From an uncultured Pseudomonadota bacterium (GTDB taxonomy: Bacteria; Bdellovibrionota_B; Oligoflexia; Oligoflexales; CAIYRB01), in contig CAIWTN010000185.1 in the NCBI GenBank assembly GCA_903915625.1, positions 1 to 64,000 of the forward strand: 64,000 bases of DNA. The letters run 5' to 3'. A model generated the notes under the pieces. It saw nothing but the letters and a program-made list of their open reading frames with translations, had not been told where the DNA came from and made no database searches. The position numbers were made by a program, and so were the translations under genes. This document shows, one piece after another, positions 1 to 64,000 of this stretch. How positions within the stretch are numbered: the stretch's first letter is position 1; the number at the start of each line of letters is the position of its first letter.

Positions 1-36
1 CTTAACTCGATTACCGAATCAATGCAGGATCAGTTT

Positions 37-78
37 AAAAAAAAATCTTTAGATATTTAAAAATATCTAAAGATTTTT
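37..78 (-). terminator. Rho-independent terminator of the small minus-strand ORF
   Basis: A perfect 18-bp inverted repeat (AAAAATCTTTAGATATTT and its complement, positions 41-58 and 61-78) with a 2-base centre. On the minus strand it is followed by a run of nine T. It lies downstream of the stop of the small ORF at 149-292. The stem is AT-rich, so its strength is uncertain, but the T-run gives it a clear direction. Confidence 0.6.
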
Positions 79-148
79 CAATAATTACAGTTTTTTATCT
101 AGGGGTTGACTTGCAAACCCCATCAAAAAATCTAGGCCGATCGCAGCA

Positions 149-292
149 CTAGCGCAGCGATCGACTGTAAAGGTTCTTATTCGCCTGGGAAACAGCTGGG
201 GCCGTAAGCAAAAGGAAGGATTTGGCGACAGAAATAGCAACGATACTGAAGAAAAACACGTAAAGAGGAGTTGTCGGCGAGTACCCCATCAT
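149..292 (-). CDS. Small hydrophobic or exported peptide, 47 aa, unlisted
   Basis: This ORF is below the length cut of the supplied track. It starts at ATG 292 (ATG ATG in tandem), with AAAGGA six bases upstream, and stops at TAG 149. The product begins MMGYSPTTPLYVFFF, continues with a hydrophobic stretch over about residues 10-36, and ends in the polar tail NKNLYSRSLR. The segment TAPAVSQA before that tail looks like a signal-peptidase site, so the product could be an exported decapeptide; it could equally be a small inner-membrane protein. A TTGACA promoter lies upstream (344-373) and a hairpin plus T-run downstream (37-78), giving a complete transcription unit. I recognise no family. Confidence 0.5.
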   Translation of the reverse strand: MMGYSPTTPLYVFFFSIVAISVAKSFLLLTAPAVSQANKNLYSRSLR

Positions 293-343
293 GCTGATTC
301 CTTTCATGACACGTCTGCATAGCCCATTGGCAATGCCTTAAAT

Positions 344-373
344 CTAATATGGGGTCTCATTTTGATTTGTCAA
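344..373 (-). promoter_or_regulatory. Sigma-70-type promoter for the small ORF
   Basis: On the minus strand a perfect TTGACA (368-373) is followed after 18 bases by TATTAG (344-349). Transcription would begin near 337, leaving a leader of about 45 bases before the ATG at 292. The rest of the 293-583 stretch holds no gene that I can support. Confidence 0.5.
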
Positions 374-583
374 AATTGAAAATGAAGAAATATGACTTCG
401 CTTTTGGTGAACTTTGCGACTGCGCGAAATCCCACAGTGCGCTCGATCAACGGGGGAAATTCGCTGGCACAAATGGTGCAATGAATTTTCTGTGATTTGT
501 GATCGATCTGGTTGTGACCTTTGGAAGGCACAACTATCACCAGCCACGCCTCCAAAGCGCGCGGCCGTGATCTGGAGCCTGTC

Positions 584-1102
584 ATGTTAACACAGCAGCA
601 GTTGAGCGAGTTTCTTGCGGCTCTTAATTCTAAAAGAGTAGCCACTGAAGCCACTATGAGCCTAGCAAAGCGCCATGCGTTAGCAGATCTGACACAAGAA
701 GCCACCGGAGAGCTAAGTCACGTAAGACTACATCCAGCAGACTTAGGTGCAGATGCAGCAGAGCAGGAGACTGAGCTTGTGATCACTGGCCTAGAAGCGG
801 CGACACTTGCACAAGTCGATGAGGCCCTCAAGCGACTCAGAGAGGGCTGCTACGGTGTATGTGAATGCTGCGGTCAAGATATCGCTATTGAGCGCTTGAA
901 GGTAATTCCCGAGACAGCATATTGCCTGAATTGCGAGATGGACAGGGAAGACGCGACGGCAAGTAAAAATCCGCAATTTATCGATGGCCATATCAGTCAT
1001 GCAGCCTATGTCAGCGGCGAAGATGACACTGCCGAGCGATTCACAAAAGCAGAGTCACAAGGTCGAAACCTAGAAGATGCGTCTAATATCCCATCTCCTT
1101 AG
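584..1102 (+). CDS. DksA/TraR-family C4 zinc-finger transcription regulator
   Basis: 172 aa from ATG 584, which has GGAG six bases upstream; the longer track start (TTG 521) has no such site. DksA/TraR proteins enter the RNA polymerase secondary channel and adjust initiation, often with ppGpp. The N-terminal part is helical and charged, with an acidic tip region (ADLGADAAEQE). The zinc finger has four cysteines at about 93, 96, 114 and 117 (CECC ... CLNC) in the family spacing C-x2-C-x17-C-x2-C, with the conserved RLKVIPETAYC segment. It is closer to general DksA-like regulators than to canonical DksA. The hydrolase gene follows 30 bases downstream and may be cotranscribed. Confidence 0.85.
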   Translation: MLTQQQLSEFLAALNSKRVATEATMSLAKRHALADLTQEATGELSHVRLHPADLGADAAEQETELVITGLEAATLAQVDEALKRLREGCYGVCECCGQDIAIERLKVIPETAYCLNCEMDREDATASKNPQFIDGHISHAAYVSGEDDTAERFTKAESQGRNLEDASNIPSP

Positions 1103-1132
1103 GCGTTTCTTGGCACGAGAACGGGAGATCCC

Positions 1133-1867
1133 ATGACACACCGGAGTCCCCAAGAGATCCAAATCAAAAGCAATGGTCTAGAACTTCACGGCGCTCTCTT
1201 GCTTGCGGAGACCATACCGTCTTCGCTGGTGATATTCGCACATGGCAGCGGCAGTAGCCGTCATAGCAAACGAAATCAATTTGTCGCAAGAAAATTGGCC
1301 GACGCTGGTTTGAGCTCCCTGCTTTTTGATCTGCTAACAGACGCGGAGGAGGAGATTGATACGCGAACGCGACACTTACGCTTCGATATCGCGCTTCTTG
1401 CAAAGCGCCTGATGTTAGCTACGCGCTGGGCACAATCACAGCCATCACTGAGTCAAGCTAAAATTGGTTATTTTGGTGCTAGCACAGGTGCAGCTGCCGC
1501 TTTGGTCGCCGCAGCAAACCTCGGTGACACTATCAAAGCTGTTGTATCTCGGGGCGGCCGCCCAGATCTGGCCGGTGGTGACCTCCCTTTGGTGCTCGCC
1601 CCAACGCTGCTAATAGTCGGTGGCCATGACGAACAGGTCATCAGCTTGAATCGTACAGCTTTAGGCCAATTGATGGCAGATCCTGCACGACTAGAGATCG
1701 TACCCGGTGCAACTCACTTGTTTGAAGAGCCTGGCACCCTCGAGAGAGTCGCCGACCTCGCAGTATCCTGGTTCTGTCGTTATCTGCGCCCACCGCAAGA
1801 AGCTCTTGGCTGGTCTAAAACGCCAAAGGCTAGTAAAGTCGGAACCATCAACTCGACCTCTACATAA
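1133..1867 (+). CDS. Alpha/beta hydrolase, dienelactone-hydrolase type
   Basis: 244 aa, ATG preceded by GGGAGATC. The fold is an alpha/beta hydrolase: the oxyanion-loop region FAHGSGSSRHS near residue 35, the nucleophile elbow G-A-S-T-G near residue 115, the acid in VGGHDEQV near 165, and the catalytic His in GATHLFEEPG near 195. This subgroup (small dienelactone-hydrolase-like proteins) is often linked or fused to phosphoribosyltransferases in other bacteria; no such partner is present here. The substrate is unknown. It lies between the DksA-like gene and a YbjT-like gene on the same strand, with short gaps, so the three may form one operon. Confidence 0.8.
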   Translation: MTHRSPQEIQIKSNGLELHGALLLAETIPSSLVIFAHGSGSSRHSKRNQFVARKLADAGLSSLLFDLLTDAEEEIDTRTRHLRFDIALLAKRLMLATRWAQSQPSLSQAKIGYFGASTGAAAALVAAANLGDTIKAVVSRGGRPDLAGGDLPLVLAPTLLIVGGHDEQVISLNRTALGQLMADPARLEIVPGATHLFEEPGTLERVADLAVSWFCRYLRPPQEALGWSKTPKASKVGTINSTST

Positions 1868-1892
1868 AATTTGAGACCTTGGCGGAGCGAAT

Positions 1893-3314
1893 ATGCGCGT
1901 GGCGGTAGTGGGTGCCTCAGGATTTGTCGGCAAATCCTTGATTAACTATCTGCTAGATCACACTCGCCATGAAGTCGTCGCGTTAAGCCGCACGCCTTTA
2001 GCCGTGAATCACCCCGAGGCTCCGTCACGCTACCGCGCTATTAGCTGTGATCTGCATAATCTGCTGCAGCTAGAGCAAGCTCTTGAAGGTATTGACACGG
2101 CATTTTACCTGGTCCATTCGATGCTCCCAGGGGCTAGGTTAAATCAGGGAAACTTCTCTGATTTTGACCTTAGCTTAGCCGATAACTTTGCTCGTACCGC
2201 ACGCCTACGCGGCGTCAAACATGTCATTTACTTAAGCGGTCTAGTTCCAGCCGGGAATACGATTTCCCAGCACTTACAGAGTCGCCTCGAGGTAGAAACT
2301 ACCTTGCGGTCTTATCTACCCAATGTGACATGTTTACGCACTGGAATGATTATTGGACCAAAGGGGTCGTCATTCACCATCTTGATCCGGCTGGCGCAGC
2401 GCCTCCCGCTCATGGTGTGTCCGGGCTGGACGACTAATCGCTGCCAAATCATCGTGCTCGCTGACGTCGTTCGCTGCTTAAGCGCTTGTCTGGACCGCCC
2501 CGACCTCCAAGGCAAGACATTCGACTTAGGCGCTAATCCGCCTGTCAGTTACCGCGGGATGATTGCGGACACTGCGCAGCTCCTCGGTAAAAAACCGATC
2601 ATGCTGAACTTCCCTTACTTCACTATAGGTCTTAGTAAACTCTGGGTGCGCCTTGTGACTGGAGCACCTAAAGATCTCGTGTACCCGCTCATTAATAGTC
2701 TGAGTGAGTCGATGTTAGTGAGACCGGACCACCAATGGCCTGACCGCGATCCGCCGTTTAAGGATTTTCTCACCGCTGCCCGCGAGACCTTACCGGATGT
2801 GCTCTCTTCTGGAGAAAAACCGCACGCTTTTCGTGGCTTCAAGCCAGGAAAGGACGGGACCGTGCGCTCGATCCAGCGCTTACCGTTGCCACAGGGCAGG
2901 CGGGCTGCATGGGTGGCACAGCAGTATTTGGCACGTCTGCCAAAAGTATTTCCATTATTGGTAAAAGTCCGAAATCAAGACGACCGAGTTTTGCTCCAAC
3001 TAACTTTTTTACCCATCACCCTTCTTGTCCTGAAATATAGCCCTGAACGCAGTGCGCCCGATCGCCAACTTTTTTACGTTCAGGGTGGCTTACTATGCAG
3101 CAGAAAGAATCGGCGTGGTCGATTAGAGCTGAGGGAAACATTAGGCGGCACGGCTTGCCTAGCAGCTGTCCATGACTTTCGTCCTGCATTACCTTGGGTC
3201 ATCTATAGATGGACGCAGGCAGAAGTGCATCGCTGGTTTATGTACCGACTAGCTCGCGCGATCCAAAAAGATGCCAATAAAAAAGCGCTAGCTGAGCCAG
3301 CTAGCGCTACTTAG
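1893..3314 (+). CDS. NAD(P)-binding SDR protein with C-terminal DUF2867-like domain (YbjT-like)
   Basis: 473 aa. The N-terminal Rossmann fold has VVGASGFVGKSL at residues 4-15, followed by an atypical SDR body (YLVHSMLPG, HVIYLSGLVP, CLRTGMIIGPKGSS). The last ~150 residues resemble the DUF2867 domain found in YbjT-type proteins. The reaction is unknown for the family; a nucleotide-sugar or quinone-related role is only guessed elsewhere. The final codons (KKALAEPASAT) lie inside a hairpin that serves as the terminator of the convergent peroxidase gene, so this C-terminal tail is shaped by an RNA structure on the other strand. Confidence 0.8.
   Translation: MRVAVVGASGFVGKSLINYLLDHTRHEVVALSRTPLAVNHPEAPSRYRAISCDLHNLLQLEQALEGIDTAFYLVHSMLPGARLNQGNFSDFDLSLADNFARTARLRGVKHVIYLSGLVPAGNTISQHLQSRLEVETTLRSYLPNVTCLRTGMIIGPKGSSFTILIRLAQRLPLMVCPGWTTNRCQIIVLADVVRCLSACLDRPDLQGKTFDLGANPPVSYRGMIADTAQLLGKKPIMLNFPYFTIGLSKLWVRLVTGAPKDLVYPLINSLSESMLVRPDHQWPDRDPPFKDFLTAARETLPDVLSSGEKPHAFRGFKPGKDGTVRSIQRLPLPQGRRAAWVAQQYLARLPKVFPLLVKVRNQDDRVLLQLTFLPITLLVLKYSPERSAPDRQLFYVQGGLLCSRKNRRGRLELRETLGGTACLAAVHDFRPALPWVIYRWTQAEVHRWFMYRLARAIQKDANKKALAEPASAT
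3278..3308 (-). terminator. Terminator of the glutathione peroxidase gene, inside the 3' end of the opposite CDS
   Basis: A perfect 10-bp inverted repeat, AGCGCTAGCT (3284-3293) and AGCTAGCGCT (3299-3308), with a 5-base loop. On the minus strand the stem is followed by TTTTTTATT, a typical Rho-independent signal. It overlaps the last codons of the plus-strand YbjT-like gene. Confidence 0.85.
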
Positions 3315-3347
3315 AGTTCGCAAAGCGAGACTCAAATAGAACGAGTA

Positions 3348-3902
3348 TTAGGTCTTCGCATCGGCTAGCGCCGTCTCAATAGCTTTGTTCAACTCAGCGT
3401 CTCCAGGAGCGACACCTGAGGAGAAGCGCCCCACCACTTCGCCGCGGCGGTTCACGAGAAATTTCTCGAAATTCCACTGCACGTCGCCAGATTTTGCTGA
3501 GTTGGCAGTCAAGTATTTGTAGACTGGATGACGCTCGGGGCCGTTAACGTGTGCCTTCTTGAACATAGGAAATTTGACGCCGTAATTCTTCTCACAGAAC
3601 TTGGCAATCGACTCCCCCTCAAGATCTTCCTGATGAAAATCATCGCTCGGGAATCCCAGAACGACAAGGCCGCGATCTTTGTAACTATCGTAAAGTTTTT
3701 GCAGGCCAGCGTACTGCGGTGTGTAGCCGCAGCGTGACGCTGTATTCACAACCAGAACAACTTTACCGCTGTAAGTTTTGAAGCCTACGTTCTCGCCGCG
3801 AAGATTTTTTGCCTCTAAAGCTGAAAACTCCTGCTTATCAGCTTTGGCCATAGCCAATGCACCGCCCAAGGAAAAGGATAGGAGGAAAGCCAGAAACCGC
3901 AT
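3348..3902 (-). CDS. Glutathione peroxidase-family thiol peroxidase, exported
   Basis: 184 aa, starting at ATG 3902. Residues 1-20 form a signal peptide (MRFLAFLLSFSLGGALAMAKA), so the enzyme probably acts in the periplasm. Family motifs are present: the peroxidatic Cys in ASRCGYTPQY, a second Cys in FCEKNYGVKFPMF typical of the thioredoxin-dependent bacterial members, and WNFEKFLVNRRGEVV with the catalytic Trp/Asn. It should reduce hydrogen peroxide or lipid peroxides using thioredoxin-like reductants. It stands alone, with its own terminator embedded in the neighbouring gene. Identity is secure; export is inferred from the N-terminus. Confidence 0.9.
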   Translation of the reverse strand: MRFLAFLLSFSLGGALAMAKADKQEFSALEAKNLRGENVGFKTYSGKVVLVVNTASRCGYTPQYAGLQKLYDSYKDRGLVVLGFPSDDFHQEDLEGESIAKFCEKNYGVKFPMFKKAHVNGPERHPVYKYLTANSAKSGDVQWNFEKFLVNRRGEVVGRFSSGVAPGDAELNKAIETALADAKT

Positions 3903-4035
3903 AAGTTCTCCTTAAGATTTAGTTCGCTTAAATATCATGTCATGCGATCTTATGCCGGAATCAGCAGTCGCGCCAGTCGCGAGCAACAGATATGGTGCCG
4001 CTTCTATTTGACTGAAGCCTTTGGAGACATCTCTC

Positions 4036-5019
4036 ATGAGTAAATCTCAACCACGCGCAGCCATTATAGGGGCCGGGGTCTGCGGCTTGAATTGCGCACG
4101 GCATTTAAACCAGCACGGGTGGGACGTTGACGTCTATGACAAAGGTCGAGGCATCGGCGGCAGATTAGCTGTCAAACGCATTGATGGCCTCGGTAGCGTT
4201 GATTTAGGCGCTCAATTCATGACCGCATTGACGCCTGAATTCATCTCACTTTTGAGCGATGAGGAAAAGCAGGGGCGCGTTAGGCCCTGGGGTGCCCGCA
4301 TCGCCTACATTCATTCAAAAGCGCATGAGCAAGCTAGCTCGCAAATCCGTTGGATTGGGACTCCCGGAATGAATGCCTGGTTAGAGTCGGTGTGGCCTCG
4401 CACGCAAATTAAATTCAATCAGCAGATCGATAAGGTCACGCGGGGCTCAGATGGTCGCTGGATCTTAGGCGGGACTACGACAGCGCCCTATGACTGCGTC
4501 ATACTGGCTATGCCACCTAAGCAAGCGGCGGATCTCGCTCGCGACACACCTCTTGAGGAAGCGTTACGCGCAGTGCCGATGACCCCGTGCTGGGCTGCCT
4601 TGGCCCTATTTGACCAACCATTATCAGTCGACTTTGATGCGGCGTTTATCCGCATCGGCGGCCTCGATTGGATTGCAGCCAATCACACCAAACCTGGTCG
4701 CACGCCTCACCCTGCTGCATGGACTCTCCATGCTGGCGCAGATCTTTCTAATGAACTACTCGAGAAGACCACTGAGCAGGTCGCTCCCCGACTGCTCAGC
4801 GCCCTGGCCGAAGCCCTGGGGACTAAGTTACCCAACGGTCACATCCCTCTAACCCATCGCTGGCGTTATGCGGCACCCACCGCAGCCCAGCCTACCGGAG
4901 TCTTATGGAACCCAGACTTGGGCATTGGGGCCGGTGGCGACTGGGCTGTCGGTGGACGAGTGGAGGGTGCCTTCACGGCAGGTCGATTACTCGCAGAGGC
5001 CGTGGTCGCTCCACGCTGA
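4036..5019 (+). CDS. FAD-dependent oxidoreductase, renalase-like
   Basis: 327 aa from ATG 4036; GGAG lies ten bases upstream, and the track start is a TTG five codons earlier inside that region. The N-terminus has the dinucleotide-binding motif AAIIGAGVCGLNCA followed by the ADP-ribose acid in VYDKGRGIGGRL, a typical renalase/amine-oxidase signature. The C-terminal FAD-contact region is LGIGAGGDWAVGGRVEGAFTAG. Bacterial renalases oxidise wrong isomers of NAD(P)H; this family also contains proteins of unknown substrate. No obvious operon partner; tRNA-Ser lies downstream. Confidence 0.85.
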   Translation: MSKSQPRAAIIGAGVCGLNCARHLNQHGWDVDVYDKGRGIGGRLAVKRIDGLGSVDLGAQFMTALTPEFISLLSDEEKQGRVRPWGARIAYIHSKAHEQASSQIRWIGTPGMNAWLESVWPRTQIKFNQQIDKVTRGSDGRWILGGTTTAPYDCVILAMPPKQAADLARDTPLEEALRAVPMTPCWAALALFDQPLSVDFDAAFIRIGGLDWIAANHTKPGRTPHPAAWTLHAGADLSNELLEKTTEQVAPRLLSALAEALGTKLPNGHIPLTHRWRYAAPTAAQPTGVLWNPDLGIGAGGDWAVGGRVEGAFTAGRLLAEAVVAPR

Positions 5020-5113
5020 CCTTGCGTCAGCTAATAAAATACAATTATCTCGTATGGTTACAAAAAATCCACACGGACCGGCGAAGAGTCTTAGATATTT
5101 CGATAAATTTGCG

Positions 5114-5142
5114 GTGAAAACTCCGTCACTTCCGGCTATAAC
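5114..5142 (+). promoter_or_regulatory. Sigma-70-type promoter of tRNA-Ser
   Basis: GTGAAA (5114-5119) and TATAAC (5137-5142) are separated by 17 bases, and the mature tRNA 5' end follows 11 bases later. The -35 box matches consensus at four of six positions. The position next to the tRNA supports the call. Confidence 0.5.
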
Positions 5143-5153
5143 CTGAGGCCCGT

Positions 5154-5243
<90 letters not shown>

Positions 5244-5370
5244 CCCCCAAGTTTCCGAATTAATTCCAGAAATACCCCCCGCAAACACTGCTGATGCTGC
5301 TTCGGCTGCAGAAAACCTGCTGTGCCGTAAGCTACTTAAGTTCAGCTGGCGTAAACTCCAGTAAATTGGT

Positions 5371-5423
5371 AGACATTTCCGCCAACGGAATTAATGTCTG
5401 AGAGTGGGTCTCTCTGAGAGAGA
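5371..5423 (+). promoter_or_regulatory. Two inverted repeats in the suf operon leader
   Basis: Upstream of sufB there is an interrupted hairpin, AGACATT-TCC ... GGA-att-AATGTCT (5371-5399), followed closely by the symmetric element TCTCTCT-g-AGAGAGA (5409-5423). The sufB start is at 5446. They could be operator half-sites for the Rrf2-type regulator encoded at the end of the operon, or mRNA structures near the ribosome site. Neither matches a consensus I can name. Confidence 0.4.
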
Positions 5424-5445
5424 GCCTATGGACTTGGAGGTCAAC

Positions 5446-6891
5446 ATGACTTCGGACGCTGCGACGCAGTCGTTCTCAAACCGCGAATACAAGTATGGCT
5501 TCGTCACCGATGTGGAAGCGGATGCTTTCCCTAAGGGACTGGATGAAGATGTCATCCGCCGACTTTCGCAAATCAAGAACGAGCCCGATTTTGTCCTCGA
5601 GTTCCGACTCAAGGCTTTTCGTTACTGGCAAAAGATGGAGGTACCGCAGTGGGCGCACGTCAATTACCCACCGATCGACTTCCAAGATATTCGCTATTAT
5701 TCGGCGCCTAAAAAGAAAGCGCCTGGTCCCAAGAGCCTCGACGAGGTCGATGCTGAAATTATCGATACCTTTAATCGCTTGGGCATCCCGCTCGCCGAGC
5801 AAAAACGCCTTACTGGCGTGGCCGTAGATGCTGTCTTTGACTCGGTCTCCGTAGCAACGACTCACAAAGAAGAACTAGCCAAGCATGGGGTGATCTTCTG
5901 TTCTTTTTCCGAAGCCCTGCGCGAACACCCAGAGCTAGTGAAGCGCTGGCTCGGCAGTGTAGTCCCATATAAAGACAACTACTACGCTGCACTTAACTCA
6001 GCAGTGTTCAGCGACGGTTCTTTTGTATACATCCCGAAAGGCGTTAGGTGTCCGCTCGAACTATCGACCTATTTCCGTATCAATGCGGCAGAAACTGGCC
6101 AGTTTGAGCGCACGCTGATCATCGCTGAAGAAGGCAGCCACGTTAGCTACCTCGAAGGCTGTACAGCTCCTATGAGGGACGAAAATCAGTTACACGCAGC
6201 TGTCGTGGAACTAGTAGCTCTAGCTAATGCCGAGATCAAATATTCGACCGTCCAAAACTGGTACGCGGGCGATAAAGAAGGCAAAGGCGGCATCTATAAT
6301 TTCGTCACCAAACGCGGCATCTGCTTAGGTGAAAGGTCGAAAATCTCCTGGACTCAGGTTGAGACCGGCTCGGCCATCACCTGGAAGTATCCAAGTGTGA
6401 TCCTGCAAGGTGATTACTCAACCGGTGAATTTTATTCCGTCGCCTTGACTAACAACAAGATGCAAGCCGACACCGGTACCAAGATGGTGCATATCGGTAA
6501 GAATACGACCAGCAAGATCGTATCCAAGGGAATTTCGGCCGACGAATCGGTCAACAGCTACCGCGGCCAGGTAAAAATCCTGCCGTCAGCAACGAATGCA
6601 CGCAACTTCTCACAGTGTGATTCCATGTTGGTTGGCAATAAATGTAGTGCCAACACCTTTCCGTATATAGAAGTGAAGAACCCCACCGCACGCGTTGAGC
6701 ATGAGGCTAGCACCTCTAAGATCAGTGCAGAGCAGGTCTTCTATTTAAAGTCTCGTGGTCTTGACGACGAAGCAGCGATTAGTTTGCTGCTGAATGGTTT
6801 CTGCAAAGAGGTATTCAAAGAATTGCCTCTGGAGTTTTCTGTTGAGGCAGTGCGCCTGCTTGAAATGAAGCTCGAAGGGAGCGTTGGTTAA
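5446..6891 (+). CDS. sufB: Fe-S cluster assembly scaffold protein SufB
   Basis: 481 aa from ATG 5446, with GGAGG five bases upstream; the track start (GTG 5404) would add 14 unsupported residues. SufB is the scaffold subunit of the cytosolic SufBCD complex that builds Fe-S clusters on the SufB/SufD pair. Typical segments are NREYKYGF at the N-terminus, [37 protein letters not shown] and the C-terminal region with [23 protein letters not shown]. First gene of a tight operon, followed one base later by sufC. Length matches the family. Confidence 0.97.
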
Positions 6892-6892
6892 T

Positions 6893-7645
6893 ATGTTAGA
6901 GATTCGTGATTTAAAAGTCGAAGTCGACGAAAAGAGTATTCTAAAGGGACTCAACCTCACGGTTAAAGAGGGCGAAGTTCATGCCATCATGGGTCCCAAT
7001 GGATCTGGCAAAAGCACCTTGTCGAAAGTCATCGCTGGACATCCAGACTATAAAGTCAGCGGTGGTGAGCTAGCTTACGAGGTCAACTTCAAAAAGAAGA
7101 ATCTTCTCGATTTAAGTCCAGACGAACGTGCTCGCGAAGGCATCTTCCTCGCCTATCAATATCCAGTGGAAGTGCCTGGCGTTAACAATGCCGAATTCCT
7201 GCGCGCTGCCTTCAATGCCGCTGTCCGCCACCAAGGCGGCGAAGAGATGGATCCACTCGATTTTGATACATACTTACGAGAAAAAGTCCGCTATCTCGGC
7301 ATGAATGAGAAGTTCATCGACAGGCAACTAAACGTCGATTTCTCTGGTGGAGAAAAGAAACGCAACGAGATCCTCCAGATGGCGGTCCTCTCCCCTCGCC
7401 TATCGATCCTCGACGAGACCGATTCCGGCCTCGACGTTGACTCGCTGCGCTTAGTGTCCGAGGGCGTCAACAAGCTACGGACTGAGAACAACGCACTCAT
7501 ACTCATCACTCACTATCAGCGTATTCTCAACTACATCGTGCCAGACTATGTGCACGTATTAGCCGGTGGCCGCATTATCAAGAGCGGCGATAAAAATCTG
7601 GCTCTGGAGATTGAGGAACGCGGTTACGACTGGCTGCTGCAATAA
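6893..7645 (+). CDS. sufC: Fe-S cluster assembly ATPase SufC
   Basis: 250 aa from ATG 6893, with GAAGGGAG upstream and one base after the sufB stop. SufC is the ABC-type ATPase that drives the SufB/SufD scaffold. Walker A is GPNGSGKST near residue 35, the signature is FSGGEKKRNE near 146, and Walker B is SILDETDSGLD near 170, the SufC-typical form. The C-terminal HYQRILNYIVPDYVHVL segment is also characteristic. No transmembrane part, as expected for this cytosolic ATPase. Confidence 0.97.
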   Translation: MLEIRDLKVEVDEKSILKGLNLTVKEGEVHAIMGPNGSGKSTLSKVIAGHPDYKVSGGELAYEVNFKKKNLLDLSPDERAREGIFLAYQYPVEVPGVNNAEFLRAAFNAAVRHQGGEEMDPLDFDTYLREKVRYLGMNEKFIDRQLNVDFSGGEKKRNEILQMAVLSPRLSILDETDSGLDVDSLRLVSEGVNKLRTENNALILITHYQRILNYIVPDYVHVLAGGRIIKSGDKNLALEIEERGYDWLLQ

Positions 7646-7661
7646 GAAGGTGATGCCATCG

Positions 7662-8963
7662 ATGCAAAAGCAATCTGATCCACGCAATCCATTTGCCAAT
7701 GCCTTCGCTGCCTGGCAAGCGCAGCGTCAGGACCCAACCTGGGTTTCTGAACTGCGTCTGGACGCATTCACAGCCTTTGACACATCGGGTCTACCGACTC
7801 GTCGGGATGAAGAGTGGAAATATACGAGCCTGCGCCCTGTCAGTGACATCAACTACAGTCTTGCAGCAGTGCTCGCTGATTCCGCCACAGTTCGTGCGGC
7901 TGTCTCCGACTATATCGTTAGTGACGAAACCGTGCTGGTATTCGTCAACGGACAGCTATCTCTAAGCAACAGCAACATTGACCACAAGCAGCCAGGCCTG
8001 ACGTTGACGAGCTTAACGGACGCCCTTTCGAGCCATGGCGACTACTTGCGCCCACGTTTACAACAAAGCTTGATAGCAGCGCAGCCTTTTACCCGGCTTA
8101 ACACCGCTTTTCTCGGTAACGGCACCCTCATAGAACTTGCGCCAAACACCATCTGCGAACGTCCATTCCATATCTTGCACGTCAGTACGTCTGAGGCGCA
8201 TGATACGGCACAGGCTCCGCGACACTTTTTAGTATTAGGCGAGGGCAGCGAGCTCAAACTCACCGAGACCTTTGTTAGCGCAGCCGGGCACACGCGTTCC
8301 TTCACAAACAGCCACACTGATATACAGATCGCGCCCGGAGCACGACTGCAGTACAGCCGCATAGACCTTCAAAGTGAATTGGCGTTGCATGTCGGCCGTG
8401 GCCGTATTGAGCTCGGTCGCAGTGCAAGTCTAGACTCATTCTGTTATAGCGCCGGCGGTCGTCTCAGTCGTTACGATCTCGATGTAGTGCTGGCAGGTGA
8501 AGGAGCCGACGCTGAACTAAACGGCCTTTATTTGACTAAGGCAGGTCAAGTGGTTGACCATCACACCACTGTCCACCACTTGGTGCCAAATGCCACGAGC
8601 CGCCAGCTCTACAAAGGAATCCTCGACGGTGACAGCAGAGCTGTGTTCAACGGCAAGGTGATCGTGACTAGAGAGGCTCAAGGCACGAACGCGCAGCAGC
8701 TGAATAGGAACCTTTTACTCAGCGCTGACGCCGAGATCGACACTAAGCCCGAGCTGATGATCGATGCCGATGATGTGAAATGCTCCCACGGTGCCAGTAT
8801 CGGCCAGCTAGACGAAGATCAAATTTTTTATCTCCGCAGCAGAGGATTAACCTCTCTTGAAGCTCGCAAACTGCTGACGACGGCTTTTGCTGATGATGTC
8901 TTGCTGAAAGCGCCTCACGTCAGAAAGCGACTACGCTCAAGAACGATGGGGTACTTTACATGA
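7662..8963 (+). CDS. sufD: Fe-S cluster assembly protein SufD
   Basis: 433 aa when started at ATG 7662, where GGTGAT lies seven bases upstream; ATG 7653 is the alternative. The track start at 7566 lies within sufC and is unlikely. SufD is the paralogous partner of SufB in the SufBC2D scaffold. Recognisable parts are the N-terminal [14 protein letters not shown], and near the C-terminus the SufB/D core with [22 protein letters not shown]. The gene overlaps sufS by four bases (ATGA), showing coupled translation. Confidence 0.95.
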
Positions 8964-10195
8964 CTGTAGCATCCACACGAAAACTGGCTGTTGAGGAAAT
9001 TCGTAAGGATTTTCCTATCCTTGCCACCACTGCGCGTGGCCGCCCTCTGGTTTACCTAGATAATGCCGCCACCACTCTTAAGCCCAAATCTGTTGTGGAG
9101 GCGGTCCAACGCCACTTACTACTAGGCGCATCTAATGTGCACCGCGGAGTACACTACCTAAGTGAAAAGGCTACCGCAGACTTTGAAGCGTCGCGGGAAA
9201 AGGTGCGTAGCTTTATCAATGCCAGAGAAAAGGCAGAGATTATTTTCACAGCTGGCACCACCGCCGGTATTAATCTGGTCGCTCACAGCTACGGCTCCCT
9301 GCTGAAAGCGGGCGACGAGATCATCATTAGTGCCATGGAGCATCACTCTAATATTGTGCCTTGGCAGATGCTTTGTGAACGCCAAGGGTTAACACTCCGA
9401 GTAGCGCCGGTAAATGATCGCGGCGAGCTTGACCTCACCGCACTAGAGCAACTCATCAATCAGAAGACGCGGCTAGTTGCGATTGTTGCGGTGTCTAACG
9501 CTCTAGGTACGATCAACCCGATCAAACACATCATCGATCTAGCCCACAGCCACGACGTTCCCGTATTGCTTGATGCTGCACAGGCAGTGGCACACATTTC
9601 GTTAGACGTTCAGGCTTTGGATGTCGACTTTCTCGCATTCTCGTCGCACAAACTCTTTGGCCCAACAGGCTTAGGCGTTCTTTACGGACGTCGCGAGTTA
9701 CTGGATCGAATGCCGCCATTTTTAGGTGGCGGCGACATGATCAGGTCTGTCACTTTTGCCAAGACCACATATGCCGACCTGCCAGCAAAGTTTGAAGCTG
9801 GCACTCCTCATATTGCCGGTGTGATTGGTCTCGGCGCAGCGATTGACTACGTTAATCACGTCGGTCTAGCTGCCATTGCCGCAGCGGAAGACGAACTACT
9901 ACATTACGGTACGCGCTGTTTAAGCGAGATTCCGGGTCTACGGATGATCGGCACAGCCGAGCACAAGACTAGCATCCTCGGCTTCGTACTGGATGATATC
10001 CATCCGCACGATATAGGCACTCTGCTAGATCAAGAAGGCATCGCAATCCGAGCTGGCCATCATTGCACACAGCCGCTCATGGACCGTTTCGGTGTACCTG
10101 CAACAGCTAGGGCTAGTTTGGCTTTCTATAATACAAAAAGTGAAATCGACACATTGGTGCAAGCAATCCTCAAAGTGCAGAGGTTATTTGCATGA
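8960..10195 (+). CDS. sufS: Cysteine desulfurase SufS
   Basis: 411 aa. A PLP-dependent class V aminotransferase-fold enzyme that takes sulfur from cysteine as an enzyme-bound persulfide for Fe-S assembly. Seen: [15 protein letters not shown] near residue 30, [11 protein letters not shown] near 130, the PLP lysine in [11 protein letters not shown] near 230, and the active-site Cys in [11 protein letters not shown] near 365. The RxGHHCxxP form marks the group II (SufS) type. It overlaps sufD and sufU by ATGA at both ends. Confidence 0.97.
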
Positions 10196-10656
10196 CATCA
10201 CAAGTAGATCTCTACCAACAAGTCATCCTCGAGCACAACAAAAAGCCGCGCAATTTCGGTAAGTTAGTTAGCCACACTCATGCTGCAGAAGGGTTCAACC
10301 CGCTGTGTGGCGATCACCTTTGGGTTTACTTGCAGATCGCTAAGAGCCCTGAAGGTGCGGATGTGATTCAAGAGGCGGCGTTTGAAGGTAGCGGCTGTGC
10401 CATTTGTAAAGCTTCGGCATCAATGATGACCATGGCGCTTAAAGGACAATCACCGAGCACAGCTAAAACGCTTTTTAGTGAATTTCAAAGTCTGCTCAAG
10501 GGCGAACTTAATCCCGATACAGAAGCTCACAGCCTTGGAAAGCTCAAAATATTCTCGGGGATCTGGCAGTACCCGGCACGGGTAAAATGTGCTGCTTTGG
10601 CCTGGCATGCTCTCAACGGAGCGCTCAGCAATCAGCAGACAGTTTCTACTGAGTGA
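10192..10656 (+). CDS. sufU: Fe-S assembly sulfur-transfer protein SufU
   Basis: 154 aa. SufU in Suf systems binds zinc and accepts the persulfide sulfur from SufS. The three ligand cysteines are visible: NPLCGD near residue 39, GCAICKAS near 67, and [12 protein letters not shown] near 129, together with the Asp of the CGD motif. The pairing of SufU with a group II SufS is that of Firmicutes and many other bacteria, and replaces SufE. The gene overlaps sufS by four bases. Confidence 0.94.
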
Positions 10657-10664
10657 GGTGACAC

Positions 10665-11237
10665 ATGATAGAACTAGCAACTAATCTGCAGCTTCGTACG
10701 CAAAAAACGCCAAATCCAAATGCGTGGAAGTTTATTCTTAGCGTCGATATCAAGCGCGACGGGAAGATTTCCTATACGGAGACGCGCGAATGCGAGCATG
10801 TGCCACTTGCGACTTCGCTCCTTCGGCTAGCTAATGTTACGCAGGTCCATCTTTTTGAGAATGTGATTACTGTAACGCAAAATGGCGCCTCAGATTGGGC
10901 AGCGCTAAGCCAAAGCGTCGAAGACGTTATCCGCAGAACTCTACCCGAGCACGACCCGGATTTTGCTGAATCTATGGCTAAACCCAAACGAGTAGAGCGA
11001 ACCGCGCTACCTCTCGATATTCAGCAATTAGAAGAAATACTGGACCGCACCATACGCCCAGGTCTGCAGGCCGATGGTGGTGATATCGAAATTCTGGAAC
11101 TCGATGGCAACATCCTAACCGTGCGCTATCAAGGTGCCTGCGGGGGTTGTCCCAGCGCGATGATGGGTACCCTTCAGGGAATTGAAAGTATTTTACGCAG
11201 CGAATTTAATCCGTATTTGGAGGTCGTGGCGATATGA
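10665..11237 (+). CDS. Nfu-type Fe-S carrier (Nfu N-terminal plus NifU C-terminal domains)
   Basis: 190 aa. The N-terminal ~85 residues are an Nfu_N-type domain, with the signature TQKTPNPNAWKFIL near residue 12. The C-terminal ~75 residues are a NifU-like domain with the cluster-binding CxxC in GACGGCPSAMMG near residue 158. Proteins of this layout (eukaryotic NFU1, bacterial Nfu) carry assembled clusters to target enzymes. It starts nine bases after sufU and overlaps the next gene by ATGA, so it is part of the suf operon. The start has GAGGTGACAC immediately upstream. Confidence 0.92.
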   Translation: MIELATNLQLRTQKTPNPNAWKFILSVDIKRDGKISYTETRECEHVPLATSLLRLANVTQVHLFENVITVTQNGASDWAALSQSVEDVIRRTLPEHDPDFAESMAKPKRVERTALPLDIQQLEEILDRTIRPGLQADGGDIEILELDGNILTVRYQGACGGCPSAMMGTLQGIESILRSEFNPYLEVVAI

Positions 11238-11653
11238 GCCAGCTACAATCAGTGGTCATCAGCACTAAAGCCGATGGCAGTTGGCAGGCAGTCCATGTTC
11301 CCTCGGGTAAGACGAGCCATGGTTTGACCAAAGTAGAGGCAGAGGACAGCATGCGCGAGCTCCTCGGCATGACCGAAGAAGGCAGCTTTCAGGAGCCATT
11401 AACCAGCGATCGCTTCTCGGGACTGGCGGCAGATATTGCTCTCTTTCTCGAGGGTCAAGTGTCGGAAATGTTGGCATTCCACTCGGGTTTTGCCCGCTTG
11501 GAGGCTTTTGATAGCGGGATCGCCCACATTCGCCTCGGTGGTGGGTGCCAGGGGTGTCCATCCTCGACCATGACTCTACTAAACGGCGTGCAGCAGCAAC
11601 TGCAAGAACGCTTCGGCGAGGAAAGCATCGTCGACATAGTGCCCGTGTTGTAA
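11234..11653 (+). CDS. Second NifU-domain protein with CxxC
   Basis: 139 aa. The C-terminal ~70 residues form a NifU-like domain with GGCQGCPSSTMTLLNGVQ holding the CxxC near residue 105. The first ~60 residues are not an Nfu_N domain and I do not recognise them. It is translationally coupled to the preceding Nfu gene. Two consecutive NifU-domain proteins could form a heterodimeric carrier or serve different clients. Confidence is high for the domain, low for the specific role. Confidence 0.85.
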   Translation: MSQLQSVVISTKADGSWQAVHVPSGKTSHGLTKVEAEDSMRELLGMTEEGSFQEPLTSDRFSGLAADIALFLEGQVSEMLAFHSGFARLEAFDSGIAHIRLGGGCQGCPSSTMTLLNGVQQQLQERFGEESIVDIVPVL

Positions 11654-11677
11654 CTAACTAGAGGCAAGATCACTCTT

Positions 11678-12172
11678 ATGAATATCACCTCGAAAAGTCG
11701 CTATGCACTCAAGATCATGATGGATCTCTGTGAGTATTGGGCCACCGACGACAACCAGGTGATCCAGCGCGGAGACATTGCCGCGCGGCAGGGCATTCCC
11801 CTAGACTACATGGATCACATCCTTAGCCGCTTGCGTGAGGCCGGACTTATCGCAAGTACGCGCGGTCGCAGTGGGGGCTATCGTCTGGCACAGCCCCCCC
11901 AGGAGCTGACCGTGCTGGCTATTTTCACTGCCGTGGAAGACGCTTTTGAGCCAGTTCAATGCCTAGAAGGCGGGACATCTTGCATGGCCGAGCATGTCTG
12001 CAGCTCAAAGGATGCCTGGGGTGTGATTTCCAGCGCGATTCGTGCCGCACTTTCTGGCATTATACTAGAAGACCTCGTTCATCAGCGGGGGATCGCCAGG
12101 GGACTTGAGTTTTTGACGATGGCTCCCCAGGAATGTCGAGCGCCAAAACGCCGCGCAGGAGGCACGAACTAG
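11678..12172 (+). CDS. Rrf2/IscR-family Fe-S-sensing transcription regulator
   Basis: 164 aa, ATG 11678. The N-terminal winged helix-turn-helix begins with the family hallmark [17 protein letters not shown] and continues with [25 protein letters not shown]. Three cysteines follow near residues 96, 103 and 109 ([15 protein letters not shown]), with spacing close to that of the [2Fe-2S] ligands of IscR. It lies directly after the suf genes and probably regulates them according to cluster supply. Whether it binds the inverted repeats at 5371-5423 is untested. Confidence 0.92.
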
Positions 12173-12176
12173 TATT

Positions 12177-12659
12177 ATGAAGCAAGATCAGCAAAACCAA
12201 GATCAATCGTTTTTTACTACCAAAGCAAATCAGTTTCTTGCTTGGGCTAGGAAAAACTCACTATGGCCCTATACATTCGGCACCGCATGCTGCGGTATTG
12301 AGTTTATGTCTGTCGTGGGCCCTAAGTACGACATCGCCCGTTTTGGCGCGGAAGTAGTACGGTTTTCTCCCCGCCAGGCGGACTTGATGATTGTTGCAGG
12401 CACCATCACCGAGAAGATGGCTCCCATCATCAAGAAAGTGTGGGACCAAATGCCAGAGCCAAAGTGGTGCATCGCTATGGGCGCCTGTGCATCAAGCGGT
12501 GGCTTTTACCGTGCATATCACGTGCTGCAAGGTGTCGACCGGGTGATCCCTGTAGACATCTACATCGCTGGATGCCCCCCAACCCCTGAAGCTGTGATTA
12601 CCGGGCTCATGACTCTGCAAGACAAGATCACAGAGAAAGCCATAGGCAAGCAGGCCTAA
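12177..12659 (+). CDS. nuoB: NADH-quinone oxidoreductase subunit B
   Basis: 160 aa. NuoB/NQO6 carries cluster N2, the last Fe-S centre of complex I before quinone. The four ligands are visible: the tandem CC in [11 protein letters not shown] near residue 36, Cys in GACASSGG near 102, and Cys in [11 protein letters not shown] near 131. AGGAGG lies 14 bases upstream of the ATG, slightly far. No other nuo gene is in the window; this subunit normally lies within a nuoABCD block. Its place after the suf genes suggests co-expression with Fe-S assembly. Confidence 0.92.
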
Positions 12660-12713
12660 TTAATAGCTTCATGCTCATCAGCGAAGGTGATGCATGAACA
12701 TAGAATACAACTC

Positions 12714-12746
12714 CCCAGTTGCCTTGCAGCGCACAGCAACTGGGGA
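12714..12746. terminator. Bidirectional terminator between nuoB and hemH
   Basis: A perfect 10-bp inverted repeat CCCCAGTTGC / GCAACTGGGG with a 13-base loop, lying between convergent genes. The plus-strand side is followed by ATTATCTTTGT, a broken T-tract; the minus side has only a weak one. Confidence 0.7.
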
Positions 12747-12758
12747 TTATCTTTGTAC

Positions 12759-13811
12759 TTAGAAGCCGTGTGCTCGCAAAGATTCCACCAAGCAAGCCGC
12801 CAGCTCCGGATCATCATTAGACGGCACAACGCGCGCGTAGCGCTTAAACCCGGATGCAAGTGCCAACTCTTGATAGGTATGATCCATTTCGTAGAGTGTC
12901 TCGATGTGATCAGCCGTAAAGCTAATTGGCACTAACAAAATACTTCCGCCACGCTGCTTGCCCAATGCCTCAATGGTCTCGTCGGTATAGGGCTTGATCC
13001 ATTCGACGGGACCGACGCGACTCTGGAACGAAAGATTCCACTGCACATCTGCATTTGGATAATTCGCCTTCAGCCAGGCATTGCCACGCTGTTTTAGCTC
13101 TGTAAAGTGTGCATGAGTCTCAGTCACATAAGGATCGCCACGCTGGTGATACTTAATCGGTATGCCGTGGGCAGAGAAAAGTACCGTAATTGGGCCCGGT
13201 GCCGGCTGGCTGACCAATGGCAAAAGCCCCGCCTGCAGGCGCTCATAACTGTGTGCCAGGTAACGCGGAGTCTGCCACCAAGAGAACACCCTGGTAGTCG
13301 GTATATGACGGTGTCCAAGGTGCGCTTCAACCGCTAAGTCAAAATCTCGCAAGGAGCTGACTGTGGTGCTGTGGCAAAGATGTGGATAAAGGGTGATCAT
13401 GAAGATCCGGCTGTGCTCAAAGTCCAGAGTCTTAACAACCTCTTCCGCGGTCGGTGCAGTGTAACGATTAATCACCACAACCTTGGTATTAGGACGTAGC
13501 TGCCGCAGAGCTGTCTCTAGGTGTTGCGCCTGCGCATTGGTCATCCGATTAATTGGCGAATAGCCAATCTTCTTATACTCAGCAGAGGACTTGGGAGCAC
13601 GCTTCTTGGCAATACGACGAGCCAACCAACGCCGCCATGACTGCGGGATCGGCGCGCGAATAATGAACGGATCTTCAAATAGTCGCCGAAGGAATGGCTC
13701 TACTTCGGCGTCAGAGGTCGGACCACCAAAGTTTAACAACAGGACTACATGTGGCACATCTTGCCATGGATTTTGAAGATCTTGCGGATTTTGCTGCTCT
13801 AACTGTGTCAA
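12759..13811 (-). CDS. hemH: Ferrochelatase
   Basis: 350 aa. Inserts Fe2+ into protoporphyrin IX in the last step of haem synthesis. Seen: VVLLLNFGGPTSDAEV near residue 23, the KKIGYSPINRMTNAQA segment near 80, the catalytic His in VLFSAHGIPIKYHQRGDPY near 205, and the signature LSFQSRVGPVEWIKPYTDE near 255. The likely start is TTG 13811 with AAAGGG seven bases upstream. Apparently cotranscribed with apaG, which lies 23 bases upstream. Confidence 0.96.
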   Translation of the reverse strand: MTQLEQQNPQDLQNPWQDVPHVVLLLNFGGPTSDAEVEPFLRRLFEDPFIIRAPIPQSWRRWLARRIAKKRAPKSSAEYKKIGYSPINRMTNAQAQHLETALRQLRPNTKVVVINRYTAPTAEEVVKTLDFEHSRIFMITLYPHLCHSTTVSSLRDFDLAVEAHLGHRHIPTTRVFSWWQTPRYLAHSYERLQAGLLPLVSQPAPGPITVLFSAHGIPIKYHQRGDPYVTETHAHFTELKQRGNAWLKANYPNADVQWNLSFQSRVGPVEWIKPYTDETIEALGKQRGGSILLVPISFTADHIETLYEMDHTYQELALASGFKRYARVVPSNDDPELAACLVESLRAHGF

Positions 13812-13834
13812 GATCGGGCCCTTTCGGAATAAAA

Positions 13835-14227
13835 TTAATTAGGGCGTGTCAATTGTTCAGGACTATCCAACGAAAAGGCGGGAATAGCTACTTCGATAGA
13901 TTCGCCGTTTTCTACCAGCATCTGATACGTACCTACCATAAATCCAGAAGCTGTCGGTAAATTGGTAAAACTGCTGTAAGAGTACGTTTCACCAGGCTGA
14001 ATCAGCGGCTGATTACCAACGACTCCGTCGCCCTTGACCTCCATCGTCTGCCCCAGAGCATTGGTAATACGCCAATGACGCCTTAGCAGGCGCACAGCGA
14101 CAGGGCCCCGATTAGCGATTGAGACTTCATAAGACCAAATATAAACGCCTGATTCCGGTTGCGAATGATCGTCAAGAAAGGCAGGGTGTACGGTAATTTC
14201 GATAGCATGGGTAGTTTGTCTATACAT
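13835..14227 (-). CDS. apaG: ApaG/CorD-family protein
   Basis: 130 aa, ATG 14227 with GAGG nine bases upstream. The single DUF525 domain, an immunoglobulin-like fold, covers the whole protein; typical segments are YIWSYEVSIANRGPVAVRLLRRHWRI, QPLIQPGETYSYSSFTNLPTASGFM and GTYQM. ApaG is linked to Co2+/Mg2+ efflux in enterics, but its molecular role is not settled. It precedes hemH on the same strand and is divergent from the methyltransferase gene. Confidence 0.93.
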   Translation of the reverse strand: MYRQTTHAIEITVHPAFLDDHSQPESGVYIWSYEVSIANRGPVAVRLLRRHWRITNALGQTMEVKGDGVVGNQPLIQPGETYSYSSFTNLPTASGFMVGTYQMLVENGESIEVAIPAFSLDSPEQLTRPN

Positions 14228-14315
14228 GGTAAACGGCCTCGCTCAGACCGAGACATAGCAATTACTCGGCATAAAATCTTACTCTAGTCAGTTAACGCAA
14301 AATCGCAAGGGACGC

Positions 14316-15137
14316 ATGCGCAATAACACAAAATCCAACAGCAAAAAATTACCCGAATTCGATAAATATTATCATTACGGCGAGAGCGTACAATCTCCAG
14401 CTGAAGATGCTCGTTTTCTCGAATGGATCTACCTAAAGGGCAAAGGTCGTAAACCGAGCGTATTTCGCGAGGATTTCTGCGGTACTTTTGCTAATTGCTG
14501 TGCTTGGGTACAGCGCGACCGCAAATACGTTGCGCACGGTCTTGATCTTGATCCAGAGCCAATTGAGTACGGCAAAAAGAACTATCTGCCGTATTTAACG
14601 GCCGAACAACAAAGCCGTGTACATATCCACGAGAAAAACGTCCTCAGCCGCGGCGCCCCTAAAGCCGACATCATCTGTGCGCTGAATTTTTCCTACAACA
14701 TCTTCAAAAAACGGCAAGAGCTGAAAAAATACTTCCAGGCATGCTTTCGCTCGCTAAATCCGAACGGCGTATTCGTAGTCGATGCCTTTGGCGGCCCACG
14801 GTGCCACGAAGCAAACGAAGAGGTCTCGGAGAATGGAGATCCTGCTTTCGACTACTTTTGGGATCAAGAGTCGTTCGACCCTCTAACGCACGAGGGGCTG
14901 TTTCATATCCACTTCAAAAGACCTGGGGAAAAGAAGCGTCTTAACGTCTTTACCTATGACTGGCGCGTGTGGACTCTACCAGAGCTGAAAGACCTGCTCG
15001 AAGAAGTTGGCTTCAAGCGCGTTGATTTCCTTTGGGAAGGATCAACCGATGAAGGCGAAGGCGACGGTAACTTTCAAGTGGTTACCAAAGGTGAAGAGTG
15101 CGAGGCCTGGGTGGCCTACGTCGCAGCATTCAAGTAA
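14316..15137 (+). CDS. Class I SAM-dependent methyltransferase
   Basis: 273 aa, ATG 14316 with AAGGGAC upstream. The Rossmann methyltransferase fold is indicated by FREDFCGTFANC (motif I region, near residue 50), the acidic GLDLDPEPIEYGKKN (motif II, near 75), ALNFSYNIFKKRQEL (near 125) and the post-motif FVVDAFGGP. The C-terminus ends in AWVAYVAAFK, as in related uncharacterised methyltransferases. The substrate cannot be read from the sequence. Stands alone, with a terminator directly after it. Confidence 0.85.
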   Translation: MRNNTKSNSKKLPEFDKYYHYGESVQSPAEDARFLEWIYLKGKGRKPSVFREDFCGTFANCCAWVQRDRKYVAHGLDLDPEPIEYGKKNYLPYLTAEQQSRVHIHEKNVLSRGAPKADIICALNFSYNIFKKRQELKKYFQACFRSLNPNGVFVVDAFGGPRCHEANEEVSENGDPAFDYFWDQESFDPLTHEGLFHIHFKRPGEKKRLNVFTYDWRVWTLPELKDLLEEVGFKRVDFLWEGSTDEGEGDGNFQVVTKGEECEAWVAYVAAFK

Positions 15138-15150
15138 ATACGCCAAATAA

Positions 15151-15185
15151 ATTCCCCAGACCAAGCACCGCTAGGTCTGGGGAAT
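15151..15185. terminator. Bidirectional terminator between methyltransferase and dapD
   Basis: A perfect 12-bp inverted repeat ATTCCCCAGACC / GGTCTGGGGAAT with an 11-base loop between two convergent genes. On the minus strand it is followed by TTATTTGG, on the plus strand by CATTTAG. Confidence 0.75.
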
Positions 15186-15200
15186 CATTTAGCTGCAAAA

Positions 15201-16223
15201 TCAATTATGCGAGTGCAAATCTGCGTTTAACTCGATGGACTTCTTATTAGGCAGACACTCAATCGCGCCGTCCTGAGAGTTGCGACGGAACAGCAGCCCA
15301 CTGCGCCCAGCCAGCTCTAATGCCTTCATCGTCCGAGTGATTTGGCCATCACGATTTAAAATTCGGACTTTACTTGCGGCTGTCAAATACAAGCCAGCCT
15401 CGATCGTACAGTCGTCCCCTAGTGGAATACCAAGCCCGGCATTAGCCCCAAGCAAGCAGTTCTTCCCTAAAGAAATGGGAATATTATTACCGCCCGAGAG
15501 CACACCCATAGTGCTAGATCCGCCGCCCAAATCAGTGCCGGCAGCAACCCAAACACTCGAAGATACGCGACCCTCAACCATATTAGGGCCTTCCACTCCG
15601 GCGTTGAAATTGATGAAACCCTCATGCATCACGGTCGTACCAGAGCCTAAATAAGCTCCAAGACGAACTCGCGACGCATCCGCAATCCGCACGCCACTTG
15701 GCACCACGTAGTCGGTCATCTTTGGGAACTTGTCGATCATGCTTACGGAAAGAGGTGTACCTTGGGTGCGGCACTTTAGCTGTAGCTCAGCCAATTCAGC
15801 CACATCCACTGGCCCTTGATTCGTCCAGGCCACATTCGGCAATACCTTAAAAATCCCCGCCATATTTATGGTGCCAGGCCGAACCATCCGATGCGACAGG
15901 AGGTGTAATTTCAAATAAGCATCGGGCACATCAGTCGGCTCAACATCATCGGCTAAGAACACCGCCACAACTGGCCTATCGGTAGCTGCGAAAGCAGCAT
16001 ATTCAGGTCCAACCTTAGCCAAGGCGTGAAGTTGATCAGCATTTAAGCGAATCGACTGCTGTCCTCCGCGGTAACCAAAAGCCTCAATGAAAGCAGAGAC
16101 CTCCAGGTCCACGGGCCTTAGCAAGGGACGGGGGAAATAAACTTCCAACCACTGCCCGTGCTTATTTTGCGTCCCGATACCAAGACCAAAAGCAAACAAG
16201 GACTCTGCTTTATTGTTCGACAT
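15201..16223 (-). CDS. dapD: 2,3,4,5-tetrahydropyridine-2,6-dicarboxylate N-succinyltransferase
   Basis: 340 aa from ATG 16223, with GGAG seven bases upstream inside the end of tdk; the track start is 15 bases further up. DapD succinylates tetrahydrodipicolinate in the lysine/diaminopimelate pathway. This is the long form (~340 aa) with a left-handed beta-helix: VRIADASRVRLGAYLGSGTTVMHEGFINFNAG and GGGSSTMGVLSGGNNIPISLGKNC are characteristic. It overlaps tdk by 14 bases. With dapF at 60.8 kb it supports the meso-DAP peptidoglycan of a Gram-negative cell. Confidence 0.94.
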   Translation of the reverse strand: MSNNKAESLFAFGLGIGTQNKHGQWLEVYFPRPLLRPVDLEVSAFIEAFGYRGGQQSIRLNADQLHALAKVGPEYAAFAATDRPVVAVFLADDVEPTDVPDAYLKLHLLSHRMVRPGTINMAGIFKVLPNVAWTNQGPVDVAELAELQLKCRTQGTPLSVSMIDKFPKMTDYVVPSGVRIADASRVRLGAYLGSGTTVMHEGFINFNAGVEGPNMVEGRVSSSVWVAAGTDLGGGSSTMGVLSGGNNIPISLGKNCLLGANAGLGIPLGDDCTIEAGLYLTAASKVRILNRDGQITRTMKALELAGRSGLLFRRNSQDGAIECLPNKKSIELNADLHSHN

Positions 16224-16815
16224 CTTCGAGCTCCTCATTGAGATTCCAAGCTCCAGTTAATTTTGCTTCGTAGCACTTGGCGCAGGTGGGTAAATACTTT
16301 TCCTCGCTGCCGAGATCCACAACGGGACCACTTTGACTTGGCTGACCACCAACCAGCTTAAGATTGAATACTGCCTTGCGGTTGCAATACGCACACGTCG
16401 TTTTGACCTCGCTAATTTCGTCAGCCAACTCCATAAGCCGACGACTGCCGGGAAAAAGACGCGTACGAAAATCGCCTCGAAGGCCGTAACAAATCACGGG
16501 AATACTTAACTCGGTAGCAACGCTGCGGAGTTGCTCTACAACCCTCTCACTGAGGAACTGCGCCTCATCGACGAGAATACAATGAGCTCCCAACATTTTT
16601 TCGCGCGGCAGATCAGAGTCGGGAGCCACCAAAATATCGGCTTCTCTGGTCAACCCGGCACGAGAAGTCACTGACTCCCGGCCAAAGCGGGTATCGAGTG
16701 CCGGCTTAATCACCACCACTACCTTATCCTGCTGGGTATAGGAGTGTGCCACGGCCAACAAATTCAGGGTTTTTGCGCTACCGACTGCGCCGTATCGAAA
16801 ATATAGCTTAGCCAT
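16210..16815 (-). CDS. tdk: Thymidine kinase (type II)
   Basis: 201 aa from ATG 16815 (AGGTGG upstream); the track start GTG is three codons earlier. Phosphorylates thymidine for salvage. Seen: the N-terminal P-loop region LYFRYGAVGSAKT, the Walker B-like LVDEAQFLS near residue 92, the ICYGLRGDFR segment, and a C-terminal zinc site with CAYC and CAKC. The P-loop is unusual, with Ala in the position normally held by Gly before the Lys. The rest of the protein is normal, so it is probably active. Confidence 0.92.
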   Translation of the reverse strand: MAKLYFRYGAVGSAKTLNLLAVAHSYTQQDKVVVVIKPALDTRFGRESVTSRAGLTREADILVAPDSDLPREKMLGAHCILVDEAQFLSERVVEQLRSVATELSIPVICYGLRGDFRTRLFPGSRRLMELADEISEVKTTCAYCNRKAVFNLKLVGGQPSQSGPVVDLGSEEKYLPTCAKCYEAKLTGAWNLNEELEDVEQ

Positions 16816-16856
16816 AAACGCCACCTAATTCGAAAGGTAGCTATTTAAGCACGCTG

Positions 16857-17210
16857 CTAGCGCGATTTCAACTCGTTGTACTTTTGGAGAAGTATTCGCT
16901 GCTCCTCCATAATCTGCGCCAATGTGATGCCTCGATCGAGACGCAAGGCGCAGGTCTTTTCCATCGGATGGATACGCAATATCTTGCCTGCGATGTCGCA
17001 GCGTTTCCCGCTTTTGAACACAACCGTGCCCTTCAAAGCCTGATTCTCAACATAACTGTGTTGGCTACCCATCGCAAAATAAATGCCCTTTTCAGAAAGA
17101 TCTATAATCTCAAAAGTCTGTTTGCCAATAATGAGCTGTGGACGCTCATTATCCGGGTATCTAATCCGGTAATGCTCGCGCTGATTCTCGGCTGTCTTAT
17201 CATTACTCAT
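16857..17210 (-). CDS. PilZ-domain protein (probable c-di-GMP effector)
   Basis: 117 aa. The c-di-GMP-binding motifs of PilZ domains are visible: an arginine-rich REHYRIRYP near residue 11 (RxxxR) and DLSEKGIYF near 37 ([D/N]xSxxG). The C-terminal ~30 residues (EEQRILLQKYNELKSR) are helical. A single-domain PilZ protein usually acts by binding a partner; none can be named from the context, although tdk lies 41 bases downstream on the same strand. Confidence 0.85.
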   Translation of the reverse strand: MSNDKTAENQREHYRIRYPDNERPQLIIGKQTFEIIDLSEKGIYFAMGSQHSYVENQALKGTVVFKSGKRCDIAGKILRIHPMEKTCALRLDRGITLAQIMEEQRILLQKYNELKSR

Positions 17211-17266
17211 CGATCAATCACCCTAGTGTAGTCAAGTCTATGCTTACCACCCGAATTGTTGCTCGC

Positions 17267-18571
17267 TCAATCTAGCTTCACTGCTAAACCCCGATTTAGG
17301 AATTCCATCATCTCTACCTCTGCATCTAGATCCTTGAGAAGATGAAACATCCCTGCGAGCTTGCGATTGAGGAAAAAGAGCTGATGTGGTGGGGCGGAAA
17401 AACGCACACTAAGTGCGAACTTAGTTGCCAGTTCTCGAACTTCTCGCAGCCACTCGTCATTACGGTACCGAAAAGGCTGACGTTCGGGCTGCATCATCCA
17501 AGTCACCTTCTCAACAAGCGCTCGGAAGTAAGCCACCGTCTCCGCGGATTCCTGCCGCGAAAGATAGCCCTGGGCGAATGTTAACTCCATGACCTGATCA
17601 AAATCTCCGGCGACGATTCTATCGAGAATCTGACGAAGTTCACGACGGAATTCCACAGAGAATGTATTGGTGGCGCCAAAGTCTAATAAAACTAACTCAC
17701 CCTCAATTGGGCGGTACAAAAAATTACCAAAATTAGGATCTGTCTGCATGATGCCATTTGTCAGCAGCTCATCAATTAAAAGATTGATGATAAGTCGCGC
17801 AAATCTATCGACATCCTCACGACTCGGCTGTGTTTTGACCCAGTCACTAAGTCTACGCCCCTCCTCGAAGGACATACACAACACACGTTGCGTCGAATAA
17901 TCATGGTAAATTGACGGCACAATGTATTTTGAGCCAGCTAAAGCCTTGCGGTAAGCGTCCACATTAGCTGCTTCGATTTGATAATCAGCCTCCCGTTTTA
18001 AACCAGATGCGATCTCAGTAAAGATTGGCTCCATGTCGACCGTCTTACCGCGCATCTGGATACCCAAATTCACAATGCGGCGGATCACAGCCAAATCCGA
18101 ATCTATACTCTTTGAGACACCCGGAAACTGGACCTTAACGGCCACCGGTCGACCATTCAAAACGGCCTTGTGGACTTGCCCAATCGAAGCCGCCGCGATC
18201 GGTTCTGGCGTGAGTTCCTCAAGAGACGATAATTTTTCCGCTCCGAGTTCGCGACTCAGAATGAATCGCACCTGATCGAATGGCATAAAGGTGCTACTAT
18301 CGTGGAGCTGCCTCAATATCGCCAAAATCTCAGGGGGCAACATATCACTGAATTCAAGGCTGATGAGCTGGCCAGCTTTCATTGCCGCACCCTTGAGCTG
18401 GCTTAAAGTAGCAACGAGCTCCTCAGTCTGGCGAATCCTATTAGCGAGCTTAGAATCTTCACTTATAAGACGATTTGCAACCTCACGGGCGGCAATCTTG
18501 GCGCCAGAAAAGAAGAGGCGGCTGGTCCGCGCGACAATACTCTTCGGGATTTTACCGCGACGATCACCCAT
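17267..18571 (-). CDS. ABC1/AarF/UbiB-family atypical kinase
   Basis: 434 aa from ATG 18571, better placed than the track's TTG 18604. The ABC1 family signature KxGQ is present as MKAGQLISLEF near residue 80. Kinase-like parts follow: AAASIGQVHKAVL (Ala-rich loop), PVAVKVQFPGV with the lysine, the READYQIEAANVDAYR segment, the catalytic-loop TDPNFGNFLY, and VLLDFGAT (DFG). Members support ubiquinone synthesis or lipid homeostasis as ATPases. A role in quinone synthesis is possible but no ubi or men gene is close. Confidence 0.88.
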   Translation of the reverse strand: MGDRRGKIPKSIVARTSRLFFSGAKIAAREVANRLISEDSKLANRIRQTEELVATLSQLKGAAMKAGQLISLEFSDMLPPEILAILRQLHDSSTFMPFDQVRFILSRELGAEKLSSLEELTPEPIAAASIGQVHKAVLNGRPVAVKVQFPGVSKSIDSDLAVIRRIVNLGIQMRGKTVDMEPIFTEIASGLKREADYQIEAANVDAYRKALAGSKYIVPSIYHDYSTQRVLCMSFEEGRRLSDWVKTQPSREDVDRFARLIINLLIDELLTNGIMQTDPNFGNFLYRPIEGELVLLDFGATNTFSVEFRRELRQILDRIVAGDFDQVMELTFAQGYLSRQESAETVAYFRALVEKVTWMMQPERQPFRYRNDEWLREVRELATKFALSVRFSAPPHQLFFLNRKLAGMFHLLKDLDAEVEMMEFLNRGLAVKLD

Positions 18572-18612
18572 GAGTTGTCTCTTTATGCTCAGATCTAATG
18601 TCAAAGCATAAT

Positions 18613-18655
18613 AAAAAAAGGCCGCTACAGGAAGTCACATTCCCATAGCGGCGCC
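18613..18655 (-). terminator. Terminator of the modular lipoprotein gene
   Basis: The inverted repeat GCCGCTA (18621-18627) and TAGCGGC (18646-18652) is followed on the minus strand by CCTTTTTTTATTATG. It lies just after the stop of the lipoprotein gene and before the ABC1 gene. Confidence 0.85.
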
Positions 18656-18667
18656 TTTAAAGAGATC

Positions 18668-20263
18668 TTACTTAGTAATAGCGCCCTGAACAGTAGCCGA
18701 ACCGAGGCCACCGGCGGCCGGATCCATCACTGTGAGGACTGGAGTGCCCGATGCGCTGTCTTTATAATAAAGTGAGGCTTGTGTCGCACCGACTGCCAAA
18801 TTAAAAGCAGTCATGCTGGTGGAACAAGTGGCATCGGCATAGAACGTACCAGTTGCCGAGCTTGAGCGGACATTTAGCAACCGAAGTTCAGAGAACGAAG
18901 CCTGGCCGCCAACAGCGTCTTGAACGAGGATCAGAAGTGGCGCACAGCTATTCGCTGCTGCAGGCGAGACTGACCAGGACATTTTGGCTGGCATTGCTGA
19001 AGCAGGCTCAACTACTGCGCCCATCACGATCGAAGCGGGAGCCAGACTAGCATTCGGACTTGTCACTGAGAGCGTAGGTGCCCCAGCAGCGGAGTCTTTG
19101 TAATACACTGTCAGGTCGGTTGCTCCCTGAGAGAGAGATGCGACCGAAGCAGCAGCATCGGTACAGGCACTGTCTAAGTGGAAACTACCCGTTGCAGCGC
19201 TTGATGCGAAGCTCAAAGTAGCCACAGCAGCAAGTGGAGCTGGTGCATTAGTGTCGTCTTGGGTCTGAACTTTAACGGCGGTACAGACTCCAGGAGCAGC
19301 AATCGGCAAGCTACCTAGAAATGCTAACTTACTGGCCCCGTTCACAACATTGATGGAGATGCCACCAGTAGTGACCGGCTGCATCACAATGTTAGCTACT
19401 GTAACTTGACTAGCAGTAATAGTCACAGTGCTTGAGCCCTGCTGCAATGGGATGCCATTGGCATCTTCCCAAAGTACCAACAGTGTGTAAGAGCCAACCG
19501 GAATATTATTAAAGTTCAGAGTCTCTGACGTTTTGTATGGCTGCTGAACATTTAGCACGACGCATGATGGGTCAGCTGGGACGTAGCCACCACCAGTCGA
19601 GTTCACCGCAGATCCTGGATCGGTTGACGGTGCTGGAGCTGGAGCAGGGGCTGGGTCGATGGGAGTAGGTGTAGGAGCCACTGGCGCAGGTGCCGGGGCT
19701 GGTGCGGGCGCCGGGGTAGGCTCTGGAGCCGGCGCAACCGGAGCCGGAGCCGGAGTATTATAGTAGTTGTTAGTGGTTGTGGTGGTAGTGACGTTGTTCG
19801 TGATGTTAACGTTCGCTGTATAGTTACCAGAGCCGAGCGAAGCCAAACCGAACAGCTTAGCTAATACCTGGTCCAAAATACCAGACTGACCAAACATTCC
19901 TATGATGTACCAACCACCAGTTTGGCGCCCTTGATGATGCCCACCTGTGAGCTGCAAAGCTGGGCTCCCGCTGGATGTCCCTCCACCGTTACCCGTGGTC
20001 ATTGTAATTTGGGGCGGCTCAAACTGCGCCGCTGGAACTGGCTTCTTGCAACGTGCTTCGTCAAGAAGAACGATTTGAATCTGACTTACATTTCCTGGCG
20101 CGACTGCTTCGCTTAACGACAGCGTACCACCCGGACCAGACTTCCGGTTACCAGACGCTTGCCCATCTTTTCGTACTAACGGTTGACATGCAGCCATAGC
20201 CGTCAATATCGCTAGAAGCTGAGCCCGGCGAAGCTGAGAGGAGGCACTAGACTTAAATCTCAT
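18668..20263 (-). CDS. Large modular lipoprotein with Pro-Ala linker and two C-terminal repeats
   Basis: 531 aa from ATG 20263, with AAGGG upstream. The N-terminus is a lipoprotein signal with lipobox LTAMAAC, so the protein is anchored in the envelope. A Thr/Asn-rich stretch is followed by about 65 residues of Pro-Ala repeats (PAPAPAPAPAPV), a likely rigid spacer. After a domain with SYTLLVLWEDANG there are two similar C-terminal modules, each with ATGSF or ATGTF, a Cys, a hydrophobic strand, YYKDSA.G.P and a valine-rich end. I do not recognise the family; the layout suits a surface or periplasm-spanning protein. It has its own terminator. Confidence 0.8.
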   Translation of the reverse strand: MRFKSSASSQLRRAQLLAILTAMAACQPLVRKDGQASGNRKSGPGGTLSLSEAVAPGNVSQIQIVLLDEARCKKPVPAAQFEPPQITMTTGNGGGTSSGSPALQLTGGHHQGRQTGGWYIIGMFGQSGILDQVLAKLFGLASLGSGNYTANVNITNNVTTTTTTNNYYNTPAPAPVAPAPEPTPAPAPAPAPAPVAPTPTPIDPAPAPAPAPSTDPGSAVNSTGGGYVPADPSCVVLNVQQPYKTSETLNFNNIPVGSYTLLVLWEDANGIPLQQGSSTVTITASQVTVANIVMQPVTTGGISINVVNGASKLAFLGSLPIAAPGVCTAVKVQTQDDTNAPAPLAAVATLSFASSAATGSFHLDSACTDAAASVASLSQGATDLTVYYKDSAAGAPTLSVTSPNASLAPASIVMGAVVEPASAMPAKMSWSVSPAAANSCAPLLILVQDAVGGQASFSELRLLNVRSSSATGTFYADATCSTSMTAFNLAVGATQASLYYKDSASGTPVLTVMDPAAGGLGSATVQGAITK

Positions 20264-20477
20264 GAACAGCCCTTTCCAAGTAGAGAACAATAGGATCTCC
20301 CAGAACAACAGGAGCGCGTTCGTATCGGCATTTTTGGCCTAAAACTTTAGAAAATTCCGATAGAATTCAGAAATCATTGGAAATTACCGCCGATCAAAAG
20401 AATGCTCCCACACACCAGGGTGCCCAGATTTCATACAAAATGTTTAATTTTCGAACAAAAAATTCACAGTAGCCAGT

Positions 20478-21731
20478 CTATTGCGAACGGATCGCTTTGA
20501 TAGGTACGGTAAACGCAGCTTTACATGCCGGATACAAACCGGCGACGAGACTCATAATCATCAGCCCACTCGCGACAGAAATCGCCTGCTTCACACTCAG
20601 TCGGCAACCCACCAACTGATCCATTGCAACCACTGTTTTGTCACGCTGCTCACCGATGAACGCTGATAAATCTAAGCCAACATTATGTAAATAGTAGTAG
20701 ATGGGAGTAGCCGCAATAGCGCCGATCACTAAACCGATCACGCCTAATATAAACCCCTCCCAAGCCACCATAAAAATGATATTTCCTGGCGACATGCCCG
20801 TAGCCAGCATAATTCCGAACTCTCTGCGTCGTTCGATGATATTGAGCATCATCGCATTTAAAATGCCCGTTGATATAATGACCGCAGCAAAAATCAAAAG
20901 CATCGTGTTTAGAGTGGCATCAATATCGATAGTCTGCGCCACTTCTGGAAAGCTCTCACGCCAGAAAGCAACATGTGCCTTGGCAACTGCGGATCCAGAA
21001 ATCTTCTTTTTAACAGCAGTCACGAGATCTTTAGACACGGTTTCCGGCGCTGAATAAAGAGCTAAAAAAGACGCCTCATTGGGTTCGTAACCAAGCGTCC
21101 TTTGTAGTAGCGTAATCGGCAAAATTGCTACATGCCCATCCAACTCGGGACTACCAGTGTGAAAAATCCCGCCAACGTGTACGATATTCGAGACTATTTG
21201 TCCCTGCGCATCGGTAGTGGTGAACACCATCTTATGACCTATCTTCAGTCCCAATTGATTTGCCAACGCAGACCCAACCAGACAGTCGTCACTGACCCCT
21301 TGCTGAATTTTTACCCCACTTGAAATCGCACTGATCATCAAATTATTAGTCGCGGTTTCAAAACGAGGGTCGACCCCCAAAAGTCTAGCCCCAGTGCTAT
21401 TCTTCGCCGTATAAACCACTGCTGCCGCAGACACTCGCGGACTAACTTCCTGAATCCCTCGAATCTGCTTCAGAGATTTTAATGTCTTATCGTCGAATTG
21501 AATTCTACTAGAGGGCGTTGGATCCGCCAGGTAACCAGGTTGACTCACATTCACGATTCCGTAGCCACTCATGGCTGCGCTGGCAATCAATCGATCGTAT
21601 GTGCTCTGGCGAGTCCCAATCAAAACCATTGCCACACAAGCACCCATAGCCACAGATAAGGCAGTGGTCAGAGTTCTTCTGGGGTTGCGGCGAATGTTTC
21701 GAGTGCCAATACGAATGATCTCAGCTATCAA
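20478..21731 (-). CDS. ABC transporter permease, FtsX/MacB type (second permease)
   Basis: 417 aa from TTG 21731, which has AGGAG seven bases upstream; the track start at 21800 overlaps the previous gene and lacks support. It has an N-terminal transmembrane helix (IRIGTRNIRRNPRRTLTTALSVAMG), a large periplasmic MacB_PCD-like part, and a C-terminal FtsX-like region with three helices (ERRREFGIMLATGMSPGNI is the typical cytoplasmic loop). Such permeases move lipoproteins or other envelope lipids. Overall about the same size as the preceding permease, so the two may form a heterodimer. No ATPase gene is adjacent. Confidence 0.88.
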   Translation of the reverse strand: MIAEIIRIGTRNIRRNPRRTLTTALSVAMGACVAMVLIGTRQSTYDRLIASAAMSGYGIVNVSQPGYLADPTPSSRIQFDDKTLKSLKQIRGIQEVSPRVSAAAVVYTAKNSTGARLLGVDPRFETATNNLMISAISSGVKIQQGVSDDCLVGSALANQLGLKIGHKMVFTTTDAQGQIVSNIVHVGGIFHTGSPELDGHVAILPITLLQRTLGYEPNEASFLALYSAPETVSKDLVTAVKKKISGSAVAKAHVAFWRESFPEVAQTIDIDATLNTMLLIFAAVIISTGILNAMMLNIIERRREFGIMLATGMSPGNIIFMVAWEGFILGVIGLVIGAIAATPIYYYLHNVGLDLSAFIGEQRDKTVVAMDQLVGCRLSVKQAISVASGLMIMSLVAGLYPACKAAFTVPIKAIRSQ

Positions 21732-21753
21732 AGGGCAGCTCCTGCCAAGTAAT

Positions 21754-22986
21754 TCACCGCGGAGCAAGTGCCTGAGAAGGCTGCATCCGCGCGGCATCAA
21801 GTCCGGGGTATAGGCTAAATAAATTTAGAGATATAAACATAACTACAATGGGTGTCAGGATCTCCCCCCAACCTAGCCGGGCATACAAAATTGGCTGCAT
21901 AGTGATACCAGCCATGGCCCAGTGGTCAAAAAACCAACGAAGATCCAGGCCGTTCCGAGACAGCAGTAAGGCTATGGGAATGCCAAGGGCCCAGGCTGCT
22001 ATGCTGTTGAAAAGCCCTAACCAGCTAGACTCTGCAAGAATCAAAGTTAAAATCTGCCCTGGAGTCATCCCTAGTGCTGTCATCGTGCCGAACTCAGTCA
22101 GCCGATTATAGATAGACATAAATCCAATGTTTATGATGAGTCCGCCAAGCGATAAATAAACAAAACAAAAAATAAACTTAGATGATATGGCGAGAATATC
22201 GAGCATTTTCGCCAAAATCGGCTTAACTTGGCGCCAGGACAACACTTCAACAGAGGGTCCCAATGCGGGAGCTATTCTCGATAATCGTTGCCTGACTTTT
22301 TCCAGCGGTTCGCCAATATTAAGCCGCTTAAGCGCGACCTCATGGACACCGTGTTCCATATGATAGTACTGCTGAAATGCTGCAAGCGACATAAAGACAC
22401 CGCGCTCATCTATGTCACTACTAGCTGGTAGCAAAATGCCGCGAACACGAAATAAAGCATTTGCAGCTGCTCCGTCCGCAGCCTGAGTCAGTAGTACTAG
22501 TTCCTGTCCAATTTTGACATGAAGCCTACGGGCCAGGACACGCCCAATGACTACGTCCTTTGGAGATGATTGTTCAAGCCACTTACCCTTGCTGAGGTGT
22601 CGATCAATTTCCGTTACTTTGGGCTCCGCATCCAGATCGACCGCGCGAATCTGCACACCGGTCGATTGATTTCCTATTGCAGCAAGTCCAAAACCGTATA
22701 GCCTCGGTGCCGCAGCCAACCCAATTGACTTCAGCTTCTGCTGCCAAGCCTCTGTATATGGCATCGTTGTATAAAGATCCGGACTATTGACATACCCGGC
22801 TGCATGCAACTGCAACTCACCTACATCAAGATCAGTCGCGGACCGCGTCAGCAGATCTCCCAGGCCTGTGTTAAGACACCCCCAGACCAGCATGATCGCG
22901 GTAATAAGCCCAACGCCGCCAACTTGCAACACTGTGCGCAATCTTGAGCGACCCAAATTTCTTAGTGCAAAAAGGCCTAAATTCAT
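21754..22986 (-). CDS. ABC transporter permease, FtsX/MacB type (first permease)
   Basis: 410 aa, ATG 22986, 18 bases after the LolA-like gene. Layout is MacB-like: first helix in RNLGRSRLRTVLQVGGVGLITAIMLVWG, a periplasmic domain of about 220 residues, then three helices with the loop YNRLTEFGTMTALGMTPGQI. Together with the following permease and the preceding LolA-like protein it forms a three-gene operon that resembles lipid or lipoprotein export systems. The required ATPase is not present in this window. Confidence 0.88.
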   Translation of the reverse strand: MNLGLFALRNLGRSRLRTVLQVGGVGLITAIMLVWGCLNTGLGDLLTRSATDLDVGELQLHAAGYVNSPDLYTTMPYTEAWQQKLKSIGLAAAPRLYGFGLAAIGNQSTGVQIRAVDLDAEPKVTEIDRHLSKGKWLEQSSPKDVVIGRVLARRLHVKIGQELVLLTQAADGAAANALFRVRGILLPASSDIDERGVFMSLAAFQQYYHMEHGVHEVALKRLNIGEPLEKVRQRLSRIAPALGPSVEVLSWRQVKPILAKMLDILAISSKFIFCFVYLSLGGLIINIGFMSIYNRLTEFGTMTALGMTPGQILTLILAESSWLGLFNSIAAWALGIPIALLLSRNGLDLRWFFDHWAMAGITMQPILYARLGWGEILTPIVVMFISLNLFSLYPGLDAARMQPSQALAPR

Positions 22987-23004
22987 CTCGAGATTAGCCC
23001 CGCT

Positions 23005-23838
23005 TTAAAGGGATTTAAGTTGCTCGAGGGAGAAAAAATTGCCATCGAATTTGACACCGTGTCGTATCGACTCATAGACGAGCTCTGTATGTTCGCCCGG
23101 CAAATCAGTCGGGGTCACCATGATGCGCGATGGGACCATCCGACCGCCCAACTTCTTAAGATCGGTGAAAGTCAAAGTCCGCACCTTAGCCCCGCGATCG
23201 TCGTAGTAAACTTGGGACTGCGGTATCTTGCGTTCTTTTTCCACGATCATCCTGACTTTAGACCAAACCACTGCTGAATTTCGCTTAGGGACTAAATCGA
23301 TGGTCCAGATAGTAGCTGAGCCCTTCTTTTTCACTTCAATAATCTTGCCATCATAATCACGCTCAAAATAAGCTGAGCGCACTAAATCATCGTTTGAAAA
23401 ATGACTACCCATCCAGCTGGCGCTACGAAGTGCAGCACTCACTTTCACTGTGCGATCGACATTCGGTAAGTAGTTGTACATATCCGACGCAAGACGGAGC
23501 GTGACAGTGCCCTTCTCGGACGGTGGATAATTAATTTTGATCATCGCCTTGTCCGAACCTGACGTCCAGTAGGTCAGTTTCAAAGTCCGTTCATAGTGAG
23601 ATGTCTTTACCGACATACTCATATCAGCAGATGATTTAGCAGAGAACCAAAGCTTATCTACCCCGCTAAGCACCTTGCCTAACTCTTCATTATCGGCTTT
23701 TGTTGGTTTTCCACCATCAGCCGCCATCCCCATAGACGTAGTAAACACGAAAACTAACGCGCACCAAGCCTGCGTTAGCCGCAGAAAAACTACGCTGCGG
23801 ACAGGGCCAAACCATGTGATTTTTCTTTTTATTGTCAT
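23005..23838 (-). CDS. LolA-like outer-membrane lipoprotein-sorting protein
   Basis: 277 aa. An N-terminal signal region of about 40 residues (LVFVFTTSMGMAADG) precedes a LolA/LppX-type beta-sheet domain of the group annotated as outer membrane lipoprotein-sorting protein; typical parts are RTLKLTYWTSGSDKAMIKI, LPNVDRTVKV, SNDDLVRSAYFERDYDGKI and GGRMVPSRIMV. It probably carries a lipid or lipoprotein across the periplasm. It is the first gene of the operon with two permeases, and diverges from the outer-membrane protein at 23959. The ATG has no clear ribosome site; a start a few codons downstream is possible. Confidence 0.85.
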   Translation of the reverse strand: MTIKRKITWFGPVRSVVFLRLTQAWCALVFVFTTSMGMAADGGKPTKADNEELGKVLSGVDKLWFSAKSSADMSMSVKTSHYERTLKLTYWTSGSDKAMIKINYPPSEKGTVTLRLASDMYNYLPNVDRTVKVSAALRSASWMGSHFSNDDLVRSAYFERDYDGKIIEVKKKGSATIWTIDLVPKRNSAVVWSKVRMIVEKERKIPQSQVYYDDRGAKVRTLTFTDLKKLGGRMVPSRIMVTPTDLPGEHTELVYESIRHGVKFDGNFFSLEQLKSL

Positions 23839-23958
23839 AAACTACCGATATAGAAGCTTTCTTAATACAATAAGGGATTCTCGGTCGAATCACAACATTT
23901 GTGGTTCAATAAACAGTCGAGAGCATTTCGCAGAAGTGTGGAAAAAGGCGAGGCAAAG

Positions 23959-25203
23959 ATGGAGCGAAAAGCTCGAATTTCTTGGGCGATAACTGCGGCA
24001 TCTGCCTTTTCACCAAACATCGCTTTGGCGCGTAGCTCCGTCGACCAGCAGCTCAGCTTGCGGACTTTTTCAGCCTATTTAGAAAGCCCGAAAAGCGATA
24101 AGGATCTTTATCCCAGCGCCTCAGACGTGAATCAACAGGTGATCTTCCGCGATAGCATAAAGATCAAAGCCACGAATGCCGTCCGCTTTGAATTCAACTT
24201 CTATAATCTACTCATTGGGGCGTCATCTAAAGACTCCCTGGTTCAGACCCTATTAAACTCTGTCGATGAATCCAATCGCACAGCAGCCCTTGAGCGGCAT
24301 TGGCACAACAGCGCCAACGCGGATGCTTACCTAACTGTTGACCGACTAAACATGAGCTTAAAACTTGGACACGCCGATCTCACAATAGGTCGATTTCCCA
24401 TAAATTTATCAACCATGTTTGTGTTTGTGCCAAATGACTTCTTCGCCCCTTTTCGTGCGTTTGATTATTATCGAGAGTTCAAACCTGGGGTTGATGGATT
24501 TCGGCTGGATTATGGTATTGGTAAGCGTGGTCAAATCTCCCTCCTCGGAGTCGCTGGCTTTCAAACAACCGGAGTCACCAGTCGAACGAGCAGCGAAAAT
24601 CAACCATCTAGAAACTTCTCTTCCGAGAACGCCTCAGCACTAATACGAGGAGCCTACACGATCAAGCGCATCGAAATAGGCCTCCTTGGCGGCAAAGTTG
24701 GACCTAGCTTACTGGGAGGCCTAACTATGCAGGGTGAATTAGGCAGCGTCGGTATCCGAGCTGAAGGCAACCAAAGATCCAATCAACTAACCAAACAAAA
24801 CATCTTCGTGGGTGGTATCGGTGCCGATTATAGGCTGACTGGAAAAATATCGCTTCAGGCGGAGCAGTACTTCAATGGTGGTGGATTTCAACAAGCAAGC
24901 CAATTAACTGAACAAGAAAACGCCGTAAGCACACCGACGTTACTTCTTGGGCGTAATTACACAGGTATCATTGCACTTTATGACATAAATGGTCTGCTCA
25001 ACCTTAAAACTCTATTGATTTTAAATGACAGCGATAGATCACTGCTGGGTAATATGTATTTGACATACTCAGTGGCTTCGAACGCTCAGCTAGTCGTAGC
25101 GCTCATGTCACCCCGCGGCAGAACACCCGATGCCGGAATTCCGCAAACTGAATTCGGACTTTATCCGAGCGTACTGTCTGTGCAGACTGCTATCTATTTT
25201 TAA
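23959..25203 (+). CDS. Outer-membrane beta-barrel protein, function unknown
   Basis: 414 aa from ATG 23959 (GAGG upstream), which gives a clean signal peptide MERKARISWAITAASAFSPNIALA. The mature part has alternating strands throughout, features such as LKLGHADLTIGRFPINLS and SVGIRAEGNQRSN, and ends in SVQTAIYF with a terminal Phe, the usual signal for the BAM machine. It looks like a porin-like barrel but I cannot assign a family. It is divergent from the LolA-like/permease operon, so it could be the outer-membrane partner or receiver of that system. Confidence 0.75.
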   Translation: MERKARISWAITAASAFSPNIALARSSVDQQLSLRTFSAYLESPKSDKDLYPSASDVNQQVIFRDSIKIKATNAVRFEFNFYNLLIGASSKDSLVQTLLNSVDESNRTAALERHWHNSANADAYLTVDRLNMSLKLGHADLTIGRFPINLSTMFVFVPNDFFAPFRAFDYYREFKPGVDGFRLDYGIGKRGQISLLGVAGFQTTGVTSRTSSENQPSRNFSSENASALIRGAYTIKRIEIGLLGGKVGPSLLGGLTMQGELGSVGIRAEGNQRSNQLTKQNIFVGGIGADYRLTGKISLQAEQYFNGGGFQQASQLTEQENAVSTPTLLLGRNYTGIIALYDINGLLNLKTLLILNDSDRSLLGNMYLTYSVASNAQLVVALMSPRGRTPDAGIPQTEFGLYPSVLSVQTAIYF

Positions 25204-25213
25204 TAGCTTTCAG

Positions 25214-26149
25214 TCACTTAGTGCTCTGACTGTACATAAACTTAACGAGGCTTGATGCAATGTTTTTCACTGCATCTTTAACCTTAGCCGCCTGGCCTTT
25301 ATCTTGAGCTGAAATTTTCGCAACCATAACTTGATACCCGGTCCCGTCAACATCAAGACCAGCTGTCAAAATTTGATAGTTTGTCACAGTCTCATACGAC
25401 TTCTGCAAACTCGAAGTATACATGAATAGACCCTCGCCGAGATCATAGTGATCCTGTCGGTAAACGTAGCGAGTGTTGACCGTGGCTAAACCTGCTTTTG
25501 CACTCGAAGGAGAGTCAATAGTCCATCCGCGACTCCAACCTTTATCGTTATTGCTGGCAGCTGGAGTGACCGATACATTCCCAGGCTTTCTACCTTGAGC
25601 TGTGATTCTCTCCCTCTCCGTATTCTGGTCCCCGTCACGGGGCGCTACACTCTCAAAGTGGCTAGCAATGGTAATCGGCATTTTAATCGCAACGGCGAAA
25701 AATGCATTGACGATTCCACCACTGTTGGTGATGTCCGAGACTTGGTAAAGCTGCGGTTCACCTGAACCAGAATAGGCGTTAGATATAAGCGTGTTTACGA
25801 AAAAAGTATTCGCTACCTTACCTGCACAAATCGCATCGTATAGCGGGGATAACTTTTGGCCGGCAGCCTGAGTATCGGCAGCAGCTGCACACCATGCCGT
25901 AGGGGGCGCGGCTTTGGCACTAGGGGGTGCCGCAACTGGTATGGTCAGAGGGGCCTTGCAAAGGCCATCTTCACAGGCATTCCCTTCGTTGTCTTCTTTG
26001 GGCTGCTCGACCGCCGTTTTTTTAGCTTTCTTGGTGGCATCGGCGCCGCTGCGGCTTGACGACTGCGCCTGTGGCTCGCTGCTGCAAGCCGCCAACAGCC
26101 CCGTTAGGATTACGCTGTGGACGTATAAATAGGCAATTCTCTTCGACAT
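25214..26149 (-). CDS. Hypothetical lipoprotein
   Basis: 311 aa from ATG 26149; the track start 14 codons upstream would spoil the signal. The N-terminus ends in the lipobox LTGLLAAC near residue 20. A low-complexity Ser/Lys/Ala linker follows, then a Cys-containing segment (ACEDGLCKAP ... WCAAAAD ... DAICAG) and a C-terminal domain with IVNAFFAVAIKMPITIASHFE and DVDGTGYQVMVAKIS. I do not recognise the family. Convergent with the barrel gene, ten bases apart. Confidence 0.7.
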   Translation of the reverse strand: MSKRIAYLYVHSVILTGLLAACSSEPQAQSSSRSGADATKKAKKTAVEQPKEDNEGNACEDGLCKAPLTIPVAAPPSAKAAPPTAWCAAAADTQAAGQKLSPLYDAICAGKVANTFFVNTLISNAYSGSGEPQLYQVSDITNSGGIVNAFFAVAIKMPITIASHFESVAPRDGDQNTERERITAQGRKPGNVSVTPAASNNDKGWSRGWTIDSPSSAKAGLATVNTRYVYRQDHYDLGEGLFMYTSSLQKSYETVTNYQILTAGLDVDGTGYQVMVAKISAQDKGQAAKVKDAVKNIASSLVKFMYSQSTK

Positions 26150-26265
26150 CTCTAAGTTTTCCCCTCGCCTTCGACAAGCTCCTTTACGCACACATCCAGC
26201 ATGTCGGACTGACTAGGGGGAAACTTGAGTAGAAAACGAATTCAACGTTAAATCGTTATTTTCCC

Positions 26266-26294
26266 TTGCCTTAGGGGAATCGCTCCATTATGGT
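26266..26294 (+). promoter_or_regulatory. Sigma-70-type promoter of tRNA-Leu
   Basis: TTGCCT (26266-26271) and TATGGT (26289-26294) are separated by 17 bases. The tRNA begins 33 bases after the -10 box. Each box matches consensus at four of six positions. Confidence 0.5.
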
Positions 26295-26327
26295 TCTGGC
26301 CCTAGCCAACGGCGTTAAGTGTCGATT

Positions 26328-26414
26328 GCGAGCGTGTTGGAATTGGTAGACAAGCCGGTCTCAGAAGCCGGTGCCCGCAAGGGTGTGGAGGTTCAAGTCC
26401 TCTCGCTCGCACCA
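26328..26414 (+). tRNA. tRNA-Leu (CAG anticodon)
   Basis: The acceptor stem GCGAGCG pairs with CGCTCGC (26404-26410), followed by A73 and encoded CCA. The anticodon stem CCGGT/GCCGG encloses CTCAGAA, giving CAG. A long variable arm (TGCCCGCAAGGGTG) and a T-loop TTCAAGT fit leucine tRNA. Its 3' end overlaps the 3' end of the antisense HAD gene. Confidence 0.96.
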
Positions 26415-27049
26415 AGACAAGCCACTGGAAATACTACTTTAAGCCCCGCAAGCTCTGACCTCAGATCCACACCAGGGACAAAGTGAATAGCGGTAATGCC
26501 CAGCTTACGTGCTGCCTCTATATTGCGCGCGGAATCGTCAATGAAAATTGATGAGCTGGCATTAATTTCATATCGCTCCAGTAGACATTGGTAGATTCGA
26601 GGGTCCGGCTTGACTAGACGCTCTTCGCCCGACACAACCACGCCATCGAACCAATTGAGAAAAGGGTACAATTTGCGAGCAGGATGGAAGGTTTCCGCCG
26701 ACCAGTTTGTCAGCCCGTAAACTTTATAACCTACGCGCTTAAGATCTGAGAGAACCTGAACATTCTCACTAATCGCGTCCCCAAGAGTCTCAAACCAACG
26801 CTCGTGATAGGCCCTAATTAAATGTGCATGCTCTGGAAACATTGCAGTTCTATCCCGGACAGCTTCCGCAAACGTTACTCCCGCATCAAGCTGCTCATTC
26901 CATTCCAACGTGCAAACATTAGCCAGGAACCATTCCATAGCGGCCACGTCTTCCACAAAAATCTTGCGAAAAAGATTGCGCGGATCCCAACGAATCAAAA
27001 CATTGCCTAAGTCGAATATAACTGTGTGATGAGACGGAGCTTGTGACAC
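26393..27049 (-). CDS. HAD-superfamily hydrolase, YihX-like
   Basis: 218 aa from GTG 27049 with GGAGAG about six bases upstream. The HAD motifs are present: nucleophile in VIFDLGNVLI near residue 13, LTNWSAETF near 115, the Lys in RLVKPDPRIY near 148, and FIDDSARNIEAA near 170. The D-L-G-N form of motif I is that of YihX-type sugar phosphatases, so a small phosphorylated metabolite is the likely substrate. The last seven codons (GASERT plus stop) lie on the complement of tRNA-Leu. Confidence 0.88.
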   Translation of the reverse strand: MSQAPSHHTVIFDLGNVLIRWDPRNLFRKIFVEDVAAMEWFLANVCTLEWNEQLDAGVTFAEAVRDRTAMFPEHAHLIRAYHERWFETLGDAISENVQVLSDLKRVGYKVYGLTNWSAETFHPARKLYPFLNWFDGVVVSGEERLVKPDPRIYQCLLERYEINASSSIFIDDSARNIEAARKLGITAIHFVPGVDLRSELAGLKVVFPVACLGASERT

Positions 27050-27080
27050 TGGAAACTCTCCAAAATATAATGGAATCGAA

Positions 27081-27929
27081 TTATGCTGGCGGTAAACGCT
27101 TTGCAGCTAATTCATATGCACTACGTACGACGGCCTGCCCATATCGGGCTTCTAAGCGCTTAAGGCCAAAAGCATAGTATGCGATGTTGCTATAGTAGTC
27201 ATTAAACATGCCATTAATTACGGCACCACCAGCAGCTCCAAGTAGCGGCAGACTCTGCGCAAGAAACTTCTCACCGGCGATAACATTCAGACGCACAGCA
27301 ACCTTAGCTAGTAGCTCGATCAGTTTTGGAGCCCCACCACTCTCAATTGCCTTCATCACCTGGGTAGCTGACTTGCCCGCAATAAAAGCAGCACCGTCTC
27401 TGATTAGAACATCGAGAGCTGCTCGTTGGATGTAAAATGAAGCATCGCTATCGTTGTCCATTTTCGAGCCAGGACTGCCGTAGGCAAATACAGTTAGTAT
27501 CTCCAATGCAGTCTGTGGATCACGAGGATCAAAACCCGATGCTTGGGCCATCGAAGCTATCGATCGCATGATAAGTGTGGTCGTCAATGGAAGCTCAAGC
27601 GCAAGAGCCCAGCCCCCAGCAAACCCACTTGCGGCCCCAAAACCCATTGCTGTGAATGTATGCGCCCATTTTTTTGCGGCAGCTGTGGATGAAGGTAACT
27701 CAACAGCATCTTCGTGACTCATACTCTGGACGGCCAATCGAAGCCCTGAGGTAAGCGCTTTATCAACTCCGCGCTGAATCAGCGCTTGTGCCTTTTGCGG
27801 GAGTTTTTCTGCAACATACACTATCGGACGGCCAAGATATCCTGACACTTTTACTAGGAAACTTGGGCGTTCGAGCAGCTTAACGGCATCTTCGATAAAG
27901 CGAAGGTCGCTGGCTTCTAAAATTTCCAT
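27081..27929 (-). CDS. EcsC-family protein
   Basis: 282 aa. The EcsC domain covers most of the protein: an amphipathic N-terminal part (LIQRGVDKALTSGLRLAV), the glycine-rich membrane-like segment FGAASGFAGGWALALELPLTTTLIMRSIASMAQ near residue 105, the ILTVFAYGSPG motif near 150, and a second hydrophobic Gly-rich segment LPLLGAAGGAVINGMFNDYY near 235. The molecular function is not established; in Bacillus it is linked to an ABC exporter. The HAD gene follows 31 bases downstream and may share its transcript. Confidence 0.85.
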   Translation of the reverse strand: MEILEASDLRFIEDAVKLLERPSFLVKVSGYLGRPIVYVAEKLPQKAQALIQRGVDKALTSGLRLAVQSMSHEDAVELPSSTAAAKKWAHTFTAMGFGAASGFAGGWALALELPLTTTLIMRSIASMAQASGFDPRDPQTALEILTVFAYGSPGSKMDNDSDASFYIQRAALDVLIRDGAAFIAGKSATQVMKAIESGGAPKLIELLAKVAVRLNVIAGEKFLAQSLPLLGAAGGAVINGMFNDYYSNIAYYAFGLKRLEARYGQAVVRSAYELAAKRLPPA

Positions 27930-28004
27930 CGGGATCTATTACCCTCTGAGCTGGTCTGTGTGAAACTCAGTCTACACCAACTTTTGCAACAAGAGGAGAT
28001 CCTC

Positions 28005-29162
28005 ATGAAGCTCGATCAGTGTTTTCCTTCCTTCGTTCTCATATTATTACTATCGCTCCAATGCTGGTGCGATGGCGCATTTGCTAGCTTAGCTGAATTC
28101 GTTAATACACCGGATCCAAGCTACAGCTATGAAGTGATAAAAACCTGGACGAGCAAAGATGTCGATTACGTCAATTTGCGCCTCACTTCGCAAATTTTTC
28201 AGGGAACATCCTGGCAACACATCCTGACTCTGGCAAGACCCCTTCAGACCAAGTCAGCTACTGAGGCGATCTTGATTATTGGAGGAGGACGCCACGACCA
28301 ATTGCCCTCTGCGGATAATCCCAACGGACAGGCAAATTCGGTCACTTTAGACGCACTTCACGAACTCGCAGTTAGTAGTGGGCTCATTTGTGCTTCGGTC
28401 GAGCAGATACCTTATCAACCGATTTTTGGCGGAAAAATGGAGGACGAAATTGTCGCCCATACTCTGACTCAATTTTTTCAATCAAAAGACGACCGATGGC
28501 CGTTGTTGCTCCCTATGACTAAAGCCACAATCAGGGCCATGGACACCATTCAGAAATATGCGAAAGAAAATTGGCATCTTTCCATTTCAGGCTTCACGCT
28601 AAGCGGTGAATCAAAACGCGGATGGACAAGTTGGTTAACGGCTGCAGCTGATGAGCGGGTCAACGGCCTAGTGCCAATGGTTTTCAATATGCTGAACATG
28701 TCAGCACAACTCGATCATCAGTTAGAGACCTGGGGCAAATATTCTGAAGAGCTTGGGGACTATGCCTCCCAGGGCCTACCTCAGATGTTAAAGACCGACC
28801 AGGGACGCCACTTATTGGAATTGATCGACCCGTTTTCCTATAGGAGCCGCCTTACCGCAACAAAACTAATTCTACTGGGCACAAACGATCAATACTGGCC
28901 CCTTGATGCTGCGAGCCTCTATTTTTCTTCGTTGCCTGAGCCCAAATACCTCTTGTATGTGCCAAATTCTGGGCATGACACCAAAGAACGCAACTTAGTC
29001 AACCAAGCTCGACTTGCCGTCGCCCTGGCCGCAGCAGGAAACCTCAAGCTGCCCATCATACAAAGTCAAATCACAGCCGCTAACAACACTGACCCGGGAT
29101 CGCTAATTTTTGATAGCCAACCAGCTCCAAGACGACTGATTTTATGGCAGACAACATCATAA
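28005..29162 (+). CDS. PhoPQ-activated pathogenicity-related (PqaA-like) protein, cut by an in-frame TAA
   Basis: 385 aa from ATG 28005, with AGAGGAG six bases upstream; the track start is 15 codons earlier. The N-terminus is a signal peptide (FVLILLLSLQCWCDGAFA). The PhoPQ-related alpha/beta-hydrolase-like domain is clear: ILIIGGGRHDQLP, the nucleophile-like FTLSGESKRGWTSWLTAAADERV, LILLGTNDQYWPLDAASLY and VPNSGHDTKERN. The reading frame is interrupted by TAA 29160-29162 and then stays open in the same frame for 65 more codons with family-typical sequence (see next entry). So this is a recently inactivated or truncated gene, a readthrough case, or a base error. Confidence 0.8.
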   Translation: MKLDQCFPSFVLILLLSLQCWCDGAFASLAEFVNTPDPSYSYEVIKTWTSKDVDYVNLRLTSQIFQGTSWQHILTLARPLQTKSATEAILIIGGGRHDQLPSADNPNGQANSVTLDALHELAVSSGLICASVEQIPYQPIFGGKMEDEIVAHTLTQFFQSKDDRWPLLLPMTKATIRAMDTIQKYAKENWHLSISGFTLSGESKRGWTSWLTAAADERVNGLVPMVFNMLNMSAQLDHQLETWGKYSEELGDYASQGLPQMLKTDQGRHLLELIDPFSYRSRLTATKLILLGTNDQYWPLDAASLYFSSLPEPKYLLYVPNSGHDTKERNLVNQARLAVALAAAGNLKLPIIQSQITAANNTDPGSLIFDSQPAPRRLILWQTTS

Positions 29163-29360
29163 TCGAAGGACTTCCGTAACGCTAAATGGCAGTCCAAGCT
29201 AGTATCCGAAATGCCTAAGGCTGGAAATAAGACCATCGTCAAATTGGATCCTAAAACAGGGTTTTTTTCAGCCGCATTTCTGTCGGCAGAATATCTCGTC
29301 AGTGGCAAAAACTTCACCCTTAGCAGCGAGGTAGCAATCATTCCACCCAAACCTCTTTAA
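29163..29360 (+). pseudogene. In-frame C-terminal remainder of the PqaA-like gene after a nonsense codon
   Basis: Reading on in the same frame after TAA 29160-29162 gives SKDFRNAKWQSKLV, then KLDPKTGFFSAAFLSAEYLV and ends EVAIIPPKPL before TAA 29358. The DFR-x2-x-W segment and the following strand-rich end are what the family normally carries at its C-terminus. No start codon with a ribosome site precedes this part, so it is not a separate gene. Full length without the stop would be about 451 codons. Confidence 0.75.
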
Positions 29361-29422
29361 AAGTGTAGTAACTTACCACTAAAGCTGTAGATTTCTCTGA
29401 CTCCCGTAGCGATAGGCATACT

Positions 29423-30397
29423 TTGCTCGAACTTAAAGCACATAGCACGTTGGAAAAAATAGCATTAATCTTAATGCCAGTACTGGCATTAACCTCCCTG
29501 TTACCAGACGTTTCTTCGGCGACTGCGCTCATGGCCGGGCTTATCGTGTCTGCAATCTTTGGCAATCCCTATATTCGAGTCACACGACGCTACGTATCTC
29601 CACTGCTCCAAAGTTCTATAATCGGATTGGGTGCTGGGATGAATTTAGGTGTAATTGGCCGAGTCGGCGCGCAGGGGGTCGGTTACACTATGGTTGGGAT
29701 AAGCTCCACCATGGCTTTAGGATGGGTATTAACTAGATGGCTACGCATAGGTAGCCACACCGGCACGCTCATCAGTGTAGGGACGGCGATTTGCGGAGGA
29801 AGCGCCATTGCTGCCGTAGCACCTGTGCTTCAAGCCAAAGAACAGGAAGTTACTGTCTCTCTGGGCACGATATTTATTCTAAATGCCTTAGCACTTTGTG
29901 TATTTCCTTGGATTGGGACTCAGTTAAATCTATCGCAGCAAGCTTTTGGCTTGTGGAGCGCCCTCGCTATTCATGACACTAGCTCAGTAGTCGGCGCTAC
30001 CATGCAATATGGGGCTGAAGCATTGACCGTGGGTACTACTTTAAAGCTAGCCAGAGCATTATGGATAGCCCCCGTCGCACTCATAATCAGCGTAATTCAC
30101 GCAAGATCGCAAGGTAGCGCTGGCAAGCGCGCCGCAATTAAAATTCCGTGGTTTATTTTTGGATTCCTAGCTGCAGCAGCTTTAGTCACGGTTTTGCCTG
30201 CATTGCAGGCCCCTGGCCAGCTAATGTCCATGGTGGCTAAGCGCAGCCTCGTCCTGACGCTTTTTCTAATTGGTGCTAACCTAACCCCCTCGGCACTCAA
30301 GAAGGTGGGATGGAGGCCTCTAGTTCACGGTATTTTACTTTGGATCAGCGTGGGTGGGGCCACCTTAGCAGCGGTCAAAATGGGCGTGATCCACTGA
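29423..30397 (+). CDS. YeiH/UPF0324-family putative sulfate-exporter-type transporter
   Basis: 324 aa with about ten hydrophobic segments, an inner-membrane protein. Family landmarks are IIGLGAGMNL near residue 70, the glycine-rich GTAICGGSAIAAVAPVLQAKEQE near 122, LAIHDTSSVVGATMQYG near 190 and KLARALWIAPV near 213. Members are annotated as putative sulfate exporters, but the substrate is not proven. The start is uncertain: TTG 29423 has only a weak ATAGG site; TTG 29450 is the alternative. Upstream lies the broken PqaA-like gene. Confidence 0.85.
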   Translation: MLELKAHSTLEKIALILMPVLALTSLLPDVSSATALMAGLIVSAIFGNPYIRVTRRYVSPLLQSSIIGLGAGMNLGVIGRVGAQGVGYTMVGISSTMALGWVLTRWLRIGSHTGTLISVGTAICGGSAIAAVAPVLQAKEQEVTVSLGTIFILNALALCVFPWIGTQLNLSQQAFGLWSALAIHDTSSVVGATMQYGAEALTVGTTLKLARALWIAPVALIISVIHARSQGSAGKRAAIKIPWFIFGFLAAAALVTVLPALQAPGQLMSMVAKRSLVLTLFLIGANLTPSALKKVGWRPLVHGILLWISVGGATLAAVKMGVIH

Positions 30398-30417
30398 CAC
30401 TCACTTACGACACCCAA

Positions 30418-31740
30418 TTACACTGCATCGGGCAGATTATGCGGATCCGACGGACTGTCACAAGACATAAACTGCGAGCTAGACGTTAAATCCACTGCAG
30501 GTACGGCCTCAAACTCATTTGGCTTTATCAGACTAGCCACACGTAGAATCGACTCATCTACATAATATCCAACCTGCCGAATTGGACTTATAGCATGGTC
30601 GATATCTATCCTAAATTGGTCTTGGAAATTTAGGCTCGCTGCGATTTGATCAATATTCAACGCAATGCTATCTGCAGTCGAAATTGATTCAGAAACAAGC
30701 TTCGCCAGTACCGACGAAGACACTTTCGCTGGGCCTATTAGCCGCTGAACCTCGGCATCCAATAGTTCCATTTTTGTCAGGTTGGCACTCACAGTGATTT
30801 CGAGCAACTCAGAAATTTTAGCCAATGAATCGGGAAATGTCGCCAGGATCTGGCGGGCATCGAGAGACGTGAAATTCATTCGATCAGAAATCCTACGCAA
30901 CTCTTCCGCCACGACACGGAAGATACGTTCCTCACCCCCAGCACGAGCGAGACTAATCGTCGTATTGAGCACTAACAAATTGGCTTGATCTGAAATCGCT
31001 AGAATATCCTCAGCCACTTTACTCATCATCGCCTTGTCACCATTAAGACTGCGAAACAGCACAGCGAGCTCCTCGCTCGATTGCCGATGCATCCTAAAAG
31101 TTTCAGCAACCTCGCTCAGAACCTGGAATGCTCCAGATAAAATAGCAGCTATTGATGACAGATCACGCACACCAGATGCATATATATTTTTACCCAAAAA
31201 CTGGGTGCTGATCTCTTTTGTCGTCGCAAGATGTTCGCGGGATTTTTGATAAACATCTGACACTTGCGTAACAGTCACCGCTGAATGATTTTCAAACTGT
31301 TCAACTACGGCCTTTACTCGCAACTCGACCTCAGGCACTAATGCAGAGACACGTTGCATAGCAATAATTTGTTCCGCTAGAAGATCATCTCGATCACTGA
31401 TTTTCTTTTTCAAATCTTCAACTTCACCTTTTAAAGCCAATTCATCTTGTGCGGGTGGCAATGAATCTGAGGCAACACGCTGAGAAAAACGCGACAAATC
31501 CTCCTCTAATTTAGCTAATTGAAGGCGAGCCTCCCGCAATTCCTGCCGCTCCTCTGCTGCTAGCGAATCAAAGCGAGAAGCGCCGCCGGCGATAATTAAA
31601 CAAAATAGCCACAGTGACATGGCCGAAACCATTATAAAAAAATTAGGCAGACTTATTAATGAGTTCAAAGCAATCATAGCCACTGGAATTGCAGCAATCC
31701 AGCCCACCAACCATACGTTCCTCAAAACCCGATTGGACAT
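30418..31740 (-). CDS. Membrane-anchored, degenerate chemoreceptor-like signalling protein in the motor operon
   Basis: 440 aa, ATG 31740 with GAGG seven bases upstream. Two close N-terminal helices (WLVGWIAAIPVAMIALNSLI and FFIMVSAMSLWLFCLIIAGG) leave almost no periplasmic sensor. A coiled coil follows, then a region matching the methyl-accepting signalling hairpin: ILAISDQANLLVLNTTISLARAGGEERIFRVVAEELRRISDR, shown here only in part as ISDQANLLVLNTTISLARAG. The tip deviates from the usual QTNLLALNAAIEAARAGE, so binding of CheA/CheW is doubtful. It is the last gene of the flbD-motA-motB-TPR operon, 12 bases after the TPR gene. A role in motor control is an inference from context. Confidence 0.78.
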   Translation of the reverse strand: MSNRVLRNVWLVGWIAAIPVAMIALNSLISLPNFFIMVSAMSLWLFCLIIAGGASRFDSLAAEERQELREARLQLAKLEEDLSRFSQRVASDSLPPAQDELALKGEVEDLKKKISDRDDLLAEQIIAMQRVSALVPEVELRVKAVVEQFENHSAVTVTQVSDVYQKSREHLATTKEISTQFLGKNIYASGVRDLSSIAAILSGAFQVLSEVAETFRMHRQSSEELAVLFRSLNGDKAMMSKVAEDILAISDQANLLVLNTTISLARAGGEERIFRVVAEELRRISDRMNFTSLDARQILATFPDSLAKISELLEITVSANLTKMELLDAEVQRLIGPAKVSSSVLAKLVSESISTADSIALNIDQIAASLNFQDQFRIDIDHAISPIRQVGYYVDESILRVASLIKPNEFEAVPAVDLTSSSQFMSCDSPSDPHNLPDAV

Positions 31741-31752
31741 GAATATGCCTCA

Positions 31753-34029
31753 CTAATTCCATAAATTTTCGAATTCTGTACGGGTCGGATCTAAACGCGC
31801 CTTGGCAAAGCCCACTTCCGGAGCACTAGGTCCGCCCTTGTCCCTAATAACCTCCCAAAGTTTACGCGCATCCTCGGTTGCACCGGCATCGTAAACATAC
31901 TCGGAAACTGTCCAATATTGATGCAGATAAGCGCCACTTAATGGCCAATTCTGCCGCTCGAGATACCTATCTGCAATTACCTTAGGTTTCATTTTTTTGA
32001 GATGTTCAGCTTCTAGATCAAGTAAGGACTGAGCGCACGATTCGTCAGTCTGGAATAAATCCGGCATAAACTTATTAATTAAAAGATCAGCCCCCTTCTG
32101 GACCATCTCAGCATACAAGGGTCCAGCAGCATTCAAACGTGACAATAAAGGATATTCGACATCACAAGCGTAATCTGAATTCTTCTCACCAAAGTGGCGT
32201 GCCAAGTTCAGCAACCAAATTAGGTGCCCTGGATCTGAAGTGATTTGACGCATACGCGTGACATAGGAATCAACCAAGTCGTCATTTTTAATTATCCACT
32301 TACGATTTCTTAGCTCAGCTTGATTACTATGATCTCGTTCCTTCCAGATCCTCGACTTAGACTGACTCAGCATTTCCGCCGTTACTACGGCTAAGCGAAG
32401 GCGTTTCAAATCAGAATCTGCAGTTTTTGCATAAGCATCCCAAAACTCTGCCGCCGACTTAGCACGGTTAATATCCGCATAGGCGACAAATAAGTGCTTA
32501 GCCAAGTCCGGCGGAACCTTGGGAAACAAAGTCTTTCGATTTTTCTCGAAAAAACTTAGCGCCCTATAAATATCACCATCTTTAAAATATTTTTCTATGT
32601 GAGTTGCTTGATAAGCTCGCACCGGCTCGGAAAAAGATTTCAAAAAATCCGAACTTGGGTAGGCATCTGAGAACTGCGCGACACGCTGGAGCATATCAGC
32701 CGTACGCTCGCGTTGCGTATAAGACCCCACCTGACATGCCCAAGCCAACTCTTTCATCTGACCAGGCATTTCACCGCCCAGTTTTGCTTGCTCTAGAAGA
32801 TCCCGAGCATGCTTAACGTTATTGCCTTGGTAAAAGGGCAGCTCGAGACAAGCCTCGCGCACAAGTGCTAAGCGACCTGGCAAACTCGATTTAAAACCAT
32901 GCGCCACTTTAAAATACTCGAGTTTTGCCTCTTCAATTTTATTCTGAGCCAAGTAGGCATCGGCTAAGCGCAGAGATGCCCATGACAGATATTCAGGCGT
33001 CAGAGGCTCGTTCACCTTATTTTGATTGTCAGTTCCATGAATGGCAAAATGAAGCATTTTTTGTGCTTCAGAAAAGCGACCTAGCCAAAAAAGAGACTCT
33101 GCCCTTAAAACCAACTGCGAAGGGTTTATTTGCTGTAAGTGATCATCAAGGCTTGCTGCAAGACCGTACGCGTCCTCAGCTAGCTCATAATTATTCAGAT
33201 CGAAATAGATATCTCCCACCCTAGCGAATGCTAAGGCTGCTTTTTCTGGTAATCGGTCCTGCCGAATGGCTGTATCCAGTTCCTGTACTGCCTCTAAATA
33301 GGATCTGTTCTTAATAAAAGACTCTGCAATTAACCTATGGAATTCTGACCTAAGGTCAGCACGACCAGTCTTCCGCAGATAATTTAATCCCGTCGTTGCA
33401 GCACCAAAAGCCCCATCAAATCGATTATAACGCCAATAAATCGCTGCGAGATTATAGAGGCCCTTGGGGGTTACAGCCTCAACAAGTGCATCGGGCTGAT
33501 CAGCCTTGACGATGAATGCCCAGCTAAAAAAAGTTCCCGCGTTAGCCATGTTCTTACGCACATCCGGGGATTCAAAGTCTTGATGTGCATTATGCATTAA
33601 TTTATCAGCGATATTGAGAAAAGAGAGCCCTACAAAATAATCATTCCGACGATGGTAAGGATACTTGTTGCCGTAGCGAGCACGACCACTAAGCCAGGTT
33701 GCCTTAGCCTCGTTAAAGTTACCTTCAAGAAAAAGTAGACGCCCTCGATTGAGATGATCGATAGCGCGCCCTTCCCCTTTTGTCGCCGGCATTTCCACCT
33801 TTGCATCGTCTAGCGCAACGTGCATAGGGAATTCTACTTTCGGCAAAACGAATGGGTAACGCCAGAAGATTTCCCGCGAAATGTCTCGGGTTTCTTCTTT
33901 CTGATTGAAGTCCGCAACGAAGCTATAGCGATCAAGAATTTGATCAACTGATCGCTTACCACCAGATGCCCAGGAAGCGCTCCCAGCAAAAAGCAGTATC
34001 ACCCCAATCAGCCATTTACTCCGGAGCAC
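31753..34029 (-). CDS. Exported TPR-repeat protein in the flagellar motor operon
   Basis: About 758 aa if started at GTG 34029, which gives a short signal peptide (RSKWLIGVILLFAGSASWAS) and overlaps motB by 14 bases; ATG 34056 and TTG 34065 are alternatives, none with a strong ribosome site. The mature protein is a series of tetratricopeptide-like helix pairs, for example RLLFLEGNFNEAKATWLSG, ALAFARVGDIYFDLNNYELAEDAYGLA and SLFWLGRFSEAQKMLHFA. Lying directly after motAB, it may be a periplasmic scaffold for the stator, comparable in principle to PflA/PflB of Campylobacter. That parallel is inference, not homology that I can show. Confidence 0.8.
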   Translation of the reverse strand: MLRSKWLIGVILLFAGSASWASGGKRSVDQILDRYSFVADFNQKEETRDISREIFWRYPFVLPKVEFPMHVALDDAKVEMPATKGEGRAIDHLNRGRLLFLEGNFNEAKATWLSGRARYGNKYPYHRRNDYFVGLSFLNIADKLMHNAHQDFESPDVRKNMANAGTFFSWAFIVKADQPDALVEAVTPKGLYNLAAIYWRYNRFDGAFGAATTGLNYLRKTGRADLRSEFHRLIAESFIKNRSYLEAVQELDTAIRQDRLPEKAALAFARVGDIYFDLNNYELAEDAYGLAASLDDHLQQINPSQLVLRAESLFWLGRFSEAQKMLHFAIHGTDNQNKVNEPLTPEYLSWASLRLADAYLAQNKIEEAKLEYFKVAHGFKSSLPGRLALVREACLELPFYQGNNVKHARDLLEQAKLGGEMPGQMKELAWACQVGSYTQRERTADMLQRVAQFSDAYPSSDFLKSFSEPVRAYQATHIEKYFKDGDIYRALSFFEKNRKTLFPKVPPDLAKHLFVAYADINRAKSAAEFWDAYAKTADSDLKRLRLAVVTAEMLSQSKSRIWKERDHSNQAELRNRKWIIKNDDLVDSYVTRMRQITSDPGHLIWLLNLARHFGEKNSDYACDVEYPLLSRLNAAGPLYAEMVQKGADLLINKFMPDLFQTDESCAQSLLDLEAEHLKKMKPKVIADRYLERQNWPLSGAYLHQYWTVSEYVYDAGATEDARKLWEVIRDKGGPSAPEVGFAKARLDPTRTEFENLWN

Positions 34030-34822
34030 TGGAGGTCTCGCGATTGTAATCCACATGAATTTCAATGCGGCGGTTTAACATCCTGCCAGATTCAGTGCCA
34101 TTACCAGCAATTGGCTGCGTGTCAGCGTAGCCTGAGGCAGACAACATGGTAGCTGGAAAATTATGTTTGCGAATGAAATATTTTAAAACATTAGTGGCTC
34201 TAAGCGCTGAAATCTCCCAATTACTGCGCTCCCCAGGAGCTGGCACGGAATCCGTGTGACCCTGAATATTGACTGGGCGACCGAGCTCCTTAAGTATCTC
34301 CGCAACTTGATCCAGTTCACGCAGAGCGCCGCGATTTACCTCGATTGACCCTACTTCAAAAAAGTGCCTGGCCAAGAGTTGCAGCTTGAATCCGTTTGAC
34401 GTCCGCTGAATATCGATCACACGCTCTTGACCGGACTTTTTATTGTCTCTAAATTTTTCCTGCCCGTAGAGTCGCTCTTCAAGCTTCAGCTTGATGCGAT
34501 TCATTTCACTATTAATCGCCTTGATCTTGATTGACGAGGACGGGTATTTCTCGATCAGAGGTGGCCTAATGGACTGACCTTTAAAGTACTCAAATATTCC
34601 CATACCCTGCTCTTTAGGCCCGGTGCGACGGTCAACCGGGATGTCAGGTAAAGGGGTGCTAAAGCTCTCTTGGATCGATGCCGCAACTTTGGCTTCCTGT
34701 TTGGCGCCTTCCTTTTTTAGCGCAAAGAGCACCACGAATACGGCGAACAACAACGTCACCATGTCGGCGTAGCTAACTAGCCACCGCTCATGGTTTTCGA
34801 ATTCAGGGCACTTTTGCTTCAC
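34016..34822 (-). CDS. motB: Flagellar motor stator protein MotB
   Basis: 268 aa from GTG 34822, GAGGAG eight bases upstream at the end of motA. MotB anchors the stator to peptidoglycan and provides the ion-binding Asp, here D20 in WLVSYADMVTLLFAVFVVLFAL, its single transmembrane helix. After a plug/linker region the C-terminal OmpA-like domain has VNIQGHTDSVPAPG, LRATNVLKYFIRKH and GRMLNRRIEIHVDY. Five bases downstream of motA. The ion (H+ or Na+) cannot be told from sequence with certainty. Confidence 0.95.
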   Translation of the reverse strand: MKQKCPEFENHERWLVSYADMVTLLFAVFVVLFALKKEGAKQEAKVAASIQESFSTPLPDIPVDRRTGPKEQGMGIFEYFKGQSIRPPLIEKYPSSSIKIKAINSEMNRIKLKLEERLYGQEKFRDNKKSGQERVIDIQRTSNGFKLQLLARHFFEVGSIEVNRGALRELDQVAEILKELGRPVNIQGHTDSVPAPGERSNWEISALRATNVLKYFIRKHNFPATMLSASGYADTQPIAGNGTESGRMLNRRIEIHVDYNRETSSAPE

Positions 34823-34827
34823 CCGGT

Positions 34828-35586
34828 TTACTCCTCGCCGACGTGCCCGTGGCAGAAGACTGCCAGTTTCTCTTCAATTACTTTCGGGTTCAGACCAGAA
34901 AGTATGCCGTCGACACCGATGGTGACCATAGCCCTTGCATGGCCATCAAGTATGGCTTTACGCTTAATTTTCTTCCCGATCGGAATGAAGAAGATGTTAG
35001 CCGAACCCACGCCGTAAAGCGTAGCCACGAATGCAACGGCGATACCAGGACCGATCTGTTCTGGTTTATCTAAGTTTTCCATTACGTGAATCAGACCAAG
35101 TACTGCACCTAAGATGCCGACAGTTGGAGCAATAGCACCAAAATCTTCCCAGAAGTGAACCGCTACCTCTGATTCCTCCAACATGACGTGGGCCTCCGTC
35201 TCGAGCGTTTCTCGAATAACGTTTGGGTCCGTGCCGTCTACCGCAAGTTTTACAGCCTTCGACAGTGGCTCAAACTTGATCCCATCGCGCTTTTTCTCTA
35301 GGGCAAGAATAGACTCCTTTCGAGCAGTCTGAGCCAAATCGAGGATATCTTTGAGGATCTCGTCTGGATTGGCTGATGGGTTCTTTAGCCATACCCCTAG
35401 GTTTTTAAAGGCAAAGATTACATCCGGGAGTGGGTATGCCACCAACAAAGCGCCCAAAGCGCCGCCAAGCACGATCATGGCCGCCGTACCTTGGATAATG
35501 GAAGCAAGGTGCCCCCCTTCCAGGAATAAGCCGCCGATGATCATGCCCAATGATAAAATCGGGCCGATTAGACTCGTCAAATCCAT
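34828..35586 (-). CDS. motA: Flagellar motor stator protein MotA
   Basis: 252 aa. Four transmembrane helices: residues ~7-24 (GPILSLGMIIGGLFLEGG), ~32-50 (GTAAMIVLGGALGALLVAY), ~150-170 (FGAIAPTVGILGAVLGLIHV) and ~182-203 (GIAVAFVATLYGVGSANIFF). The third and fourth carry the MotA/MotP signature around APTVGILGAVLGL, and the cytoplasmic loop has the charged residues that contact the rotor. Forms the stator ring with MotB. The class of short MotA (~250 aa) includes both H+ and Na+ types. Confidence 0.96.
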   Translation of the reverse strand: MDLTSLIGPILSLGMIIGGLFLEGGHLASIIQGTAAMIVLGGALGALLVAYPLPDVIFAFKNLGVWLKNPSANPDEILKDILDLAQTARKESILALEKKRDGIKFEPLSKAVKLAVDGTDPNVIRETLETEAHVMLEESEVAVHFWEDFGAIAPTVGILGAVLGLIHVMENLDKPEQIGPGIAVAFVATLYGVGSANIFFIPIGKKIKRKAILDGHARAMVTIGVDGILSGLNPKVIEEKLAVFCHGHVGEE

Positions 35587-35614
35587 GATTACAGGCTCCG
35601 CGTGAAGCGGTTGA

Positions 35615-35821
35615 CTAGGGCGAGGATGCTACCTTGGCTTGAACTAGTAGGTTCACTCTGTATTGTAGCACGCGCCTGTCGATTTCTTCTAACGACTCGC
35701 GCACAATGAGACTGTCGCCGTTCAGGAATGAGATTACACTGTCAGGCGTCGCCTCGATGTACTTTATGGCATCGAGGCTGACAAGAAGCGGGGAATTATC
35801 CAGTCGAGTCAAGCGGATCAC
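35615..35821 (-). CDS. flbD: FlbD/SwrD-family flagellar protein
   Basis: 68 aa from GTG 35821, with AAGGA about ten bases upstream. The family begins MI-x-LTRL-(N/D), exactly as MIRLTRLDNSPLLVSLDAIKYIEATPDSVISFLNGDSLIVRES here. Members lie next to motAB in many Gram-positive and deltaproteobacterial genomes; in Bacillus SwrD raises motor torque. First gene of this five-gene operon. Confidence 0.9.
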   Translation of the reverse strand: MIRLTRLDNSPLLVSLDAIKYIEATPDSVISFLNGDSLIVRESLEEIDRRVLQYRVNLLVQAKVASSP

Positions 35822-35859
35822 TGTTTAGTTTTCCTTGTCTCAGCAGCGCTATTCGTTCT

Positions 35860-35889
35860 ATGGTACGGCCGCTTCATAACAACTGTCAA
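35860..35889 (-). promoter_or_regulatory. Sigma-70-type promoter of the flbD-motAB operon
   Basis: On the minus strand a perfect TTGACA (35884-35889) and TACCAT (35860-35865) are 18 bases apart, about 40 bases upstream of the flbD start. A second TTGACG lies ten bases further up. No sigma-28 or sigma-54 consensus is visible, which suggests vegetative expression of the stator. Confidence 0.5.
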
Positions 35890-35915
35890 ATGACCGTCAA
35901 ATTTGGGGATTGAGC

Positions 35916-37023
35916 ATGGATTATACACAACTTGCAAACGAAACTAAGAGAGCTCAAGAGACCTTCACCCGCGTTTGGGGGTTTCTTTGACATCCCTGGC
36001 AAACAGGAAAAGTTAAAGCAACTAGACGACAAGGTAAACGCTGACCCTAATTTCTGGAACACCCCAGAGAAGTCGGCCCCCGTCCTCAAAGAAAAGAAAG
36101 TCCTCGAACTGGCTATCCAGCGAGCAACCAAGCTCGCCGGTACTCGCGACGATCTTAATGCTGCGCTGGAGTTAGCCGCAGAAGGTGACGATGACTACCT
36201 AGGCGAGGCTAATAATCTTTACAGCCAATTAGTACAGGAACTGCAATCATTAGAGGTGCAGAGCCTACTAGGCGGCGAGGTGGACCTCAACGACGCCGTG
36301 GTCACGATTAACTCTGGTGCGGGTGGTACGGAATCTCAGGACTGGGTGTCCATCATGTTCCGCATGTACCTGCGCTTTGCTGAGCGCAAGGGCTGGCCCA
36401 CAGAAATCTACGACCTGCTCCCTGGCGAAGAGGCTGGCATAAAGAACGTCACATTCACCGTTTCCGGACCCTATGCCTTCGGTCTACTTAAGTCAGAGTC
36501 TGGTGTGCATCGACTGGTCCGGATTAGCCCGTTTGATTCCAACGCCAGACGCCACACGAGCTTTGCCTCTGTCTTTGTAACGCCTGTAGTTGATGACAAT
36601 ATTGAGATCGACATCAATCCCTCCGACCTCCGTGTAGACACTTACCGGGCCAGTGGGGCTGGCGGTCAGCACGTCAACAAAACGGAATCGGCCGTCAGGA
36701 TCACTCACATCCCGACCGGCGTGGTCGTTGCCAGTCAAACGCAACGGTCTCAGCACCAAAACCGTGACAATTGTATGAAGCTGTTGCGATCGGCGCTCTA
36801 CGAGCGCGAAATGGAGAAGCGCCGGAAGGCTCAGGGCGACCTCGAGGCAACCAAGAGCGATATCTCCTTTGGTAGCCAGATTCGCAACTACGTCTTGCAC
36901 CCCTACCAGCTGGTGAAAGATGTTCGCACGGATCACGAGACGTCGGATAGTGCCGGCGTCCTTGACGGAGATTTAGAACCATTCATTAATGCCTATTTAG
37001 TGGCGACCCGTAAGCCAAGCTAA
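35916..37023 (+). CDS. prfB: Peptide chain release factor 2, with programmed +1 frameshift
   Basis: RF2, 368 aa by joining 35916-35987 and 35989-37023. The first frame runs from ATG 35916 through 24 codons (MDYTQLANETKRAQETF...) to an in-frame TGA at 35988. Just before it stand GGGGG and CTT, giving the classical GGGGG-TTT-CTT-TGA-C site, where low RF2 lets the ribosome slip by one base and continue as DIPGKQEKLKQ. The rest is standard: RISPFDSNARR with the SPF motif for UGA, and the catalytic GASGAGGQHVNKTES with GGQ. The track ORF start (TTG 35932) is an artefact of ignoring the shift. Confidence 0.96.
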
Positions 37024-37040
37024 ATAAGTCTGCTCCCTAA

Positions 37041-37077
37041 GCCGGTCGCGTTCGCGCACCGGCTCATCTTTTTCTCA
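37041..37077 (+). terminator. Rho-independent terminator of prfB
   Basis: The stem GCCGGT (37041-37046) pairs with ACCGGC (37058-37063), extended inward by CGCG/CGCG, and is followed by TCATCTTTTTCT. It lies about 20 bases after the prfB stop. Confidence 0.85.
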
Positions 37078-37183
37078 CCAGAATTGGCTATGCTACCTAC
37101 AGCCATGGTGTTATCGAGAAAAATGCTCTACCTTAATAGAAACAGTTCTACTTTTTGAAGCCACTCAAAAAATTGGTGCCTCA

Positions 37184-37206
37184 CACCGGACACCGGTGGG
37201 TATACT
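37184..37206 (+). promoter_or_regulatory. Probable prkA promoter -10 box with an overlapping operator-like inverted repeat
   Basis: TATACT (37201-37206) is a good -10 box, but no good -35 box lies 16-18 bases upstream. Instead the spacer holds a perfect inverted repeat CACCGG-aca-CCGGTG (37184-37198), which suits an activator or repressor site. The start of prkA is 53 bases downstream. Confidence 0.4.
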
Positions 37207-37258
37207 AAATAAATAGAATCTGTTGCCTGTGATTGTCGCTTTGGAAAAGGAGTTCCGA

Positions 37259-39331
37259 ATGGACGCGCAAAAACTCTTGGACCTTGTCAACAGTCGTGAA
37301 TTCGGCAAGGAATTCGCGGACCTAAACTGGTCCGGCTCGTTTCGCGACTACCTAGACATCGTCGTCGAGAGGCCTGAAGTAGCCCGTACCGCATTCCAGC
37401 GTTGTTACGACATGATCATGTCCTACGGGACCCGTACCTATACGGAATATAAGAAGGAGATTACTCACTTCACCTTCTTTGACGATCCCGTTGATAACGG
37501 CAAAGATGCGATATACGGCCTAGACGTGCATCTACAGAAATTAGTGCTGGTATTCAAAGCTGGTGCGCAGCGCTATGGACCGGAAAAACGCGTCATTTTA
37601 TTGCATGGCCCGGTTGGATCTTCTAAATCCACCATCGCACGCCTCCTTAAAAAGGGATTAGAACGCTACTCTCGCACTCCGCAAGGCGCCCTCTACACCT
37701 ACGTGTGGCGTAATCTTTCCGACATCGTTGGCATGGAAGACGTGATGCCAGATCCGATGCATGGCGAGCCTCTGCACCTGATTCCGGTCGAAAGACGGGA
37801 TGCAGTGCTACGCGCATTGAATCAAAATCGCGACCGCAGTCGGCAGGTCTTCATAGAGGGCGATATCAACCCAGCAAGCCGCTATGTTTACCGCGCTCTC
37901 ATGGAGCATTACCGCGGTGACTGGGAGAAGATGCTCGAGAACCACGTAGAAGTCCGCCGCCTAGTGCTATCTGAGCGTGACCGCGTCGGTATCGGCACCT
38001 ACCAGCCTAAAGACGAAAAGAACCAGGACTCAACTGAGCTCACCGGCGACATTAACTACCGCAAGATCGCTGAATACGGCTCTGACTCAGATCCTCGGGC
38101 CTTCAATTTTGACGGTGAATTCAATATCGCCAATCGCGGCATTGTCGAGTTCATCGAGGTTTTGAAGCTGGACGTCGCCTTCCTTTATGACTTATTGACG
38201 GCGAGCCAGGAACATAAGATCAAACCGAAGAAGTTCGCGCAGTGTGATATCGACGAAGTGATCATCGGGCATACCAACGAACCGGAATTCAAAAAGCTAC
38301 AGAACAACGAGTTCATGGAAGCGCTACGCGACCGGACGATCAAGATCGACGTCCCCTACATTACAAAGCTTCAAGAAGAGATCAAGATCTACGAGAAGGA
38401 CTTCAACTCGGTATCCGTGCCCCACATTCATATCGCTCCGCATACGCTTGAAATGGCCGGCATGTGGTCCATCTTGACTCGCCTTGAAGAGCCTAAAAAA
38501 GCCAACTTGACCCTGATGCAAAAGTTGAAGCTTTATAACGGCAAGACGACTCAGCAGTTCACTGAAGACAACATCAAGGAACTGCGCAAAGAGGCGAAGC
38601 GCGAGGGTATGGATGGCATTTCGCCACGCTACGTGCAGGATAAAATTTCAAACGCATTAGTGGTCGATAAGGGCGGCGGCTGTATCAACCCGTTCATTGT
38701 CCTCAATGAACTAGACTCAGGCCTCAAGGCGCATTCGCTGATCAACAACGAAGAGATTCGCAAACACTACCGCGAACTCCTCTCCGAAGTGAAACGCGAG
38801 TACGAGGATATCGTCAAACACGAAGTCCAGCGTGCCATCTCCGCCGACGAGTCTGCGATCGACAAGTTGTGCGGCAACTATATCGACAACGTCAAAGCCT
38901 ACGTACAGCGTGAAAAGGTGCGCAACCCATTCACGGGGGCCGACGAAGAGCCCGATGAGCGCCTCATGCGCGCGATCGAAGAGAAGATCGACATCTCCGA
39001 GAGCCGCAAAGACGACTTCCGGCGTGAGATCATGAACTATATCGGCGCATTGGCTTTGGAAAAACGCTCTTTTGACTTCCGCACCAATGAGCGCCTCCAC
39101 CGCGCCCTAGAGCTTAAACTTTTCGAAGATCAAAAAGATACGATCAAGCTAACGACCCTGGTATCCAGCGTCGTCGACCGGGAAACACAGGCTAAAATCG
39201 ACGTGGTTAAAAATCGCCTGATTAAAAACTACGGCTACTGTGAGATCTGCTCTAGCGATGCGCTAAGCTTCGTAGCGAGCATATTCGCCCGCGGCGACGT
39301 GACCAAAGCTGACAAGGACAAACAGCCTTAA
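37259..39331 (+). CDS. prkA: PrkA-family serine protein kinase / AAA ATPase
   Basis: 690 aa from ATG 37259, AAGGAG six bases upstream; the track start 12 codons earlier lacks this. PrkA has an N-terminal AAA domain with Walker [10 protein letters not shown] near residue 118, the family segment [27 protein letters not shown], and [23 protein letters not shown]; the C-terminal half is the kinase-like PrkA domain. In E. coli YeaG acts in nitrogen and other stresses; in Bacillus PrkA affects sporulation. Recent work suggests Lon-like peptidase activity for some. First gene of prkA-yeaH-spoVR. Confidence 0.96.
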
Positions 39332-39352
39332 GACTGAGAAAAGAGGTCGCAA

Positions 39353-40462
39353 ATGCCGATGCACATGGAATCGGACCTCAACCGGTTCCGCAAGATCGTT
39401 CGCGGGAAGATCAAGAAGGAGCTTCGCCGCTTCATCTCCTCCGGCGACTTGATTGGACGGCAGGGCAAAAAACAAGTGACGATCCCCTTACCTAGGATCG
39501 ACATTCCTCATTTCCAGTACGGCTCGAATGAGCAAGGCGGCGTTGGGCAAGGTAACGGCGAGGTCGGCGACCAAGTAGGTCAAGGTGACCCGCAACCAGG
39601 CGAGGGTCAGGCCGGAGACTCTGCTGGTCAGCATAGTCTTGAAGTGGATGTCACCTTGCAAGAATTGGCGGAGATCCTCGGCGAGGAACTCGAACTCCCC
39701 AACATTGAAAACAAGGGCAAGAAAAACATCGAGGACAAGCAGTATAAGTACACTGGTATCCTCAAACAGGGTCCGGAGTCGCTTAGGCACTTCAAGCGTA
39801 CTTATAAAGAGGCTCTGCGCCGCGCCATCTCTTCTGGCAATTACGACCCAGAAAATCCTGTCATCATCCCAAGAAAAGAAGATAAGCGCTACAGGTCCTA
39901 CCGAGTCTACAACCTGCCGGTAGCAAATGCCGCGATCATCTACATGATGGATGTTTCGGGGTCCATGGGGGATGAGCAGAAGGAAATCGTTCGGCTCACT
40001 AGTTTTTGGCTAGATACTTGGTTATCGACGCAGTATGCCGGCCTAGAGCGACGCTACATCATTCATGATGCCACGGCGCGCGAAGTCGATCAGCAGACGT
40101 TCTACCGGACTAAAGAGTCGGGTGGGACCTTGATCAGTTCGGCGTACCGATTGGCTCAGAAGATGATTGAAGAGTCATTTGATCCGGCGGAATGGAATAT
40201 CTACTTATTCCACTTTTCTGACGGCGACAATTGGTCGGGCAACGACACCGCCGAGTGCATGAAGATCCTGGAGGGCCAATTAATTCCAGCCTCCAATCTA
40301 TTCGCCTATGGCCAGGTCGAATCTCGCTATGGATCTGGTCAATTTTTGCGCGACTTACAGAAGCACTTTGGCGATACATCAAATAAAATCACGCTATCTC
40401 AAATTAAAGATCGAGATGCGATAGTAGACGCTCTCAAAACGTTTCTTGGCAAAGGCAAATAA
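39353..40462 (+). CDS. yeaH: YeaH/YhbH-family protein (DUF444, von Willebrand A-like)
   Basis: 369 aa, ATG 39353 with AGAGG upstream. The N-terminal third is basic and contains a Gly/Gln-rich linker ([19 protein letters not shown]). The C-terminal part is a VWA-like domain with the MIDAS-type motif [14 protein letters not shown] near residue 200 and [14 protein letters not shown] near 285. It is the constant companion of PrkA and SpoVR and probably forms a complex with PrkA, comparable with AAA/VWA pairs. The spoVR start is four bases after its stop. Confidence 0.94.
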
Positions 40463-40466
40463 GTCT

Positions 40467-41960
40467 ATGCATGGTTACAATACCCAACTGACGCCAGAGC
40501 TTGAAGAGGTCGCCGCGCGGCTGGCTGATGCAGCACGTGCAGCCGGCCTAGACTTCTTTGATACGATCTTTGAATTGGTGGACTACAAGCAACTGAATGA
40601 GATCGCGGCATATGGTGGATTCCCGACGCGCTATCCCCACTGGCGCTGGGGTATGGAATACGAGCGACTGTCTAAAAGCTACACCTACGGTCTGTCGATT
40701 ATCTATGAAATGGTCATCAACAACGACCCCTGCTACGCCTATCTCTTGCGTGCAAATGACATGGTCTACCAAAAGACCGTAATTGCTCATGTTTATGGCC
40801 ACTGCGACTTTTTCAAAAATAATTATTGGTTTAGCAAGACCAATCGGAAAATGCTCAATCAAATGGCGAATCATGCCGTTTTAATGAGAAAATTTATCGA
40901 TGAAGTCGGACAAGACGAAGTCGAGTCTTTTATTGATACCTGCCTCTCCCTAGAAAACCTGATCGATATTCACTCGCCCTTCAAAGCTCAGCCGAAAAAG
41001 AGTGAAGACCAAGACGAATACGGTCGCCCAAAACAGCCATCTAAAATCAAAGCCAAGTCCTATATGGACAACTATATTAATCCCGCCGAGTTCATGGAAT
41101 ATCAGCGGCGCAAGCAGGTTGAAGAGGCCGAAAAGGTCAAAGGCTTCCCAGAAAACCCCGAGCGGGATGTACTCAAATTTCTAATAGACCATGCACCGAT
41201 GTCTAGCTGGGAAAAGCGCGTCCTTGGGATCATTCGGGATGAGTCCTATTATTTTGCGCCGCAAGCACAGACCAAAATTCTCAATGAGGGATGGGCTACC
41301 TATTGGCATAGCAAAATGATGACTCAGATCGCCCCCCTCCACGAGAGCGAGATCATCGACTACTGCGATCACTTCGCAGGTGTGGTGGCATCCCACCCAG
41401 GCGGCCTTAACCCCTATAAACTCGGCGTTGAATTGCTGCGACACATCGAACGCAGATGGGACCGAGGCCAGTTCGGGATCGATTATCTACACTGTGATGA
41501 TCCCAAAACGCGCTCAGAGTGGAATAAAAATCTTGGCCTAGGAAAACAAAAGCTCCTTGAGGTGCGTCGTATCCATAACGACATCACCTTCCTAGACGAG
41601 TTCTTGGACGAGGACTTCTGCCACGAATCGAAGATGTTCCTATACGATTACGACCGGCGCTCGAATCGGCATGTGATCTCGAGTCGCGACTTCCGCGAGA
41701 TAAAACAACGCTTATTGCAGCAGCTGACCAACTTCGGCCAACCGATTATCAGGGTCGTCGATGGCAACTTCCGCAATCGCGGCGAGCTCCTCCTCACTCA
41801 CAGTCATGAGGGAGCTGATTTAAAACACGATGCGACCCTAGAGACTTTGAAGAATCTACACCGTATTTGGAAGCGACCGGTACACATCGATACCTTGTTC
41901 GAAGAGGTTAAAAGAAGGATCTCCTATGACGGTACGAACCACCAGATTGAGAAAATCTGA
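40467..41960 (+). CDS. SpoVR-family protein
   Basis: 497 aa from ATG 40467; the track start (TTG 40446) lies inside yeaH. The SpoVR family signature is present throughout: GGFPTRYPHWRWGMEYERLSKSYTYGLSIIYEMVINNDPCYAYL near the N-terminus (only part quoted as GGFPTRYPHWRWGMEYERL), VIAHVYGHCDFFKNNYWF, ILNEGWATYWHSKMM and GFNPYKLG-like HPGGLNPYKLG. SpoVR is needed for spore cortex in Bacillus; its role in non-sporing bacteria with PrkA/YeaH is stress related and undefined. Its 3' end overlaps the next gene by 35 bases. Confidence 0.95.
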   Translation: MHGYNTQLTPELEEVAARLADAARAAGLDFFDTIFELVDYKQLNEIAAYGGFPTRYPHWRWGMEYERLSKSYTYGLSIIYEMVINNDPCYAYLLRANDMVYQKTVIAHVYGHCDFFKNNYWFSKTNRKMLNQMANHAVLMRKFIDEVGQDEVESFIDTCLSLENLIDIHSPFKAQPKKSEDQDEYGRPKQPSKIKAKSYMDNYINPAEFMEYQRRKQVEEAEKVKGFPENPERDVLKFLIDHAPMSSWEKRVLGIIRDESYYFAPQAQTKILNEGWATYWHSKMMTQIAPLHESEIIDYCDHFAGVVASHPGGLNPYKLGVELLRHIERRWDRGQFGIDYLHCDDPKTRSEWNKNLGLGKQKLLEVRRIHNDITFLDEFLDEDFCHESKMFLYDYDRRSNRHVISSRDFREIKQRLLQQLTNFGQPIIRVVDGNFRNRGELLLTHSHEGADLKHDATLETLKNLHRIWKRPVHIDTLFEEVKRRISYDGTNHQIEKI

Positions 41961-43692
41961 CGCTAAGCTCACCTTGCTCGCACTTGCATGGTGGATAGCT
42001 GGTTCGGTAGTAGCTCTCGCGGCTAGCGAAGCTAGACTGCCCATTATCCAAAATGTTGGCGTCATACCCGTGCAGTGGGAAGGCTCTGCGAGCGCGATCC
42101 CAAACAAAGACACCATCGAGCAAGGGTTTCCTACGGCCGTGCGTTCGACCCACAGGTTTCGCGTCTTAGGCGACGAATTGGTCGCCGGCTTGTGGCAGAC
42201 AGAGCGCGGCCGCAGCGACCTACGCGACCAGTACGAAGCTCAGGCATTCATGGGGTTAACGGTTAACCAAAGAGAAGGTGTACTCACCCTGACTGCGCGC
42301 CTCATGGACCCCGCTTTGAAGACCGAGCTTCTTGAGACGGAAACTGTCACGACCGGCTGGCTCACCGATGCGAGCCCTCAGCAGATCACTGATAAGCTCG
42401 AAAGTTTGACCTACAGGATTATCAACAGACTCCCTGTCGATGTCGCCGTGACCTCTGTGCAAGGACAGTTTCTCACCCTGTCTGGTGGGACGGAGCAAAA
42501 TATTGCCATTGGCGATCATGTTGACGTAGTGCGAAGCAACATAAAAAGCCTACACCCTGCCAATGGCACATGGTTAGAGTTCCAGACCAAACCACTCGGA
42601 ACTGCTCAAGTCGTCGACACCAAAAGCACAACTTCCGTCGCCCGCATCACCAAACAGACCTATGACAATGCCATCGAAGTCAGTGACGGAGCCAGGATCA
42701 GCGCCATTGCCTCGCGCGTAAAATTTGCGCGGTTAGCCGCCAATTCTGGACTCAAAGATGCCGGTAGACAGGACACAGTTATTGTTTCGCCGCTTTATGT
42801 CCCAGGCGCAGCACCTATCGCCAGATCAGTCGGCAATAAACTTGCGGAAGAAAATGAGACTACACCTGATCCTGAGCAAACCAATGCGGTCAATGCTGAC
42901 TACCCAAACACAGAGTCAAAACCTTCTGCATCACCTAACTCAGCAGTAAAACCAAATGAAAATCAGGTAAATATCGACGAATCTTCGCCAAATCTTTGGG
43001 ATGATATTAGCAAAGAGGCTGGTGGCCATCGACTCATTGACTATGCCAGCCTCTCCGCCGGGCCATTACTCTGGCGAGTCAGTGGCGTCGGAATAGCTGG
43101 AGCAGCGAGCAAATTCCCTTTGCTACTAATGAATAATATTGGAGCAAACGTAAGTAGAACTTTAATCTTCAAAATTAAAAACGACTTCGGGGCGAAATTA
43201 TTAGCCGGTAGCACTGCCAAAGGTCGCTTTTCCGGCTACGAGGGTAGTACGAGAATCTATTGGGAAGAGGATCTACCCGTAGTGATAGGAGGCATCGTCA
43301 AAGGCTGGCGCGGCGGTGGAGTCGGACACATTAAAGGCCTATCCGTCACAGGTGAATCCTTCGGCGGTGGTGACTGGGTTTCTGGCGGTGGCTTTATCGG
43401 ACTCCTAGGAACATTGCCCGCAAGCTTACTAGGCGACCGTTACGATTGGTCCGCAGAGTTCACACTGATACCGCTTACGATTGGCAGAGTGGGACTTGCT
43501 GGTAAGTGGCAGCAAATACAATCGGCATTTGGCTACCATGCGACTCTGGATACAACGCAATATCGCCCACCACAGATGCTAGCTTGGGGGGCAGGTATTG
43601 ATATAGGTAACGAAGAGCAGAGCCTACGCAACGACTTGCGCGCTAAGTTCCGCATCTATGATATTCACGTAATAGCAAAATATCGTTTTTAG
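41926..43692 (+). CDS. Exported protein with outer-membrane barrel-like C-terminus, fourth gene of the prkA operon
   Basis: 588 aa, ATG 41926 with AGAAGGA upstream, starting inside spoVR. The N-terminus has a signal region (LTLLALAWWIAGSVVALAAS). Residues ~40-250 form a mixed domain ending in TSVQGQFLTLSGGTEQNIAIGDHVDVVR, faintly similar to the SH3-like ends of FlgT-type proteins. A low-complexity linker (~300-350) follows, then about 220 residues of Gly-rich strands ending in DIHVIAKYRF, with a terminal Phe as in outer-membrane barrels. I recognise no family. The overlap with spoVR implies coupled expression, which is unusual for this operon. Confidence 0.75.
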   Translation: MTVRTTRLRKSDAKLTLLALAWWIAGSVVALAASEARLPIIQNVGVIPVQWEGSASAIPNKDTIEQGFPTAVRSTHRFRVLGDELVAGLWQTERGRSDLRDQYEAQAFMGLTVNQREGVLTLTARLMDPALKTELLETETVTTGWLTDASPQQITDKLESLTYRIINRLPVDVAVTSVQGQFLTLSGGTEQNIAIGDHVDVVRSNIKSLHPANGTWLEFQTKPLGTAQVVDTKSTTSVARITKQTYDNAIEVSDGARISAIASRVKFARLAANSGLKDAGRQDTVIVSPLYVPGAAPIARSVGNKLAEENETTPDPEQTNAVNADYPNTESKPSASPNSAVKPNENQVNIDESSPNLWDDISKEAGGHRLIDYASLSAGPLLWRVSGVGIAGAASKFPLLLMNNIGANVSRTLIFKIKNDFGAKLLAGSTAKGRFSGYEGSTRIYWEEDLPVVIGGIVKGWRGGGVGHIKGLSVTGESFGGGDWVSGGGFIGLLGTLPASLLGDRYDWSAEFTLIPLTIGRVGLAGKWQQIQSAFGYHATLDTTQYRPPQMLAWGAGIDIGNEEQSLRNDLRAKFRIYDIHVIAKYRF

Positions 43693-43734
43693 CAGGCGCT
43701 GCGAAAACTTATCGTCGCCGGAACGCCGCCTGCT
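43691..43734. repeat. Inverted repeat between convergent genes
   Basis: AGCAGGCG (43691-43698) and CGCCTGCT (43727-43734) flank 28 bases at the junction of two convergent genes. Neither side has a T-tract, so it may be a weak terminator or only a chance hairpin. Confidence 0.35.
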
Positions 43735-43743
43735 AAAGAGCAA

Positions 43744-44613
43744 CTATTTGCAGATTACTGCCTTGTCAAACTTAGCGATAGGCAGCTGAATGGTTTTGAC
43801 CTCGCCGACATCGATTGTGTTAGTCGGGAGGGAGGCTGTTTCTCGCATTAAAGAAGAGGCTCTTTTAAGCGCCGGCCTCACATCTTGATCCTTCATGCCC
43901 TGATTAAGCAGCTCTTCCCTAACTCTCGATAAGCCAGTGATGGCACCAGTATACAACTGAGCATCTGGCTCCTGAACCACGACAAACTGAAAGAAGAATA
44001 TGGCATCTTCCGTTTGACTATCAGCTGGTCGCGAAGTTAGCTCATTAAAATCGGCACGCGATTTGCCAACACAAGAGCCCTTACCAGCGCGATCAGAGCA
44101 TAGATACAGCCCATAAATTCCAGCGCGCTTATTATTGACAGGCAAATCAACAGTAATACCATCCGCAAGGCTGTCGAGAGACAGGGTGCGCGACGCAGCC
44201 TTTGTCGGTTTATCGCCGCCATTAACCGGCTCCAAAGCCAGCAAGACCTGGCCGCGATCACCGACCAGTGCTTTGATGGCCTCAAAATCGGCAGCATGAC
44301 AAACGTGAGTAGATTTAACGTCTACCTTAAGGGCGGTTGCACCGTCTTTATCAGTTACATAACTCACTGTGTTAAGACCGACGCGGCTCCGTCTAATTTC
44401 TGGATAATTTAGTGCCTCGGCTTCGCTCTTAGGCGATCCCGCGGACTTATGCGTACGATCCGCAGCGACCGGGGCTGAGCCCTCAGGCAAACTTTCGGCT
44501 GCTGGCGCCGCTTTCTCAGAACGTCTTAATTTTTTATTTCCAACTTTAAGCACAACTAAAAGCCCAATGATGGCCCCACCTAATAGCAACATGTTTCTAG
44601 TTCTTGGATCCAT
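43744..44613 (-). CDS. Hypothetical membrane-anchored protein of the pseudopilin operon
   Basis: 289 aa from ATG 44613, where AAGGAGG sits at an ideal distance; the track start lies 12 codons upstream. One N-terminal transmembrane helix (NMLLLGGAIIGLLVVLKVGN), a low-complexity Ala/Pro/Ser linker to about residue 75, then a periplasmic domain with three to four cysteines (STHVCHAADFE, YGLYLCSDRAGKGSCVGK, and a C-terminal AVICK). I do not recognise it. As last gene of the operon it could be an assembly or chaperone factor for the pseudopilins; that is only context. Confidence 0.7.
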   Translation of the reverse strand: MDPRTRNMLLLGGAIIGLLVVLKVGNKKLRRSEKAAPAAESLPEGSAPVAADRTHKSAGSPKSEAEALNYPEIRRSRVGLNTVSYVTDKDGATALKVDVKSTHVCHAADFEAIKALVGDRGQVLLALEPVNGGDKPTKAASRTLSLDSLADGITVDLPVNNKRAGIYGLYLCSDRAGKGSCVGKSRADFNELTSRPADSQTEDAIFFFQFVVVQEPDAQLYTGAITGLSRVREELLNQGMKDQDVRPALKRASSLMRETASLPTNTIDVGEVKTIQLPIAKFDKAVICK

Positions 44614-44680
44614 CTCAGTCCTCCTTGACTCCAGATCATCAGAGCGCATTTACTTTTAGCGTTCGGTTACCAATCAAATC

Positions 44681-45394
44681 TCAATTCGCGTTCATCTTCA
44701 TATTAGCAAAATTAGTATAGGGAAGAATTATACTACGCTCCAAAACTGAAAGAGCACCAGCCTTCTGACTTGGTGACAAAAATACTGAAGTAAATGCCAC
44801 CATCAAAGGACTAGTGCCACTTTGGGTGAAGCAGGCATTAAACCCTAGGATCCCATTGATCCTGAAAGAGCTAGCCGAATTGGATCCATTATGGGGAAAC
44901 CTTACAATTCTGTTTACTGCACCAGCGCTAGTAACCGTGACAATTGGCATCAGTCCTTGAGGACAGGCCATGCAGCCATTGGGCATCGCCGTTCCAAAAT
45001 TGAGAGTGTTGAATCGAGTCATTGCATTTATACTACCTGGACTGACGCAGCCACTGGTATAGGTTTTAGTTTCCAAAGTCCCCGCCATACCGTGCGCCAC
45101 GGTAAGTTTCAAACTAGGACAATTAGTTGTACAAGGAGCGTTGGATTGGGACAACAGACTATAACTTGCACGAGCATTCCAACCAATTCGCAGACTATTC
45201 AGAAACTCCTCAACTTCACTCTTCACATCTGCACGCAACGATTCTTGTGCCTTTGAACGATTCACGCTAATAAAAAAAGAAATAGCTGCATACATGATTA
45301 TGGCCACAATGCCAGTGGCCATGACGAGCTCGATGATGGTCATCCCCAGCTGACTGTTCCTATTTAAAAATCTGCTCTGCTCAAAGCGCCACAT
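44681..45394 (-). CDS. Type IV pilin-like / pseudopilin minor subunit
   Basis: 237 aa. The prepilin-peptidase site is clear: after a 17-residue leader rich in Arg and Asn, ...NSQLG|MTIIELVMATGIVAIIMYAAISFF has the Gly at -1, Glu at +5 and a long hydrophobic helix. The globular part contains six cysteines (APCTTNCPS, SGCVSPG, NGCMACPQG and NACFTQ) and so is probably disulfide-bonded in the periplasm. The layout resembles GspJ/PilW-type minor subunits. Its start overlaps the end of the preceding pilin gene by 14 bases. Confidence 0.85.
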   Translation of the reverse strand: MWRFEQSRFLNRNSQLGMTIIELVMATGIVAIIMYAAISFFISVNRSKAQESLRADVKSEVEEFLNSLRIGWNARASYSLLSQSNAPCTTNCPSLKLTVAHGMAGTLETKTYTSGCVSPGSINAMTRFNTLNFGTAMPNGCMACPQGLMPIVTVTSAGAVNRIVRFPHNGSNSASSFRINGILGFNACFTQSGTSPLMVAFTSVFLSPSQKAGALSVLERSIILPYTNFANMKMNAN

Positions 45395-46061
45395 TAATCG
45401 CCCCAGCGCGTGATTTTACCATATTTTCCTGGTTGACTCGCATCAGCCACTTCACCGAATAGTAGACCTCTAGCCCCTTACCGGCATTTGCCACGACGGT
45501 TCCGCAAGGCACATCAATATCTTTCTGCAAATCTTTAATATGTACGACCACCTGCAAAAAAGCAGCTTTAGCCTGAATCATCGCATCCATATCATTGGAT
45601 CTCATGACGGTAGAGTTCAAATTCACCTGATAGCATGCATAAAAAGTTGAAGCTGCCTGGGCTGTAGCAGCGCTAAAAATAGGTTTACTCATGCAGCGGT
45701 TGTAGTCTGGATCTCCCGGGAATTTACCGACTATCCCCGTTTTAACGGTGCTATCTATTGATCCAATATTGGCTAAATTAATTTTGTTTATTAAATTTAT
45801 ATTACCACACCGCGCCCCTGGACCAGCTGCATTTACATAATTCTTAAATGACTGCGCTACCACTTGCACCACAGCAGCATCCATCTCCCGCGAAGCTTCG
45901 TTTGCTGTGACACGGCGTCTAGACTTATTCAAAGCACTGATGCCCATTCCCGCCGAAAGGACGAGGATGATCAAAATCGCCGCACCAACCATTGCAGACA
46001 GCAGAGTCTCGCCGGATTGGCCGTTGCGACGCATTAGCATCTTATGAAATCTAGCATTCAT
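45381..46061 (-). CDS. Pseudopilin-like protein with atypical cleavage region
   Basis: 226 aa from ATG 46061, GGAG eight bases upstream. The leader MNARFHKMLMRRNGQSG is followed by ETLLSAMVGAAILIILVLSAGMGISAL: a prepilin-like basic leader ending in Gly, then a hydrophobic helix. The usual Glu at +5 is missing and a Glu stands at +1 instead. The body has cysteines in GARCGN, YNRCMSK, FYACYQV and VPCGTV. Position between a Hint-domain protein and a standard minor pilin suggests a minor pseudopilin (GspI/PilV-like). Family assignment is moderate. Confidence 0.72.
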   Translation of the reverse strand: MNARFHKMLMRRNGQSGETLLSAMVGAAILIILVLSAGMGISALNKSRRRVTANEASREMDAAVVQVVAQSFKNYVNAAGPGARCGNINLINKINLANIGSIDSTVKTGIVGKFPGDPDYNRCMSKPIFSAATAQAASTFYACYQVNLNSTVMRSNDMDAMIQAKAAFLQVVVHIKDLQKDIDVPCGTVVANAGKGLEVYYSVKWLMRVNQENMVKSRAGAINVAL

Positions 46062-46102
46062 CGGGAGCACTCCGCATTAATACGCAACATGATCGGCATC
46101 TC

Positions 46103-48571
46103 TCACTGATTCGAAAGCAAAGATCCCAGTTTCTCCTGTAAGTAAAGGTCCCCAGTTATAAGTCCATTAGCGAGCAGAGCGTGATCATCCGGATCTGAAG
46201 TCGGAGCATCGAGTTCCAGATTTACCACCGGCAGACGGCCTCTTTCTCGACTGACCGAATCAATACGGCGCCAGTTACCTTTGGCATCTTGAATCGAATC
46301 AATATTAGTCAGGTAAATAGCTGCTTTTACACCGCTTGGTGTTAGCATTGGATGCTGTGTAGTGACTTTAACTGTGGCATCACCCGCGCGAACGACGACC
46401 AATTCGTATTTCTCTGGCCCCATGGTTGTGCGCTTAACTCGCATAGGAATATTGCGAATCGGATTCATAACCATATCGCCTTGCACTATATCAGCAACTT
46501 CTTTGTCAGTGCCGTCGCCCATACGAATTTTGGTGTGGAATTCGAAGCAGCCTAGGTTAATCCGGTTGTACATGGTGAGCTGGCAATTAGGTGAGTTAGC
46601 TGGTCGAATTTGCCCCATCGGCGTACGCCCTTGGGTGCTGCCTGCAGCAAAACAACGCGCATCGGGTGGGCAATCTGCGGTTTCGTACGGTGAGTTCGCA
46701 ACGGAAGCAATTTCCACGTTGGGATAAGCTGCGCCCATAGTGATTGAGGCATTCCATGCGTTGCCGTAATAATTAACGTAGATATTAGCTGTCTGAGTGT
46801 AGGTCCGAAATTGATTGCCAAAAAATGGGCACTGATTGACCCCTCTGGTCACCCGCGTAATGCACTGACTTGTACCACCGTAACCGTCATTAACCGTACC
46901 GGTGATTTTGTAATCCATAGGTTTGTTCATGGATGTTAGAACCGTATTCAGCTGACTGATAAAACTGTTCGGCTCAAAGGTATTCATCTGTTTGAGAGCT
47001 TTGGAATCGAGCTGCTTGAGACCTTTAGTAGCTGATAAGTCGACATCCGAACTAAGTTTATCCAATTTATTTGGATCCAATGCCTGAATTAAAGCGACCT
47101 GCTCAGCCGTTAGATTCGCTAATCCCGGTAGGCTGACTAAATCAAGCGCGGCTAAGTTTTCGCGCTGGGCCGAAGTAAGGTAAAAAAGTGCATCGCACTG
47201 CTCGATCGTCAGCGACCATAGCGGCTTGTTGCTACTTTGCTTAAAAATCCCTTTTAACATATTGACGTGTGTCGTGAATGCGTTCGTCAGCGTACCTAAC
47301 TGTATCGAATTCAGTCCGGAAATAGCAGTATTGTAGGTTGTTGCTAGTTGCGGCGATACCGAGCTGCTGGAAGCCGATCCATTATAGGCATCTACTGGAG
47401 CACAGAACTGATACTTAGAGCCATTCTTTTTGATGTTGCTCGACAAATCGGCCCCAGTGATGTCCTCAGCCTTGAGCTTTAAAGTGCTGGCGTTGACATT
47501 ACCTACGAAGTCGTAAGAGATGTTCGCACATGCTCCGGGAGCTACCGAAGCCTGATCCGTATATAAGTGACAGTCAGTCGCTGCAACGATCTGCACATTA
47601 GCGCGACATTTAGTCAGACTAAAGTCCTGATCATCGGCCGGTTTGACATAAGCATAAATTGGCATCGGAACAGTTGCCGCACCATCGACAGCAGCCAAAG
47701 GCCGCAATGTCACGACGCTGAATGGCATAACGTTTTTATCAATGCCCGTCACGCTGCGCGCTTTTGACAATAAAGAAGTTTTTGTATAGTTTTTAAGGTC
47801 TGTTTGGCTGTCATTCGAGAGCGAAGCTAAAGCGTCATTTGGCGTGTAGGCTTCAAGAGCAACTCCCGAAACATGAAGGATCATGTCCACTCGCTCGTTC
47901 GGCTGATAAACGGTCTTGCCGCCAACCAGCTCGATCCTACACTCTGGCAGAGGCATCTTAGGAACAGGCAGTGTCGCGTTCATCCGAACAGCGACATTAT
48001 TCTGCGCGGTAGAGGCGACGCTAACATTGTAGCTAGTGATCCAATATGGATAACCAGGTTTTTCAAAAAGCGGTTTATTAAACGTTACATCAGTTTGCTT
48101 GGTAAAGGTCGGGCGCACACCGTTGTCAGCAAAGGTACCCACGTCCTTCGCACTAAGAGCCGTGCTATCGGCAAACTTGAACGACACTTTCGAGAAGGCT
48201 CGGTTGCCTGACATATAGGAGGACACGCCCCAGGTGTTGGCTCCTGAAACCGCCCGCGTTTTATCGACGCTCACATTCGCAAGATATGGCTCCGGGAAAA
48301 CATATGGTAGTCCGGCAGCATAGCTAGCCATAGCCTTCCCGGTAGCCGGGTTCGGCTGATAGTTCATCAAAGCCATGATTTGAGAAAGTCCGGATACACT
48401 GGCTTGTTGAGTCCGGTCAGTAGACAACCTGGCCGAAATTTCGGTGCCAAGATTCTGAATCTTGTCCATCTCGAAATACACACCCGCGGTTATCGCACCG
48501 GCAAGTACAATAGAGAACACGATTGCGGCCGATCCACGTTCATCTCGCCAACTAAAGTTTGATTTCGTCAT
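46103..48571 (-). CDS. Pilin-like N-terminus fused to a large exported region and a C-terminal Hint (hedgehog/intein) domain
   Basis: 822 aa, ATG 48571 with AAGGGG five to six bases upstream. The N-terminus SWRDERGSAAIVFSIVLAGAITAG resembles PilX/GspK-type tip pseudopilins, which lack Glu+5. The middle ~600 residues are largely unrecognised, with several cysteines and a helical repeat around residues 440-520 (LTSAQRENLAALDLVSLPGL). From Cys675 there is a Hint domain: GCFEFHTKIRMGDGTDKEV (block A), VKVTTQHPMLTPSG with the TxxH at His740 (block B), and a C-terminal VNLELD ... HALLANGLITGD. The end is not the classical His-Asn, so cleavage after Gly674, rather than full splicing, is the likeliest chemistry. 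First gene of a four-gene pseudopilin operon. Confidence 0.8.
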   Translation of the reverse strand: MTKSNFSWRDERGSAAIVFSIVLAGAITAGVYFEMDKIQNLGTEISARLSTDRTQQASVSGLSQIMALMNYQPNPATGKAMASYAAGLPYVFPEPYLANVSVDKTRAVSGANTWGVSSYMSGNRAFSKVSFKFADSTALSAKDVGTFADNGVRPTFTKQTDVTFNKPLFEKPGYPYWITSYNVSVASTAQNNVAVRMNATLPVPKMPLPECRIELVGGKTVYQPNERVDMILHVSGVALEAYTPNDALASLSNDSQTDLKNYTKTSLLSKARSVTGIDKNVMPFSVVTLRPLAAVDGAATVPMPIYAYVKPADDQDFSLTKCRANVQIVAATDCHLYTDQASVAPGACANISYDFVGNVNASTLKLKAEDITGADLSSNIKKNGSKYQFCAPVDAYNGSASSSSVSPQLATTYNTAISGLNSIQLGTLTNAFTTHVNMLKGIFKQSSNKPLWSLTIEQCDALFYLTSAQRENLAALDLVSLPGLANLTAEQVALIQALDPNKLDKLSSDVDLSATKGLKQLDSKALKQMNTFEPNSFISQLNTVLTSMNKPMDYKITGTVNDGYGGTSQCITRVTRGVNQCPFFGNQFRTYTQTANIYVNYYGNAWNASITMGAAYPNVEIASVANSPYETADCPPDARCFAAGSTQGRTPMGQIRPANSPNCQLTMYNRINLGCFEFHTKIRMGDGTDKEVADIVQGDMVMNPIRNIPMRVKRTTMGPEKYELVVVRAGDATVKVTTQHPMLTPSGVKAAIYLTNIDSIQDAKGNWRRIDSVSRERGRLPVVNLELDAPTSDPDDHALLANGLITGDLYLQEKLGSLLSNQ

Positions 48572-48873
48572 GGTAGCCCCTTCTTGCTATACCCAAGCTT
48601 CGGTTGATTCCCGATGCAACTTGACATCAATCTGTAAGATCCCGTGATCTCAAGAGAAATATCGGTCAAAATAAATGCGCCCCGTCGACCTAGGAAGTGC
48701 TTAAAAACTAAACAAGTAAATATTAAGGCTGAGTAAATAACTTTTACTTGAGTATCCCCCAAGGGCCAGCTAGCGTACTGAGAGACAATCCTAAAAAAGA
48801 CAGAATTAAGGCAAAGACTCACCAAGTTGATCTACGGCAGATTGACGGTGCATTTTAATGGGGGACCTGAACC
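48572..48873. other. Intergenic region between the divergent Hint operon and the S8 protease gene
   Basis: About 300 bases without an ORF that I can support. It holds an 8-bp inverted repeat, CAAGTAAA (48713-48720) and TTTACTTG (48743-48750), with a related GAGTAAATA between the arms; this could be an operator shared by the two divergent units. I could not find a convincing -35/-10 pair on either strand. Confidence 0.4.
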
Positions 48874-50226
48874 TTGAAGACTAACATTCTGGCCATCCTT
48901 ATCGGAGCAATGGCTCCTCTGTCGGCGCAAGCCACCACCGTCGCAATCATCGATTCGGGATTTGATTACGAGCACGAAGCATTGCAAGGCAAAGTCTGGA
49001 CCAACCCCGCTGAAGTCGCTGACGACACGCTTGATAACGATGGGAACGGTAAAATAGACGATGTCCACGGCTGGAACTTCGCTGACAACGACGGCCTGAT
49101 CATCGACTACAAGCTGCAAGATAGCTACGTACCTGACATCGAAAAATTCCTTGAACTGCAACTCGCAGCCACAGAAGGATCTGCAACCGAAGGCGAAAAA
49201 ATCTGGCTGAAAGAGCGCCTTGGCGACGGCGAATTCATCAAGAGACTACAGACATTCGGTGGCTATGCACACGGTACTCACGTGGCCGGAATCGTCGCTC
49301 GCGACAATCCTGGTGCGCAACTCATTGCGGCTAAGTTGATCTCGACAAAAACCTTCTTCGAAAAACTCAAACGCAAAGTCCACGCGTCGTTGGCCGAGGG
49401 CAAAGATGTAGGCTTCATCCAAGAGTTCGTAATCAAGGCCGGTATGTACGGACTAGCCATACAGCAGGCGAAGACGTTCGCGACTATCGCCGAGTATTTA
49501 CATGCTAACGGTGTGACCGTCGCAAACGGCTCATTTGGCACCGGGATGGAACAAATCCGCGGCCTTGTAGGACCCATCTTGATGGCGGTTACTAAAGGTC
49601 AGCCATCACCAGAGCTTGTTGACGAATATGCCGCGTTCTTCGTCAACCGGATCATCGCTGAACAAGCAAAGATTTTTGCTAAATACCCAGACATCCTCTT
49701 CGTCTTCGCCGCAGGCAACGACAGTTCTGATAACGACGCACTTCCCGCTGCCCCGGCTGGCGTCCGTTTGGATAACGTCATCACAGTGGGAGCCACCATT
49801 GGTAACTCTGCGATTGCACCGTTCAGCAACTTCGGTGCATCCCGCGTCGATTTGTTTGCACCAGGAGTAGGTACTAGGTCCTCTGTACCGCACCAAAACA
49901 TGTACCTACCACTCAGTGGAACGAGCATGGCTGCTCCGGAAGTGACCCGCGTCGCTGCCCTGATCAAGGACAAGAACCCTAACCTTGCAGCTAAAGATCT
50001 CCGCGACATCCTCATGGGCACGATCGATCGTAAGGATTTCCTGAAAGGTCGCTCTTACACAGAAGGCGTCGTCAATGACGAGCGTGCTGTTGCTGCTGCT
50101 GCGGGATCATTGACCACTGACATCCGTAGCGCCATCAAGTCCGCCAAGCGCGCCGTTGCCGACAAAAACCCCGTCGGCAAGTATGACGCTAAAAATGGCG
50201 ATTTCTCGTATGTGACTCCTTTCTAA
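48874..50226 (+). CDS. Secreted S8-family subtilisin-like serine protease
   Basis: 450 aa from TTG 48874 with GGGGGA eight bases upstream. The signal peptide is MKTNILAILIGAMAPLSAQA. The catalytic residues are Asp27 (AIIDSGFD), His133 (YAHGTHVAG), the oxyanion Asn282 (VFAAGND) and Ser351 (SGTSMAAP). A calcium-site-like DNDGNGKIDD lies near residue 55. The Asp to His distance is long because of an insertion (residues ~60-130). The catalytic domain follows the signal peptide with no room for the usual I9-type prodomain, which is odd. A strong terminator follows. Confidence 0.92.
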   Translation: MKTNILAILIGAMAPLSAQATTVAIIDSGFDYEHEALQGKVWTNPAEVADDTLDNDGNGKIDDVHGWNFADNDGLIIDYKLQDSYVPDIEKFLELQLAATEGSATEGEKIWLKERLGDGEFIKRLQTFGGYAHGTHVAGIVARDNPGAQLIAAKLISTKTFFEKLKRKVHASLAEGKDVGFIQEFVIKAGMYGLAIQQAKTFATIAEYLHANGVTVANGSFGTGMEQIRGLVGPILMAVTKGQPSPELVDEYAAFFVNRIIAEQAKIFAKYPDILFVFAAGNDSSDNDALPAAPAGVRLDNVITVGATIGNSAIAPFSNFGASRVDLFAPGVGTRSSVPHQNMYLPLSGTSMAAPEVTRVAALIKDKNPNLAAKDLRDILMGTIDRKDFLKGRSYTEGVVNDERAVAAAAGSLTTDIRSAIKSAKRAVADKNPVGKYDAKNGDFSYVTPF

Positions 50227-50260
50227 GCCACAGCTCTCAGTCACAGCTCTAAGTTACCGC

Positions 50261-50293
50261 AGGCCCTCAGCTATTCGCAGCTGAGGGCCTTTT
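50261..50293 (+). terminator. Rho-independent terminator of the S8 protease gene
   Basis: A perfect 12-bp stem AGGCCCTCAGCT / AGCTGAGGGCCT with a 6-base loop, followed by TTTT. Confidence 0.9.
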
Positions 50294-50420
50294 AACACGC
50301 CCCTCCCCTCTCATTGCCGACACCTATCCTCCACTTAAGCCATTATGAAGTTAGTTCCTTGCCGCCAGCCGATGTGGTAGCACTTCCGCAGCATTAGTCG
50401 GATGATGTAAGGAGATCACT

Positions 50421-51311
50421 ATGCGGCTTGGTAAAATTGTTCAATCAATTCTGACCGTTACGACCATGATCGGGAGCGCCGCAACAACCGCTTTCGCCCT
50501 ACCAATCGGACATTCCAGCGATTATTCCTATACTGAGAGCTCGTCTGTACCCGCGCTATTGGCTCCAGGAGTTAACTTTCTTGGCACCGTCGCACTGAAC
50601 AATTGCTCCGGTGCACTGGTACGATTTCGCCAATCCCACCCCGACGATCGCGCTTTAGTACTTACGAACGGACACTGCTTAGAGAGCGGCCTACCGACAC
50701 CAGGTCAAGTGATCACTGATGCGCCGTCACGCCGTACTTTTGACCTAATGAACAAAGACGCCTCGGATGTCCTGGGTACTCTCAGTGCAGAATCCATGCT
50801 CTATGGCACGATGACCGATACTGACGTAGCTCTGTACCTGCTAACGGACACGTATACCGAGATTAGCCAGCGCTACGGTGTGCAACCATTGACCGTCAGC
50901 GACAAGCATCCAACAGCTGGCGCTGCGATCAACATAGTTTCAGCTTACTGGCGCCGCACCTACACGTGCAGCATCGACAACTTTGTTTCGGAGCTTCATG
51001 AAGACGGCTGGATTTTCCGCGATGCCATCCGTTATACGGCTAAAGGTTGCGCTGTCATTGGCGGCACCTCGGGCGCGCCTATTATTGGCACCGACCCTAG
51101 TCTAGTGATCGGGATCAACAACACGATCAATGAACAAGGCGGCCGCTGCACTCGCAACAATCCTTGTGAAGTAGATCAAAATGGTTCCGTCGTGGTGAAA
51201 AAGGGTACTGGCTACGGTGAGCAGGTCTACTTGTTCTACGGCTGTTTAGACGGCACGGGTCACGGCATCGATTTGAGTCGTGCTGGCTGCAGCCTGCCCA
51301 AGCCTCAGTGA
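50421..51311 (+). CDS. Secreted trypsin/V8-like serine protease
   Basis: 296 aa, ATG 50421 with AAGGAG at ideal distance. The signal peptide ends near TTAFA. The chymotrypsin-fold triad is His85 (LVLTNGHC), Asp135 (MTDTDVALYL) and Ser217 (AVIGGTSGAPII). Several cysteines (NNCSG, TNGHC, YTCSID, KGCAV, GRCTRNNPC) suggest disulfides. It probably acts outside the cell or in the periplasm. No separate propeptide is obvious beyond about 20 residues after the signal. Second of two adjacent exported proteases. Confidence 0.9.
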   Translation: MRLGKIVQSILTVTTMIGSAATTAFALPIGHSSDYSYTESSSVPALLAPGVNFLGTVALNNCSGALVRFRQSHPDDRALVLTNGHCLESGLPTPGQVITDAPSRRTFDLMNKDASDVLGTLSAESMLYGTMTDTDVALYLLTDTYTEISQRYGVQPLTVSDKHPTAGAAINIVSAYWRRTYTCSIDNFVSELHEDGWIFRDAIRYTAKGCAVIGGTSGAPIIGTDPSLVIGINNTINEQGGRCTRNNPCEVDQNGSVVVKKGTGYGEQVYLFYGCLDGTGHGIDLSRAGCSLPKPQ

Positions 51312-51325
51312 TTGTTATGTGATTA

Positions 51326-52078
51326 TTAGGTGCCCGTAAAGATAGACGAAGCGGGCTGCCGAACAAACGGCAGTCCAGGCTCGTCTAATAGGATGCGTTG
51401 AAACGCACCGTCTTGAAACACCAGTAAATTAGGCTGATCCCAGCTCTCGACACTCATCATCAGCTGCGATGTTCGAGGATGTGTCTCTGCATAGGGCACG
51501 TGAAAGTGTCCGATGATCCCATGATCACACTCACTGTCCTCCATCCAGCGGGCGAAGGCGTCGAGGATGCGGTCATGATTGAGCGTCCGGTACTGGTCCT
51601 GAGCACGGGAAAACTTGGCGTGTCTTAATGCGTAGGCATCTAACCAGCCACCGGGGACATAGGCCGCTGCAAACCTCACTGCCTGGGACTTCAGAGTTCC
51701 GCGGAACAGTTTGTACAAGGGCTCATCAGTCAGCAGATCACCGTGGGTCACTTTGAGCCGAACGCCTGACTTAAGGGTTATGTAGATATCACGCTCTTGG
51801 ACGATCTCAATGCCCTTCCATCCGATGCGCTCGAGATGAAACTCATGATTGCCCTCGACATAAACCACTCGTACCCCACGCTGCACCAAGCCCACAAGGG
51901 CCTCACCCAGCGGGCGAAACTTGCGCCGGAAGTAGTCGCTATCGCCGAAGCAAAAGTCACAGATGTCGCCATTGAGGACTACGGTCTCTACCTGCGGCCC
52001 AAGACGCTCAAGGGCGTCCAACAATAGACGAGCTCTCTTGTCAGCCATGTGCTGAATATGAATGTCAGAGACCAGCAC
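51326..52078 (-). CDS. LpxH-like metallophosphoesterase (UDP-2,3-diacylglucosamine diphosphatase type)
   Basis: 250 aa as listed. The calcineurin-like metal motifs are complete: LVSDIHI, VLNGDICDFCFG, YVEGNHEFH, VTHGDLLTD and IIGHFHVPY. In Gram-negative cells LpxH hydrolyses UDP-diacylglucosamine in lipid A synthesis; sequence alone cannot exclude a related phosphoesterase. The start is a problem: GTG 52078 has no ribosome site and cuts the first strand short. In the same frame AGGAG (52142-52146) stands six bases before ATC 52135, with an open frame and no ATG, GTG or TTG between, so a non-canonical start is possible. Confidence 0.82.
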   Translation of the reverse strand: MLVSDIHIQHMADKRARLLLDALERLGPQVETVVLNGDICDFCFGDSDYFRRKFRPLGEALVGLVQRGVRVVYVEGNHEFHLERIGWKGIEIVQERDIYITLKSGVRLKVTHGDLLTDEPLYKLFRGTLKSQAVRFAAAYVPGGWLDAYALRHAKFSRAQDQYRTLNHDRILDAFARWMEDSECDHGIIGHFHVPYAETHPRTSQLMMSVESWDQPNLLVFQDGAFQRILLDEPGLPFVRQPASSIFTGT

Positions 52079-52269
52079 GAAGGGCGCTGTGATGTGAGAC
52101 TCACCGTTGGCATTGAAGTTAGTCGTATTGATGATCTCGTACTCCTATCAGGAGTGACACTATAACCTGTATCCTCTGGAATGCTCTTGCAAAATCAGGG
52201 CAATTCTGGTTTTTTAACAGGGCTACGTCCATTTTAAAACTAACCGTGGCGTCAATCAGGAGGACTCCA

Positions 52270-52512
52270 ATGTCTCTTTCCGTCGAAGAAAAGGTCAAGC
52301 AAATCGTCGTCAACCAGCTCGGCGTTGAAGAGGGCTCTGTAGTTGGCAAAGCTAAGTTCATCGAAGACCTGGGCGCTGACTCCCTGGATATCGTAGAGCT
52401 AGTTATGGCGATGGAAGAAGCATTCGGCGTCGATATTCCTGACGAAGAAGCTGAAAACATCCGCACCGTCGACGACGCCGTTTCCTTCATCAAAAAGGCT
52501 GAAGACGCCTAA
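52270..52512 (+). CDS. acpP: Acyl carrier protein
   Basis: 80 aa from ATG 52270, preceded by AGGAGGAC; the track start eight codons earlier is not supported. The phosphopantetheine site is the Ser in [19 protein letters not shown] near residue 38. The protein is acidic and of normal ACP length. It carries acyl chains for fatty-acid and lipid A synthesis. The next gene is rpiB, nine bases on; fabF, the usual neighbour, is not here. Confidence 0.96.
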
Positions 52513-52520
52513 GGAACTCA

Positions 52521-52988
52521 ATGATGGCAACCAAAATCGGAATCGCAGCTGATCACGCCGGCAAAGAGCTCAAGCAACTTATCGGCGAATTCGTGAGGAT
52601 GAAGAATTACGAAGTGGTCGACTACGGGGTTGCCGTCGATTCCGCAAAGTCAGTTGATTATCCCGATTACGCGGCCATTCTGTCGGCTGATGTCGCCAGC
52701 GGCAAGCTAGACCTTGGGGTTTTAATCTGTGGCACAGGCATCGGCATGTGTATCACAGCCAACAAATTCCCTGGGGTCCGCGCGGCGTGTGTCTGGGACG
52801 AATTTACCGCTCGTATGAGCCGAGCTCACAACGACGCCAATATCATCTGTCTTGGCGCTCGAGTGATCAATCATCATCGCGCGGCTGAGCTTGTGAACCT
52901 TTGGCTAGATACCCCTTTTGAAGGGAATCGCCACAAGGCACGGCTTGATAAGATCCGCGAAATAGAAAAAAAGCTGAGCGTGCGCTAA
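52521..52988 (+). CDS. rpiB: Ribose-5-phosphate isomerase B
   Basis: 155 aa. Interconverts ribose 5-phosphate and ribulose 5-phosphate. Seen: [13 protein letters not shown] near residue 6, DYPDYA near 48, the active-site [20 protein letters not shown] near 72, and [17 protein letters not shown] near 103. AAGGA lies just upstream of the tandem ATG. In line with acpP and glyA on one strand. Confidence 0.95.
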
Positions 52989-53044
52989 GCGCTGCCTTCC
53001 TGCTGCGTTTGACCCGCCCCGCGACCGTTATTAAGGAAAATGCC

Positions 53045-54307
53045 GTGCAAAAGCCGTGGGAGATTCTCCAAAACAAAGATCCGCAAGTGTATCAACTCAT
53101 CGAGGCCGAATTTAAGCGGCAACAAGATGGCCTAGAGTTGATTGCATCGGAGAACTTCGCCTCGGCTGAAGTGATAGCGAGCATGGGCAACGTGCTTGCT
53201 AATAAATACGCCGAAGGACTCCCAGGCAAGCGCTACTATGGCGGTTGTGAGGTTGTGGATGCGGTAGAGACGCTAGCGATTGAGCGACTAACGCGCCTGT
53301 TTGGTGCCAAGTTTGCCAACGTCCAACCACATTCCGGCGCCCAAGCAAATGCCGCGGTGTTCCTTGTACTAGCCAAACCAGGCGACCGCATCTTAGGTCT
53401 AGACTTGGCGCACGGTGGTCACTTGACTCACGGAGCAAAGGTTAACTTCTCAGGCGTCATCTACGAATCCCACTTCTACCAACTTGAGGCGGGCAGTGAT
53501 CTCATAGACATGAACCAGGTGCGCGAGCATGCGCACCGGGTCAAGCCGAAGATTCTAATCGCCGGAGCTAGCGCTTATTCAAGAACCCTTGATTTCGCTG
53601 AGTTTCGCCGTATCGCGGATGAAGTAGGAGCCTACCTAGTCGTAGACATGGCACATATTGCCGGTTTAGTGGCAGCAGGACTGCATCCAAGCCCGGTACC
53701 GCATGCCCATGTGGTGACCACGACGACCCACAAGACCCTGCGCGGTCCACGTGGCGGCGTGATTCTTTGGAACGACGAGTCTCTCAGCAAAGAGATCAAC
53801 AAGGGCGTATTCCCAGGCACACAAGGTGGCCCGCTGGAACACGTAATTGCGGCAAAAGCAGTCTGTTTCCAAGAAGCGCTCCAGCCGTCCTTCAAAGATT
53901 ACCAGTTAGACGTGGTGCGTAATGCCAACACCCTAGCCAACGCCCTCATAGAGCGAGGCTTCAAACTGGTGTCAGGCGGAACAGACAACCACTTGTTGCT
54001 AATTAACCTAAGCGACACACCAGTCAGCGGCAAGCAGCTCGAAGAGGCACTGGGCAAGATCGCAATCACCGTAAATAAGAACACCGTCCCCGGTGAAAAG
54101 CGCAGTCCATTCGTCACTAGTGGCATTCGCATTGGTACCCCAGCTGTGACCACTCGCGGGCTGCGTCAGGCAGATATGGAACATATTGCAAATTGGGTTA
54201 AGCAAGCCTTCGACCACGTTGCAGATGACGCCTACCTGGCAAAGCTGAAAGGCGAAGTTGAATCATTTGCGCGACGGTTCCCGCTCTATCCAAATTGGAC
54301 GAGCTGA
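53045..54307 (+). CDS. glyA: Serine hydroxymethyltransferase
   Basis: 420 aa from GTG 53045, which has AAGGA eight bases upstream; the track start (TTG 53009) adds 12 residues. PLP enzyme converting serine and tetrahydrofolate to glycine and methylene-THF. Seen: [14 protein letters not shown] near residue 25, [20 protein letters not shown] near 52, [13 protein letters not shown] near 200, the PLP-lysine motif [14 protein letters not shown] near 225, and [13 protein letters not shown] near 360. Length matches the E. coli enzyme. Confidence 0.97.
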
Positions 54308-54319
54308 TCGGAGTGGAAC

Positions 54320-54772
54320 GTGAGATGCCCAAAATGTGGCTTTGACGACACCAAGGTACTGGAAAGCCGCATCCACGACGGAGGACGCAGTGTCAGGCGG
54401 CGGCGTTCTTGCGTTGCCTGCAATTACCGTTTTACCACGTATGAAAAAGAAGAAAGCTTCGCCTTCTCCGTCATGAAGAAGGACGGTCGCATCGAGCCGT
54501 ATAATCGCGACAAGATCTTCCGCTCCATCCAGATTGCCTGCCAGAAGCGCCCGATCAACTATGACCAGATCGAGATGATGATTGCGCGCCTGGAAAAGCA
54601 AATCCAAGAATCTGGTGAGCGAACCGTGCCCAGCCAGAAACTGGGCGACTTGATTATGAACAGCTTGCAAGGGCTGGATAAAGTCGCGTATGTGAGGTTT
54701 GCTTCCGTCTACAAAGATTTTCAGGATCCGAGCGAGTTTATGCGAGAGATCCACAGTTTGGACAAAAAATAA
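54320..54772 (+). CDS. nrdR: Transcriptional repressor NrdR
   Basis: 150 aa, GTG 54320 with CGGAG upstream. NrdR represses ribonucleotide reductase genes when dATP is high. The N-terminal zinc ribbon is MRCPKCGFDDTKVLESR with a second pair in RRRRSCVACNYRFTTYE; the ATP-cone follows (VMKKDGRIEPYNRDKI onward). It lies 12 bases after glyA and abuts ribE. Confidence 0.96.
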   Translation: MRCPKCGFDDTKVLESRIHDGGRSVRRRRSCVACNYRFTTYEKEESFAFSVMKKDGRIEPYNRDKIFRSIQIACQKRPINYDQIEMMIARLEKQIQESGERTVPSQKLGDLIMNSLQGLDKVAYVRFASVYKDFQDPSEFMREIHSLDKK

Positions 54773-55399
54773 ATGTTCACCGGTATTGTCGAACGCACTG
54801 GCAAAATCCTCTCACTATCACGGCCACCTCTAGGCTCCAGTGGAGTTATGAGTAGCATTACTCAACTACTAGTTGATGCTGGCAAAGGCTTTGAGACGGC
54901 TTTAGGTGACAGCGTTTCCGTGAATGGCTGCTGCCTTACTGTAACGAGCAATAAATTTCACATGCTGGCTTTTGACGTCAGTAGCGAAACGCTGAGCCGG
55001 ACAGGCCTCGGTGATTTGACCGAAGGCAGCGAAGTTAATTTGGAGCGGGCGCTAAAAGTAGGTGATCGCCTTGGCGGCCACATGGTCACGGGCCATGTAG
55101 ACGGCATCGGCACCGTAATAAAAGTGGGTAAGCAGGCCGACGGCTGGGAGATTTCGGTACTTATCCCGCGAGTCCTCAGTCGCTACGTCATTTACAAGGG
55201 CTCCATTTGCTTGGATGGCGTGAGCCTAACAGTAAATACCTTATCAGACCGGGACGATGGCACCTTGGTCGGGCTCATGCTGATCCCTACAACAGTAAGC
55301 TTGACGTCCTTCAACAGCTTACAGCCAGGACAAAGCCTAAATGTAGAGGTGGACCCCATCGGCAAGTATGTGGAACGCCTGACCACGTTGAGTCCATAA
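54773..55399 (+). CDS. ribE: Riboflavin synthase alpha chain
   Basis: 208 aa, ATG immediately after the nrdR stop. Two tandem lumazine-binding barrels: the first starts MFTGIVERTGKI and contains GDSVSVNGCCLTVT; the second begins GGHMVTGHVDGIGTV and contains KGSICLDGVSLTVN. The final helix with VEVDPIGKYVERL drives trimerisation. Converts lumazine to riboflavin. Confidence 0.96.
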   Translation: MFTGIVERTGKILSLSRPPLGSSGVMSSITQLLVDAGKGFETALGDSVSVNGCCLTVTSNKFHMLAFDVSSETLSRTGLGDLTEGSEVNLERALKVGDRLGGHMVTGHVDGIGTVIKVGKQADGWEISVLIPRVLSRYVIYKGSICLDGVSLTVNTLSDRDDGTLVGLMLIPTTVSLTSFNSLQPGQSLNVEVDPIGKYVERLTTLSP

Positions 55400-55498
55400 C
55401 CCACCGTATTTCATGGATTTTTACTAATTGACAAAAACAAGTGTCATGGCGCAAAAACTCTGCTAGCATTCGGCGCCTGTTCCACCGGAGCTAGCTCT

Positions 55499-56662
55499 AT
55501 GACATCTCAAGACGTTGCCATTGCCCGCGTAGGCCAAGCCATTGACGCCATCAAAAAAGGTGGCATGGTCATTATGGTTGATGATGAGGACCGCGAAAAC
55601 GAAGGCGACCTCGTCTTCGCTGCCGCCCACGTGTCCGCAGAAAAAATCAACTTCATGACCAAGGAAGCTCGAGGCTTGATTTGCTTGAGCTTAGACCAAG
55701 ACAGCATCGAGCGGCTGCAGCTGCCAATGATGGAAGACTCAAGCAAAAGAGTCCCGACTAAGTCGACCGCATTTACCGTCAGCATCGAAGCTCGCGAGGG
55801 CGTGACTACTGGTATCTCAGCTGCCGACCGCGCCCACACCATTCGTGTCGCTACGGCTGCTAACGCGACTCCAAACGACCTCGTGGTGCCTGGCCACATT
55901 TTTCCGCTTAAGGCCCGCAGCGGCGGAGTGCTGCAGCGTGCAGGCCACACAGAGGGATCAATCGATTTGGTAAGGCTTGCAGGCTTACCCTCATCGGCGG
56001 TCATTTGTGAGATCATGAATGATGATGGGACGATGGCAAGAATGCCAGACCTTGAGTTGTTCGCTCAGCGCCATAAGATTCCTATCGTCACAATTGCTGA
56101 CATCATTACCTACCGCCTACAGCGCGAGTACTTGATGACGCAAGTTGCCAAGGGCCCGGTTAAAACCGCCTACGGCGAATTCCAAAGTATTTTATTTAAG
56201 AGCGAGATCGATCATCTCACTCATGTGGCACTCGTTAAGGGCGACTTAGAAAATCACGTCGTCGATGTTCGGGTGCACCGGCAACGGCCGTTGTTGGACG
56301 TTTTAAGTCACCCCGAGCAAGGTGATCGCTCTAGGATTGAATACGCTCTGCGGATGCTCCAGGATCATAGCCACGCCGTGGTATTATACCTGTCACATCC
56401 GGACCCTCAACTCGCCTGGAAGGCAGATTTCAACAACTTGATTAAGCCCGAAAGCCAACCGGCTGATGTGGCCACTAGTCAGCCACAACGGCCTTGGACC
56501 GAAATGGACCCACTCCAGCTCGGGGTCGGAGCCCAAATACTGCGGCATCTTGGAGTGCGTCAAATGAGAGTCCATATGTCGCGGGCAACACCGCTTAAGG
56601 GCCTAGCCGGATTCGGCCTGGAAGTCGTAAGCACCGTCCAGCTTCCCAGTGGGCAAGCATAA
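55499..56662 (+). CDS. ribB: 3,4-dihydroxy-2-butanone 4-phosphate synthase with a degenerate GTP cyclohydrolase II domain
   Basis: 387 aa. The N-terminal ~205 residues are an intact RibB: VDDEDRENEGDLVFAA near residue 28, TGISAADRAHTI near 104, and RAGHTEGSIDL near 147. The C-terminal ~180 residues align with RibA at their end (QLGVGAQILRHLGVRQMRV ... GFGLEVV), but the zinc and catalytic motif normally written SECLTGD.F.S.RCDC is replaced by HRQRPLLDVLSHPEQG, with no cysteines. GTP cyclohydrolase II activity is therefore not expected, and a real RibA must be encoded elsewhere. I see no FMN riboswitch upstream. Confidence 0.92.
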   Translation: MTSQDVAIARVGQAIDAIKKGGMVIMVDDEDRENEGDLVFAAAHVSAEKINFMTKEARGLICLSLDQDSIERLQLPMMEDSSKRVPTKSTAFTVSIEAREGVTTGISAADRAHTIRVATAANATPNDLVVPGHIFPLKARSGGVLQRAGHTEGSIDLVRLAGLPSSAVICEIMNDDGTMARMPDLELFAQRHKIPIVTIADIITYRLQREYLMTQVAKGPVKTAYGEFQSILFKSEIDHLTHVALVKGDLENHVVDVRVHRQRPLLDVLSHPEQGDRSRIEYALRMLQDHSHAVVLYLSHPDPQLAWKADFNNLIKPESQPADVATSQPQRPWTEMDPLQLGVGAQILRHLGVRQMRVHMSRATPLKGLAGFGLEVVSTVQLPSGQA

Positions 56663-56687
56663 GTTACCAATTAAAGAGGTATATATC

Positions 56688-57137
56688 ATGGCAACTCGTT
56701 TTCTTGTCCTCGCAAGCCGATTTAACGACACCATCACCAAAGCTCTGCTTTCAGGAGCTCAGGACACCTTGAGCTCGGCCGGTGTAGCGGATGCCAATGT
56801 CGACCTCCTGTGGGTTCCCGGCGCGTTTGAGCTGGCAACCGTTGCGGCACAAGCCGCCAAGAGCAAGGCCTACGGAGCCATCATTTGTCTCGGCGCCGTG
56901 ATCCGCGGTGACACCCCGCACTTCGACCTAGTTGCTGGTCAAGCCGCCGCTGGTCTCCAGCGCGTTGGCATTGAGACCGGCATCCCAGTGATCTTCGGAG
57001 TCTTGTCGACTGACACTGTCGAGCAGGCGTTGACCCGCTCAGGTATCAAAGGTGGCAACAAGGGCGTAGACGCTGCCCAGGCAGCACTCAGCATGGTAAA
57101 AACCATGGCCCGCTTAGCGGAGCTGACACACCGGTGA
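56688..57137 (+). CDS. ribH: 6,7-dimethyl-8-ribityllumazine synthase
   Basis: 149 aa from ATG 56688 with AGAGGT upstream; the track start 13 codons earlier lies within ribB. Condenses the RibB product with the pyrimidine intermediate. Seen: VLASRFNDTITKALLSGA near the N-terminus, VPGAFELATVA near 43, GAVIRGDTPHFDLVAGQAA near 75 with the catalytic His, and PVIFGVLSTDTVEQA. It overlaps nusB by GTGA. Confidence 0.96.
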   Translation: MATRFLVLASRFNDTITKALLSGAQDTLSSAGVADANVDLLWVPGAFELATVAAQAAKSKAYGAIICLGAVIRGDTPHFDLVAGQAAAGLQRVGIETGIPVIFGVLSTDTVEQALTRSGIKGGNKGVDAAQAALSMVKTMARLAELTHR

Positions 57138-57553
57138 GCACCAACAGCAAGACCAAATCCCGAGAGTATGCCCTCCAGTTCCTCTATCAGTCTGAGATGG
57201 AGAAACTCTTTCTATTCTCTGACAGCCATTTTCAAGGCTTCGTCAGTCATCAACTTGTGCCTACCGAACACATTGCGGAAGTGCGCGAGTTAGCCCGGGG
57301 CACGATAGAACGCAGTCTGGAAATAGACGCCAAAATCCAAGAGGTCTCTGCCAACTGGAAATTGAGTCGAATGTCGGTCATCGACCGCAACGTCCTGCGC
57401 CTAGCTACGTTTGAGCTCCTCCTCGGATCTGCGCCACACCGGGTCATTCTCAATGAAGCTATTGAATTGGCAAAGAAATTTGGCTCTGCCGAGTCAAGCC
57501 GATTTGTCAATGGAGTGCTCGATCGGATCGCCAAAACCACTGCAGTGCGATAA
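57134..57553 (+). CDS. nusB: Transcription antitermination factor NusB
   Basis: 139 aa from GTG 57134. All-helical NusB fold with SREYALQFLYQSEME at the N-terminus, MSVIDRNVLRLATFELLLG in the middle, and the signature VILNEAIELAKKFGSAESSRFVNGVLDRIA at the end. With NusE it binds boxA RNA for rRNA antitermination. The ribH-nusB pair is a very common arrangement. Confidence 0.95.
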   Translation: MSTNSKTKSREYALQFLYQSEMEKLFLFSDSHFQGFVSHQLVPTEHIAEVRELARGTIERSLEIDAKIQEVSANWKLSRMSVIDRNVLRLATFELLLGSAPHRVILNEAIELAKKFGSAESSRFVNGVLDRIAKTTAVR

Positions 57554-57586
57554 TCTAGCCAGATCAACATCTGGTAGGAGCAATGC

Positions 57587-58213
57587 ATGGACGAGCAGTT
57601 GATCGGCGGCGCCACAAAGGCGACGCCAACCCCGGCTCTAGGCCTGGCTGATCAGAGTGCGACTGATTCGAATCCCAAAGTCGATTTCATCAACACAGGA
57701 CGGCAGGTGATTGCACGGATAGTGCGCGATGCCTCGGCCTCCCCCTGTGAGTTCTGGTTTGGTTTGGCTAAATCAGGACCACATGCCCCGCTAGGACTCC
57801 TCGGGGAAAAACCTACTGATGACCTGCTCAAGATCGCGGCCACAGAGGGCATTAGCGAGTCCGGCCCTGTCGTCTTATTTGACGCCGAAAGCGAGAGTCC
57901 GCGAGGACTACTTCTCATGCCTTTACCCGAGGCTAATTACCAAGAACAGAGCGGCTGGCTAGACTTATTGACGGCAACGCTGTTGCCTTGGTCCCCTGAT
58001 AGAATTGGTATTTATTTAGCTCCCGAGGCAGTTGGCACTGATCCTAGTATGGAACTGCTCTCAGCGGTGCTGCACCGGATTGTGCAGAACACTCGCATCC
58101 GAGAAATTTTCCTGCTTACCGGCAATCACGGGACCAACCACCTCTTAAATGCCGTACTACGCTTAAAGCAGGAACTAACCACAGACGAGTTTGATCTTTA
58201 CGTCTATCATTAG
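57587..58213 (+). CDS. Hypothetical protein downstream of nusB
   Basis: 208 aa, ATG 57587 with TAGGAG upstream. No signal peptide or membrane segment; mixed alpha/beta composition with motifs such as PVVLFDAESESPRGLLLMPLP and IREIFLLTGNHGTNHLLNAVLRLK, which look like strands followed by helices. No cysteines except one. I do not recognise a family. It sits between nusB and a reductase gene with gaps of about 30 bases, so it probably belongs to the same transcript. Confidence 0.7.
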   Translation: MDEQLIGGATKATPTPALGLADQSATDSNPKVDFINTGRQVIARIVRDASASPCEFWFGLAKSGPHAPLGLLGEKPTDDLLKIAATEGISESGPVVLFDAESESPRGLLLMPLPEANYQEQSGWLDLLTATLLPWSPDRIGIYLAPEAVGTDPSMELLSAVLHRIVQNTRIREIFLLTGNHGTNHLLNAVLRLKQELTTDEFDLYVYH

Positions 58214-58239
58214 CCTTAATTGGGTAGGGAGCATATTCG

Positions 58240-59064
58240 ATGAGTACATCACCTTTTCGTCCTGACGCGCTTGCCGGTAGGGTTGCCCTTATCACCGGAG
58301 GCGGAACGGGAATTTGCTTTGGCATCGCTCAGGAACTTGGCCGACACGGTGCCAGACTCATGCTGATGGGGCGCCGTGAAGAGGTCTTAAAAGAAGCTTG
58401 CGAAGCCCTAAAGAAGCAGGGAATCGCTGCCGCTTACGTTGCTGGCGATGTGCGTGAATATGCCAATGCCGAAAAGGCGATTGCTGCCACCGTCGCTGCC
58501 TATGGCAAGCTCGACATCCTACTGAATGGCGCTGCCGGCAACTTTCTTTGCCCCACTGACAAATTAAGCTCTAACGGCTTTAAGACAGTCATCGACATCG
58601 ACCTACTTGGCACGTTCAATATGTGCCGCGCCGCTTTTAGCTCACTGAAGGCAGCGAAAGACAGCCTGATCCTCAACATCTCGGCGACCCTTCATTATCA
58701 GGGGACCATTATGCAGTCCCATGTAATGGCTGCGAAGGCCGGTATCGATGCCCTAGGAAAAAACCTAGCCTGTGAATGGGGCGAATTTGGAATTCGAGTG
58801 TGCACGATTGCTCCGGGCGCCATTGGTGACACCGAAGGGATGCGCCGACTTGCTCCACTGGGTGCAGACAAAAAAATTGCCGCTGATGTGCCGCTCCGGC
58901 GCCTTGGGACCACGGATGACATCGGATCTGCTGCCGTATTCTTGGCATCAAGTGCGGCGTCCTACATTACTGGCGAGATCTTAGTCGTAGATGGCGGGGG
59001 CTGGCTGACCAAACCAGCTTTTGTTGACAGAGCAACCTGGGAAAAACTCGCAGCAAAGGGATGA
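58240..59064 (+). CDS. SDR-family oxidoreductase, 2,4-dienoyl-CoA reductase (DECR2) type
   Basis: 274 aa. The Rossmann motif is ALITGGGTGICFGIA near residue 16. The segment LNGAAGNFLCPTDKLSSNGFKTVIDIDLLGTFN is close to the signature of peroxisomal-type 2,4-dienoyl-CoA reductases, quoted here as NGAAGNFLCPTDKLSSNGF. The classical Tyr of YxxxK is absent (TIMQSHVMAAKAG keeps the Lys), as in that family. Probably NADPH-dependent and involved in breakdown of unsaturated fatty acids; the CoA substrate is inferred from similarity. Confidence 0.85.
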   Translation: MSTSPFRPDALAGRVALITGGGTGICFGIAQELGRHGARLMLMGRREEVLKEACEALKKQGIAAAYVAGDVREYANAEKAIAATVAAYGKLDILLNGAAGNFLCPTDKLSSNGFKTVIDIDLLGTFNMCRAAFSSLKAAKDSLILNISATLHYQGTIMQSHVMAAKAGIDALGKNLACEWGEFGIRVCTIAPGAIGDTEGMRRLAPLGADKKIAADVPLRRLGTTDDIGSAAVFLASSAASYITGEILVVDGGGWLTKPAFVDRATWEKLAAKG

Positions 59065-59067
59065 ATC

Positions 59068-60093
59068 ATGTGGCGCAGGCTGAGACAGGGATCGTCACAG
59101 CTCTTACAGCGTCTGCGCTGGGTTTTGCACCCGATCACCATATTTGTGTCGCTACAAGTTGTGTGGCTGGCGATTACTCTAATTTGGGTGATTTGGTTTG
59201 TCAGCGAGCGAGCTGAGATCGGAGCTCTAGCAAAACGCTTCGGTCAGGAGTATTTCAGCACAGAAATGACCGTGGCAATCCTTGTCGTGGGCTGCATCCT
59301 GCTCGGAGTCCTCTTAGTTGGCACCATCATTCTTTTCGTGACTGGACAACGCCAGAGCTCTGCCGCACGCCAGCAGCGCAATTTCGTTTCAAGTGTCACC
59401 CACGAATTGAAATCCCCCCTAGCAAGCCTGCAGCTAGCCTTTGAAACCATGACAAGTCATGAATTAGATGAAGCCACAAAGCAGCGCATTGCAGAAATCA
59501 TAGACAGCGACATCGAACGCCTACGCCGCTTGATCGATCAGATATTGGTCGCTGGCCGCCTTGACCGCGGTATTTTGAGTTTTGATGATGCATCGTCCAT
59601 AGTGCCGATGGAAGATTTGATAAGACGCATCACGGACAAGCTGTCCTATATGGACCCAAATCTAAATGCGAGATTAACTATCGACTGCCCGCCAGGCTTG
59701 ACGCTTAGAGCATCACGCATGGCACTCAACTTAATTCTAAATAACTTAATTGAGAATGCTATTAAGTACTCTGCTAGGCAGTCGCCTATTAAAATTGGCT
59801 TTGATCAAATTGGATCTGAAGTATTCATGTACGTAAGAGATCAAGGTATTGGCCTCGATAAAAAAGACAAAAAGCGTCTCTTTAAACTCTTTCGCCGTGG
59901 CGAAGCCGCAGTCAAAAAAGCGATACCTGGCACTGGACTTGGGCTCTATATCGTCAAATCTGCTGTTGGCGTCCTAGGTGGCCGAGTCTGGGCTGAAAGC
60001 GCAGGGAGTGGCCAAGGAAGCACTTTCTACGTCTCACTACCCACTAATAAAGAGCCGGATCAAATTAAGCTCGACCAAGTGGAGCACGTATGA
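59068..60093 (+). CDS. Sensor histidine kinase
   Basis: 341 aa. Two transmembrane helices at about residues 24-45 and 68-92 enclose a short periplasmic loop of only ~20 residues, so the signal may be sensed in the membrane. The phosphorylated His112 lies in FVSSVTHELKSPLASLQ. The N box is LNNLIENAIKYSA, the G1 box YVRDQGIGLDKKD, the F box LFKLFRRGEA and the G2 box GTGLGLYIVKS. It overlaps the response regulator gene by ATGA. Confidence 0.94.
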   Translation: MWRRLRQGSSQLLQRLRWVLHPITIFVSLQVVWLAITLIWVIWFVSERAEIGALAKRFGQEYFSTEMTVAILVVGCILLGVLLVGTIILFVTGQRQSSAARQQRNFVSSVTHELKSPLASLQLAFETMTSHELDEATKQRIAEIIDSDIERLRRLIDQILVAGRLDRGILSFDDASSIVPMEDLIRRITDKLSYMDPNLNARLTIDCPPGLTLRASRMALNLILNNLIENAIKYSARQSPIKIGFDQIGSEVFMYVRDQGIGLDKKDKKRLFKLFRRGEAAVKKAIPGTGLGLYIVKSAVGVLGGRVWAESAGSGQGSTFYVSLPTNKEPDQIKLDQVEHV

Positions 60094-60806
60094 CTACGCC
60101 CAAAAAGCGCATCCTGTTGGTTGAAGACGAACCCAACCTAGCATTCAATCTACAGTTCAATCTTCAGGTTGAGGGTTATGAAGTAGTACCAGCAGTGGAT
60201 GGGCGGATCGCCGTAGCTAAATTCCTCGAGGATGGACCGTTTGATTTAGTCATACTCGATGTCATGCTTCCGGAAATGAATGGATTTGAGGTTGCAGAAA
60301 AGATTCGCCAAACTGACGATCAGACTCATATCCTTATGTTAACTGCTCTTGGAAAAGAAGAAGATCGCTTGCGCGGCTTTGAGGCGGGAGCTGACGACTA
60401 CATTACCAAGCCCTTTCACCTTAAAGAATTTTTGCTCCGCGTTAGGCGAATGGTCAAACGCTCGGAGTATTTCCAGCCAACTACTCCTGAATCTGCCGAC
60501 GGCCACGAACTTGTTTTTGGCCCTTTTCGTCTCGATACGGAATTGCTGCAACTACATGGTCCAAGCGGTCAGCATACATTGACTGCGTTGGAGGCCGACG
60601 TATTGCGAGAATTTATGCAAAATCCTAAACGCGTGCTCTCTCGGCAATACTTACTTGATACCGTTTGGGGCATGAAAGGCGATATCGAAACTAGGACTGT
60701 CGACAATTTCATAGTACGCCTGCGACGCTACCTTGAACCTGAACCGAGCAAACCACGCTACCTGGTCAGTGTCCGTGGACGTGGATATCGCCTTATCGCT
60801 GAATAA
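60090..60806 (+). CDS. OmpR/PhoB-family response regulator
   Basis: 238 aa. Receiver domain with acidic pair VEDEPN near residue 12, phospho-acceptor Asp57 in LVILDVMLPEMNG, Thr in MLTALGKEED and Lys in DYITKPFHLKEF. The C-terminal winged helix has TALEADVLREFMQNPKRVLSRQYLLDTVWG and RTVDNFIVRLRRYLEP, ending YLVSVRGRGYRL. Partner of the kinase before it. Targets are unknown; the following dapF and acyltransferase genes are close enough to be cotranscribed. Confidence 0.95.
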   Translation: MTTPKKRILLVEDEPNLAFNLQFNLQVEGYEVVPAVDGRIAVAKFLEDGPFDLVILDVMLPEMNGFEVAEKIRQTDDQTHILMLTALGKEEDRLRGFEAGADDYITKPFHLKEFLLRVRRMVKRSEYFQPTTPESADGHELVFGPFRLDTELLQLHGPSGQHTLTALEADVLREFMQNPKRVLSRQYLLDTVWGMKGDIETRTVDNFIVRLRRYLEPEPSKPRYLVSVRGRGYRLIAE

Positions 60807-60819
60807 TTTGGGATCAAAT

Positions 60820-61758
60820 ATGTTTCTTAACTTTGAAAAATGGCATGGCTGTCTAAACGACTTCATAGTGATTTGGATCTCTGACAGCGACGGTGATGTC
60901 GTCCTAGACAGCATTAAACGCCAAACTAAACGTCTCTGCGACCGCCGTGGCGGCATCGGTGCTGACGGCATACTTGTGCTTAGACGAAAAAAATCTCAGG
61001 ATCTTACGCCATATGGCCTAACGATTATCAACAGCGACGGATCGATCGCTAAAACTTGCGGCAATGGGCTGAGGTGCGCTGCTCTTAGTGTGCTCAAAAC
61101 CCACCAAGAACATGGCGACCCAAAACAACTCCCTGAATTTGTCGATTTTTTGGTGGAAGGTGAGACCTTAACTTGCCGCTTTGCGTCAGGCGGAGGATCA
61201 CTGCCACTGGTTATTGTGGAGATGGGAGTCCCCGCGCTAAATAGCGAAGTTTCCTGGCATAACATCGCCAAAGACACATTAAAAAAAGTCGCCGAGAACC
61301 TCGGCATTCCAGCTTTGGCCAAAGACTTTGGTGTTTGTACGATTGGCAATCCACACATTGTCATCCATTCGGATCAAGCATCGCGCGAGCTGCTGCTAAA
61401 ACTCGGCCCAGCCTTGCAAAAATCATCGGCTTGGGATGGAATAAACGTACACCTAACGAGACCATTAGAATTGACACCTAAGGATCAATCACGAGCAGGA
61501 CAAGAACTCGGACAACGCCTTAGTGAAGGCTTCCAAGTATATGTCTGGGAACGCGGAGCTGGGGAAACCATGGCCTGCGGCAGCGGTGCCTGCGCTGTAG
61601 CGGCACTTGCCTTAGAGAGCGGACTCTTGGAGCGAGAAAATTGGGTTGCGATTGACATGCCAGGTGGTCGGCTTTATGTGAAACAAGCGGAGGCCAATGA
61701 GCCCGTCATGCTGGCAGGGCCGGGCGCATTCTCCTTTAACGGTAGGATCAGCATTTGA
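60820..61758 (+). CDS. dapF: Diaminopimelate epimerase
   Basis: 312 aa from ATG 60820; the track start lies inside the response regulator gene. Converts LL-DAP to meso-DAP for lysine and peptidoglycan. The two catalytic cysteines are in KTCGNGLRCAALS near residue 85 and TMACGSGACAVAAL near 255; NSDGSIAKT and GNPHIVI are also typical. The N-terminal motif reads KWHGCLNDFIVI in place of the usual KMHG-x-GNDFVV, a small deviation. It overlaps the acyltransferase by TTGA. Confidence 0.94.
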   Translation: MFLNFEKWHGCLNDFIVIWISDSDGDVVLDSIKRQTKRLCDRRGGIGADGILVLRRKKSQDLTPYGLTIINSDGSIAKTCGNGLRCAALSVLKTHQEHGDPKQLPEFVDFLVEGETLTCRFASGGGSLPLVIVEMGVPALNSEVSWHNIAKDTLKKVAENLGIPALAKDFGVCTIGNPHIVIHSDQASRELLLKLGPALQKSSAWDGINVHLTRPLELTPKDQSRAGQELGQRLSEGFQVYVWERGAGETMACGSGACAVAALALESGLLERENWVAIDMPGGRLYVKQAEANEPVMLAGPGAFSFNGRISI

Positions 61759-62474
61759 ACCCATTACGCCAACATGAGCAGTGGCTCAAAATGATCACCC
61801 CGGCTTTTGAGGCAGCAAGACGCTATCATAAGCATACCGTACACGGCCTGGATCATATCCCGAAGGACCGTGGTGCAATCGTTGCCGTCAATCACAGCCT
61901 AGCAACCTATGACATCACACTGCTGATGACAGCCATGTATACCGAGCGCGACATCATCGCTCGACCATTAGTGGACAGGCTGTTCTTTCGAATCCCTTTA
62001 CTTGGACCGCTCGTGAGCAATTACTTCGGAGCCGTACAAGGCAGTCCCGAAGCAGCAGAACAGCTATTGCGTGAGGGTGAGATCATAACCGTTGCACCAG
62101 GCGGTATGCGGGAAGCTCTGCGTCCTTCGCGTGATCGTTATAAAATCGAATGGGACAAGCGATTAGGCTTTGTCCGCCTTGCCATGAAGACTCAGGTTCC
62201 GATTGTCTTAGCGGCCTGCCCTAAAGCAGATGACCTGTATGAAGTCTATCCATCACACGTTACCGCGTGGTTCTATCAGAATTATCGCGTGCCGGTTTTT
62301 ATCGCTCGCGGGCGAGGCTGCACGCCTTTACCCAAACCAGTTAAACTAGTCCATTATCTGAGCGAACCAATGGAGCCGCCACCTTGGACGGAAGATGAGG
62401 CAGAGCGAGAAAAACGACTAAAAATATTCCACGCCAAGATCGTTAGTCGAATGAAGGAACTTTTGCAAAGTTGA
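61755..62474 (+). CDS. Lysophospholipid / glycerolipid acyltransferase-family protein
   Basis: 239 aa from TTG 61755. The acyltransferase motifs are HX4D-type in VAVNHSLATYD near residue 46, and VAPGGMREALRPSRDRYKI near 115, the latter resembling the PGG-x-E signature of DGAT-like/PlsC-superfamily members. FFRIPLLGPLVSNYFGAVQGS is also typical. It probably acylates a glycerolipid at the inner membrane. No transmembrane helix is clear. Coupled to dapF by overlap. Confidence 0.85.
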   Translation: MNPLRQHEQWLKMITPAFEAARRYHKHTVHGLDHIPKDRGAIVAVNHSLATYDITLLMTAMYTERDIIARPLVDRLFFRIPLLGPLVSNYFGAVQGSPEAAEQLLREGEIITVAPGGMREALRPSRDRYKIEWDKRLGFVRLAMKTQVPIVLAACPKADDLYEVYPSHVTAWFYQNYRVPVFIARGRGCTPLPKPVKLVHYLSEPMEPPPWTEDEAEREKRLKIFHAKIVSRMKELLQS

Positions 62475-62538
62475 ACATGTTTACATTTTGAAATAACATT
62501 CTTAGATGCTTTTCACCTCGAATAGGAGGGTTTTAAAC

Positions 62539-62910
62539 ATGGACATCAGAGCATTAGCTAGAAAAATACAATTCTCTTCCGCAAGCGCGACATGGGCTAC
62601 ATCCGTATTTGCATGTCTTTTAAACGCTTCGACCGTCACCGCCGAGCCCGCTCCACCTTATGAGCAAGTGCACCGCATCCTGACTGCTGCCTGCGGCAAG
62701 TGTCATATGAATGGCCATCATCGCGGGGGCATTCAACTTAATACTGAACTACAGGTAGAGAGAGATGCTGAGGTTATCCTCACATCGATCGAAACCAGTG
62801 ACATGCCGTATATGGACCCCACCTGGAATCAGACAGCTCAAGGCAAATTAGTGATACGCTACTTAAAAGCCAAACTCGGCCAAACCGACGACGACAATAG
62901 CCTAGAGTGA
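62539..62910 (+). CDS. Small monohaem cytochrome c
   Basis: 123 aa from ATG 62539, GGAGGG eight to nine bases upstream. An N-terminal signal region (WATSVFACLLNASTVTAEP) exports it. One haem site, AACGKCHMNGHH, is followed by a likely axial Met in ETSDMPYMDPTW and by GKLVIRYLKAKL. It is a periplasmic electron carrier or domain remnant of a larger cytochrome family. Its 3' end overlaps the convergent phosphatase gene by nine bases. Confidence 0.85.
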   Translation: MDIRALARKIQFSSASATWATSVFACLLNASTVTAEPAPPYEQVHRILTAACGKCHMNGHHRGGIQLNTELQVERDAEVILTSIETSDMPYMDPTWNQTAQGKLVIRYLKAKLGQTDDDNSLE

Positions 62911-63723
62911 TAGTTTTTTTAAAAACTCGCTCCACGGAAAATTAGCATCGCCGAAAGCCACAAAGGGCGGATTGATCAAAGTCCCCGTCCGGTACCTGAG
63001 TGGCTCTCCGTTAAAATCAAGCATTTTGCCACCAGAAGTCTCCAGCACACACTGCGCAGCTGCAGTATCCCAAAGGCTGGTTGGTGAGTTGCGTACGGAC
63101 ACATCGGCAGCACCTGCCGCAATTTCCACATACTTTAATGCACTGCCCACCCGCTTAACTATTGCATGGGGATAACCCGCCAATAATCTCTGGTCCTCCC
63201 CATGTAGGTGAGAACGGCTCACCAGGCATGTGAAATGCTGTTGATCCGCTGCTCTACTGTGAATTGGTAGCAGCTGTGAGGCAGGGGCATTTTGCATAAA
63301 TGCACCTTCGTTCCGATCGGCGACATAGCAAACTCCCCTAGTGGGAGAGAGGACACAGCCTATGGCAGGTTGTCCGTCTACCATCAGAGCAATGTTGACA
63401 CTGAAATCGCCAGTCCGAGACAAAAAGTCTCTGGTCCCGTCGAGCGGGTCAATAAGCCAGAAGCAGCTTTCTTCCTGCACGAGTCGGATACTGGTTGCTG
63501 CTTCAACACCACCTTCTTCTGAGACTATCGGCACACCAGGCAATAACCGGGGTAATTCCGCCGCTAATAGTTCATGAGCTGCTAAATCCGCCTGAGTCAC
63601 CGGAGACTCGTCTCTTTTGGCCTCAGCCCGCAGTTCTTCATTCTTATACCAGTGCATCACTCGTGCACCGGCCATCCGAGCTACGCCCACCAAAGCCGGC
63701 AAAGACACTAAACTTTGACTCAT
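62902..63723 (-). CDS. Inositol-monophosphatase-family phosphatase, CysQ-like
   Basis: 273 aa. Mg/Li-dependent phosphatase motifs: SPVTQADLAAHELL near residue 40, VSEEGG near 68, the core WLIDPLDGTRDFLSRTGDFSVNIAL near 90 (quoted in part as WLIDPLDGTRDFL) and SLWDTAAAQCVLETSGG near 220. The DGTRDF form is that of 3'(2'),5'-bisphosphate nucleotidases (CysQ), which clear PAP from sulfate assimilation. Inositol phosphatase activity cannot be excluded. Confidence 0.9.
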   Translation of the reverse strand: MSQSLVSLPALVGVARMAGARVMHWYKNEELRAEAKRDESPVTQADLAAHELLAAELPRLLPGVPIVSEEGGVEAATSIRLVQEESCFWLIDPLDGTRDFLSRTGDFSVNIALMVDGQPAIGCVLSPTRGVCYVADRNEGAFMQNAPASQLLPIHSRAADQQHFTCLVSRSHLHGEDQRLLAGYPHAIVKRVGSALKYVEIAAGAADVSVRNSPTSLWDTAAAQCVLETSGGKMLDFNGEPLRYRTGTLINPPFVAFGDANFPWSEFLKKLSL

Positions 63724-63750
63724 ATCGCAGACCTATCGCATTTTACGGAA

Positions 63751-64000
63751 CTAGCCACGTCTCATGTTTTGAACATTCGCTAAAGACGTTATCAGCTTAG
63801 TAAGAGCAAGACTCTTTTCCTCTGTAGTATGTTCAAAACTAACGCCAGCCTCACTACCCACCATAAAGATACGGCGCACACGGGCCGAAAGCTTCAAGTA
63901 TTCACCATCGGCCAGAGGTGCCGATTTACCGAGTGGAATACGCAATCTTAGCTGCTCACCGGGTTGAAACATGCGGCCATCCTCATCGCGCAAGTAGGCG
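63751..64000 (-). CDS. PilZ-domain protein, C-terminal part (cut by the window edge)
   Basis: The frame ends at TAG 63751 and remains open to the last base, so the N-terminus lies outside the window; the track's start (TTG 63993) is an artefact of the edge. The visible ~83 residues look like the end of a PilZ domain: QLRLRIPLGKSAPLADGEYLKLSARVRRIF followed by GSEAGVSFEH, in which a short hydrophobic strand (AGVSFEH) is typical. The c-di-GMP-binding motifs would be upstream and are not visible. Confidence 0.65.
   Translation of the reverse strand, partial: AYLRDEDGRMFQPGEQLRLRIPLGKSAPLADGEYLKLSARVRRIFMVGSEAGVSFEHTTEEKSLALTKLITSLANVQNMRRG

Follow-up and report, generated by a model that had tools for sequence, protein, structure and literature searches.

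A Gly-Asp-type Hint domain on tip-like pilins and its dedicated four-cysteine partner in an Oligoflexales operon

The feature analysed here is a Hint domain of a Gly-Asp type that is carried on tip-like pilins and has a dedicated partner protein, encoded in an operon within a window of 64,000 nucleotides (the whole stretch of DNA that was analysed). Taken as anatomy, the reading given in an initial annotation of this DNA is largely sound. The best explanation of the whole, at a probability of about 0.55, is a minor-pilin tip complex whose Hint domain would cleave itself at Gly674/Cys675 with assistance from the partner. The annotation had proposed a minus-strand operon of four genes, and the corresponding open reading frames were all found, consecutive at 43744-48571 and nearly contiguous in the list of open reading frames: neighbours either overlap slightly or stand about 30 bp apart. 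The features are as follows.

46103..48571, minus strand: pilin-like tip protein of 822 aa with a C-terminal Hint domain (open reading frame; relatives)
48452..48571, minus strand: prepilin-like N-terminus of the 822-aa protein, DERG13/SAAIVFSIVLAGAITAGVYFEMDK, with Val and not Glu at +5 (sequence)
46127..46549, minus strand: Hint domain, residues 675-815, then a 7-residue tail (family HMM, PDB profile, AF2, Foldseek)
46547..46549, minus strand: Cys675, putative N-terminal nucleophile, directly after Gly674 (invariant in alignment A1)
46352..46354, minus strand: His740, the block-B TxxH histidine, in TTQHPMLT (67/67 Cys-bearing members)
46148..46153, minus strand: Gly807-Asp808, in ANGLITGD, in place of the intein His-Asn (invariant in A1; 63/67 Cys-bearing members)
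45381..46070, minus strand: second pilin-like protein, 229 aa from GTG, QSG/ETLLSAMV, Ser at +5 (sequence)
44681..45394, minus strand: third pilin-like protein, 237 aa, SQLG/MTIIELVM, Glu5 present (Pfam N_methyl E=0.0021, below the curated cut-off)
43744..44649, minus strand: membrane-anchored partner protein (gene 4), 301 aa, four invariant Cys, alternative start at 44613 (open reading frame; family alignment)

This arrangement is more than a product of chance, because full-length relatives of the 822-aa protein were recovered in a whole-genome search (E=7.4e-188, 1.5e-177, and 6.8e-133) and because relatives occur in 31 of 56 genomes, or in 38 of 58 when the Hint-domain profile is used. The initial annotation had looked to a survey of related genomes, and there the operon recurs. 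Dozens of proteins in the same whole-genome search shared the C-terminal domain only. A scan of the full-length protein against genome contigs returned no relative; the whole-genome search and family profiles were needed. Matching loci in the named collection came mostly from MAGs labelled Oligoflexus, Oligoflexaceae, Silvanigrella, or Proteobacteria, which makes an origin of the window in the Oligoflexia probable. The genome that holds the window also has, apart from the Hint operon, a T2SS-like operon in which five genes are pseudopilin-like, one of them GspK-like, and a pilB/pilT/pilC cluster (genes mostly named by eye from sequence, with the ATPases recognized via T2SSE matches), so that the Hint operon looks like an additional set or a type IV pilus minor-pilin set. 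A search for PilY1 (PF05567) gave no match across 56 genomes, but control genomes were likewise silent, so this silence does not count as absence. The region 48874-51311, immediately upstream of the operon and divergently transcribed, encodes one protease of the subtilase type (Peptidase_S8 E=1e-39) and one that is trypsin-like (E=8e-9). At 37223-41960, three plus-strand genes resemble, by eye only, the known stress-related trio of PrkA kinase, YeaH/DUF444 protein, and SpoVR.

The 822-aa protein opens with a prepilin-like, GspK-like segment without Glu5 (DERG/SAAIVFSIVLAGAITAGVYF), and family conservation supports the pilin-type N-terminus that had been ascribed to it. Marks of a tip cap that could be read from sequence were present, namely a class III signal, a hydrophobic helix, and no Glu5, and Glu5 was absent in about 38 of 39 readable pilin-type Hint hosts (counted by eye), with L067 as the exception. 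Of the two further pilin-like proteins claimed initially, the one from the third gene has a standard prepilin motif and is the only product of the operon that Pfam N_methyl matched, below cut-off; the other, from the second gene, had no Pfam pilin match and is pilin-like by eye only. Tip complexes of type 4 filaments have a capping subunit without Glu5, and “modular pilins” carry extra domains grafted onto pilins (PMC10191384). The 822-aa protein is like the modular pilins and the GspK/PilK tip-cap minor pilins of that account in being a large minor pilin without Glu5 and with a grafted extra domain, but unlike modular pilins its grafted domain is a Hint module rather than an adhesive domain. 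From the missing Glu5 we infer a position at the pilus tip, in agreement with the tip-cap role first proposed. The T2SSK profile (PF03934, GspK) had no match in the protein's own genome despite the GspK-like open reading frame in its T2SS-like operon, and is therefore insensitive here. For the body of the protein (residues 1-674) there was no Pfam match and no significant PDB match.

Identification of the C-terminal domain as a Hint fold is marginal from the single sequence and firm from the family. The final stretch of the protein from Cys675 comprises 148 residues; taken singly, it gave a Pfam Vint match below cut-off (E=0.0082) and nothing relevant by phmmer against the PDB, and a PT-HINT search of the own genome gave no match. 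A profile from 46 family domains, in contrast, matched BIL domains of Clostridium (2lwy) and Tetrahymena (6tmm) in the PDB, each at E=9e-12, and among the 46 members Vint was matched by 40, PT-HINT weakly by 24, and Hint by 18. The AlphaFold2 model had pLDDT 91.7 and pTM 0.85, and Foldseek placed it with BIL, intein, and hedgehog structures at probability 1.00 (6y75 E=4e-10; 2lwy TMt 0.82; 1at0 TMt 0.76). The Hint assignment made initially from the sequence is thus well supported, by the profile search as by the structure prediction. C-terminal placement is general in the family, with a median of 11 residues after the domain.

In established Hint chemistry, an N-S acyl shift occurs at the first Cys, splicing additionally needs Asn cyclisation, and hedgehog proteins stop at the first shift. 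The superfamily marks, a block A Cys or Ser and a block B TxxH, are present as C675 and H740, and the three motifs picked out in the initial annotation (Cys675, TTQHPMLT with His740, and ANGLITGD) are all in the sequence. Gly674, Cys675, His740, Asn784, His797, Gly807, and Asp808 were invariant in alignment A1. Across 67 non-redundant Cys-bearing Hint domains, a set that takes in a few PT-HINT-type domains of another lineage, the block-B His was present in all 67, Thr in 61, Gly(-1) in 63, and Gly-Asp in 63. Loss of Cys675 or His740 in orthologues would, according to the initial annotation, have told against its reading; both are conserved in the readable pilin-type members. At the site of the His-Asn of inteins and A-type BIL domains the family has (T/V)GD, then LxxQ and a short tail. 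Replacement of His-Asn by Gly-Asp makes N-terminal cleavage at Gly674/Cys675 the likely outcome, with no splicing and no Asn cyclisation expected, and family conservation and structure prediction both favor this junction, which had been named beforehand as the cleavage site. Ten relatives had His and GD without the Cys column; most are short secreted proteins and two are weak matches in L129. One of the ten, L090, is no evidence of Cys loss because its reading is N-terminally truncated. Short secreted proteins of about 260–370 aa were seen at L022, L024, and L026-L030 (the same genes as L071, L073, and L075-L079); these have kept the C-half of the Hint domain, the block-B His, and Gly-Asp and have lost the N-terminal Cys, so the Hint fold can persist without this chemistry.

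The fourth gene was correctly described at the outset as encoding a membrane-anchored, cysteine-containing protein, but it was underrated: the protein accompanies the Hint module as a conserved partner. Its product has a short N-terminal segment, one predicted transmembrane helix, and a predicted periplasmic domain. In the family alignment (A4) four Cys are invariant and a Lys after the third Cys is largely conserved. Members had no Pfam family in common and no sequence match in the PDB; the structure model is fairly confident (pLDDT 87), and comparison with known folds by Foldseek gave nothing convincing (best E=0.029, TM about 0.2). Within the window's phylum, 31 partner genes were counted at E<1e-20, and 28 of them had a Hint match no more than 3 kb away, where random placement would give 0.18; one of the 28, G022:C4, neighbours only Cys-less weak Hint relatives. 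The remaining three were at a contig end (L127), beside a large pilin without Hint (L128), and an orphan (L126). In two genomes of another lineage, the Hint hosts seen with the partner were not pilins: in G058 all three partners were beside Hint genes, and in G059 four of seven were within about 0.35 kb of Hint, with two more within about 5 kb on the same contig. In G060, two proteins have a partner-like domain and Hint in one open frame (E=4.7e-7 and 6.8e-4; whole-genome search), and two further proteins show the same combination with a weaker match to the partner (~17 bits). Lipoprotein-like products with an N-terminal partner-like domain, Cys-rich repeats, and a C-terminal Hint domain were seen at L153:2498-5950, L154:3631-6456, and L122:2777-4735 and 4778-7372. 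Because the pairing holds with non-pilin hosts and extends to fusion in G060, the gene 4 product is a dedicated partner of the Hint module, not of pilins as such; this pairing is new here and well supported. L128 is a counter-example, since its operon keeps the partner without Hint, which indicates a partner function that is not related to Hint only, and many Hint loci, those of family f12 among them, have no partner.

Hosts other than the GD-type pilins include lipoproteins (L060, L063, L065, and L083) and secreted proteins (L109 and L121) that end in the same Hint domain. Three proteins in the G058 lineage join a Tad-family pilin N-terminus to a classical Hint with terminal His-Asn: L152 (4006-4992) has TadE at 28.9 bits, over cut-off, with PT-HINT at 59.7 bits; L151 (3398-4084) has a weak Flp_Fap match with PT-HINT; and L150 (1418-2725) has PT-HINT behind an Flp-like helix, with a TadE-like gene alongside. 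These fusions apparently arose separately from the GD-type ones. Conversely, the large pilin of L128 (4803-6176), from an operon in G032 with the same layout of partner and pilins, shares ~41% identity with the Hint pilin of L050 across residues 6-315 and has a different C-terminus without Hint. This suggests that the pilin body can work without the domain, which is no proof of processing.

As we read it, the operon would encode a minor-pilin tip complex in which the two smaller pilins help to build a type IV pilus or pseudopilus and the 822-aa protein, without Glu5, forms its cap. Once this protein is exported, its Hint domain would perform an N-to-S acyl shift at Gly674/Cys675 via the block-B Thr and His, and resolution of the thioester would part the tip body from the Hint domain. 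In a domain with neither a C-terminal His-Asn nor a +1 nucleophile, splicing and C-end cleavage would not be expected. The partner would dock in the periplasm on the Hint or pre-Hint region and control or complete the cleavage step. The Hint fold, the conserved active-site residues, the pilin-like N-termini, and the linkage of the partner are computed results; tip location, cleavage, its timing, and the role of the partner are what we infer from them.

An alternative is that the Gly674 thioester is attacked by a specific acceptor, which could be a Lys or Cys residue in the partner, a different pilin, a lipid, or an amine of a surface that the tip contacts; the tip body would then be anchored covalently, in the manner of cholesterol transfer by hedgehog. 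This is possible, if doubtful. The GCF junction and the lack of His-Asn are as in hedgehog proteins, the partner is conserved with Hint across hosts, and a pre-Hint motif, C...R...G/C, is conserved; the four invariant Cys and largely conserved Lys of the partner could belong to such a transfer, but the Cys would also fit two disulfides, and the 7-residue tail leaves no lipid-recognition segment after the domain. An extended form, rather improbable as a whole, would have the Gly-Asp-type Hint and the four-Cys partner act as a two-protein surface-processing device that covalently transfers or anchors the pilus-tip body, with several carriers (minor pilins, lipoproteins, and secreted proteins) and with Hint independently grafted onto Tad-family pilins.

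The Hint fold could instead serve the tip structurally or in binding, without catalysis. The Cys-less secreted relatives, with their retained C-half, block-B His, and GD, are consistent with this, but Cys, Gly(-1), and the block-B His are retained in essentially all Cys-bearing hosts despite 30–40% identity, and we consider a non-catalytic role distinctly unlikely. It is very unlikely that the pilins serve a secretion pseudopilus with the Hint protein as an exported, self-releasing passenger rather than its tip: the N-terminus is GspK-like and relatives include Hint-bearing lipoproteins and secreted proteins, but the genome already has its own T2SS-like operon with five pseudopilins, and two pilin-like genes share the Hint operon. 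Release of a toxin by Hint was rejected as only 7 residues follow the domain, and a mobile intein was rejected on the C-terminal position and the lack of an endonuclease and a C-extein.

Among known systems, BIL types A and B (Amitai 2003; Dassa 2004) are, according to PMC5874633 and PMC7765530, self-cleaving modules of variable bacterial proteins; the latter gives the A-type a conserved His-Asn at the C-terminal end and the B-type the intein motifs except the C-terminal one. The present domain is like both in fold, size (130–155 aa), block A Cys, block B TxxH, and surface-protein hosts, and 2lwy is among its nearest structures by sequence and by fold; it is unlike both in its C-terminal position in the host, its tip-like pilin host, and its linked partner. 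It differs further from the A-type in having Gly807-Asp808 for His-Asn, with GD in 63 of 67 Cys-bearing members. The C-terminal motif is absent from it, which leaves the B-type, as described, a candidate. With hedgehog Hog/Hint (1at0, TM 0.76) it shares the C-terminal placement, the GCF junction, the absence of a C-terminal Asn, and presumably the first acyl shift only, but no sterol-recognition region is visible in the 7 residues after the domain and the host is unrelated. PT-HINT domains of polymorphic toxins belong to the same superfamily, and 24 of 46 members match them weakly, but here nothing comes after the domain that could be a toxin or another C-terminal passenger. Unlike an intein, with its in-frame insertion, C-extein, terminal Asn, and +1 nucleophile, the domain is C-terminal and has GD-L at the junction.

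A new C-type BIL domain was reported from Bdellovibrio bacteriovorus together with a “putative predator-specific domain 1” (PPS-1) (Dori-Bachash 2009, as described in PMC9185962). The Hint type described here may be the same as the C-type, the two being compared by description only, and PPS-1 may correspond to the partner family or to the pre-Hint region; no mention of pilins was seen in that account. The initial statement that no described system matches holds in so far as a full-text search of the open-access literature found no publication on a Hint-bearing pilin, but the C-type BIL, as that account has it, and modular pilins were already known.

The contacts that a bacterium makes are decided at its pilus tips, and a self-cutting tip subunit, if true, would mean that tips can be matured, released, or covalently fixed in a way that is new. 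That pilins of the T4a/T2SS type and of the Tad type both carry Hint suggests a solution reached repeatedly, and the dedicated partner is a direct handle on the action of these Hint domains, which is a question for the BIL domains as well.
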